A stretch of 36,313 bases of DNA, taken from positions 1 to 36,313 of the forward strand of contig PWQX01000096.1 in assembly GCA_003556605.1 (NCBI GenBank). Reading direction: 5' to 3'. Positions 1-36,313 of this stretch are shown here, piece by piece. Under the pieces are notes generated by a model that was not told where the DNA came from, made no database searches, and saw only the letters and a program-made list of their open reading frames with translations. The position numbers were made by a program, and so were the translations under genes. The number at the start of each line of letters is the position of its first letter. The stretch's first letter is position 1. Source of the DNA: Spirochaetaceae bacterium. GTDB lineage: Bacteria; Spirochaetota; Spirochaetia; DSM-27196; SLAA01.

Positions 1-414
1 AAAAAGCTATCCGACGGATCCCACCTCACCACAATTGGCGTCCGCACATTACCTCTCACCCTAAATCAAGAGCTCAAGGCAATACTCGGTTCCTTCCCTT
101 CCCTATTTGCTGTAAAAGAACGCGCCGCTCACACTTACAGACCCGGTTGCTGAGCGGACGATAAAAGTAGCAGTTAACCAGCTAACCTGTCAAGAGGTTC
201 TTACTGTTTTACGCTTTTCCCGCTCGGCGCATGCTGCTGCAGCGCTTCTTAGCGGCACTGTTATGGCGGCAGCATAGCGATTGATCAAGCTTGTGTCAAC
301 CGATGTGCTACTCCGCGCTCTGCAACATAATTGCGGAAACTGTCGTATACCTCGGCTGTTCACGCCCCGGCGAGCGCGGAAACCCTGCAGCAAATCAATT
401 CAGCTTCGGCGGCG
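1..414. other. region without a confident gene
   Basis: This stretch lies downstream of pgsA and is less GC-rich than the rest of the window. Plus frame 1 is open from the window edge to a TGA near 151-153, giving about 50 residues, so the tail of a gene that starts outside the window is possible; I do not recognise the peptide and its third-position GC (about half) does not look coding. A minus-strand frame at 190-393 encodes an Arg/Ser/Ala-rich peptide that looks like chance. A small inverted repeat, AACCT-GTCAAG-AGGTT, sits at 184-199. I see no tRNA, rRNA or mobile-element signature here. Confidence 0.4.
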
Positions 415-993
415 CTACAGTTTTACTTCCCGCCTGAATACCACCAGATAATCTATGAATGACCCGACCGAGAACCCCGCCGCCGCGATGTACACCACTT
501 GGGCGAACACATAAACGCCGCCGAACAGCTCGGTCAAGACACCGATACGGTCAATTGAGATTAAGACAAGTCCCACTCCGCCGGCGAGCGCGTAAAGCAC
601 CGCCTTGATTTTCCCACCCGGGCGCGCGGCAAGCGCGATACCCTTGCGAAACATCAGCATGCGCACAAACACAATACCGTACTCCCGATACACTAACACG
701 AGCAGGACCCACGCAGGCATTATCCCCACGGCGGTAAACGCAACAAAGTAAGTAAGCCGGCTGATGACGTCTGCAAATGGGTCGAGAACCTTGCCAAGGT
801 CGGTAACTTCATCGCGCGACCGCGCGATCTTTCCGTCTGCAGCGTCGCTAATCTCTATGACGGCAAAGATTATCCACAACAGCACGACCGATGTAACCTC
901 TAACACTCCGGCCCACACCGGCACAAACACAAGTAAAAAAAATACAGGTGCGAGTACTAATCGACCAATAGTGAGTGTGTTAGCGAGATTCAT
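415..993 (-). CDS. pgsA: CDP-diacylglycerol--glycerol-3-phosphate 3-phosphatidyltransferase (PgsA family)
   Basis: A 192-residue integral membrane enzyme of the CDP-alcohol phosphatidyltransferase family. It most likely makes phosphatidylglycerol phosphate from CDP-diacylglycerol and glycerol-3-phosphate at the cytoplasmic membrane. The family signature is complete in the first half: DAADGKIAR, then eight residues, then GKVLDPFAD, which holds the metal-binding aspartates. Hydrophobic segments flank it on both sides. The frame stays open much further upstream (to about 1443), but the start at 993 is chosen because the protein then begins MNLANTLTIGR, typical of the family, and because a near-perfect promoter ends six bases before this ATG. 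There is no Shine-Dalgarno sequence, which fits a leaderless mRNA. Divergent from the mutS-like gene. The head-group acceptor (glycerol phosphate rather than another alcohol) is inferred from overall similarity. Confidence 0.85.
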   Translation of the reverse strand: MNLANTLTIGRLVLAPVFFLLVFVPVWAGVLEVTSVVLLWIIFAVIEISDAADGKIARSRDEVTDLGKVLDPFADVISRLTYFVAFTAVGIMPAWVLLVLVYREYGIVFVRMLMFRKGIALAARPGGKIKAVLYALAGGVGLVLISIDRIGVLTELFGGVYVFAQVVYIAAAGFSVGSFIDYLVVFRREVKL

Positions 994-999
994 CGCGTC

Positions 1000-1028
1000 A
1001 TCGTAGCCGGTATTGAATGCCCTGTCAA
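1000..1028 (-). promoter_or_regulatory. sigma-70 promoter of pgsA, leaderless type
   Basis: On the minus strand TTGACA (plus 1023-1028) is followed after exactly 17 bp by TACGAT (plus 1000-1005). Only six bases separate the -10 box from the ATG of pgsA at 993, so transcription should begin at or next to the A of the start codon. The promoter match is seen in the sequence; the start point is inferred. Confidence 0.65.
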
Positions 1029-1048
1029 TTCGCAGCCCCGGCTGTGTT

Positions 1049-1077
1049 TTGACGAAGGCCCGCCGCCATAGTATTGT
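1049..1077 (+). promoter_or_regulatory. sigma-70 promoter of the mutS-like gene, near-leaderless
   Basis: TTGACG (1049-1054), 17 bp, TATTGT (1072-1077), then eight bases to the ATG at 1086. The predicted transcription start is within about two bases of the start codon. Its -35 box lies 20 bp from the -35 box of the divergent pgsA promoter. Confidence 0.55.
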
Positions 1078-1085
1078 TGTAGCTG

Positions 1086-2807
1086 ATGTCGGCAACACAA
1101 CCGCACGGAGCCGGGCTGTTGTACCCGGCCGGCGAGCACGTAGAGACACCTCCTGAGACCCCGTTACACGGCAGCCTTGGACCGCAGGCAGACCAGGACC
1201 TGGAACTACAGAGCCTTGCCAACGCCGTAGCGGGCAGCCGCCATGACGCACGCGCCGTGCACGCATTACTGACCCATCCGGTGCGCGACCCGCAGGTGCT
1301 TGCACACCGCTACAGCCTCGTACGAACCCTACACCAAGATGCGGACCTGCGCCGTAAGCTCGAGGATACCCTGCCCGACCTCGCTGAATTGAGCATTTTT
1401 CGACGCGCGGCAGCCGGCAATGAGTCGCAGGTGCTGCAGACAATCTGGCGGCTCGGCGAGCTCGAACTGTACGTGCTAGCGGTCAAGCGGTTACACGAGA
1501 TTATGGAGGATCACCGCAACACCGGCGGGGCCATTGCCCGCGTTGCCAAGCAGGCAGCCGCTCTGTATAACGACCCCCTGTTCGCGGAGCTGCGCAATGA
1601 ACTGCCGCAGTTGCAGGAAGCAATAAAAAGACGACGGAGCGTGACCGTCGGCATCAATCTCGATGAGCGTCTGCGCCCCACGGAGGCAGCCCTCCTTTCG
1701 ATTAACGCCGAGCAAGTAAGCGGGCCGTCGCTGCTCGGCGGATTTCTCTCGCGCTTCTTCGGCTCGAAAGCCGCGGGGCGCAATCCCGGCCTGCGTTCGC
1801 AGGGACGCGTTCATTTCGCGCGCTTGCCGCGGGAGTTTTCCGCCGGCGAAGGCCGCCCTCCGCTTACCCCGCTGTTTCGTGAGCTCGAAAGCCTGCTGGA
1901 GCACACTACACGGCCGGTCCAACACGCGTTGGAGCGCTACCTGCGGATCGAGACCGGATGGCCGGCGAGTCTGCGCGACGAGCTGGGGCCGTTCTGCGGC
2001 GCCGCAGCGCTGATGCACCGTCTTGAAGAAGCAGGCCTGCCGGTCTGCGTGCCGAGCCTGGTGCCGAATCGTGACCGCCGGTTTGCTGCCGACGGACTGT
2101 ACAATCTCCGCCTTGCGATGCAGGTACTCAGCAACCGTCGTGATGCCGTCTCGGGGCGTGAAGAGGAATCAGACGGTGCACGCGCCGAACACGTCGTTAC
2201 CAACGCGGCGCGTTTCGATGATTCGGCCCGCGTATTTATTCTGACCGGGCCGAACCACGGTGGAAAAACAACCTACACACAAGCAGTCGGGATGGCGCTC
2301 GTGATGGCTCAGGCGGGGCTATTTGTTCCGGCGCGCTCGGCCCAAATCAGCCCCGCAGACCGGATAGAGACCCATTTCCCGGCGTCCGAGACTCCGGAGG
2401 TAGACGGCGGGAGGCTCGGCGAAGAAGCTGCCCGTGTCTCACAGCTGTTTGACACGGTAAGCCCCGAAAGCGTTGTTCTGCTCAATGAATCGCTTGCAAG
2501 CACCGGCGCAGGAGAAGCCGCCTACCTCGCCGAGGATCTTGTCCGTGGGCTGTGCGCCGTGGGATGCCGCGTGCTCTTTGCAACGCATCTGCACGAGCTG
2601 GCGGCACGCATCGACGAGATCAACGCCGCGATCGGCGGAGACACGCCAATTGCGAGCCTCGTCGCCACCGGTCGCATGCACGCACAGCCGTTCACCGTTG
2701 TTCGTAGTCCGCCTGTAGGCCGCAGCTTCGCGCGCGAGATCGCAGAGCATCACGGAATAAGCTTTCAAGCGATAACTCAGCGCCTACGTGAACGTGGTCT
2801 GCTGTAG
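1086..2807 (+). CDS. MutS-related ATPase lacking the mismatch-recognition domain
   Basis: A 573-residue protein whose C-terminal third is a MutS domain V ABC-type ATPase. The P-loop GPNHGGKTT is at residues 388-396, a Walker B-like LLNES at 465-469, and the following FATHLHEL carries the conserved histidine. The N-terminal part is helical and resembles the MutS core/lever region; the N-terminal mismatch-binding domain of about 120 residues found in MutS1 is absent, and no Smr or nuclease domain is seen. The Walker B aspartate is replaced by Asn467, next to the catalytic Glu468. Such short MutS relatives are known but poorly characterised; a role on DNA is likely, and mismatch repair is not shown. 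A C-terminal basic segment follows the ATPase. It is transcribed alone, divergently from pgsA, apparently from a near-leaderless promoter, and converges with the esterase gene. Confidence 0.8.
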   Translation: MSATQPHGAGLLYPAGEHVETPPETPLHGSLGPQADQDLELQSLANAVAGSRHDARAVHALLTHPVRDPQVLAHRYSLVRTLHQDADLRRKLEDTLPDLAELSIFRRAAAGNESQVLQTIWRLGELELYVLAVKRLHEIMEDHRNTGGAIARVAKQAAALYNDPLFAELRNELPQLQEAIKRRRSVTVGINLDERLRPTEAALLSINAEQVSGPSLLGGFLSRFFGSKAAGRNPGLRSQGRVHFARLPREFSAGEGRPPLTPLFRELESLLEHTTRPVQHALERYLRIETGWPASLRDELGPFCGAAALMHRLEEAGLPVCVPSLVPNRDRRFAADGLYNLRLAMQVLSNRRDAVSGREEESDGARAEHVVTNAARFDDSARVFILTGPNHGGKTTYTQAVGMALVMAQAGLFVPARSAQISPADRIETHFPASETPEVDGGRLGEEAARVSQLFDTVSPESVVLLNESLASTGAGEAAYLAEDLVRGLCAVGCRVLFATHLHELAARIDEINAAIGGDTPIASLVATGRMHAQPFTVVRSPPVGRSFAREIAEHHGISFQAITQRLRERGLL

Positions 2808-2824
2808 CACCTCTGCAGCCCGTT

Positions 2825-3484
2825 CTACTGCGCTTCCTTTGCACGCGCGGCACGGTGCATGATCGCGCGCACGTGTTCGATCTCGTCGTCGTTGACGGTA
2901 TGCGGCAGCCCCGGATAGAGCACCATTGTAACCTCAGCCTGAAGCTGCTGCAGCACCCCCGCGGTCTCCTCAACGCGGCTTTGGGGGATGTAGGGGTCCT
3001 GGTCACTACACCCGAGAAACACCGGGGTTCCCTCAAGCAAACCGGTGTACTCAGCGGGGTCGATCCGGTCGCCGACCAGCCCTCCGGCGAGCGCCAGCAC
3101 GCCGGCGTAGCGCCGCGGCGTGCGGGCGGCATACTCGGCAGTCAAACATGCGCCTTGCGAGAAGCCTAAGAGTAAAATCCGCTCGGCCGCGAGCCCGGCG
3201 CGTTCGAACTCCTGCACCAGCCCGTCTATTGTCGCAAGAGCAGAAGACAGATAGGGCTCATTCCGCCGGCGCGGCATCAAGAAGCTGTGCGGATACCACG
3301 TATTCCCGGAAGCTTGCGGCGCTGCGAACGCACAGCCGTCGCTCGGTAGCACCTCGGCCAAGGCGGCAATATCACCGGCACTCGCACCGCGCCCGTGCAG
3401 CATGATCATCGCGATACTCGCGTCCTGTACCGGTGCACCAAAGCGTCGCACCGGTTGGTTTTCATGTATATCCATGCTGTTCAC
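2825..3484 (-). CDS. phospholipase/carboxylesterase-family alpha/beta hydrolase
   Basis: A 219-residue cytosolic serine hydrolase of the carboxylesterase/acyl-protein thioesterase family; the substrate is unknown. The N-terminal MLHGRG (residues 28-33) forms the oxyanion-hole loop. The nucleophile elbow GFSQGA places the catalytic serine at residue 109, the acid is the aspartate in CSDQDPYIP, and the base is the histidine in GLPHTV. The length is typical and the triad complete. The annotated start is GTG at 3484, overlapping the methyltransferase stop by four bases; an ATG three codons later (3475), with an AGG eight bases upstream, is equally plausible. It is the last gene of the dusA-methyltransferase-esterase unit, so it is probably translationally coupled. 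Nothing in the context names a substrate. Confidence 0.8.
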   Translation of the reverse strand: MNSMDIHENQPVRRFGAPVQDASIAMIMLHGRGASAGDIAALAEVLPSDGCAFAAPQASGNTWYPHSFLMPRRRNEPYLSSALATIDGLVQEFERAGLAAERILLLGFSQGACLTAEYAARTPRRYAGVLALAGGLVGDRIDPAEYTGLLEGTPVFLGCSDQDPYIPQSRVEETAGVLQQLQAEVTMVLYPGLPHTVNDDEIEHVRAIMHRAARAKEAQ

Positions 3485-4260
3485 CTACTGTAGAATCTCT
3501 GCGGTCTTTTGCGCACAAAGATAACGCCGCGGGGCGCAGGTGTGTAGCCGGTCAGCGCCACTCGGCCGGCAAGGGTCTCGGCAACCGCGCGCAGGATCGG
3601 ATAGCGCGGATCATGACGCAGCGCCCTGAGATACCTCCGCAGCCGGCGGGCGTGGGCGTACCTGCCCTGCTCCGCCGCCGGCGCCGCAGGAGGCGACCCA
3701 CGGTACACCCTGACCTCGTCGTCCGCGAATACCGCCGACACCAGCTGTTGGAGCTCCGCCGGCGACACCGTTCGTCGGTGCCGTATCCCCGTGCGAGCGT
3801 CGACGCGGGCCTTGAAATGATGTAGGCGCACCGCGGTTGCCTCAGCGTTGCTCTCAGCGACGCGCAGCACCTCGCTAACTATGACAAGGCCGCCGGGCGC
3901 CACGACGCGTCTGAGCTCCCGCAACACGCGCAGCGGGTCGCGCACGTGATGCAGGGCGTCGGCAAGCGCGACGGTCTCGAACACGGAATCGCTGAACGGC
4001 AGCAGCTCCCCGGCGGCCTGCACGAAACGCACGCCCCGGGGCAGCGCAGCGCGCCGCCCCTCGTCGAGCGCATCCTTGTCGGGGTCAACCGCGGTGATCC
4101 GCGAATACCGCCGGCAGGCCGACGCAAGCAGTCTTAGGAAGCGGCCGTCGCCGCAACCAAGGTCCAGCACCCGCCCGCAGTCATGGTTCCGCAGGCGCGA
4201 GCGCAACAGCGCGAACTCCGAAACCGCCGGTGCGGCACGGTCTTCCGGTATTGAGTGCAC
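3481..4260 (-). CDS. class I SAM-dependent methyltransferase
   Basis: About 259 residues. The SAM-binding motif I VLDLGCGDGRF is near the N terminus (about residue 30), followed by an acidic motif II at the end of strand 2 (AVDPDKD) and a motif IV/V region containing ALADALHHVRDP and the loop VVAPGGLVIVSEVL, all typical of the Methyltransf_11/UbiE-like group. The methyl acceptor cannot be told from sequence. I chose the GTG at 4260 because it follows the dusA stop codon by one base and has AAAGG five bases upstream; a TTG at 4278 inside dusA would add six residues. The gene ends in a four-base overlap with the esterase. The C-terminal segment is rich in arginine. A tRNA or small-molecule substrate is possible given dusA upstream, but this is only inference. 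Confidence 0.8.
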   Translation of the reverse strand: MHSIPEDRAAPAVSEFALLRSRLRNHDCGRVLDLGCGDGRFLRLLASACRRYSRITAVDPDKDALDEGRRAALPRGVRFVQAAGELLPFSDSVFETVALADALHHVRDPLRVLRELRRVVAPGGLVIVSEVLRVAESNAEATAVRLHHFKARVDARTGIRHRRTVSPAELQQLVSAVFADDEVRVYRGSPPAAPAAEQGRYAHARRLRRYLRALRHDPRYPILRAVAETLAGRVALTGYTPAPRGVIFVRKRPQRFYSR

Positions 4261-4261
4261 G

Positions 4262-5383
4262 TTAGCCTTTGCTCGCAACTCTTTGATCGAGCACCTCGCG
4301 CGGAACGCCCGCCAGCGCCCGGTGCAGCACCGCTTTCACGTCAACGTCCTTTGCGATACCGCCGCTCAGCGCACGCTTCCAGGATCGCGACCCCGGTAGA
4401 CACGCAAAAAGCCCAAGCATGTGCCGAAACACCGTATGCGGCGGCCGCCCCGCGGCCTGCCGCCGCTCGATGTACGCCAGCATGCGTTCGACGATCTCGC
4501 CACGGGTGGGGGCCACGAACGCCGAGTCAAACACCTCGCGCTCCACCTCGGCGAGCAGCTTCGGCGTATCGTAGGCCGCGCGACCGATCATTACTGCATC
4601 AACCTCGGCGAGGTGCGTGTGCACGGCCGCAATGGTGCCGACCCCGCCGTTAAGCTCAATGAACTCCTTGGGAAACTCGCGCTTCAAACGGTATACATCG
4701 TGGTAGCGAAGCGGCGGCACCGAGCGGTTCTCCTTGGGGCTGAGCCCTTTGAGGATCGCTATGCGCGCGTGTACCGTGAGCTTGGCGGGCCCCGACGGAA
4801 CCACGGTCTCGACAAACCGTACGAGGTCTTGGTACTGTTCGAGACCGTCGATCCCAATGCGGTGCTTCACCGTAACCGGCAGATTCGTGACCGATCGCAT
4901 CTCGGCTACCAGGTCAGCAACGTGCCGCGGCCGCGCCATGAGACACGCTCCGAATCGCCCCTCCTGCACCCGGTCGCTCGGGCATCCGATATTCAGATTG
5001 ATCTCGTCATAGCCGTAGTCTGCCGCAATACGGGTTGCCGCTTTCAACTCGTCGGCGTCATCACCGCCAAGCTGCAACGCCAGCGGTCGTTCGACCTGCT
5101 CAAAACCCAGCAGAACATCGCGATCGCCGTACAGCACCGCCCTCGGCGATACCATCTCGGTATACAGCAGGGTGTGCGGCGAGAAAAGGCGCGCAAGGTA
5201 GCGAAAATCGCGGTCGCTCTTATCCATCATTGGCGCCACACTAACGCGCGTAGCGGCCGCCCCGCGTCCGCCCGTGATACGCGCACCCCCGCCGCCATCT
5301 GCCGAGGCGGCGGGGCCACCGTCATGATCGCCGGCGCGCGAAACTTGTGATCTTCTCGAAACGGTCTGTAGATGCACTTTCAC
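4262..5383 (-). CDS. dusA: tRNA-dihydrouridine synthase A
   Basis: A flavin enzyme that reduces uridine to dihydrouridine in the D-loop of tRNA (U20/U20a in the DusA group). The TIM-barrel core starts at about residue 49 with VSVAPMMDKSDRDFRYL. The family signature GCPSDRVQEGRFGACLM holds the catalytic cysteine, followed by VKHRIGID and the FMN phosphate-binding ELNGGVGT and IGRAAYD segments. The match along the barrel and the DusA-type signature make the assignment firm. The annotated start (GTG at 5383) gives an unusual Gly/Ala-rich N-terminal extension of about 46 residues that typical DusA proteins lack; a good promoter just upstream (5407-5435) allows this start, but a start closer to the barrel cannot be excluded. 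First gene of a unit with the methyltransferase and esterase. Confidence 0.9.
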   Translation of the reverse strand: MKVHLQTVSRRSQVSRAGDHDGGPAASADGGGGARITGGRGAAATRVSVAPMMDKSDRDFRYLARLFSPHTLLYTEMVSPRAVLYGDRDVLLGFEQVERPLALQLGGDDADELKAATRIAADYGYDEINLNIGCPSDRVQEGRFGACLMARPRHVADLVAEMRSVTNLPVTVKHRIGIDGLEQYQDLVRFVETVVPSGPAKLTVHARIAILKGLSPKENRSVPPLRYHDVYRLKREFPKEFIELNGGVGTIAAVHTHLAEVDAVMIGRAAYDTPKLLAEVEREVFDSAFVAPTRGEIVERMLAYIERRQAAGRPPHTVFRHMLGLFACLPGSRSWKRALSGGIAKDVDVKAVLHRALAGVPREVLDQRVASKG

Positions 5384-5406
5384 AACGATATAGCCTTCGC
5401 CGCCTG

Positions 5407-5435
5407 ATACTACCGCAGCGTGTAAGGCGTGTCAA
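5407..5435 (-). promoter_or_regulatory. sigma-70 promoter of the dusA unit
   Basis: On the minus strand TTGACA (plus 5430-5435), a 17-bp spacer and TAGTAT (plus 5407-5412). The predicted start near 5400 leaves a leader of about 17 bases before the GTG at 5383, with a weak GAAGG ribosome-binding sequence. Confidence 0.6.
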
Positions 5436-5466
5436 AACGCGAGGCCGCCGACCGCAAGAGAATGGT

Positions 5467-5493
5467 TGAAGTGCGATTCAATCGGGCACTTCA
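5467..5493. terminator. stem-loop between htrA and dusA, probable terminator
   Basis: A perfect 8-bp inverted repeat, TGAAGTGC and GCACTTCA, with an 11-base loop, lies just after the htrA stop codon and before the dusA promoter. There is no clear T-run on either side, so this would be a weak intrinsic terminator or an mRNA 3'-end stabiliser. The rest of 5436-5529 is GC-rich and holds nothing else I can name. Confidence 0.4.
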
Positions 5494-5529
5494 GGCGGGG
5501 CGGCCGGCGGCCGAACACACCGAGCACGG

Positions 5530-7068
5530 TCATTGATCGTTGTATACAAGACCCAACACCAAGGTCTGTTCTCCCCGGCGGATACGAAACACCACTTGGT
5601 CCTGCGAGCGATCGTTGATCAAGCGGTAGAACTGCCTCAGATCACTGACATTATGGTTGTTTACGCGCTGAATAATATCGCCGGACCGGATTCCCGCGGC
5701 GTAAGCGGGGCTGCCGGTGACCACACTTCCAACAATTACGTTACCGGCGTTGCGGTCGAGGTTGAGGTTCTCTCGAACCTCGTCGGTAATCGGAGTAACC
5801 GCCAGTCCCGGCCAGAGGTTCTGCGACTGCCGCGCCAGCTCCGCCTCTTCGGCGCGAATCCCGGTACGAACCGGCAGCGTCATTTCGCCGCCGTCCCGTA
5901 CGATCTCGAAGCGGTACTCCTGCTCAGGGCGGAGCTCGGCTACCCGGCGAACCAGGTCATTACTGCCGGCAACACCGGTGCCGTTAATCGAGAGGATGAA
6001 GTCGCCCGGCAACAAGCCGGCCTCCTCCGCGGGTGAACCGCGAAATACATTATGCACAAATGCTCCCTGTTCGCTGCTCAACCGCAACGCGTTTCGTACC
6101 GCATCGCCGGGGTCGCCGGTCGTGATTCCAAGCCAGCCATAAGAAACGCGACCCTCGGTTATGAGTCCGTCGATCGTCCGCTTCGCCGCGTTGATCGGAA
6201 TCGCGAATCCCAACCCAATGCTGCCGCCGGTCTGAGAAGCAATCCAGGTATTGATGCCGATCACCTCTCCTCGGAGATTAACCAAGGGTCCTCCGGAATT
6301 ACCCCGGTTGATCGCGGCATCGGTCTGGATGTACTCGGTAAGCGCCGGCATTCCCGATTGCGGGCCGGGGTTGCGGCCAATCGCGCTGATCACCCCGGCG
6401 GTGAAGGTCGACTGGAAACCGAGCGGATTACCTACCGCAAACGCCCAATCACCTACGTACAACTGATCGGAGTCTCCCATACGGGCGAGCGGAACCTCTT
6501 CGGTGGTGACAAAGCTCACCACCGCCAGGTCGCGCCGTTCGTCAGTGCCGACTAATTGAGCGTCGAAAGAACGATCGTCGGCGAGCGTTATCTCAATCTC
6601 CTCAGCGCCTTCGACAACGTGGTGGTTAGTCAGGACAAAGACCTCGTCGCCTTGACGTCTGACCAGTACGCCCGAGCCCAAGCCCGGGCGACGATACTCA
6701 CGCTCCTCAGGCCGGCGCGGCTCACCGAAGAAGAACTCAAACGGCGAAGGAAAACTCGGCAACTGACGGCGCACGATGTTCACAACCTGCACTTCAACCA
6801 CTACCGGAATGACTTCATCGGCGACGCGGCGAAAGGCGGCTTGATACTGCTCGAGGATATCGCCGTCTGCAACCGCAACGCGCGTCCTCACGCTCGGCTG
6901 CTCCCCGTCGCCGGCAACCTGCAGCGCCTCATAGGCCACTTCGCGATCGCTGCGCAGCGGGTGCGGTTGCGGGGAGCTGCGAGCCAATAGCTGCAGCGTA
7001 AAAGCCGAGCCTAATCCGGCCGACATCACCACCAATCCGATCAGTGCAATGATCTGTTTCGGTTTCAT
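5530..7068 (-). CDS. htrA: HtrA/DegP-family periplasmic serine protease with two PDZ domains
   Basis: A 512-residue envelope protease/chaperone. An N-terminal hydrophobic segment (about residues 5-28) is a signal peptide or membrane anchor. The trypsin-like domain carries the full triad: His150 in TNHHVV, Asp180 in ERRDLAVV and Ser258 in RGNSGGP. Two PDZ domains follow (roughly residues 310-400 and 410-510), each with the expected GSPAEEAGL- or GSPAYAAGI-type carboxylate-binding loop region. Its length and architecture match DegP/DegQ. The start is supported by AAGGAG nine bases upstream (plus 7078-7083). It lies downstream of a two-component system on the same strand and has its own putative promoter with a palindrome. 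This fits known cases (CpxRA-DegP, CiaRH-HtrA) where a sensor of envelope stress controls this protease; control here is inferred. Confidence 0.92.
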   Translation of the reverse strand: MKPKQIIALIGLVVMSAGLGSAFTLQLLARSSPQPHPLRSDREVAYEALQVAGDGEQPSVRTRVAVADGDILEQYQAAFRRVADEVIPVVVEVQVVNIVRRQLPSFPSPFEFFFGEPRRPEEREYRRPGLGSGVLVRRQGDEVFVLTNHHVVEGAEEIEITLADDRSFDAQLVGTDERRDLAVVSFVTTEEVPLARMGDSDQLYVGDWAFAVGNPLGFQSTFTAGVISAIGRNPGPQSGMPALTEYIQTDAAINRGNSGGPLVNLRGEVIGINTWIASQTGGSIGLGFAIPINAAKRTIDGLITEGRVSYGWLGITTGDPGDAVRNALRLSSEQGAFVHNVFRGSPAEEAGLLPGDFILSINGTGVAGSNDLVRRVAELRPEQEYRFEIVRDGGEMTLPVRTGIRAEEAELARQSQNLWPGLAVTPITDEVRENLNLDRNAGNVIVGSVVTGSPAYAAGIRSGDIIQRVNNHNVSDLRQFYRLINDRSQDQVVFRIRRGEQTLVLGLVYNDQ

Positions 7069-7148
7069 CGCTTTGTACTCCTTCTAGTTGCTTACTTCTT
7101 CCGCGAGCAATCCTCACGAGAGTAAGATACGGATGGAAGCTTACCGGA

Positions 7149-7178
7149 AGATTACGCCAGCATTACAGTTTTGTAATG
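7149..7178 (-). promoter_or_regulatory. putative htrA promoter with operator-like palindrome
   Basis: A perfect 7-bp inverted repeat, CATTACA-GTTT-TGTAATG, occupies 7161-7178 in the 129-bp gap between the kinase gene and htrA. On the minus strand it overlaps a candidate -35 box TTACAA (plus 7171-7176), followed after 16 bp by TAATCT (plus 7149-7154). A regulator bound here would sit on the promoter; the response regulator encoded next door is the obvious candidate, though OmpR-family proteins more often use direct repeats. Confidence 0.45.
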
Positions 7179-7197
7179 GTGCAATTTGGGGAGCGCA

Positions 7198-8607
7198 TCA
7201 GGCGGTACTGTGCGGCAGGAGTACGAGGAAGCGACTGCCCTTCTGCGTGCGAGACTCGGCAGTTACTGTACCGCCATGGGCCGCCACAATTGCCTGCACC
7301 AAGCTCAAACCCAGTCCCAGACCGCTGGTCTCGCCGACCGTCGAGCCGCGGTATAAGCGCTCCCAGATGTGCGGAAGCTCAGTCTCCGGAATTCCGATGC
7401 CGTCATCGACGACCTCTATAAAGACCTGGCCACCATACTCCGCCGCCAGCTCGCCGGCGTCACCGACTCGGACTTGCACCGTACCACCTGCGGGACTGTA
7501 CTTGACGGCATTATCGAGGAGATTGCCGACCACTTGGCGCATCCGCGCGGTATCGACGGTCACTTGAATACCGGACGGCGGTACCGAAAACCCGATTACA
7601 ATAGAGCGCTCCTCCGCAGGGTAGCGATACAGCTCAATCACATCCTCAACGAGCGACCCCAGATCATTCGGGCGGCGGTCGAGAGTCAGTACGCCGCTTT
7701 CGACCTCGGAGATGTCCATGATCGCGTTTAGCATCCTAATAATCTGTTCCGATTCTTCGAGACAGTCAGAAAGCGCTTCGCGATAGCGCTCCGGCTCCGC
7801 AGGCCCGCGCAACGCGACCTCGGCGATACCCCGCAAGCGTGTAAGCGGCGTTCGCAGATCGTGTGCCACGATATCAAGCGTACCCTTGATCCCCTGTACC
7901 AGCGTTTCAATCCGTTGCAGCATCTCGTTGAACGCAACCGTCAGCGCGTCCAATTCGTCCCCACCGCCTTGAGTCTCAATCCGCTCCGAGATCTTACCGG
8001 TACCGATGATCGAACGCACCGCCGAGTTCAATCGCTCGAGCGGACGCAGCATCCGCGCCGTCAAGACGACCCCGGCGAGCGCGCTGACAATTACAATGAG
8101 CACAGCGGAGACCGCGAAGTTGCGCGACACCACTCCCAGCAACCTCATCCGGTTCTCTGTGCCGGCACCGACCTGAAGCACAACACCGTTTCCAAGCCGC
8201 AGTGCGGCGACCTCAATCGCAACCGGATGCTCGTCGGTTTGAATAACCGCAATGTCATCCAGTCCGTGCGGGCGTTCGCCCGCTCCCAACTCACGCTCCA
8301 CCGGCGCAAACTCATCGGAGGCGCGAAACATCCTCGTTACGTTATCACTATCGGTAATGCGGATGAGGCGCAGCGAGTCTCCGGGCAGAAAGCGTTCGGA
8401 CTCCGCCTGCCGGGTAACCGCGTGCACCCCCCCCACCTCGTACCGCGCCCAGTAGCGCAGCAAGTGCGCCCGCAGCGCGTTGTGGTCTTCTTGCTGAAGT
8501 GAGCGCACCAATGAGAACACCGTGAGCGCATACAAGACGCTTGCACCGAGCAGGAATGTTGCCACCAAGACGATGGTGAGCTTGACGTTAATCCGCTTTA
8601 AGAACAT
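7198..8607 (-). CDS. sensor histidine kinase of a two-component system
   Basis: A 469-residue membrane sensor kinase. Two transmembrane helices (about residues 10-32 and 165-190) enclose a periplasmic sensor region of about 130 residues with no domain I recognise. A HAMP linker (MLRPLERLNSAVRSI) follows, then a HisKA dimerisation domain with the phosphoacceptor histidine in AHDLRTPLTR. The HATPase domain has its N box NLLDNAVKYSP, G1 box VVDDGIGIP, F-box region WERLYRG and G2 box GLGLGLSLV, so it looks fully active. The gene overlaps the response regulator by 20 bases, so the two are coupled. The pairing with a downstream htrA suggests it senses envelope stress; the signal itself cannot be read from the sequence. 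Confidence 0.92.
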   Translation of the reverse strand: MFLKRINVKLTIVLVATFLLGASVLYALTVFSLVRSLQQEDHNALRAHLLRYWARYEVGGVHAVTRQAESERFLPGDSLRLIRITDSDNVTRMFRASDEFAPVERELGAGERPHGLDDIAVIQTDEHPVAIEVAALRLGNGVVLQVGAGTENRMRLLGVVSRNFAVSAVLIVIVSALAGVVLTARMLRPLERLNSAVRSIIGTGKISERIETQGGGDELDALTVAFNEMLQRIETLVQGIKGTLDIVAHDLRTPLTRLRGIAEVALRGPAEPERYREALSDCLEESEQIIRMLNAIMDISEVESGVLTLDRRPNDLGSLVEDVIELYRYPAEERSIVIGFSVPPSGIQVTVDTARMRQVVGNLLDNAVKYSPAGGTVQVRVGDAGELAAEYGGQVFIEVVDDGIGIPETELPHIWERLYRGSTVGETSGLGLGLSLVQAIVAAHGGTVTAESRTQKGSRFLVLLPHSTA

Positions 8608-9265
8608 AGCCTACCCCACGGATGGTGTGGATCAGCTTCGGCTCAAATCCCTTGTCAACCTTGCTGCGTAGCCGCGATACCAACACATCCACGATGTTAG
8701 TCTGTGGATCAAAATCATAGCCCCAGATGTCCTCTATAATCGTTGTCTTGGACAGCACCACGTCGCGATTCTTGATTAAGTACTCGAGCAACGCAAACTC
8801 CTTGGGCTGCAGCTCAATGCGGCGCTCGCCGCGCCATACCTCCCGCGTGACGAGATTAAGCCGGAGGTCTGCAGCCTGCAGCACCGTCGCGCCTGTGCCG
8901 CCGCGGGCGCTGCGCCGAATTAGCGCCTGCAAGCGAACCACCAGCTCCGCGAATGAGAATGGTTTCGTCAGGTAATCGTCTCCGCCGCTTCTCAGTCCGC
9001 GTACCCGGTCGTCGACCGAGCGTTTGGCGCTCAGAATCAGAATCGGCGTATCGTCGCCGGCGGCGCGCAAGCGCTCAACCACACTCAGCCCATCGATGTC
9101 CGGTAGCATGAGATCAAGGACAACCGCGACGAACCCACCGGCGCGCGCCGCGTGGGCAGCTTCGACACCGCGTTCAACCCCGACAACCTCATAGCCTTCG
9201 CGCCTGAGGCCGTCAATCAGAAACTCACGAATCTTCGCATCATCTTCAACCACCAAGACACGCAT
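8588..9265 (-). CDS. OmpR/PhoB-family response regulator
   Basis: A 225-residue DNA-binding regulator. The receiver domain (residues 1-115) has the acidic pair in VVEDDAK, the phosphoacceptor Asp51 in VVLDLMLPD, the conserved Thr/Ser position in ILSAKRS and the lysine in DYLTKPFSF. A winged-helix OmpR/PhoB effector domain follows (about 128-225), with the typical ELQPKEFALLEYLI and the terminal TIRGVGYVLK. The frame is open further upstream, into mnmA, but the ATG at 9265 gives the canonical N terminus MRVLVVEDD and leaves four bases after the mnmA stop. It overlaps the histidine kinase gene, its partner. Likely targets include htrA, two genes downstream, but this is inference. Confidence 0.93.
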   Translation of the reverse strand: MRVLVVEDDAKIREFLIDGLRREGYEVVGVERGVEAAHAARAGGFVAVVLDLMLPDIDGLSVVERLRAAGDDTPILILSAKRSVDDRVRGLRSGGDDYLTKPFSFAELVVRLQALIRRSARGGTGATVLQAADLRLNLVTREVWRGERRIELQPKEFALLEYLIKNRDVVLSKTTIIEDIWGYDFDPQTNIVDVLVSRLRSKVDKGFEPKLIHTIRGVGYVLKAD

Positions 9266-9269
9266 GGCT

Positions 9270-10376
9270 TCAAACAACCGCCCGGGCGGCGCTGAACCCA
9301 CTCGTGCTATCGCGGCAGATCGAGATGCGCCCGGCGCCCAGGCAGTACTCACCGTCGTAAAACACTGCAAACTGTCCCGGCGCCACTCCGCGGTCAGGAC
9401 GGGTCATGTGTATCTCGAGCCATGTTCGATCGTGTGACCAACGGAGGCTACAGGGGATCTGCTGCGGTCCATGCCGTAGTTTGAGCGACAGGCGGTCAAC
9501 AGCCGGCGGGCCGCATACCCAATGCAGATTTGCCGCAGTAAACTCGCTGCGAGCCACCGCGGACGCGAGGCTACTGTGAGACACAACGACAGTGTTCTCC
9601 TCCGGAAACTTGTCCACCACGTACCACGGCCCACCCGACAGCCCCAAGCCTTGACGCTGGCCAACCGTGAAGAACCAAAAACCCCGATGACGGCCGAGCA
9701 CGCGCCCGGTTTCTCGCTCAACGATAGCGCCGCCGCGTTCGCCAAGGTAGTGCCGCACAAAATCCGGATAGCGAATAGTGCCCAAGAAACAGATGCCCTG
9801 ACTGTCCTTGCGCTCCTTGTTCGGTAGGTCGTAGCGCTGGGCAAGCAGGCGTACCTCGCGCTTGTGCAGCCGGCCGATCGGAAACAGCGCAGACTGCAGT
9901 TGCTCCTGGCTGAGGTGCGAAAGGAAGTAGGTTTGATCCTTGACCGGGTCGAGCCCGCGCAGCAGCCGCACACCGTCGCGTGCATGCACAAGCCGTGCAT
10001 AGTGGCCCGAGGCAACACGGTCCACACTTTCGTAGCCAATCCGGTCGAGAAAGGCGCCGAACTTGATGCGCTGATTACAGAAAATATCGGGACTTGGGGT
10101 ACGCCCGGCCCGCAGCTCCTCGATCGCGTACTGCACCACGGTATCGTAGTACTCGCGCTGAAGCGGCACGACCCGCAACGGGACTTCCAACCGCCGACAT
10201 ACCGAGCGCGCGAACTGTAGGTCCTCCTCCCAGGGGCACGAGCCGGCGTAACGGATCTCGTCTTCGAGCCAGATCTTGAGATAGTACGCGGTGATATCCG
10301 TATACCCGGCTTCACGCAACCGGACGAGTGCGGTGGAGCTATCGACTCCGCCGGACAGCAGCATCGCAATTCTCAT
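9270..10376 (-). CDS. mnmA: tRNA-specific 2-thiouridylase MnmA
   Basis: A 368-residue enzyme that thiolates U34 of tRNA-Lys, -Glu and -Gln, using ATP to activate the uridine and a persulfide as sulfur source. The N-terminal PP-loop LSGGVDSS (about residues 7-14) binds ATP. The two catalytic cysteines are in SPDIFCNQRIKFG and KDSQGICFLG, and the ASGHYAR motif lies between them. The length and C-terminal beta-barrel fit the family. The start ATG at 10376 has GGGAG eleven bases upstream. It heads a minus-strand run with the response regulator four bases downstream, so the regulatory genes may be co-transcribed with it. The upstream gap to the mevalonate operon (10377-10607) holds a 7-bp inverted repeat at 10401-10429 (GCGCCCG and CGGGCGC). 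Confidence 0.95.
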   Translation of the reverse strand: MRIAMLLSGGVDSSTALVRLREAGYTDITAYYLKIWLEDEIRYAGSCPWEEDLQFARSVCRRLEVPLRVVPLQREYYDTVVQYAIEELRAGRTPSPDIFCNQRIKFGAFLDRIGYESVDRVASGHYARLVHARDGVRLLRGLDPVKDQTYFLSHLSQEQLQSALFPIGRLHKREVRLLAQRYDLPNKERKDSQGICFLGTIRYPDFVRHYLGERGGAIVERETGRVLGRHRGFWFFTVGQRQGLGLSGGPWYVVDKFPEENTVVVSHSSLASAVARSEFTAANLHWVCGPPAVDRLSLKLRHGPQQIPCSLRWSHDRTWLEIHMTRPDRGVAPGQFAVFYDGEYCLGAGRISICRDSTSGFSAARAVV

Positions 10377-10497
10377 AGACTGCTATTCTCCCAAAACGCA
10401 GCGCCCGCTGCAAGCGTGCCTCCGGGCGCCGAGAACGGGAAACGGCAATCTGACACTACACCGGCGGCCCAAACGTTTCGTGTAGGCGGCCAAATTT

Positions 10498-10527
10498 TTG
10501 ACCACACGAGTAAACAGTTTCTATATA
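10498..10527 (+). promoter_or_regulatory. promoter of the mevalonate operon
   Basis: TTGACC at 10498-10503, an 18-bp spacer and TATATA at 10522-10527, in an AT-rich island. The predicted start near 10534 gives a leader of about 74 bases before HMG-CoA synthase. No other good promoter was seen further inside the eight-gene run, but I did not scan coding regions exhaustively. Confidence 0.6.
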
Positions 10528-10564
10528 TTGAAGGTGCAACATTTACGTCCGAGTGACGATCGTG

Positions 10565-10581
10565 TTATCTTGATTAGATAA
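10565..10581. promoter_or_regulatory. inverted repeat in the mevalonate operon leader
   Basis: TTATCT-TGATT-AGATAA, a perfect 6-bp inverted repeat with a 5-base spacer, lies between the predicted transcription start and the first gene. It is AT-rich in a GC-rich genome. It could be a repressor operator; it is too weak to be a terminator. Confidence 0.4.
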
Positions 10582-10607
10582 AATATTCGCTTAAGGTAGG
10601 CCCCGTT

Positions 10608-11888
10608 ATGATGAACTCCGCAGTCGGAATCGGAGATTTAGCGGTCTATATCCCACAACCATGTATGCCTCTCGAAACACTGCTAGCGTACCGAGTGAAC
10701 GGAGATGCGAAGATGGAGCGGCGCTTGCGCCGCGCGGTGGAATCCACCGGTCAGCGGTCGATGCGATATCCGCAGATATGGGAAGACAACGCTACCCTTG
10801 CAGCCCAGGCTAGTCATCAACTACTGAACCAGAACCCTGAGCTTCCGCTGGCGAAGTTGCGCTACATCGCGGTTGGTACCGAGACCAGCGTGGATCTCTC
10901 CAAGCCGGTTTCGGCGTACGTTGAGGGTATGCTTCAGACCGCAGGTCACCCGGTACCCGATTCTATTTCAACATTCCAAGTACAGCACGCTTGCGCAGGC
11001 GGTACTATTTCGATTATGAGTGTCGGCGCGCTGCTGTGCGCATCGGCGCGAGAAGGCGAGAGCGGGATGGTTATTTGCTCCGACATCGCGCGCTACGAAT
11101 CGGCTACAACTGCCGAGATCACTCAAGGAGCGGGTGCGGTCGCGATGCTGGTTGAAACCAACCCTCGACTCGTAGAGCTCGACATCTCAACGCAGGGATA
11201 CTGCTCGCGCGATGTTGATGACTTCTTCCGCCCGCTCGGATCGGTGACTGCCAAGGTAAAGGGCGGATACTCGGTGCAGTGTTACCACGAATCACTGGAC
11301 GCAGCCTTCCGCGACCACTGTGCCCGCACCGGCGAGAGCCCTCGCAAAGCGCTGGAAGAAACGGACATGTTCGTGCTGCACATTCCGTTTCAGAAGATGG
11401 CCTGGATCGCAATTCACCGCCTGCTGAGCGAGCATTTGCAGTTGCCGTCCGAGCAGATTGAGACGTTTCTTAACGAACGCGGGTTTGCCGCCGCGACCGA
11501 ACCGGCGGCGTATGTCGGCAACATTTACTCCGGGGCGGCCTATCTCTCACTCGCGTTCTATCTCAAGGATCGCTTCGACACCCTCGGCGACGATATCGTC
11601 GGTAAACGCATCCTGCTTGCGTCATACGGTTCCGGAAACACGATGTCGGTCATACGCGGGCGCGTCGCCGCCGGCGCCCCGGGGGTCATTCGAAACTGGA
11701 ATCTAGACACGCTGTTTACCCGCACGTGCAAGGAATCGTTCGATACCTACGAGCAGTGGCTGAATGCTCCGCTGGAGGTGGAGGACTACAATCGAATCGT
11801 TAAACGCGAGTCCGATGCTATTCCCAGCGGGTCGTTCTATCTAGCGGGCATTCGAAACGACGGTTATCGTGAGTACAGCTTCAAGTAA
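10608..11888 (+). CDS. mvaS: hydroxymethylglutaryl-CoA synthase
   Basis: A 426-residue thiolase-fold enzyme that condenses acetyl-CoA with acetoacetyl-CoA to HMG-CoA, the first committed step of the mevalonate pathway. The acyl-accepting cysteine is Cys129 in VQHACAGGT, and the catalytic histidine is in LHIPFQKMAW. The N terminus (GIGDLAVYIP) and YVGNIYSGAAYLSLA region are typical of the family. Two tandem ATGs (10608, 10611) are possible starts, with AAGGTAGG just upstream. It is the first gene of the operon, preceded by its promoter and leader repeat, and overlaps the isomerase gene by 20 bases. The acetoacetyl-CoA thiolase that should supply its substrate is not in the window. Confidence 0.93.
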   Translation: MMNSAVGIGDLAVYIPQPCMPLETLLAYRVNGDAKMERRLRRAVESTGQRSMRYPQIWEDNATLAAQASHQLLNQNPELPLAKLRYIAVGTETSVDLSKPVSAYVEGMLQTAGHPVPDSISTFQVQHACAGGTISIMSVGALLCASAREGESGMVICSDIARYESATTAEITQGAGAVAMLVETNPRLVELDISTQGYCSRDVDDFFRPLGSVTAKVKGGYSVQCYHESLDAAFRDHCARTGESPRKALEETDMFVLHIPFQKMAWIAIHRLLSEHLQLPSEQIETFLNERGFAAATEPAAYVGNIYSGAAYLSLAFYLKDRFDTLGDDIVGKRILLASYGSGNTMSVIRGRVAAGAPGVIRNWNLDTLFTRTCKESFDTYEQWLNAPLEVEDYNRIVKRESDAIPSGSFYLAGIRNDGYREYSFK

Positions 11889-13026
11889 CGGACCGGCGGG
11901 CGGATTACGGCCGCACAGCGATACCGCGGAGGGTAACGCACTCGGCACTCGCAAGAGCGAGCATCTAGAGATCTGCCTCGACGAGCAGCACTACGCCGTG
12001 GAGACCCACAGCACGGGACTCGAAGCCGTGTCGTTTCTGCATCAAGCACTCCCCGAAGCCGCTGACGAGGAGATCAGCACTGCCACTGAGTTTCTCGGAC
12101 ACAGCATACGCCTGCCGATGTTCATCTCCTCGATGACCGGCGGTTCCGAAGCGGGCTACCGCGCAAACAAGGACCTGGCCCGGGCGGCCCAGACCACCGG
12201 GATACCGGTAGGAATGGGTTCGATCCGCATTCTCTTTCGCAGGCCGGAAGTGCTGGATCACTTTGCACTCAAGAAGATCGCCCCCGACGTACCGGTCTTC
12301 GCCAATCTCGGCGGGGTTCAAGCGCGCGAGATGAACCACCGCGAGGTGTTCGAGATGCTGCGCCGCCTCGAGGTTCAAGGCATAGCAATCCACCTCAATC
12401 CCGGACAGGAGCTTTTTCAACCCGACGGCGACCGCGACTTTCGCGGCGTGTTCGCCGCGCTTGTGCGTTTCGTGGAGCAGTGCCCGGTGCCGGTAATCGT
12501 GAAGGAAACCGGTTTCGGCATTGACCCCCGTCTGCTGCGGCGGCTGTTGAACGCCGGCGTTGCCTACGTGGACCTCGCCGGCAGCGGCGGGACGAACTGG
12601 GTGCAGGTTGAAGCGTATCGCAGCACGGCACAGGAGCGGGCCGCTGCCGAGGAGTTTCAGCACTGGGGGTTTCGCACCGGCATACTGCTCGGCGCGCTTG
12701 AGCCGCTGCCTGATACTGCCGGTCGCGTCCTGGCTTCCGGCGGCCTGCGCACGGGCCTCGATATGGCGAAAGCGGTGGCGCTCGGTGCGCACGCCGCCGG
12801 TTACGCACTTCCGTTCATACGCGCGGTGCACGCGGGTGGCGCCGAGCAGGCGGTGGAATTGATCGGGCGTTACCACAAAGTTCTCCGCACTGTGATGCTT
12901 CTCAGCGGATGCCGTTCAATTGCGGAGCTGCGTAACGGCCGCCTGCAGCGCACAGCCTCGTTCCGGCAGGCGGTCGCGGATCTACGCACCGCTGTCGGTT
13001 TTGACAGCCCCATATCCGGAGTGTAG
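11869..13026 (+). CDS. fni: type 2 isopentenyl-diphosphate delta-isomerase
   Basis: A 385-residue FMN- and NAD(P)H-dependent enzyme interconverting IPP and DMAPP, of the TIM-barrel type unrelated to IDI-1. The recognisable family start is RKSEHLEICL (residues 28-37). It is followed by FISSMTGGSEAG, VGMGSIR, FANLGG, the HLNPGQELFQPDGDRDF segment that carries the substrate-binding glutamine and an acidic metal site, KETGFG, and the FMN phosphate-binding LAGSGGTNW and SGGLRTGLD loops. The GTG at 11869, inside the end of mvaS, gives a 27-residue extension before the family start; I see no better start codon in between. Second gene of the operon; a two-base gap separates it from the reductase. Confidence 0.92.
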   Translation: MSTASSNGPAGGLRPHSDTAEGNALGTRKSEHLEICLDEQHYAVETHSTGLEAVSFLHQALPEAADEEISTATEFLGHSIRLPMFISSMTGGSEAGYRANKDLARAAQTTGIPVGMGSIRILFRRPEVLDHFALKKIAPDVPVFANLGGVQAREMNHREVFEMLRRLEVQGIAIHLNPGQELFQPDGDRDFRGVFAALVRFVEQCPVPVIVKETGFGIDPRLLRRLLNAGVAYVDLAGSGGTNWVQVEAYRSTAQERAAAEEFQHWGFRTGILLGALEPLPDTAGRVLASGGLRTGLDMAKAVALGAHAAGYALPFIRAVHAGGAEQAVELIGRYHKVLRTVMLLSGCRSIAELRNGRLQRTASFRQAVADLRTAVGFDSPISGV

Positions 13027-13028
13027 CG

Positions 13029-14321
13029 GTGTCACGGCTTCCGAAGGCGTTTCGCAAGCGAAGTGTTCGCGAACGCAATCGACTTCTCGGTGAGCTGCTG
13101 GAGCTCAGCCACGACGAGCGCGCAGCGCTCGCTTCAGGTCATGGGCTGTTGGATCTCGCCGATGTGATGGTTGAAAGCGCCGTGGGGTTTATGCCGCTTC
13201 CGCTTGGTGTCGCCGCCGGATTCCGCATTGACGACGAAACCTACGACATTCCGATGGCAACCGAAGAGCCGTCGGTGATCGCGGCGGCCGGTTTTGCAGC
13301 TGCCGTCATTCGACGTGCCGGCGGATTCTGCACCTGGGCCGACGAACCGTTGATGACCGCACAGGTCTTCCTGGAAGGCGTACCGCCCGGCGGCGAGGCG
13401 GCAATTGCGGCCGCCGAGGCCGAGGTCGCCGCGGCGCTGGCGCCGCTGCTCGCCTCAATGCAGCACCGTGGAGGCGGCTTTCGCGCGCTGCGAGCGCGCC
13501 GGGCCTTGACGGGTACTGCGGCCGCACGCGAAGTGGTGTGCGCCGAGATTGTAATCGATGTGCGCGACGCAATGGGCGCAAACGTGCTCAACAGCGCGGC
13601 TGAAACGGCCGCGCCGATTCTTGAGCACGCAGCCGGAGGGCGGCGCGTGATGGCGATCCTGTCCAACGCGGCTCGTGAGCGCCGGGCAGGAGCGCGGTTT
13701 CGCCTGCCGCTTTCCAAACTGCGGCGCGGCGCCCACGGCGGTCAAGCACTCGCCGAGCGCATCGTACTGGCAAACGAGATCGCCGCGGACAACGCTGAAC
13801 GCGCGGTAACGCACAATAAGGGAATCATGAACGGGATCACGGCACTGGCTCTGGCGACCGCCAACGACACCCGCGCAATTGAAGCTGCCGTACACGCGTA
13901 CGCGGCGCGCGAAGGCGGGTACCGTGCGCTCACCGAATATCGTATCGAGAACAACGAGCTGGTGGGATGCTTTTCAGCTCCGCTGGCGTTTGGAACCGTT
14001 GGCGGTGCGGTCGGCTTTCATCCGGTCGCGCGCAGCGCGCTGCGGCTGCTCGGGGATCCGGGTTCCGAACGGCTCGCGCGCATCGCGGCGGCTCTCGGCC
14101 TCGCGCAGAGCTTCGCCGCAGTGCTTGCACTGGTAACCGAAGGCATACAAGCCGGCCATATGCGGCTGCACGCCAACCGTCTCGCGTTCAACGCCGGTGC
14201 CCGCGGCGAGGAGATCACCCGAGTCGCCGAACAGCTGGCGCAAACCGGTTCCTTCAACGCCGAGACTGCGGGACGGACGCTGCAAGAGCTGAGAGAGGCG
14301 CATGATTCCAGCGGCCTATAG
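13029..14321 (+). CDS. mvaA: hydroxymethylglutaryl-CoA reductase, class II
   Basis: A 430-residue soluble bacterial-type HMG-CoA reductase that makes mevalonate from HMG-CoA with NAD(P)H. The motifs are those of the Pseudomonas mevalonii class: MATEEPSVIAAAG with the catalytic glutamate (about residue 80), DAMGANVLN, HNKGIMNG with the catalytic lysine, ANDTRAIEA with the aspartate, and AGHMRLHANRLA with the catalytic histidine near the C terminus. No membrane segment is present, as expected for class II. The start is GTG at 13029, two bases after the isomerase stop. It overlaps the decarboxylase gene by 20 bases. Cofactor preference cannot be judged from the sequence. Confidence 0.94.
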   Translation: MSRLPKAFRKRSVRERNRLLGELLELSHDERAALASGHGLLDLADVMVESAVGFMPLPLGVAAGFRIDDETYDIPMATEEPSVIAAAGFAAAVIRRAGGFCTWADEPLMTAQVFLEGVPPGGEAAIAAAEAEVAAALAPLLASMQHRGGGFRALRARRALTGTAAAREVVCAEIVIDVRDAMGANVLNSAAETAAPILEHAAGGRRVMAILSNAARERRAGARFRLPLSKLRRGAHGGQALAERIVLANEIAADNAERAVTHNKGIMNGITALALATANDTRAIEAAVHAYAAREGGYRALTEYRIENNELVGCFSAPLAFGTVGGAVGFHPVARSALRLLGDPGSERLARIAAALGLAQSFAAVLALVTEGIQAGHMRLHANRLAFNAGARGEEITRVAEQLAQTGSFNAETAGRTLQELREAHDSSGL

Positions 14322-15399
14322 CGCTACCGCGCATCCCAGTCTCGCGCTGGTGAAGTACTGGGGAAAACTCCCCGGCGGGGTGAATATCCCGGCGACTACG
14401 AGCATCGCGGTAACCCTCGACTCACTCTACAGCCGCGTCACAGTCCAACCTGCCGACCGTGACTTCATCAGGATCGACGGCCGCGCGGCTGCAGAGCAAC
14501 GATTCCGCGCGTTTTTCGACGCCGTGCGCGCCCGCTGCAACAGCTTGGTTGGGTTCGCCGTGGAGAGCTCCAACAACTTTCCGACCGCCGCCGGGCTCGC
14601 AAGCTCCTCCTCAGGGTTCGCCGCGCTCGCGCTCGCTTGCACGCAGGTCGCGTTCGCGGCCGCCGGTCAAGACGCTGCCGGCGGCAAACAGCCGGCTGCC
14701 GCTCGACACGTGGTGGGCTCCACCGGCCGAGAAGACGGGCGCACGCGCACCGAGAAGTCCGAAGCGGCGCTGTCCGCAGCCGAGCTGTCGGCTCTCGCGC
14801 GCGTGGGTTCCGGGTCCGCAGCCCGCGCGGTGTTCGGCGGTTTTACCCGTTGGCGCCGGGGCGAGCCGGCCGCCGAGCAACTGTACCCGGCCGAGCATTG
14901 GTCCGAGCTCCGTGTGGTAGTGCTGCGTATCTCGGCTGAGGCCAAGGTAGTCTCCTCGCGTGATGCGATGGAACGCACCCGCATGAGCTCTCCGTACTTC
15001 CATGCGTGGGTAGACGATAACGGAAAACTCGCCATTGAGGCTGAGCGCGCGCTCGCGACACGTGACCTTGAACGGCTCGGTGAGACGGCACGCCGCAGTT
15101 ACCTGCGCATGTTCGCTACTATGCTCGGCGCCGAACCGCCGATCTTGTATTGGCTGCCTGCGACGGTCGAGGCAATTCGCACCTGCGAACAACTGCGGCG
15201 GGAGGGAGTCCCGGCGTTTGAAACCATGGACGCCGGGCCCCAGGTCAAGGTTATCACTACCACCGAATACGTAGAGCACATCCGTGCCGCGCTCAGCAAA
15301 GTCACCGACGTGTTGGCGGTGTGCGCACCGGGGCCGGACGCCGCGCTCGAGCCGGCAGCGCCGGTTCAAGAACCGCCCGCAGGGGAGCCGCCGCGATGA
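14302..15399 (+). CDS. mvaD: diphosphomevalonate decarboxylase
   Basis: A 365-residue GHMP-fold enzyme that converts mevalonate diphosphate to IPP with ATP and loss of CO2. Diagnostic segments are ALVKYWGK (residues 15-22), NIPATTSIAVTLDSL, the P-loop-like region NNFPTAAGLASSSSGFAALA (91-110), RVGSGSAARAVFGGF (167-181) and MDAGPQVK with the catalytic aspartate. An insertion of about 36 residues rich in Ala, Gly and charged residues (about 120-156) separates the P-loop helix from the LSAAELSALAR helix. The C terminus has a Pro/Ala-rich tail of about 25 residues. Both are unusual for the family, whose members are mostly 310-340 residues. The core is intact, so the enzyme should be active. The stop codon overlaps the next start by four bases. 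Confidence 0.92.
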   Translation: MIPAAYSATAHPSLALVKYWGKLPGGVNIPATTSIAVTLDSLYSRVTVQPADRDFIRIDGRAAAEQRFRAFFDAVRARCNSLVGFAVESSNNFPTAAGLASSSSGFAALALACTQVAFAAAGQDAAGGKQPAAARHVVGSTGREDGRTRTEKSEAALSAAELSALARVGSGSAARAVFGGFTRWRRGEPAAEQLYPAEHWSELRVVVLRISAEAKVVSSRDAMERTRMSSPYFHAWVDDNGKLAIEAERALATRDLERLGETARRSYLRMFATMLGAEPPILYWLPATVEAIRTCEQLRREGVPAFETMDAGPQVKVITTTEYVEHIRAALSKVTDVLAVCAPGPDAALEPAAPVQEPPAGEPPR

Positions 15400-16493
15400 G
15401 GAGCGCCGGCGACCACGAAACGGCCGAAGGCGAAGCCGCTGTGCATCTCACCGAGCGAACGGCACGTATCACGGCACCTGGGAATCTTCTCGTGTGCGGC
15501 GAGTATGCCGTTCTCGAGCCCGGCGGCCTCGGCATTGCGGTAGCAGTCGCGCCGTACGCTGCGGCCGAGATACGGTCCGGCCGGCCCGCGATCGTGCGTT
15601 GCCTGCACGCCGGCACCGGCGAGCGTTACTACCGCCCGGGTGAGTTCCCCGAACCCGATACACAACTGCCGGCGGTCTGCCTGGAGTATCTGCTGCGCCA
15701 CAAGCTTATCACGGCGCCGCCGCGGGCCGAGATCACGCTGGACTCGCGCGCATTCTTCTCAGCCTCGGGCGGTAAGCGCGGCTTCGGTTCCAGCGCCGCG
15801 GCAACCGTAGTGTGCACCGCGGCCATCCTTTACGCCGCCGGCTTCTCGCGCGCGCGCGTACGCTGCGCTCTCACGAATCACACCGTTGCGATTCACCGCG
15901 AGTTTCAGGGCGGACGCGGCAGCGGTTATGACGTGCTGATCTCAGCTCTCGGCGGCGTCGCTCTGTTCACCGGTGGCCGGTGCCCGCGCGCCGAACCGCT
16001 GGATGCGGAGTGGCTGCGCGGGGCGTTTCTCGTCTCAGCCGGACCACGCGTGCAAACTACCGGCGCGGTGCGGCGCTACGAGGCGTGGAAAAGCCGCTAC
16101 CCACAGGCCGCCGCAGAGTTTCTCCGCACCTCAAACGAGCTTGTCGGGCGGCTCGCCGCAGCTTCCTCGCGTCACGCGGCGCTCGCCGTCCTAGAACGTC
16201 TCGCAGGGCTCGGAATCGAGCTTGGTGAGGCCATCGCGGTTCCGGCAGCGCTGTCCCAGACAGTCCGCAACCGGGTTGAACGGCAGCTCAAGGGGCCGAA
16301 CGCGCTCCGGGGTAACGACGCGCCGAGTACGACGGTCTGTAAATCGCTCGGCGCGGGCGGGGAGTTGGCGTTATGTCTTCCAGGCGATGCGGAAGCACCT
16401 ACGCGCGCCGGCCGCGATTGTGATACGATACAGCCATTGCAGATAGCGTCCGAGGGGGTGTCGTGGAACGCAACGGATCCGATTGCACGGTAG
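15396..16493 (+). CDS. phosphomevalonate kinase (GHMP family)
   Basis: A 365-residue kinase that phosphorylates mevalonate-5-phosphate, inferred from GHMP motifs and its place between the decarboxylase and mevalonate kinase. Motif 1 is APGNLLVCGEYAVLEPGG (about residues 28-45), motif 2 KRGFGSSAAATVV, then EFQGGRGSGYDVL, and a motif 3 remnant KSLGAGGELALCL. The ATG at 15396 overlaps the mvaD stop (ATGA) and has GGGGAG just upstream; an upstream ATG at 15321 would give an Arg/Ala-rich extension encoded inside mvaD and is less likely. About 40 residues follow motif 3 with no obvious family match, overlapping the start of the kinase gene downstream. It resembles the classical ATP-dependent phosphomevalonate kinases rather than an archaeal-type decarboxylase route. 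Confidence 0.85.
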   Translation: MRSAGDHETAEGEAAVHLTERTARITAPGNLLVCGEYAVLEPGGLGIAVAVAPYAAAEIRSGRPAIVRCLHAGTGERYYRPGEFPEPDTQLPAVCLEYLLRHKLITAPPRAEITLDSRAFFSASGGKRGFGSSAAATVVCTAAILYAAGFSRARVRCALTNHTVAIHREFQGGRGSGYDVLISALGGVALFTGGRCPRAEPLDAEWLRGAFLVSAGPRVQTTGAVRRYEAWKSRYPQAAAEFLRTSNELVGRLAAASSRHAALAVLERLAGLGIELGEAIAVPAALSQTVRNRVERQLKGPNALRGNDAPSTTVCKSLGAGGELALCLPGDAEAPTRAGRDCDTIQPLQIASEGVSWNATDPIAR

Positions 16494-17569
16494 GCGTCGC
16501 CGGAGGCAAGCTACTACTATTCGGAGAACACGCAGCGGTGTACGGGTACCCTGCAGTGGGCACTGCGTTGCCGTTGTACACACGTGTCCGGTTTTGCGAT
16601 CAAGCCGGCCGGCCGCTTCGCGGCCTGGGCGGTCAACGCATCGGAGCGCTTGACCTGCACGCGCTCGAGCCGGCTGATCGCCCTGCAGTTCGCGCGGTGA
16701 TGGAACGCTTATTTGCCCTCACTAAGATCTGCGACGAACGCAAAGCAGAACCCGCACGCATTTCGTTAGAGATCAGCTCAACGGTACCCCGCTCGCTCGG
16801 GCTCGGCTCGTCGGCCGCGCTGTGTGCCGCAATCGCGAGCGCAGCGTGTCCCCGGGCTACTCCCCTGCAGCGCTGGACGGTCGCAAACGAGTTGGAGCGG
16901 CAGTTTCACGGCACACCCTCGGGCGTGGATACCGGCATTTCCACGCTCGGATCAGCACGGGCGTTCTGGTTCAACGCCGAGGGTATTCCCGAGGAGGTCG
17001 AAATAACCTTGCCGCCGGGCTACGTTCTCGCCGGCGCCATTCCGCGCCACAGCTCCACCAAGGCGCTCATCGGCGAGCTTCGTACCCGCATTGCAACGCA
17101 GGGCGCCGAACCGCGTAACGCGCTCGCCGCGCTCGGTGAGCTCAGCGCCGCAGCAGCAGCCTCGCTCGCCGCCCGAAGCCCCGAGCGCAACGGGCCTCAG
17201 CGCGGACGCGAGCAGCTCACGATCGAGACGCTCGGAGCTCGCGCCGACCGGGCGCATGCGATACTGCGGCGCTTACAATTAAGCACCACGCTGCTCGACG
17301 ATGTACTTGATCTTGGCCGCCGGTTGGGCGCTACCGGAGGCAAGCTCAGCGGCGGCGGGGGCGGCGGCGCCTTTTTTCTCCTGTTCTCCCAACAAAGCGC
17401 CGCTGAGCACGCGCGCCAGACGATTGGAGGATTCCTGCGCGAGCAGCTCGGCGCGCGCGTGAGCGACACCCTGCCGCTATTAGTCTTTCACACGGCACAA
17501 ACATCGCAGCCCCGCACGAGCGAGCACACATCATCGCCGGGGACGGACACGGAGCACCTCCAGGTATGA
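16463..17569 (+). CDS. mvk: mevalonate kinase
   Basis: A 368-residue GHMP kinase that phosphorylates mevalonate to mevalonate-5-phosphate. Motif 1 is GGKLLLFGEHAAVYGYPAVG (residues 14-33), motif 2 PRSLGLGSSAALCAA, and the catalytic aspartate is in HGTPSGVDTGIS; motif 3 is GGKLSGGGGGGAFF, with a longer glycine run than usual. The start is GTG at 16463, preceded by GAGGGGG, and it lies inside the phosphomevalonate kinase gene (31-base overlap), so translation is probably coupled. The last 30 residues are a hydrophilic Ser/Thr-rich tail. Its stop overlaps the start of the lipoprotein hydrolase gene by four bases. Feedback control by isoprenoid diphosphates is known for this family but cannot be seen here. 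Confidence 0.93.
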   Translation: MERNGSDCTVGVAGGKLLLFGEHAAVYGYPAVGTALPLYTRVRFCDQAGRPLRGLGGQRIGALDLHALEPADRPAVRAVMERLFALTKICDERKAEPARISLEISSTVPRSLGLGSSAALCAAIASAACPRATPLQRWTVANELERQFHGTPSGVDTGISTLGSARAFWFNAEGIPEEVEITLPPGYVLAGAIPRHSSTKALIGELRTRIATQGAEPRNALAALGELSAAAAASLAARSPERNGPQRGREQLTIETLGARADRAHAILRRLQLSTTLLDDVLDLGRRLGATGGKLSGGGGGGAFFLLFSQQSAAEHARQTIGGFLREQLGARVSDTLPLLVFHTAQTSQPRTSEHTSSPGTDTEHLQV

Positions 17570-18690
17570 CTGCACACCCGCGTGAATGCCCGCCCGGCTT
17601 ACGCTGCGGGGGACGCTTTCGGGTGCTCGCTTGGGTGCTCGGCGTTTTAGTAGGCTGTACAGCCGCCCCGCCCACCGCCGCAGCACAGCCGTTCGACGCG
17701 GATGCGGCCGAGCGCCTAAAGGCCGGGCTCCCACCGCTGTCGCGCTCGCTCTCAGCAGAAACCCGTGCCGTCGCCGAGACATACCGGCAACATTACGACC
17801 TAGCGTTCGACAACGCCTCTTGGCATATCGGGACAGTGTATGCGGCCGGATACCGCATTGCAGCACAGCTATTCATCCCGAAGCGCAGCCCCCGCGCCGT
17901 CGCGGTGTTACTCCACGGGTATCTCGACCACGCCGGACTCAACCGTCACGCGGTGCACGCGCTTTTAGAGTCGGGATGCGCCGTAGTGGCTTTCGACATG
18001 CCGGGGCACGGACTATCGAGCGGCGCACGCGGGGATATCGGAGATTTTCGGGAATACTCCGACGTCCTGCATCGAGTTCTCGCCACAAGCCGCTTACATC
18101 TCGAAGCGGCCGAGGCCGAACGCGGCGGCGATCCGGCGAAACCCCTGCCCCTGGTAGGGGTAGGACACAGCACCGGCGCGGCGGCATTGCTGGAGCATCT
18201 GGAACACTACGAGACCAATTATGACGCGTTGGTCTTTGTGGCGCCCCTTGTGCGGATCCGGCTCTGGCCGCTGTCGCAGGCGGGTATACGACTCGGGGCG
18301 CCGTTAATCGAGACGGTAGCGCGCCGTATAGACGCTGCAAGCTCGAACCCGGAGTACATTGAGTTCAGCACTGCGCGGGATCCGCTAGGGGTGTACCGCG
18401 TACCGCTCAGCTGGGCCGAGACCTACCTCGACTGGGAGCAGCGCACGCACAGCTACCACAGCACACACACTACCCCCCTGCTCGTCCTACAGGCCGAACA
18501 CGACAGCGTCGTCGACAACGACTACAACCGCGCGTATCTACACAACCGTTTCGAGCATGTTTCAATGCTCACGATCGCAGACACTCGGCACAGCTTACTC
18601 AACGAGCCGGCAGACCGGCGCAGGAAGGTATTCGCCGCAATCCAAGCATTCCTCGATATCGTAGATCTCGAGAAATACAAATCACGATGA
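17566..18690 (+). CDS. lipoprotein alpha/beta hydrolase, monoacylglycerol lipase/lysophospholipase-like
   Basis: A 374-residue Hydrolase_4/PldB-like enzyme. A hydrophobic segment ends in the lipobox LVGC with the lipidated cysteine at residue 31, so it is predicted to be a lipoprotein on the outside of the cytoplasmic membrane or in the outer membrane. The oxyanion-hole motif LLHGYLDH is at 115-122, FDMPGHGLSSG follows at 143-153, and the nucleophile elbow GHSTGA places Ser202. The acid lies in LQAEHDSVVDN and the base is the histidine in DTRHSLLNE. The substrate is probably a monoacyl lipid, but this is family-level inference. The start ATG overlaps the mevalonate kinase stop (ATGA), and its own stop overlaps the glycosyltransferase start in the same way, so it belongs to the mevalonate operon. 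Why a surface lipase is coupled to isoprenoid synthesis is unclear. Confidence 0.85.
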   Translation: MTAHPRECPPGLRCGGRFRVLAWVLGVLVGCTAAPPTAAAQPFDADAAERLKAGLPPLSRSLSAETRAVAETYRQHYDLAFDNASWHIGTVYAAGYRIAAQLFIPKRSPRAVAVLLHGYLDHAGLNRHAVHALLESGCAVVAFDMPGHGLSSGARGDIGDFREYSDVLHRVLATSRLHLEAAEAERGGDPAKPLPLVGVGHSTGAAALLEHLEHYETNYDALVFVAPLVRIRLWPLSQAGIRLGAPLIETVARRIDAASSNPEYIEFSTARDPLGVYRVPLSWAETYLDWEQRTHSYHSTHTTPLLVLQAEHDSVVDNDYNRAYLHNRFEHVSMLTIADTRHSLLNEPADRRRKVFAAIQAFLDIVDLEKYKSR

Positions 18691-19871
18691 GCCGCTTACG
18701 GTTTTTGTTTTTAGAGTCGTTCTATGGCGGATCACATCGTGCCTTCGCCGACGGCTTGGTACGGTACTCAGCTCACCGGATCGATCTGGTGACGATGCCG
18801 GCCGCGCGCTGGCGCCGCCGCTACCAGACCGCAGCCTGGGAGCTCGTTGAGCGCATGGACCGCTGCACGGCGTACGACGGTATCATCGCAACCGATCTGA
18901 TCGACCTCGCCGACGTGCGCGCACTGATGTCCGAGATCGGTCCGGTCCCGCCGATTCTCCTGTACATGCACGAAAGCCAGACGACCTATCCGCCCACCAC
19001 CCGCAGGTCGCCGCCGCGCGAGCTGCTGGTGATCGAGCTCAAGAACGTCGCCACAGCTGATCGAATACTGTTTAACTCGCACGTTCATCAGAACAGCTTC
19101 GTAGCGGCAATACGCGACTTGACCGCCGGCTACACCGTCGATGAGGGCCAGCCAACTGCTCGGCGCCTGACCGAAACCGCGGACCGCGCGGCATCTGCTG
19201 CGGTACGCTACCCGGGTGTGAACCTGCCGCGCCCGCCGCGCCCGGTATCACGCGAAGGCGGATCGGCGGGTGGCGGCGGCCCCAGTGTCGGCGGCGGCAC
19301 TCGCCGGGATGCCACACCGCTAATCCTCTGGAATCACCGGTGGGAGTACGACAAGGAGCCGGCGCTGTTCTTTCGAGTGCTGGATAAGCTGCAGACCGAC
19401 GGATACCGGTTCGGCGTCGTACTACTGGGCGAGGAATCTGATGCTATGAGGCCGCGCTTCGCACAGGCCGCCGCCCGGCTCGGCGAGCGCCTGCTGCAGT
19501 GCGGGTTCGTCCAGTCTCGTCAGCAGTACCAAACCTGGCTCGAGCGTGCGGATCTGGTAGTAAGCACCGCAATCCAAGAGAACTTCGGGATCGCGGTGTG
19601 CGAAGCGGTGTGCTGCGGCTGCATTCCGATCCTGCCGCGGCGCTTATCGTACCCTGAGCTCGTGCCGAGAAAGCTCCACTATGCATGCCTGTACGACGAC
19701 GAAGCCGGACTATACCGACGCCTAGTCGAGCAGTTACTCCTGCCGCCGGCACAGCGACGCGCAACCGCCGCGGCCTTTCAGCAGGCTTTCCGGCGATTCG
19801 ACTGGCAGGCGCTGGCGCCGCAGTTCGATCAAGAGCTCGACCGCCTGGCACGCAGAGCGAAACCCGGCTGA
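18687..19871 (+). CDS. glycosyltransferase related to tRNA-queuosine alpha-mannosyltransferase (QTMAN/GTDC1, DUF3524)
   Basis: A 394-residue GT-B glycosyltransferase. The N terminus FLESFYGGSHRAFADGL, then MHESQTTYPP, DRILFNSHVHQNSF and ILWNHRWEYDKEP are the marks of the family that includes human GTDC1/QTMAN, which adds mannose from GDP-mannose to queuosine in tRNA-Asp. The C-terminal half has the GT4-type nucleotide-sugar region, with STAIQENFGIAVCEAV holding the glutamates that bind the donor. A Gly/Ser-rich linker (about residues 188-212) replaces a shorter loop. No signal peptide, so it acts in the cytosol. Whether the bacterial members modify queuosine or another acceptor is, to my knowledge, unsettled. 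It is the last gene of the mevalonate operon, joined by a four-base overlap, and converges with the dehydrogenase gene 16 bases away. Confidence 0.8.
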   Translation: MSRLRFLFLESFYGGSHRAFADGLVRYSAHRIDLVTMPAARWRRRYQTAAWELVERMDRCTAYDGIIATDLIDLADVRALMSEIGPVPPILLYMHESQTTYPPTTRRSPPRELLVIELKNVATADRILFNSHVHQNSFVAAIRDLTAGYTVDEGQPTARRLTETADRAASAAVRYPGVNLPRPPRPVSREGGSAGGGGPSVGGGTRRDATPLILWNHRWEYDKEPALFFRVLDKLQTDGYRFGVVLLGEESDAMRPRFAQAAARLGERLLQCGFVQSRQQYQTWLERADLVVSTAIQENFGIAVCEAVCCGCIPILPRRLSYPELVPRKLHYACLYDDEAGLYRRLVEQLLLPPAQRRATAAAFQQAFRRFDWQALAPQFDQELDRLARRAKPG

Positions 19872-19887
19872 AGACAAGCGCCGTCGT

Positions 19888-20769
19888 TCAGCTCGGTAAC
19901 CCGTTGAGTTCGGCGAGCACTTTGTAGAGCCCCTGAGTGCCGAGATTTTCGAGCCCTTGTGCGCTCGCAGCTTTGTAGAGCTCGTGCGCCAGGGCGAGTC
20001 CGGGCAGCGAAAGCTGCAACCGCTTGGCCTCATCGAGCGCAATCCCCATGTCCTTGATGAAATGTCTTATCCTAAACCCGGGCGCATAGTCACCGGCGGC
20101 GATCCGCGGTCCAAGATTGTTGATAGACCACGAAGAAGCCGCCCCGCTGCCGACAACCTGAATAACGTGGTCGGCGCTGAGTCCCGCTTTCTGGGCGTAG
20201 AGCAAGGCTTCAACAGTCCCGAGCACGGTCGACACTACGAGAATTTGATTGCACATCTTGGTATGCTGCCCCCGCCCGGGGCCGCCGAGGAGTGCGATGT
20301 TCTCGCCCATGCACTCAAAAAGCGGTAACACCGTCTCATAAGCCTTTGGGTCTCCGCCACACATAATCGCAAGGGTCCCGTTGCGCGCCCCCACATCGCC
20401 GCCCGAAACCGGCGCGTCTAAGGCTGCAACGTCTTTCCCGGCAGCAGCTCCTGCGATCTGCTCAGCAAGTGCCGGCTGCGAGGTTGACATATCCACGATG
20501 ACGCTTTTCGACCGCGCCCCAGCGAGCACACCGAAGTCCCCGAGCACTACCGCGCGCACGTCTTGGGGGGAACCGACCATCGTGAATGTGCACTCGCTAC
20601 GCTCTGCTACCGCTTTGGGCGAGTCACACCACACAGCGCCGGCGCCGATCAACTCCCGGGCCTTGTTCTTGGTGCGCGTGTAAACCGAAATCGTGTACCC
20701 GGCGTCGATCAAGCGTGCGCACATACTCTTTCCCATTATGCCTGTTCCAATCCAGCCGATATTCTGCAT
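19888..20769 (-). CDS. beta-hydroxyacid dehydrogenase (3-hydroxyisobutyrate / tartronate semialdehyde reductase family)
   Basis: A 293-residue NAD(P)-dependent enzyme. The N-terminal Rossmann motif is GWIGTGIMG (residues 5-13), the substrate-binding signature is DAPVSGGDVGARNGTL, and the catalytic lysine is in GQHTKMCNQIL. The length is exactly that of the family. Members reduce or oxidise small beta-hydroxyacids (3-hydroxyisobutyrate, glycerate/tartronate semialdehyde, succinic semialdehyde), and the sequence does not let me choose. The start ATG at 20769 has GAGGAG ten bases upstream. It is a single-gene unit, convergent with the mevalonate operon and divergent from the membrane protein gene. 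Its neighbours give no pathway clue. Confidence 0.88.
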   Translation of the reverse strand: MQNIGWIGTGIMGKSMCARLIDAGYTISVYTRTKNKARELIGAGAVWCDSPKAVAERSECTFTMVGSPQDVRAVVLGDFGVLAGARSKSVIVDMSTSQPALAEQIAGAAAGKDVAALDAPVSGGDVGARNGTLAIMCGGDPKAYETVLPLFECMGENIALLGGPGRGQHTKMCNQILVVSTVLGTVEALLYAQKAGLSADHVIQVVGSGAASSWSINNLGPRIAAGDYAPGFRIRHFIKDMGIALDEAKRLQLSLPGLALAHELYKAASAQGLENLGTQGLYKVLAELNGLPS

Positions 20770-20849
20770 AGCAGATGCTCTCCTCGTTGTGACTGTTGTG
20801 TTTCGTTATACCGAGCGCAACCGATTCGCACCCAGGAGCTCAGCGGCGG

Positions 20850-20878
20850 TTGCACCGGTACGCTTCCCGCGATAGACT
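20850..20878 (+). promoter_or_regulatory. weak promoter candidate for the membrane protein gene
   Basis: TTGCAC (20850-20855), 17 bp, TAGACT (20873-20878). The spacing is right, but the -35 box matches consensus at only three positions. It would give a leader of about 44 bases with AGGAG five bases before the ATG at 20929. Confidence 0.3.
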
Positions 20879-20928
20879 CGGACGCATGATCACGGTAGCC
20901 GCCGAGATTCTCGCATGTAGGAGTCATA

Positions 20929-21861
20929 ATGGGTAGACCCGCGCAACTTCGAGAACGTGAAGCTCTACTCACCGCCGCCGAGTCGCCGGCGGTTTTTAAG
21001 GCAGGGGCTATTGTGGCAGCAGCGACCGTGGCGGGTGCGGCCGCTATTTTAGTACCGCGCTACGGGGCCCGCGCCGACACATGGGCCCTGGCAGCCCAGA
21101 TCGCGCTCCTGAGCGGCGCGGCGCTTTCCGGGGGGTTCGTCTTACGGCTCGAACAGCGGCTGCAGTCGCGTCACCCCCGCCTGCCGGTTGTCGTGTTTTA
21201 CCCGTTGGTGTTTCTCGCGTTTCTCTTCGGGCTGCTCGCCGTCTATCCGTCGGCGCCCGGATATCTGGCTACCGCGCGCTTGCTCAACGTGTCGCTTGTA
21301 ATGCCGCCTGTGGTACTTATCGTGTTGACCGTAGCCTTCGGTTCGGTATACCGTGCGGTGTTTTTTCACCTGCTGCCGCGCTTTACCCGGGTCGACCACA
21401 TCAAGCACCTCTCGAGTCCTGAGTTCGCCGATCAGTTCCGAATCTACTGGGATGCCGCGGCGCGCTACGGCGATCCGGTGACGCTGATCATGATGCGTAG
21501 CGTTCCGCGCTCTTGGAGCTCCGCAGCCGACATAGAAACCGCAACCCGTGAGCTTGAGCGTACGATAACGCCGCACCTGCGGAGGTCCGACCGCTGCGGG
21601 CGTTACGCGCGCGATACGGTGTGGATTGTACTCGCGCGAACCAACGCCGCTCTCGCCGAGATACCGGTGCGCCGCCTGTTGGAGCAGATCCAGCGCGATC
21701 AAGAGTTTCAGCAGCACCTCCAGAAGTCCGAAGTGGTCATTCGATGCGGTGTGGCATCGTATCAACGGCGCATGCAGGCGCCCCAGGACTTAGCCGAAGC
21801 GGCCCTCGTGGCGGTGCAGGAAGCCGCCCGTAAGGAACGTGAGGTCCATTTTTTTCGATAG
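20929..21861 (+). CDS. four-helix membrane protein with a degenerate GGDEF-like cytoplasmic domain
   Basis: A 310-residue protein. Four hydrophobic helices lie at about residues 24-42, 51-70, 86-104 and 118-140, followed by a soluble domain of about 160 residues. That domain has the outline of a diguanylate cyclase: an arginine/aspartate pair in LRRSDRCGRYARDTVWIVLA where RxGGDEF would lie, and a final segment (IRCGVASYQ, then DLAEAALVAVQEAARK) where GGDEF proteins have SIGVA and the ADxALYxAK helix. The GGDEF residues themselves are missing, so it should not make c-di-GMP. It may bind a nucleotide or act only as a scaffold. The start ATG is supported by AGGAG five bases upstream. The domain assignment is by pattern and is tentative. 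It stands alone, divergent from the dehydrogenase. Confidence 0.65.
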   Translation: MGRPAQLREREALLTAAESPAVFKAGAIVAAATVAGAAAILVPRYGARADTWALAAQIALLSGAALSGGFVLRLEQRLQSRHPRLPVVVFYPLVFLAFLFGLLAVYPSAPGYLATARLLNVSLVMPPVVLIVLTVAFGSVYRAVFFHLLPRFTRVDHIKHLSSPEFADQFRIYWDAAARYGDPVTLIMMRSVPRSWSSAADIETATRELERTITPHLRRSDRCGRYARDTVWIVLARTNAALAEIPVRRLLEQIQRDQEFQQHLQKSEVVIRCGVASYQRRMQAPQDLAEAALVAVQEAARKEREVHFFR

Positions 21862-21937
21862 CGTGTACCCTGCCTGCTTCTGAGCAAGACTCACCTAATC
21901 CGCGCACCTGCCCCCGCAAGCGCTGAGCCTACCGACG

Positions 21938-21966
21938 TTGACAGCCTCGGGTGCTGGGCGTAGGAT
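21938..21966 (+). promoter_or_regulatory. sigma-70 promoter of the solute-binding protein gene, near-leaderless
   Basis: TTGACA (21938-21943), exactly 17 bp, TAGGAT (21961-21966), then nine bases to the ATG at 21976. The transcription start should fall within about three bases of the start codon. The -35 box is a perfect match. Confidence 0.6.
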
Positions 21967-21975
21967 GTCGTCACG

Positions 21976-23211
21976 ATGCACACCGTTCGAGTTCTTGCAG
22001 TACTGATCGCCGGGACCGTCGCAGCCGGCTGTGCCGGTGAGAGTTCTCGCCGAGTTGTAGTCTGGAGCGACATCCCCGAGGTCGCCGCCTATTTGGAGCT
22101 ATTCAACGCCTCTCAAGATTCGTATCGCGCGGAGCTGCGGTATCACGATCGCCCCGGTGAGCACCTGAGACGTGCCGAAGAGCAACCGGACATCGTCATC
22201 ACGCGCCACCTCGCTAACCGCGACACTGCTGGGCTCATGCACTCGTTAGACCGGCTGTTGTCTTCCGGCCGCGTAGACCCCGGGGGGTTCTACGGGGATC
22301 TGCTGCAACACGGTGAGATTGACGGCACCCAGCGGTTCCTGCCGCTGTCCTTCGACCTGCCGACGATCATGTTCAACCGCCAAGCTGGTCTCAAGCTCGC
22401 CACTTTCGCGATAGGCGCGCTGCAACTGCGCGAGCATGGAGCGGCGTTCAACGAACGGTCGGGTGGCCGATACACGAACATGGGCTTCTCACCCCAATGG
22501 AGCGAGGCGTTCTTGTACGCCTTCGTTCAGACCGCCGGCACGGGGTTTCGGGAGCAGGACGATGAGATGCCCAAATGGGACCAAGAGCAGCTGGAACAGT
22601 CGCTGCAGCACCTCATTGAATGGGACGCCGAAAGTAACGAAGGAAGCGCCGAGGTTGGACGCTTCGCCGACCGCTATCTGTACGATCCGGATTATCAACT
22701 CTTGATCCGCGACCGCATCGGCTTCGCGTATACAACTGCACGTGAGTTTTTCTCTATGCGCGAATCACAACGCAAGCTACTGGATTATCGCTGGTTCGGC
22801 GATGGTGACATTGTTCGTGTGTTAGACGGCCCGGTGTCGCTTGGCGTTCCTCGAACCGGCGCTAACCGCAGCGGCGCTGAGACGTTCATCGAGTGGTTGT
22901 ACCGGCGTGAAACCCACGAGGCGCTGCTGCAAGACCTGCAGCGTAAACGAGTACGGGCGTTCGGCATCCTCGGCGGCTTTTCGGCGCTGATTGAGGTCAA
23001 TGAGCACCTGTTTCCGCGCTACTATCCGGAGCTCCTCGGTCGTATACCGCCCGAACGGTTTTTGCGGTTTCCTGATCGCCAACCCATATACTGGCAGAGC
23101 CTGCGCAGCGATGAGATTGAGCCGTGGCTTCGGCGGCGATTGTCGCAAAACGGGGCAGAACAAACGCTTGAGCAGCGGCTGCGAACCTGGCTGCTGCGCC
23201 GCGGCGACTAA
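21976..23211 (+). CDS. lipoprotein extracellular solute-binding protein (sugar ABC transporter type)
   Basis: A 411-residue exported protein with a short signal peptide ending in AAGC, lipidated cysteine at residue 19. The mature part begins VVVWSDIPEVAAYLELFNASQ, the typical opening of family 1 (carbohydrate) solute-binding proteins, and continues with PDIVITRHL, a PLSFDLPTIMFNR hinge strand and FIEWLYRRETHEALL near the C terminus. The ligand cannot be told. It has its own near-leaderless promoter. No permease genes are next to it; a MalK/UgpC-type ATPase gene lies 172 bp downstream under a separate promoter. The C-terminal region (about 340-411) is more charged than in sugar-binding proteins I know, so a divergent ligand or a sensory role is possible. 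Confidence 0.75.
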   Translation: MHTVRVLAVLIAGTVAAGCAGESSRRVVVWSDIPEVAAYLELFNASQDSYRAELRYHDRPGEHLRRAEEQPDIVITRHLANRDTAGLMHSLDRLLSSGRVDPGGFYGDLLQHGEIDGTQRFLPLSFDLPTIMFNRQAGLKLATFAIGALQLREHGAAFNERSGGRYTNMGFSPQWSEAFLYAFVQTAGTGFREQDDEMPKWDQEQLEQSLQHLIEWDAESNEGSAEVGRFADRYLYDPDYQLLIRDRIGFAYTTAREFFSMRESQRKLLDYRWFGDGDIVRVLDGPVSLGVPRTGANRSGAETFIEWLYRRETHEALLQDLQRKRVRAFGILGGFSALIEVNEHLFPRYYPELLGRIPPERFLRFPDRQPIYWQSLRSDEIEPWLRRRLSQNGAEQTLEQRLRTWLLRRGD

Positions 23212-23295
23212 CGACAACCGCCAATAGCTTCGAATCCAAAGCCCCCGCCCGCCTCCTTTCTCACATATCTGTCGATAAGTCAGGAAAAATGCGCA

Positions 23296-23315
23296 CTTCC
23301 GCGCACAGGCGGAAG
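23296..23315. promoter_or_regulatory. operator-like inverted repeat next to the msmK/ugpC promoter
   Basis: CTTCCGC-GCACAG-GCGGAAG is a perfect 7-bp inverted repeat with a 6-base spacer. It ends one base before the -35 box at 23317, a usual place for a transcription factor to act. It is not followed by a T-run, so a terminator for the upstream gene is less likely. Confidence 0.4.
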
Positions 23316-23316
23316 A

Positions 23317-23345
23317 TTGACAACGCTGCGATTCTGCCGTAGTAT
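23317..23345 (+). promoter_or_regulatory. sigma-70 promoter of the ABC ATPase gene
   Basis: TTGACA (23317-23322), 17 bp, TAGTAT (23340-23345). The predicted leader is about 32 bases and contains GGAGG before the ATG at 23384. The remainder of the 23212-23383 gap holds only the adjoining inverted repeat. Confidence 0.7.
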
Positions 23346-23383
23346 GGGTCGATCTATAAGATAACTCTCGAACGGAGGTCCAG

Positions 23384-24499
23384 ATGGCAACGGTTGAGCT
23401 GAGAAAAATCACTAAAGTTTTCGACGGCAACGTCACGGCGGTGCAGGAGGCCGATTTCACGATCAACGACAAGGAGTTCGTGGTTCTCGTCGGTCCTTCC
23501 GGCTGCGGCAAGAGCACGACGCTGCGCATGGTTGCGGGGCTCGAAGACATCACCAGCGGTGAGTTGTATATTGACGGCAAGCTCGTCAACGATGTGCCGC
23601 CCAAAGATCGCGATATCGCGATGGTGTTCCAGAACTACGCCTTGTACCCGCACATGACGGTGTACGACAACATGGCGTTCGGCTTGAAGATCCGCAAGTT
23701 TCAGAAAGAAGAGATCAAGAAGCGCGTCGACGAAGCTGCGCGTATCCTCGACATCCAGCAGTTGCTCGAGCGCAAGCCAAAGGCGCTCTCAGGCGGTCAG
23801 CGGCAACGCGTGGCGGTTGGGCGCGCGATTGTGCGTCACCCCAAGGTGTTCCTTTTCGACGAGCCGCTCTCCAACTTAGATGCAAAGCTGCGCGTGCAGA
23901 TGCGCGCCGAGATCTCATCGCTGCACCATAGACTTCAAGCAACCCTGATCTACGTCACCCACGACCAGGTAGAGGCCATGACAATGGGCGATAGAATTGT
24001 CGTCATGAAGGACGGGCTAATCCTGCAGATCGGCGCTCCGCTGGAGCTGTACAATAAGCCGGTCAACCGCTTTGTGGCGGGTTTCATTGGGTCACCACCA
24101 ATGAACTTCATGACGGTTTCAATCAGCGAAGAAGGCAAGAACATAGTCGCCGACGAGGGCAACTTCAAGCGCACGCTGACCGGCGGCCAAGCCGAGATCG
24201 CCAGGCCCTATATAGGCCGGCAGATGGTGTTGGGCATCCGGCCCGAAGACATGAAATACGACATGGACGCCGAGGAGGGCACCTACATAGACGGTGAGGT
24301 CGATGTTGTCGAGCCGCTCGGCGCCGAGATCCACATCTACGTCAACACCGGAAGCCATCAGGTTATCGCTCGCCTTGCGCCGGATATACAGATGCACGTC
24401 GGTGATAAGGTGAAGCTGCTGATGCCGTTGGAGAAGACTGTTCTCTTTGACATCGAGACCGAGAAAGCACTCTCGGTTGAAGCCGGCATCAAAGCATAA
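23384..24499 (+). CDS. MalK/MsmK/UgpC-type ABC transporter ATPase
   Basis: A 371-residue ATPase that powers carbohydrate (CUT1) importers from the cytoplasmic face. Walker A GPSGCGKSTT (about residues 38-47), Q-loop VFQNYALYPHMTV, signature LSGGQRQRVAVGRA, Walker B VFLFDEPLSNLDA and the H-loop VTHDQVEAM are all intact. The C-terminal TOBE/MalK regulatory region (about 235-371) includes GIRPEDM. It lacks permease neighbours, as is common for an ATPase shared by several sugar importers, possibly including one that uses the solute-binding protein just upstream. GGAGG before the ATG is a strong ribosome-binding site. It has its own consensus promoter with an operator-like repeat and ends at an intrinsic terminator, so it is a single-gene transcript. 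Codon use looks less GC-biased than its neighbours, as expected of a highly expressed gene. Confidence 0.93.
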   Translation: MATVELRKITKVFDGNVTAVQEADFTINDKEFVVLVGPSGCGKSTTLRMVAGLEDITSGELYIDGKLVNDVPPKDRDIAMVFQNYALYPHMTVYDNMAFGLKIRKFQKEEIKKRVDEAARILDIQQLLERKPKALSGGQRQRVAVGRAIVRHPKVFLFDEPLSNLDAKLRVQMRAEISSLHHRLQATLIYVTHDQVEAMTMGDRIVVMKDGLILQIGAPLELYNKPVNRFVAGFIGSPPMNFMTVSISEEGKNIVADEGNFKRTLTGGQAEIARPYIGRQMVLGIRPEDMKYDMDAEEGTYIDGEVDVVEPLGAEIHIYVNTGSHQVIARLAPDIQMHVGDKVKLLMPLEKTVLFDIETEKALSVEAGIKA

Positions 24500-24535
24500 G
24501 CACCGCTTATTCGGGTTAGCGCACGCCACTCACAG

Positions 24536-24565
24536 AGGCCGAGCCGTAATGGTTCGGCCTTTTTC
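24536..24565 (+). terminator. intrinsic terminator of the ABC ATPase gene
   Basis: AGGCCGAGCC and GGTTCGGCCT form a 10-bp stem (one G-T pair) with a 5-base loop, followed directly by a run of five T. This is the clearest rho-independent terminator in the window. It has no T-run in the minus direction, so it does not obviously end the convergent FecR-like unit. Confidence 0.85.
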
Positions 24566-24597
24566 GTTGCCCGCTCGGCGGATATCTCCTGCTCGCT

Positions 24598-25767
24598 TCA
24601 CTCGCCGGCTTCGCTCAGCTTGCGAATGTGGCGCACCGTATGCAAACGCCCGGTCAGCGTCCGGCGCTCGCGCGCGGCCTCGCGCACCAGCGCCACGACG
24701 CCGGCTTGAGCGGTAGTGTGATTACGGACCGACCGCTCTGCTCGGTCTCCTGATGCATGCAGCTCTTCGGATAACGTCATCGGCACCTGTACTAAGTAGC
24801 GCGCAAGTACCCGGATTCGATGGATACTGCGTTCGAGGCGGTTCATCGGCGCGGCAATCTGCGCCAACAGCGCACGAATCTCATCGTACGCGGGGTCTGC
24901 GCCCGGAGCAACGGCGCGACCGACCCGAGCGGCACGCATCCAGTTGTACCAGCTCTCCCGCAGGCCCAGCAGCTCACGGTAGCGGTTATTGAAATCGGCG
25001 CGCGCGGCGTAGTACCGGCGGCGCTCACGCTCGAGCAAGCGCACGACCTCAGCGGCGGTTCGCCGCTCGCGGTCACGAAGCCACCCATCCGGGCCTTCCG
25101 GCTCTTCGAGCAGCCGGTGGCGAAACGCCCCGTCCGGGCGGTACTCTAGCGCACGCCCATCACCGGCGAGCCGTTCACGCCCGTCGGCGCCGGTGACTCG
25201 CGCCCAGCCGCGGGAGGCCCACACCAAAACAGCCCCATCCGGCGCCTCGCGCAGCTCCACTTCGCCGTCATCAATACGCACCATAAGCTCACCGTAGCGG
25301 ACCGCAAGCACCCCGTGACCCACACCCGGTCTGACGCCGATGACCCCGCCGTCAACACGCACCTGCAGCGAGCCCCGCAGCATCTGCAGCATGAAGCCGG
25401 TAGCGTCATCCTGTTCGTTTTCCTCGTGCGCGACACGCGCCGTAAGATACGCTGCACTGTCCGGCAATAACGTAAACGCCGCCTTCGTGCCGCCTGCGGC
25501 CGCGACCACCGCCTGCAGCTCATCGCCGCGACCGGTTTGCAGATAGTCGTAAAGCTGGAGGTGCGGGCGCCCGCTAAGATCCAACCACTCGCGTTCGCCA
25601 TCGCGCACAAGCACCGGAGCGCCGCGGGCGTCCTTCAGGCGCGCCTGCGCGCCGCCGGCGCTTCGCTCGGCGCCCAGCGGCTGAGCGCCTGCGGGTATGA
25701 CCATCCCCAGCACCAGCAGCGACGCGAGGCATGCGAAGGCCGGCAAGCTCCGGCAATCCCCCGACAT
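24598..25767 (-). CDS. exported FecR-domain-like protein with helical C-terminal region
   Basis: A 389-residue protein with a signal peptide (about residues 1-28, ending near GAQP), so it is predicted to be periplasmic or surface-associated. Residues about 60-200 form a beta-rich region with repeated turns (FMLQMLRGSLQVRVDGG, GVLAVRYGELMVRIDDGEVEL, GAVLVWASRGWARV) that resembles the FecR domain. The region from about 235 on is rich in Arg, Glu and Leu and is probably helical, possibly coiled coil. It lacks the transmembrane segment and anti-sigma part of classical FecR proteins. AAGGAG lies seven bases before the start at 25767. It follows the radical SAM gene after 15 bases and appears to be its co-transcribed partner. 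Function unknown; the fold call is moderately sure. Confidence 0.6.
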   Translation of the reverse strand: MSGDCRSLPAFACLASLLVLGMVIPAGAQPLGAERSAGGAQARLKDARGAPVLVRDGEREWLDLSGRPHLQLYDYLQTGRGDELQAVVAAAGGTKAAFTLLPDSAAYLTARVAHEENEQDDATGFMLQMLRGSLQVRVDGGVIGVRPGVGHGVLAVRYGELMVRIDDGEVELREAPDGAVLVWASRGWARVTGADGRERLAGDGRALEYRPDGAFRHRLLEEPEGPDGWLRDRERRTAAEVVRLLERERRRYYAARADFNNRYRELLGLRESWYNWMRAARVGRAVAPGADPAYDEIRALLAQIAAPMNRLERSIHRIRVLARYLVQVPMTLSEELHASGDRAERSVRNHTTAQAGVVALVREAARERRTLTGRLHTVRHIRKLSEAGE

Positions 25768-25782
25768 ATCATGCTCCTTGTA

Positions 25783-26862
25783 TCATGACCCGCTCTGAGG
25801 TAAACGCAGCGGTGCCAGCAAGGACCCCACCGGGGCGGAGCGAGCGCCTGCGAATACGTGCCGCCAAACCGCCGGGCTCTCCATGCACAGGTAAATCGGC
25901 ACGCGGCCAAGCGCCTGCTCAAGGGTGCCCCGCATGAACCGGTAGATTTCCACCCGCTCGCGCTGCAGATAGCGCAGCTTTCCGTCGCGCGAGGGGACGA
26001 ACTCATCGAACATAAACCGACGCGGGGGCACCGCGTCGCGTAACGCCGGGGTAAACCGCACCATTCCCAGGCTCACCCACGCAATCCGCAGCGGGGGCAT
26101 TGTGCGCAAGCGCTCGATCAGCGCGCGGTACCACGCCTGCCACTCGCCGACGCGAATGATCGGATCGAAGTGAAAGGCCACGCGATACCCGGCTGCCGCG
26201 ACCCGCTCGGCCGCGGCCAGCCGGTCCGCTACCGGAGCAGTCTCGGGTTCCTCCTGCGCAACCAGCTCGGGCGGATTGAGCGAGAACGCTATGATCGCGT
26301 TGCCGACATTCGATACGTCAAGCACATGATCGACAAAATCGGTCTTGGTCTTGAGCTCCAACTCCACCGACGGCTCGTCGGCAAAGGCTTCGATCAGTTC
26401 ACGGGAGAGCCCGAACAACGGGTCCAGCTGAAGCGAGTCGCCGATTTGGCCGGTTCCCACACGGACGCGCCGGCCCGGGTTCGCGCGCGCGATTGCACGC
26501 ACCGCCGCGATGATCGGGTAGGTGTCGATGTTCACAACCAACGGCGCAAAATTACGGTAGCTCTGCATGATGCAGTAGCTGCACCCGAGGGTACACCCGG
26601 CGTACAGATCGGCCGTGAGGTAGTTACAGCAGATGTGCCCGCGGGAGCCCGGGCAGCGCCCGACCGGGCTCCCGCGTGTCGGCACCGCCACAAGCGTACG
26701 GTCGTTACGATGCGCCTTAGGGATTTGCTCACGAGCGGTGACTAGTTTCGCGCCCCGCAGCGCAAGGCGCTGCGCTGCACGCCGGACCGCCGGGTGTTCG
26801 GCAACCTCGTGCTCAGCGTAGAAATGCAGAAAGCGGCGCCTATAGTAACTGAAACAACTCAT
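25783..26862 (-). CDS. radical SAM enzyme of the spore photoproduct lyase-like family
   Basis: A 359-residue protein counted from the ATG at 26862 (MSCFSYYRRR). The radical SAM cluster CTLGCSYC sits at residues 90-97, the same spacing and position as in spore photoproduct lyase, after a C-rich segment GHICCNYLTADLY. The TIM-barrel core has ELELKTKTDFVDHVL and FHFDPIIRVGEW as in SplB relatives. The cysteine that donates hydrogen in true spore photoproduct lyases, which I place by eye at GTGQIGDSL, appears to be missing (glutamine or nearby glycine instead), so repair of spore photoproduct is doubtful. An in-frame ATG at 26883 would add seven residues. It overlaps the ParB-like gene upstream and is followed by the FecR-like gene. 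Related proteins occur in non-sporulating bacteria with no known role. Confidence 0.8.
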   Translation of the reverse strand: MSCFSYYRRRFLHFYAEHEVAEHPAVRRAAQRLALRGAKLVTAREQIPKAHRNDRTLVAVPTRGSPVGRCPGSRGHICCNYLTADLYAGCTLGCSYCIMQSYRNFAPLVVNIDTYPIIAAVRAIARANPGRRVRVGTGQIGDSLQLDPLFGLSRELIEAFADEPSVELELKTKTDFVDHVLDVSNVGNAIIAFSLNPPELVAQEEPETAPVADRLAAAERVAAAGYRVAFHFDPIIRVGEWQAWYRALIERLRTMPPLRIAWVSLGMVRFTPALRDAVPPRRFMFDEFVPSRDGKLRYLQRERVEIYRFMRGTLEQALGRVPIYLCMESPAVWRHVFAGARSAPVGSLLAPLRLPQSGS

Positions 26863-27739
26863 CGCAGTTGTGCTCCACAGCACGCAGCGCCGCTATGCGT
26901 TTCGCGAGCTGGAACTTACTCTCGAATTGGAACTGCACCCAAAACGCGGTTCCTTCAAACTGCGGCGGGGCGTGCAGGGTAACACCGGTGCCGTAGAGGT
27001 GCTGCCGGCAGAACCCGCGAAAGCGCTGCTCGAGCTCGTGCAGCCGCGGGTAGCGCATCGCGCGTAACGCGGCCGGCGGATCTCCGGTTTCAAAAGCGCG
27101 GTTCAACATCGCGATAACCTCATCAGCATCGCGCTGCCCCATTACACAGAACTCGTAGACCAAACCGAGTACCATACGGCGCTGCGAAAACGTCAGGTCC
27201 GCCGCGCGCTCGGCGAACACCGCCGCAACCTCGGTCGGCAGGGCCGCGCCGCGCCCGGCCGTCTTCAAGTCCAGCGTACCTGCTCGCACAAGGACACGCA
27301 ACGGCTCGGGCAGCCCCTCAAAGCGCTCGATCGCTTGCATCAGGCTGCCCGGCCGGCCCAACACCAACGGGGTGAGCTCGGCAGCGCGCTCGTGTAGCCG
27401 GTAATGCCGAATACAGGCGCCGATCGCCAGAATTTCACCCCAGCCGTATTGCCCGGCACGCGACTCAACACGAAGCGCAAGCTCCAGAGCGCCGCCCGCG
27501 TCGGTGACCACTTCCGCTGCCGGGGCTGCGATAATTCCCGCCGCCTTTAGGCTGCGCAGCAGCTCCCACCCCCAGACAACGGTCGGCTCTTTCACGTCTT
27601 CACGCCACAGCGCGACCGGAGGATGCATGCGCGCGTACAGCAGGCTTTCGTCGTATCCAACGCCGGAAGAAAAGAGATCAAAACTCCGTGGTGAGCACAA
27701 GAGCTCGGCTACCGGTACGGACGTTGTTTCAAACGCCAC
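26840..27739 (-). CDS. ParB-like protein, partner of the SPL-like enzyme
   Basis: A 299-residue protein. The N-terminal half follows the ParB/Spo0J layout: PPVALWRED and TVVWGWELLRSLKAAGI match the region where ParB has PIVVR and GERRLRAAK, then ALRVESRAGQYGWGEIL lies where ParB has the EN(I/V)QR box, and AIERFEGLPEPLRVLVRAGTLDLKTA resembles the helix-turn-helix and spacer that follow. The CTP-binding GERRxRA motif is altered (GWELLRS), so ParB-type CTPase activity is uncertain. A C-terminal portion of about 120 residues is not recognised. The start is GTG at 27739 with AGGAG nine bases upstream; a weak promoter (TTGATG, 18 bp, GACAAT) lies before it. First gene of a three-gene unit. It may be a DNA-binding or adaptor protein; chromosome partition itself is unlikely. 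Confidence 0.65.
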   Translation of the reverse strand: MAFETTSVPVAELLCSPRSFDLFSSGVGYDESLLYARMHPPVALWREDVKEPTVVWGWELLRSLKAAGIIAAPAAEVVTDAGGALELALRVESRAGQYGWGEILAIGACIRHYRLHERAAELTPLVLGRPGSLMQAIERFEGLPEPLRVLVRAGTLDLKTAGRGAALPTEVAAVFAERAADLTFSQRRMVLGLVYEFCVMGQRDADEVIAMLNRAFETGDPPAALRAMRYPRLHELEQRFRGFCRQHLYGTGVTLHAPPQFEGTAFWVQFQFESKFQLAKRIAALRAVEHNCDELFQLL

Positions 27740-27987
27740 CTTGTGACTTCTCCTGCATGTCCGCGCATTGTCCCGCCCGCGTTAGTCGCACATCAACAGC
27801 CGGCGGCCGGAGGCCCGGAACCGCTTGACACCGAGCTCTGCAGCGTTTACGGCGCCGGTTTCAAGTTTCAAGCTTACGCCGCAAAGCGCGATTGAGCAAC
27901 GTATCACCGCCACCCAGCAACACGGGGCTGATACTGCATCTTCCTTCTTGTATTCCTGCAGAGCAAACCTGTCAACCGCGTCGAAGC
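27740..27987. other. intergenic region between the ParB-like and homoserine dehydrogenase genes
   Basis: Divergent spacer. It contains the likely minus-strand promoter and ribosome-binding site of the ParB-like gene (near 27745-27800) and, from 27988 on, the hom promoter. Between them I see no gene, RNA fold or repeat of note; a TTGACA near 27826 lacks a good -10 box. Confidence 0.4.
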
Positions 27988-28016
27988 TTGACAGTGCTAT
28001 GGCACTCAACTACGAT
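27988..28016 (+). promoter_or_regulatory. sigma-70 promoter of homoserine dehydrogenase with palindrome in the spacer
   Basis: TTGACA (27988-27993), 17 bp, TACGAT (28011-28016). The spacer contains AGTGC-TATG-GCACT (27993-28006), a 5-bp inverted repeat where a repressor could bind. The leader is only about 14 bases, too short for an attenuator or riboswitch, and carries GGGAG before the ATG at 28037. Confidence 0.6.
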
Positions 28017-28036
28017 ACGCGCGGGAGTAACACAAC

Positions 28037-29380
28037 ATGAGTAAACTGAAGCCTATTCCGGTAGCGCTCGTGGGGTGCGGCGTAGTCGGTAGTGCGACCG
28101 CACGCATTCTCACCCGGGACCGTGCCCTGCTCGAGGCTAAGTGCCGGCAGACGCTTGAGCTGCGGTACATCGTATCAAAGACATATATGCGTGCTACCGA
28201 GTTTCAGCTTGACACCGGGTTGTTTGAGCCCGATATCGAGAAGGCCTTGGGTGATCCTGAGGTGCGAATTGTTATCGAGTTGATCGGAGGAATAGACGAT
28301 GCGCGCGCGGTGATCGAACGCGCGATTGACGCTGGTAAGCACGTGGTGACCGCAAACAAAGCCCTGCTCGCGGTGCACGGTCCCGAGCTGTTTGAGCGCG
28401 CGCGCAACGCAGGCGTCGCGATTGGATTCGAGGCAAGCTGCGCCGGCGGAATCCCGATTGTCCGCGCACTGTACGATGGCCTAATCGCAAATCGCATCGA
28501 CGCGATCTACGCTATCGTCAACGGGACTTGCAACTACATCCTCTCACAGATGACCGCCAAGGGCGAAAGCTACCGGCAGGCTTTACAGCAGGCTCAGCAC
28601 GAGGGGCTCGCCGAGGCCGACCCAACCCTGGATGTCGCCGGGATCGACTCTGCGCATAAGATCGCGATCATGACCTCGCTGGCATTTGGCCAGGCGGTGC
28701 CGTTCGACATGATTCCGGTGGAGGGTATCGAGACGATTGAGCTCGCCGACGTGAAGTTCGCCGAGAAACTCGGGTATCTCGTTAAGCTGCTGGCGATCGC
28801 CGAGCGACAGAGCTCCGGCCTGACAGTACGCGTGCGCCCGGCGTTCATCTCGCGCGCCCATCCGCTCGCGTGGGTCTCGGGTCCGTTCAACGCGGTCAGC
28901 GTATACGGCCATGTGACCGGCCACACCATGTACTACGGCCGCGGCGCCGGCGGTGCGCCGACCGCGTCGGCGGTAGTTGCAGATCTGATCTCAATTGCCT
29001 CCGGCGTGCTGCCACTGACCTTTTCGGAGTGCCGCTACATGCTCGGAAACAACCCTGTAGTTCGCGAGAACCCGGTCGCGGACACCGCACACCGGTACTA
29101 CCTGCGCGTGATGGTACGCGACAGTCCGGGGGCATTGGCGTCAATGACCTCGATTTTGGAGCACTACGGTATCAGTATCGCATCGGTACTGCAGGACGAA
29201 GTAGCCGATACCAACGGTGGCGAGTCGACCTACGTTCCAGTTGTAATCATTCTGCACACCACCGGAGAGCGCGCGGTCTTGGAGGCTGCTTCGAAAATCA
29301 ACTCGCTGCCGACAACCGGTCAGCGCTGTTCGGTCATTACCATCGTAGACGAGTACCCCGAACCGACAGCCGAGGATTGA
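28037..29380 (+). CDS. hom: homoserine dehydrogenase
   Basis: A 447-residue enzyme that reduces aspartate semialdehyde to homoserine with NAD(P)H, at the branch to threonine, methionine and isoleucine. The N-terminal Rossmann motif is ALVGCGVVGSATA (about residues 9-21), followed by VTANKALLA, NGTCNYILSQM, and EADPTLDVAGIDSAHKIAIM, which holds the catalytic acidic and lysine residues. A C-terminal ACT domain (about 355-440, opening YYLRVMVRDSPGALA) indicates feedback control, usually by threonine. The length is typical of the ACT-containing form. It has its own promoter with a very short leader. Aspartokinase and threonine synthase genes are not adjacent; the downstream gene is a glucan phosphorylase 66 bases away, which may be read through. 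Confidence 0.95.
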   Translation: MSKLKPIPVALVGCGVVGSATARILTRDRALLEAKCRQTLELRYIVSKTYMRATEFQLDTGLFEPDIEKALGDPEVRIVIELIGGIDDARAVIERAIDAGKHVVTANKALLAVHGPELFERARNAGVAIGFEASCAGGIPIVRALYDGLIANRIDAIYAIVNGTCNYILSQMTAKGESYRQALQQAQHEGLAEADPTLDVAGIDSAHKIAIMTSLAFGQAVPFDMIPVEGIETIELADVKFAEKLGYLVKLLAIAERQSSGLTVRVRPAFISRAHPLAWVSGPFNAVSVYGHVTGHTMYYGRGAGGAPTASAVVADLISIASGVLPLTFSECRYMLGNNPVVRENPVADTAHRYYLRVMVRDSPGALASMTSILEHYGISIASVLQDEVADTNGGESTYVPVVIILHTTGERAVLEAASKINSLPTTGQRCSVITIVDEYPEPTAED

Positions 29381-29446
29381 GGCGTAACGCACCGTGTCCA
29401 CCGGCCTGTGCGGTACGTGGCCGAATACACGAACGGAAAAAGAACC

Positions 29447-31990
29447 ATGAACATTGTAACGTACACGGCAAAGCCGCAACTTCCTGAAGAACTGAAGCCA
29501 CTCGAGGAGCTGGCACACAACCTGTGGTTTAGCTGGAATTATGATGCGGTGAACCTGTTTATACGGCTCGACCACGACGCGTGGTCGGCCTCCGGCCAGA
29601 ACCCGGTGCTCACCCTCAGTATGGTCGCTCAGGAAACCTTCGAGCAGTGCGCCGCAGACGACTCCTACGTTGCCGCGGTGAACTCGGTATACGAGCGCTT
29701 CAAGCGCTACAAGCGCGGCGAGACCTGGTACAGCGGCAACACAACAGACACCATCGCGTATCTCTCGATGGAGTACGGATTGGATGTCAGCCTGCCGATC
29801 TATTCCGGAGGGCTTGGTGTGCTCTCAGGCGACCACCTCATCACCTCCTCGGATCTCGGCCTTCCGTTAGTGGGTGTAGGCCTGCTGTACCGGCAAGGTT
29901 ACTTTCAGCAATACCTCAATGCCGACGGGTTCCAGCAAGAGTCGTACCCGGAAAACGATTGGTACAACATGCCGGTCAGGCGCTGCCCCGACGAAGGCGG
30001 AAACGACCTGAAGATAACCGTGCAGATGGCCGATGCGCACGTTGTGGCACGCATCTGGGAAGTGCAGATCGGCCGCAACTCACTGTATCTGCTGGACACC
30101 AACATCGAGGAAAACTCAGAGGAGTTCCGCCGCGTCACCGCCACCCTGTACGGCGGCAACCGCGAGACCCGTATTCGGCAAGAGATCCTGCTCGGCATCG
30201 GCGGTATCCGCGCGCTGCGTGCCCTCGGGATCAACCCGGCCGTAACGCACATGAATGAGGGGCATTCCGCATTTCTGGGGATCGAGCGAATTCGCGAGCA
30301 CATGCTCACGCACAAGCTCAGCCTCAGTGAAGCGATTCAAGCGGTGTGGCCGACCAACATCTTCACCACGCACACACCGGTGCCGGCCGGAAACGAACGT
30401 TTTTCGGTCGACCTCATACGCAAGTATTTTCCCAGTATCACCCACGGGATCGAGATATCCTTTGATGACTTCATGGGGCTAGGGCGCGAACACCCCGAGG
30501 ACGAGTTAGAACACTTCTGCATGACCGTGCTGGCTATGAAGCTCTCCAGCTACAACAACGCCGTGAGTGAGCTGCACGGACACGTATCGCGCGAGATGTG
30601 GCACGATATCTGGAAAGAGCTTCCGCTGAATGAGGTCCCGATTACCTACGTCACCAACGGTGTGCATGCGCGCACCTGGCTGGCGCACGATGTGGTTGAC
30701 TTGCTGGATCGCTACTTTGGACCGCGGTTCTACGATGAGCCGACCGACCTCACGATCTGGAATCGCATCGACCGCATCTCGGACGAAGAGCTGTGGCGCA
30801 CGCACGAGCGGCGTAAAGCGCGCTTGGTGCAGTTCGCTCGTGACCGACTTGAGAAACAGTTACGAGCGCGCGGCGCGACCGGGTCGAACTTGGTACAGGC
30901 AAAGCAGGTGCTCTCGCCGTCCGTGTTGACCGTCGCCTTCGCCCGGCGGTTCGCGACGTACAAGCGCGCTTCGCTGCTGTTTCGCGACCCCGATCGTCTG
31001 ATGAAACTGCTGGCCGACAATGACCGCCCGATTCAGATCATCTTTTCGGGTAAGGCGCATCCCCACGATATACCCGGCAAGAATCTCATCAAGGAAATCG
31101 TGCATTTCGCGAGCCAACCTGAGGTTCGCAGCAGAATCGTGTTCTTGGAGAACTACGATATGAACATCGCGCAGTACCTGGTTTCCGGCAGTGACTTGTG
31201 GCTCAACACACCGCGCAGGCCGCTGGAGGCAAGTGGGACCAGTGGAATGAAGGCCGCTATTAACGGCGCTTTGAACTGCTCGGTCCTCGACGGCTGGTGG
31301 GCGGAAGCCTACGATCCGTCGATCGGTTGGGCAATCGGAAACGGAGAGGAATACGAAGACGAAGAGCTGCAGGATGAAATCGAGGTCAAAGCGCTGTACA
31401 ACCTGCTGGAACAAGAGATCATACCCGCCTTTTACGACCGCGGGCTCGACGGCCTGCCGCGCACCTGGATCGGAATGATGAAGCGCTCAATGCAGCAGGT
31501 TGGGCAGCGGTTCTCCTCGGCACGCACGCTTATGGAGTACGCCGAACGGTTCTACATCCCGGCATTAGAAAACTTCCGCACCATCTCCGCCGACGAGTAT
31601 AAGCTCGCGCGTGAGCTTGCCGAGCGAATGACGAACCTGCAGTTGCACTGGGACCAGATCGCAGTACGCGAGATTATCAGTAACCATTCTCGGCAGCTGC
31701 ACGTCGGCGAACCGCTGCCGGTAGAAGCGGTGGTGCATCTCGGCGATCTCACCCCCGAGGAAGTGTGTGTAGAGTTATACCACGGCCGTATTGATTCACA
31801 GGGCAACATCGAGCATCCGGACCGCAGGGAGATGCAGGTAATCAAACGCAGCGCTGAGAACGCCAGCTGGCGTTACGCTGTACAGGCTGAGTGCCGCATG
31901 GCCGGCCGGCAGGGCTACGCAGTACGCGTCTTGCCCAAGCACAAAGCGCTTGTGCATGAGTTTTTGCCGCGGCTGGTACGCTGGAGCTGA
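29447..31990 (+). CDS. glgP: alpha-glucan (glycogen/maltodextrin) phosphorylase, GT35
   Basis: An 847-residue PLP enzyme that releases glucose-1-phosphate from alpha-1,4-glucans. It is of the bacterial/archaeal type 2 form, with an N-terminal DUF3417 region (LEELAHNLWFSWNYDAV) before the catalytic core. Active-site segments include SMEYGLDVSLPIYSGGLG, THMNEGHSAFLG, TVAFARRFATYKR and the PLP-lysine motif GTSGMKAAINGALN. The start at 29447 is chosen because MNIVTYTAKPQLP begins at the conserved N terminus and has GGAAAAAG upstream; an in-frame ATG at 29408 would add 13 unrelated residues. The C-terminal 100 residues form a beta-rich tail seen in this subgroup. It is followed by a strong stem-loop. 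It probably mobilises storage polysaccharide or imported maltodextrin. It may be transcribed from the hom promoter; no promoter was seen in the 66-base gap. Confidence 0.93.
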   Translation: MNIVTYTAKPQLPEELKPLEELAHNLWFSWNYDAVNLFIRLDHDAWSASGQNPVLTLSMVAQETFEQCAADDSYVAAVNSVYERFKRYKRGETWYSGNTTDTIAYLSMEYGLDVSLPIYSGGLGVLSGDHLITSSDLGLPLVGVGLLYRQGYFQQYLNADGFQQESYPENDWYNMPVRRCPDEGGNDLKITVQMADAHVVARIWEVQIGRNSLYLLDTNIEENSEEFRRVTATLYGGNRETRIRQEILLGIGGIRALRALGINPAVTHMNEGHSAFLGIERIREHMLTHKLSLSEAIQAVWPTNIFTTHTPVPAGNERFSVDLIRKYFPSITHGIEISFDDFMGLGREHPEDELEHFCMTVLAMKLSSYNNAVSELHGHVSREMWHDIWKELPLNEVPITYVTNGVHARTWLAHDVVDLLDRYFGPRFYDEPTDLTIWNRIDRISDEELWRTHERRKARLVQFARDRLEKQLRARGATGSNLVQAKQVLSPSVLTVAFARRFATYKRASLLFRDPDRLMKLLADNDRPIQIIFSGKAHPHDIPGKNLIKEIVHFASQPEVRSRIVFLENYDMNIAQYLVSGSDLWLNTPRRPLEASGTSGMKAAINGALNCSVLDGWWAEAYDPSIGWAIGNGEEYEDEELQDEIEVKALYNLLEQEIIPAFYDRGLDGLPRTWIGMMKRSMQQVGQRFSSARTLMEYAERFYIPALENFRTISADEYKLARELAERMTNLQLHWDQIAVREIISNHSRQLHVGEPLPVEAVVHLGDLTPEEVCVELYHGRIDSQGNIEHPDRREMQVIKRSAENASWRYAVQAECRMAGRQGYAVRVLPKHKALVHEFLPRLVRWS

Positions 31991-31996
31991 ACGCCC

Positions 31997-32034
31997 CGCC
32001 TATTACCGGCTGTAGACCCTGCCGGCAATAGGCG
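31997..32034. terminator. stem-loop between convergent glgP and dehydrogenase genes
   Basis: CGCCTATTACCGGC and GCCGGCAATAGGCG form a 14-bp stem with a single mismatch around a 10-base loop. It lies six bases after the glgP stop codon and 31 bases from the stop of the convergent gene, so it could terminate or protect both mRNAs. There is no T-run on either strand. Confidence 0.6.
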
Positions 32035-32065
32035 ACGGGCCTGACGGGACGACTGCGCCGGGCGG

Positions 32066-33037
32066 TCAGGCGGACGGAAGTACAATAGCATTGCGCGGTT
32101 CTCCGCGCTGAAAGGCTTTGAGGTTCGCTGCCGCCTCAGCGACACAGCGTCCACGCGCCTCGGGAGTTGCCCAGGCGATGTGCGGAGTAATCACGCAATT
32201 CGGCGCGGTAAGCAAGGGGTTTCCGGGGTCGGGCGGTTCTTCGGAGCCGAGCACGTCCAAACCCGCACCGGCGATTCGGCCTTCGTGCAGCGCCGCTGCC
32301 AAAGCCGCATCGTCAACCAAGCCGCCACGCGCGGTGTTGATAAACAGGGCGCCGGCTTTCATGAGCTTCAAAGCTTCGGCGTTTATGAGCTTTCTGGTTT
32401 TAGATGTAAGCGGCAGGTGCAGGCTCACGACATCAGCCTGTCGCAGCAGCTGACCGAGCTCGACCCGTTGCACCCCGGCAGTGTAACACTGTTCGGGCGA
32501 CGATTCGTCGTAGGCGAGCACCGGCATCGCGAACGCGCGGCCAAGTGCCGCGACTGCCGCCCCGATACGCCCGAATCCGACCACTCCGAGGATTTTTCCG
32601 TTGATCTCCAGCAAGGGCTGCGGCAAATACCGGTAGGGTCTGCCGGCTAGCCAATGGCCCGCGTGCACCGCTGCGTCGTACTCCGTGACCCGGTGCGCGA
32701 GGGTCAACAACAACGCGAACGCCGCTTGCGCAACCGACTGCGTACCGTACGCCGGCACATTGCACACCGTTACCCCGTGCGCCTCGGCAGCTGCGAGGTC
32801 AACGTGATCGTATCCGGTAGCAACAAGACCGAGATAGCGCAAGCGCGGCAGCTGAGAAAAAACCGCTTCAGAGAACCCCAGCGAATCGACTATCACCGCG
32901 TCGGCAGAAACAGCGCGCTCAACGAGCTGATGCGGAGCGGTCCGATCGTAGACCGTGAGCCCGCCGAGCTCGGCAAAGGCCTTCCAGCTGAGATCGCCGG
33001 GATTCACCGCGTAACCGTCGAGCACCGTTATCCGCAA
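32066..33037 (-). CDS. D-2-hydroxyacid dehydrogenase (hydroxypyruvate/glycerate reductase-like)
   Basis: A 323-residue NAD(P)-dependent enzyme. The cofactor motif GVVGFGRIG is in the middle of the protein, and the catalytic residues are the arginine in INTARGGLVDD, the glutamate in DVLGSEEPPDPGNPL and the histidine in TPHIAWAT. The sequence looks closest to glycerate dehydrogenase/hydroxypyruvate reductase (HprA-like), which interconverts hydroxypyruvate and D-glycerate, but other 2-hydroxyacids are possible. It starts six bases after the pckA stop and is the last gene of the minus-strand run doeA-eutB-pckA-dehydrogenase. Such an enzyme could handle a hydroxyacid product of hydroxyectoine breakdown; this is speculation from position. 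Confidence 0.88.
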   Translation of the reverse strand: MRITVLDGYAVNPGDLSWKAFAELGGLTVYDRTAPHQLVERAVSADAVIVDSLGFSEAVFSQLPRLRYLGLVATGYDHVDLAAAEAHGVTVCNVPAYGTQSVAQAAFALLLTLAHRVTEYDAAVHAGHWLAGRPYRYLPQPLLEINGKILGVVGFGRIGAAVAALGRAFAMPVLAYDESSPEQCYTAGVQRVELGQLLRQADVVSLHLPLTSKTRKLINAEALKLMKAGALFINTARGGLVDDAALAAALHEGRIAGAGLDVLGSEEPPDPGNPLLTAPNCVITPHIAWATPEARGRCVAEAAANLKAFQRGEPRNAIVLPSA

Positions 33038-33043
33038 CGCTGC

Positions 33044-34706
33044 TCACCCCTCGGGGCATTGTGCCGCGATCTCGTCGGCGACCTTGCCGGCGAACGCCTT
33101 AGTGAAGTGCTCACGGAACTTCCCTGCAAGCGAGCGCGCGGTACGTTCAAACGCCTCTTTATCCTCCCAAGTACGCCGGGGGTCCAGCAGCTCATCCGGC
33201 ACCCCGGGACAGTGCAGCGGAACCTGCACCTTGAAGATTTCGTCGGCGCGGCTTTCAACCGAGTCGAGCTCGCCGTCCACTGCCGCGTTCACCATACGCC
33301 GAGTCGACGCGATAGCGATGCGCTCACCTACGCCATACGGCCCGCCGGTCCACCCGGTGTTCACGAGAAACACATTCACGCCGTGCGCTTTCATCTTCTC
33401 ACCGAGCAAGTCGGTATAGTCGGACGGATGGCGCGGCATAAACGGCTCTCCGAAGAACCGGCTGAAGGCCGCCTTCGGTTCCACAACGTCGGTCTCGGTA
33501 CCTGCAAGCTTCGAGGTGTAGCCCATCATGAACCAGAACATCGCCTGCTCGGGGTTCAGCTTAGCGATCGGCGGGAGCACCCCATAGGCGTCGGCGGAGA
33601 AACACTATTGTGCTCGGGTGATCACCGACTGACCCTTCCTTGGTGTTGCTGACGAATCGCAGCGGATACGAGGCGCGTGAGTTCGGCGTGAAGCGCTCAT
33701 CGTCGAAATCAAAGGTACCGTCGGGGTATACCATCAGATTCTCAACCAGCGACCCATGATTGAGATAGTGATCGGGATGGAAGGTGGCGTTGTAGATCTC
33801 CGGTTCCTTGTTGGGGTCGAGGTTGATCAGCTTCGCATAGCAGCCGGCCTCAAAATTGGCGATACCGTGCTTGCTCCAACCGTGCTCGTCGTCGCCGATG
33901 AGCGCACGGTCGGGGTCGGCAGACAGCGTGGTTTTGCCGGTACCCGAGAGCCCCAGGAACAGCGCGACTCTTCCGTCCGCACCTTCGTTGGCGCTGCAGT
34001 GCAGCGGCAGAATACCTTCATCCGGCAGATAGAAGTTCATAACGGTAAACATGAGCTTCTTCATTGAGCCCATGTATGCCGAGCCGTACACAATACCTAT
34101 GCGGCGGTCAAAATCTATCACTACCGCCATGCTCGAGGTGCGGCCGTTGGGCAGCTCACGCAATCGGCCGCTGTAGCGGTCGCGGTCAAGCTTGTCGAAA
34201 CCCAACGCGAGGAGGGTAAACGGTTGTGCTGCGAAGCAACTGCGCGTCAAGTCCTTGGGAACCGGACGAAACATGTTGTCGATGAACAAGCCGGCGAGCG
34301 CGTTGTAGGTGACCGTCGTAACCGGCAGACAGTAGTCCCGGCAGGCGCCGACCACCCGGGGGAGCTCATACAAACGGTCCTTCTTGCGCAAGGTATACAG
34401 CGCGTCTTCAAACAGCATATCAAAGGTTTCCGGCTCCATTGGAATCGAGTTCGGGGCGCTCCAATCGATCTTGCCTTCGCTCTCGGGCCGTCTCACGATA
34501 TACGTGTCCTTAGGGCTGCGACCGGTGGAGTCCTGCGGCGTCCAGGTTACCAAGGTCCCCTCGGCAAGGCGGATCGCCATCCAGCGCTCCACCGCGTCTT
34601 GAATCAAGCACGATCGACTCGGATTGCGAAACACCCGCCCAGTCCTGTCGCTGACCAACTGGCTTACCTCTTCGCGGTAATACTCGTCCGTCTTTTGCGT
34701 TTCCAT
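33044..34706 (-). pseudogene. pckA: phosphoenolpyruvate carboxykinase (ATP), disrupted by a frameshift
   Basis: The gene converts oxaloacetate and ATP to phosphoenolpyruvate and CO2, the entry to gluconeogenesis. The first reading frame (start 34706, GAGG nine bases upstream) encodes the N-terminal two thirds, with the kinase P-loop GLSGTGKTTLS and the neighbouring GDDEHGW. At about 33594-33602 the frame breaks: the expected IVFLSADAYGVLPPIAKL is read as IVFLRRR and ends at 33561. The remaining third (LPPIAKLNPEQAM to NTGWTGGPYGVGERI and the C terminus) continues intact in another frame to 33044. A two-base loss (CTCTCC shortened to CTCC, removing one serine) explains it. Joined, the protein would be about 550 residues, a normal length. 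Everything else looks functional, so this is a recent mutation or a sequencing error. It lies 24 bases after eutB. Confidence 0.88.
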
Positions 34707-34730
34707 TCTCTTGCACCTCTTCGATATTCG

Positions 34731-35705
34731 TTACAGCAGCAGGCGTGACACTGTTTCCAGATACACCGGAATATCCACCGCGCTCCCGGAGGCGATCACG
34801 CCTATCGCGTTGCCCAAATTGCCTAGATCGCGATACAGCAGAGCACCGATCGCAACTGCGCCGGCGCCTTCTACCACCAGACTGTGCTCGCGGAGCATGT
34901 AGCTCATTCCGAGTGCCACCTCCGACTCATCTACAACGATGTGATCGTCGAAATAGCGCCGCACCAACTCGACCGTGTAGCGATTCTCCATCCCCACGCC
35001 GCCGAGCAGTGAGTCGGCAAGGGTTTCGTGTTCCTCAAGCTCTATCGGCCTGCCGGCCTTTATGCACTCAAGCAGCGCCGGTGAGCGCTCAATTGACACG
35101 CCGATCAGCCGAATCTGAGGATTTATCGTTTTCAGCGCAAGCCCGACACCGGCACCGAGTCCACCACCGGAAAGCTGCACCAGCACGGTGTCGAGCGCAG
35201 GCTCGTCCTCCAGCATCTCCAGACCGATAGTTCCCTGTCCGGCGATCACGAACGGATCGTCGAACGGCACAACCGGCTGAAGACCGCGCTGCGCGATCAA
35301 CCGGTAGTACTCCTGCTCAGCCTCGTCTTGCGTCTTTCCCTTCACCACCACCTCGGCACCAAGCTCGCGAACGCGTTCGACCCGATAGGCGGGTACATGC
35401 TCGGACAGACAGACCACGGCGTGCAGCCCGAGCCGGCCGGCGACATAGGCCACCGCTTTCCCGTGGTTTCCGGTTGAGAAAGTGATCACCCCTGCAGCAC
35501 GCTGCTCAGGCGTAAAGCTCTTGATGCGGTTAGTCGCCCCGCGCACCTTGAACGCGCCGGTACGCTGCAATGACTCGAGCTTGATTAGCACGCGCGCGCC
35601 GAGCTTCCGCGACAAGGCCGGCGACTCAATCTGGGGTGTGCGCACCGCAACCCCGTGCATACGTTTGCGCGCGGCAAGGATATCGTGTAACGCCGGCTCC
35701 CTCAT
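34731..35705 (-). CDS. eutB: PLP-dependent threonine/serine dehydratase family protein, probable ectoine-utilisation EutB
   Basis: A 324-residue fold-type II PLP enzyme. The PLP lysine is in RTGAFKVRGATNRI (about residues 48-61), TGNHGKAVAY binds the cofactor ring, and the glycine loop SGGGLGAG binds its phosphate. It resembles catabolic threonine dehydratases without a regulatory ACT domain. The segment GRPIELEEHETLADSLLGGVGMENRYT looks like EutB, an enzyme of hydroxyectoine use in Proteobacteria. The gene starts 21 bases after the ectoine hydrolase gene, which supports that name; a general threonine/serine or 3-hydroxyaspartate dehydratase is the alternative. GAGG lies seven bases before the start at 35705. 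EutC, its usual partner, is not in the window but could lie upstream, beyond the edge. Confidence 0.72.
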   Translation of the reverse strand: MREPALHDILAARKRMHGVAVRTPQIESPALSRKLGARVLIKLESLQRTGAFKVRGATNRIKSFTPEQRAAGVITFSTGNHGKAVAYVAGRLGLHAVVCLSEHVPAYRVERVRELGAEVVVKGKTQDEAEQEYYRLIAQRGLQPVVPFDDPFVIAGQGTIGLEMLEDEPALDTVLVQLSGGGLGAGVGLALKTINPQIRLIGVSIERSPALLECIKAGRPIELEEHETLADSLLGGVGMENRYTVELVRRYFDDHIVVDESEVALGMSYMLREHSLVVEGAGAVAIGALLYRDLGNLGNAIGVIASGSAVDIPVYLETVSRLLL

Positions 35706-35726
35706 GGTAACGCCTCGCTGCTTTCC

Positions 35727-36313
35727 TTACTTGAGGATGATATCGAGCGGATACTCAAACAAGTGCTCGAAACCGCTCTCCGTTACCCGAATCGACGCGT
35801 CGATCTCAAACCCCACATCGTTGTACCAGATGCCGGGGATCACGTGCAGCGCCATATTCGGCGCCAGCTCGGTTTTATCACCCCGCCGCAGGCTGATAGT
35901 TTGCTCGCCCCAGTCCGGCGGGTAGTTCACGCCGATGGAGTAGCCCAGGCGCGACTCCTTCACGATCGTTGAATGTGCAATTGCCTGACGCCAGCGCTCC
36001 TCAACCTGTTCGGCAGTGACCCCGGGACGAATGAACTCCAAGGTTGCCTGCAGCCCGTCGATCACCACCTTGGCAGTATCGCGCATAATCTGCGGAGGCG
36101 GGCTGCCGAGAAACATCGTACGCGCAATCGGACAGTGGTAGTGCTTATACGCACCGGCAAGCTCCAACAGCACCGCCTCGTCGGGCGCGTAGCGCTTGTC
36201 GGTCCAGGTCAGATGCGGCGTCTTGGTGGCCTCACCGGCCATCATGAGCGGTACAATCGCCGGATAGTCGCCGCCGTAGTCTTCGGTGCCGCTGTACTGA
36301 GCGTGGGCGATCG
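35727..36313 (-). CDS. doeA: ectoine hydrolase, M24 peptidase-like family (partial, N terminus outside window)
   Basis: The visible C-terminal 194 residues belong to the M24 metallopeptidase/creatinase fold. The frame is open to the window edge with no start in a convincing position, so the gene continues outside. The segment GGDYPAIVPLMMAGEAT followed by TPHLTWTDKRYAPDE matches ectoine hydrolase (DoeA/EutD), which opens the ectoine ring to N-acetyl-diaminobutyrate. The conserved NYPPDWGE and DVGFEIDASIRVTE segments support the same group. Ectoine hydrolases lack some of the metal-binding residues of true M24 peptidases; here an AGAYKHYHCPIARTMF stretch replaces the usual Asp-containing motif, in line with that. 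It is followed after 21 bases by eutB. The neighbourhood supports ectoine breakdown; no synthesis genes (ectABC) are visible. Confidence 0.8.
   Translation of the reverse strand, partial: IAHAQYSGTEDYGGDYPAIVPLMMAGEATKTPHLTWTDKRYAPDEAVLLELAGAYKHYHCPIARTMFLGSPPPQIMRDTAKVVIDGLQATLEFIRPGVTAEQVEERWRQAIAHSTIVKESRLGYSIGVNYPPDWGEQTISLRRGDKTELAPNMALHVIPGIWYNDVGFEIDASIRVTESGFEHLFEYPLDIILK

Follow-up and report, generated by a model that had tools for sequence, protein, structure and literature searches.

A conserved gene pair encoding a ParB homologue and a spore photoproduct lyase-like radical SAM protein in spirochaetes and other phyla

In the genome of a Spirochaetaceae bacterium, the gene for a ParB homologue (hereafter B) directly precedes and overlaps a gene for a predicted radical SAM enzyme of the spore photoproduct lyase (SPL) fold (hereafter S). 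The two genes constitute a conserved two-gene module: they are inherited together, lie on the chromosome and in almost all cases overlap or nearly do so. The pair links two well-studied families without known joint work: ParB is a chromosome-segregation clamp, and the known member of the SPL-type radical SAM enzymes directly reverses DNA damage. In the open-access journal literature searched, no paper was found that connects ParB with SPL in any relevant way, or with a radical SAM protein of spirochaetes, and this supports, within that literature, the claim of a first-pass annotation of this DNA that the combination is undescribed.

Results

Organisation of the locus

The window, i.e. the whole stretch of DNA analysed, comprises the 36,313 nucleotides of contig PWQX01000096.1 (assembly GCA_003556605.1). 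Its positions 24598-27739 hold three open reading frames, all on the minus strand, encoding B, S and a third protein, F (Table 1). The open reading frames and their coordinates confirm the earlier description of three same-strand genes that overlap or lie 15 bases apart, since S begins within B and the gap between S and F is 15 bases. As to the start of S, the ATG at 26862 fits the family better than the GTG at 26883, and gives an overlap with B of 23 nt, a length that is among the two most frequent in the family. Shine–Dalgarno-like stretches can be read upstream of B (AGGAG), S (GGAG) and F (AAGGAG). The proposal of a three-gene unit stood for B and S, which are the conserved core, but not for F, a lineage-specific companion outside that core.

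Table 1. Features of the B–S–F locus, with positions in the window
Feature	Position	Strand	Basis
B, ParB-like, 299 aa, GTG start	26840..27739	-	ORF reading, hhalign, PDB profile, AlphaFold2, Foldseek
Box II site of B, residues 57-60, GWEL (GERR/GxxR in ParB), nucleotide-binding arginine absent	27560..27571	-	alignment, residue counts
C-terminal domain of B, residues 231-299, aligning with the ParB C-terminal dimerisation domain	26843..27049	-	alignment, hhalign
Overlap of B stop and S start, 23 nt	26840..26862	-	start-position survey of B–S pairs
S, longest frame, 366 aa from GTG 26883	25783-26883	-	ORF reading
S from the likely ATG (MSCFSYY...), SPL-fold radical SAM	25783..26862	-	profile matches, family start positions
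C77 of S (CPG), near-invariant; aligns with C76 of Geobacillus SPL, likely counterpart of clostridial C74	26653..26655	-	alignment
C85-C86 of S (HICCNY), near-invariant, absent from SPL	26626..26631	-	alignment
Radical SAM CX3CX2C of S (C97, C101, C104), with Y103 aligned to SPL Y97(Bs)	26572..26595	-	alignment
Q146 of S (E in most of the family), at the SPL hydrogen-donor position C141(Bs)/C140(Gt)	26446..26448	-	alignment
C333 of S (LCME), near-invariant, beyond the SPL-alignable stretch	25885..25887	-	alignment
F, exported FecR-like, 389 aa, spirochaete-specific companion	24598..25767	-	ORF reading, homologue comparison

Conservation and co-inheritance of the pair

B lies directly upstream of S in 23/23 readable loci among 40 relatives and the source genome itself (window included), which is far beyond chance. 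A scan with one genome per species showed B adjoining S in 58 of 80 named loci, and the loci with an adjacent B belong to Spirochaetota (including Alkalispirochaeta alkalica DSM 8900), KSB1, Calditrichaeota and 'Deltaproteobacteria'. This pairing in close relatives and in other phyla rules out a single-genome artefact. S lacks an adjacent B in a Marinimicrobia type and in several Spirochaetota families, so that S can work without a linked B.

S is carried by 66/82 genomes of a KSB1-centred and by 140/247 genomes of a 'Deltaproteobacteria'-centred phylum sample. Among the best 60 loci of these two samples, 56 had room upstream of S, and B occupied it in 50. In 94 of 112 pairs, the nearest S ATG falls between -50 and +20 counted from the B stop, and the distribution of these S starts peaks at -26/-23 and -4/-1.

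Co-occurrence was assessed in 296 genomes sampled from the phylum of the window, among which S was counted at E below 1e-50, B and S counts were taken from listings of matches and the number of S genomes was set at 125-140. Full-length B was present in 41 genomes, and 39 of them also had S, compared to about 18 expected (hypergeometric p near 1e-13, relatedness ignored). In several families B and S are found on separate contigs or far apart. When mapped on an S tree (FastTree, with some long branches), the label 'has B' changed 9 times versus 46 in shuffles. No convincing B–S fusion appeared in 14 long S frames; one ORF (L326) carries just part of B in frame with S.

Of the two checks that the first-pass annotation named as able to refute its idea, the one on recurrent pairing thus favoured it: the pairing extends far outside the source genome.

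B is a ParB homologue

The B sequence alone gave no Pfam match, and the window's B stays below the PF02195 gathering score, the score used in a recent survey of ParB folds whose main text does not mention radical SAM. Two members of the delta-type B group exceed the PF02195 cut-off unaided (33.3 and 31.8 bits vs 26.3). A profile of 44 B relatives matched Myxococcus ParB (1e-16), Spo0J (6e-16) and also Noc in the PDB, and found the source genome's own chromosomal ParB at 2.5e-13. Comparison of B with the chromosomal ParBs of related spirochaetes through hhalign gave a probability of 98.8 and an E of 6e-16 over 278 columns, including the C-terminal domain, while unrelated alignments stayed at a probability below 1%.

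The structure predicted for B by AlphaFold2 (pLDDT 96) retrieved ParB, Noc, Spo0J and KorB as top Foldseek matches, with a probability of 1.00 for the leading ones; the TM-scores were modest (0.23-0.43 of the query), which a domain arrangement unlike that of ParB would explain. The architecture consists of an N-terminal ParB fold, a central helical region and a ParB-type C-terminal domain. B residues 231-293, a putative dimerisation domain, are paired by hhalign with the C-terminal domain of chromosomal ParB; the DNA-recognition helix aligns poorly with that of ParB. All together, these data establish B as a ParB-family protein over its full length, and the ParB likeness first noted from the sequence extends to the predicted fold, whose best PDB neighbours are ParB and Noc, so that the second of the two checks favoured the earlier idea as well.

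In a FastTree phylogeny of B, which has some long branches, the B proteins all stand apart from ParB, and those of Spirochaetales that are linked to S lie together on one side of a branch. A separate chromosomal ParB was present in each of the 11 genomes searched, and no parA-like gene adjoins the unit in the window or recurs as a neighbour cluster among relatives. B resembles ParB/Spo0J/Noc in its homology over the whole length, in its predicted fold and in the GxxR P-motif kept outside Spirochaetales, but differs from them by adjoining a radical SAM gene instead of parA and by the altered GERR of Spirochaetales.

As a separate observation, the unlinked B of other Spirochaetota families often lies downstream of a gene pair (L247:5432-10305, minus strand), encoding a protein of about 525 aa with TPR and Mrr-type nuclease domains and one of about 740 aa without a Pfam match.

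Loss of the Box II arginine in Spirochaetales

The window's B reads VWGWELLRSLK where ParB has AGERRxRA. The altered motif had been noticed from this one sequence, and its loss of the arginine proved to be clade-wide: the GxxR arginine is present in 1/43 Spirochaetales B, compared to 33/33 B of the KSB1 sample, 25/25 of the delta-type sample, 9/11 unlinked Spirochaetota B and 11/11 chromosomal ParBs. When this arginine is changed, ParB-fold proteins no longer bind nucleotide (PMC12704722). Since the arginine is kept elsewhere and lost in Spirochaetales, B descends from a nucleotide-binding ParB whose switch this order has probably lost. On its alignment, the B of the window is a ParB homologue that we do not class as a nucleotide-binding ParB.

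S has the SPL fold and departs from SPL at key residues

S scored 80.9 bits against PF20903 (cut-off 27), and its profile matched a solved SPL in the PDB at 1e-37. Against the NCBIfam equivalogs TIGR04070 and TIGR03886 it reached 83 of 400 bits and 55 of 437 bits, respectively. The first-pass assignment to the SPL family holds at the family level (PF20903), but not at the equivalog level, where S falls far under both cut-offs.

The positions near-invariant in 118 B-adjacent S proteins and in most others are C77, C85/C86, the radical SAM triad, Y103, D149-S150-L151, K178, K180, H238, K302, Y305 and C333-M-E. The residue replaced by Q146, C141, is the hydrogen donor of Bacillus SPL (PMC3742179). 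Of the two SPL relay tyrosines, Y97(Bs) is kept as Y103, and the second, Y99(Bs), is I105 in S. The idea that S had lost every hydrogen-donor cysteine was dropped, as the alignment sets C77 at C76 of Geobacillus SPL. The equivalence of C77 to C74, the conserved cysteine named for clostridial SPL (PMC5368176), is suggested by spacing.

Compared to SplB (TIGR04070, PF20903), S keeps the radical SAM core, the SPL fold as judged by sequence, CX3CX2C, Y97(Bs) and the GK..Y motif, but has C141(Bs) and Y99(Bs) replaced, the extra cysteines C85, C86 and C333, a sub-equivalog score, hosts without known spores and a usual ParB-like partner. By its sequence, then, S is an SPL-fold radical SAM enzyme and not an ordinary spore photoproduct lyase; C77 may serve it as hydrogen donor, or a second cluster may be bound by C77, C85, C86 and C333.

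The activity of SPL is the repair of 5-thyminyl-5,6-dihydrothymine, the spore photoproduct, which arises in spore DNA coated by small acid-soluble proteins (SASP). The B–S hosts are bacteria without known spores, and a search of the whole source genome found no alpha/beta SASP gene where the B. subtilis control was positive, in keeping with the lack of any sign of sporulation reported from the window. These results weigh against the reading of S as a genuine thymine-photoproduct lyase that, like the clostridial enzyme, acts without light, with C77 as donor and B loading the enzyme on UV-damaged DNA. The near-invariant C77, aligned with Geobacillus C76 and spaced as expected for clostridial C74, and the match of Y103 to Y97(Bs) speak for it; yet the lesion forms in SASP-coated DNA, Y99(Bs) is replaced, C85, C86 and C333 are left unexplained and the scores lie far under the equivalog cut-offs, and we regard this reading as improbable.

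Two variants of S were observed besides. In locus L106 (7033-9039, minus strand), a distant S homologue is fused, as read by eye, to an N-terminal nucleoside-phosphorylase-like domain, for which the removal of 5'-deoxyadenosine is a possible role. The Marinimicrobia-type S (about 430 aa; L171, L175-L190) shares the near-invariant cysteines, differs in its N-terminal part and has no B.

F and the genomic context

F itself gave no Pfam match, in particular none to FecR (PF04773). A Sec signal is readable at its N-terminus, and FecR is matched by 5/14 aligned F homologues (best 5e-11); on these grounds F is described as an exported, putatively FecR-like protein. F adjoins S downstream in many Spirochaetales loci, is missing in others and is absent outside the order, which rules out a three-gene B–S–F core; an Alkalispirochaeta-like subclade has another exported protein in its place. 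The directly downstream position of F in so many loci is what would be expected of an envelope or signalling unit with F as effector in FecR-type sensing and B and S in regulatory roles. Against it, the pair occurs without F outside Spirochaetales and in several Spirochaetales, a different exported protein takes the position of F in one subclade, and no sigma factor or anti-sigma partner stands beside the unit in the window; we consider such a unit very unlikely.

In many relatives the unit is flanked by hom/glgP on one side and by an ABC ATPase/solute-binding pair on the other, and the retention of these flanks makes inheritance there look vertical. S had no matches in plasmids, phages or viral contigs, and the window's proteins matched no PADLOC model; together with the conserved chromosomal synteny, this leaves a mobile or defence element unsupported. 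The neighbouring genes are scattered (release factor, M18 peptidase, VTT protein, acyl-CoA dehydrogenase, metallo-beta-lactamase fold, DUF374), and, examined for a pathway or substrate, none recurs enough to indicate one or points to repair.

Some further features were recorded in these regions. At L257:4383-5989 (plus strand), a gene of the uracil-DNA glycosylase superfamily precedes a more distant SPL-like gene and overlaps its start. A gene for a 394-aa protein of the metallo-beta-lactamase fold comes after B and S in part of the delta-type lineage (L292:2598-3779, plus strand, and similar loci). In the window, the PEP carboxykinase gene at 33035-34706 (minus strand) is split, with 381 aa ending at 33561 and the remainder read in a different frame as far as about 33044, likely through a one-base frameshift that is either an assembly error or a pseudogene. 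Positions 10608-17569 (plus strand) hold, as read from the translations, a complete-looking mevalonate-pathway cluster with HMG-CoA synthase, type-2 IPP isomerase, HMG-CoA reductase, mevalonate decarboxylase and two kinases.

Discussion

The reading that we tentatively favour, with a confidence slightly short of even, is that in the conserved B–S module B is a DNA-binding dimer or clamp, or an adaptor, through which S reaches the DNA that it would repair or modify. The products of the two genes would interact, B would bind DNA and deliver S to it, and B would set where or when S acts; S, in turn, would act on DNA by hydrogen abstraction, to repair a base lesion or to introduce a modification. 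C77 may replace the Bacillus donor C141 in this chemistry, or C77, C85, C86 and C333 may hold an extra iron-sulphur cluster. In most lineages, where GxxR is kept, B could switch with nucleotide, and in Spirochaetales, with the switch probably lost, it would be a fixed adaptor. F, being exported, cannot act on cytoplasmic DNA and would be a lineage-specific passenger or read-out.

The proposal that B binds DNA and S acts on it draws on the family functions of both proteins and on the attachment of ParB folds to nucleic-acid-modifying enzymes. ParB folds occur in fusion with nucleic-acid methyltransferases and with nucleases (PMC12704722), so that a ParB-type guide for a DNA-acting enzyme has a precedent. 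Orphan ParB-fold proteins fused to methyltransferase or HNH domains, and DndB (PMC12704722, PMC10853773), likewise place a ParB fold beside enzymes acting on nucleic acids without ParA, but they are fusions or often mobile-element proteins, whereas B is a separate chromosomal gene beside an SPL-like S. The poor alignment of the DNA-recognition helix of B with that of ParB, and the clades in which S has no B beside it, speak against the proposal.

DNA-damage processing, as first suggested for the locus, stays a proposal: S is devoid of the Bacillus-type hydrogen donor and of the second relay tyrosine, and no neighbour provides a link to repair. Replacement of these two residues, combined with four other near-invariant cysteines, suggests a different chemistry, and is compatible with a rival scheme in which S works on tRNA, protein or a metabolite and B, as a scaffold or regulator that binds DNA, either controls the operon or is itself the substrate of S. 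The presence of S without B in some clades and the metallo-beta-lactamase-fold hydrolase found after S in some delta-type genomes fit this scheme too. On the other hand, B persists with S also where the genes are unlinked (39/41 overall), as a local operon regulator need not, and S is still closest to a DNA-repair enzyme in profile searches; we hold a non-DNA substrate to be possible, if rather doubtful.

Returning to the guidance of S to DNA by B, a more specific form of it, which we rate as somewhat unlikely, would be an as yet undescribed DNA-maintenance system present in several phyla, where a nucleotide-switched ParB-type clamp carries a dedicated radical SAM enzyme along DNA for light-free base repair or modification, with B reduced to an adaptor in spirochaetes.

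The B–S pair is deeply conserved and common in the KSB1- and 'Deltaproteobacteria'-centred samples, and a core job in many bacteria is therefore likely. In addition, the retention of GxxR in some lineages and its loss in one provide a natural series for studying the role of the ParB switch outside segregation.
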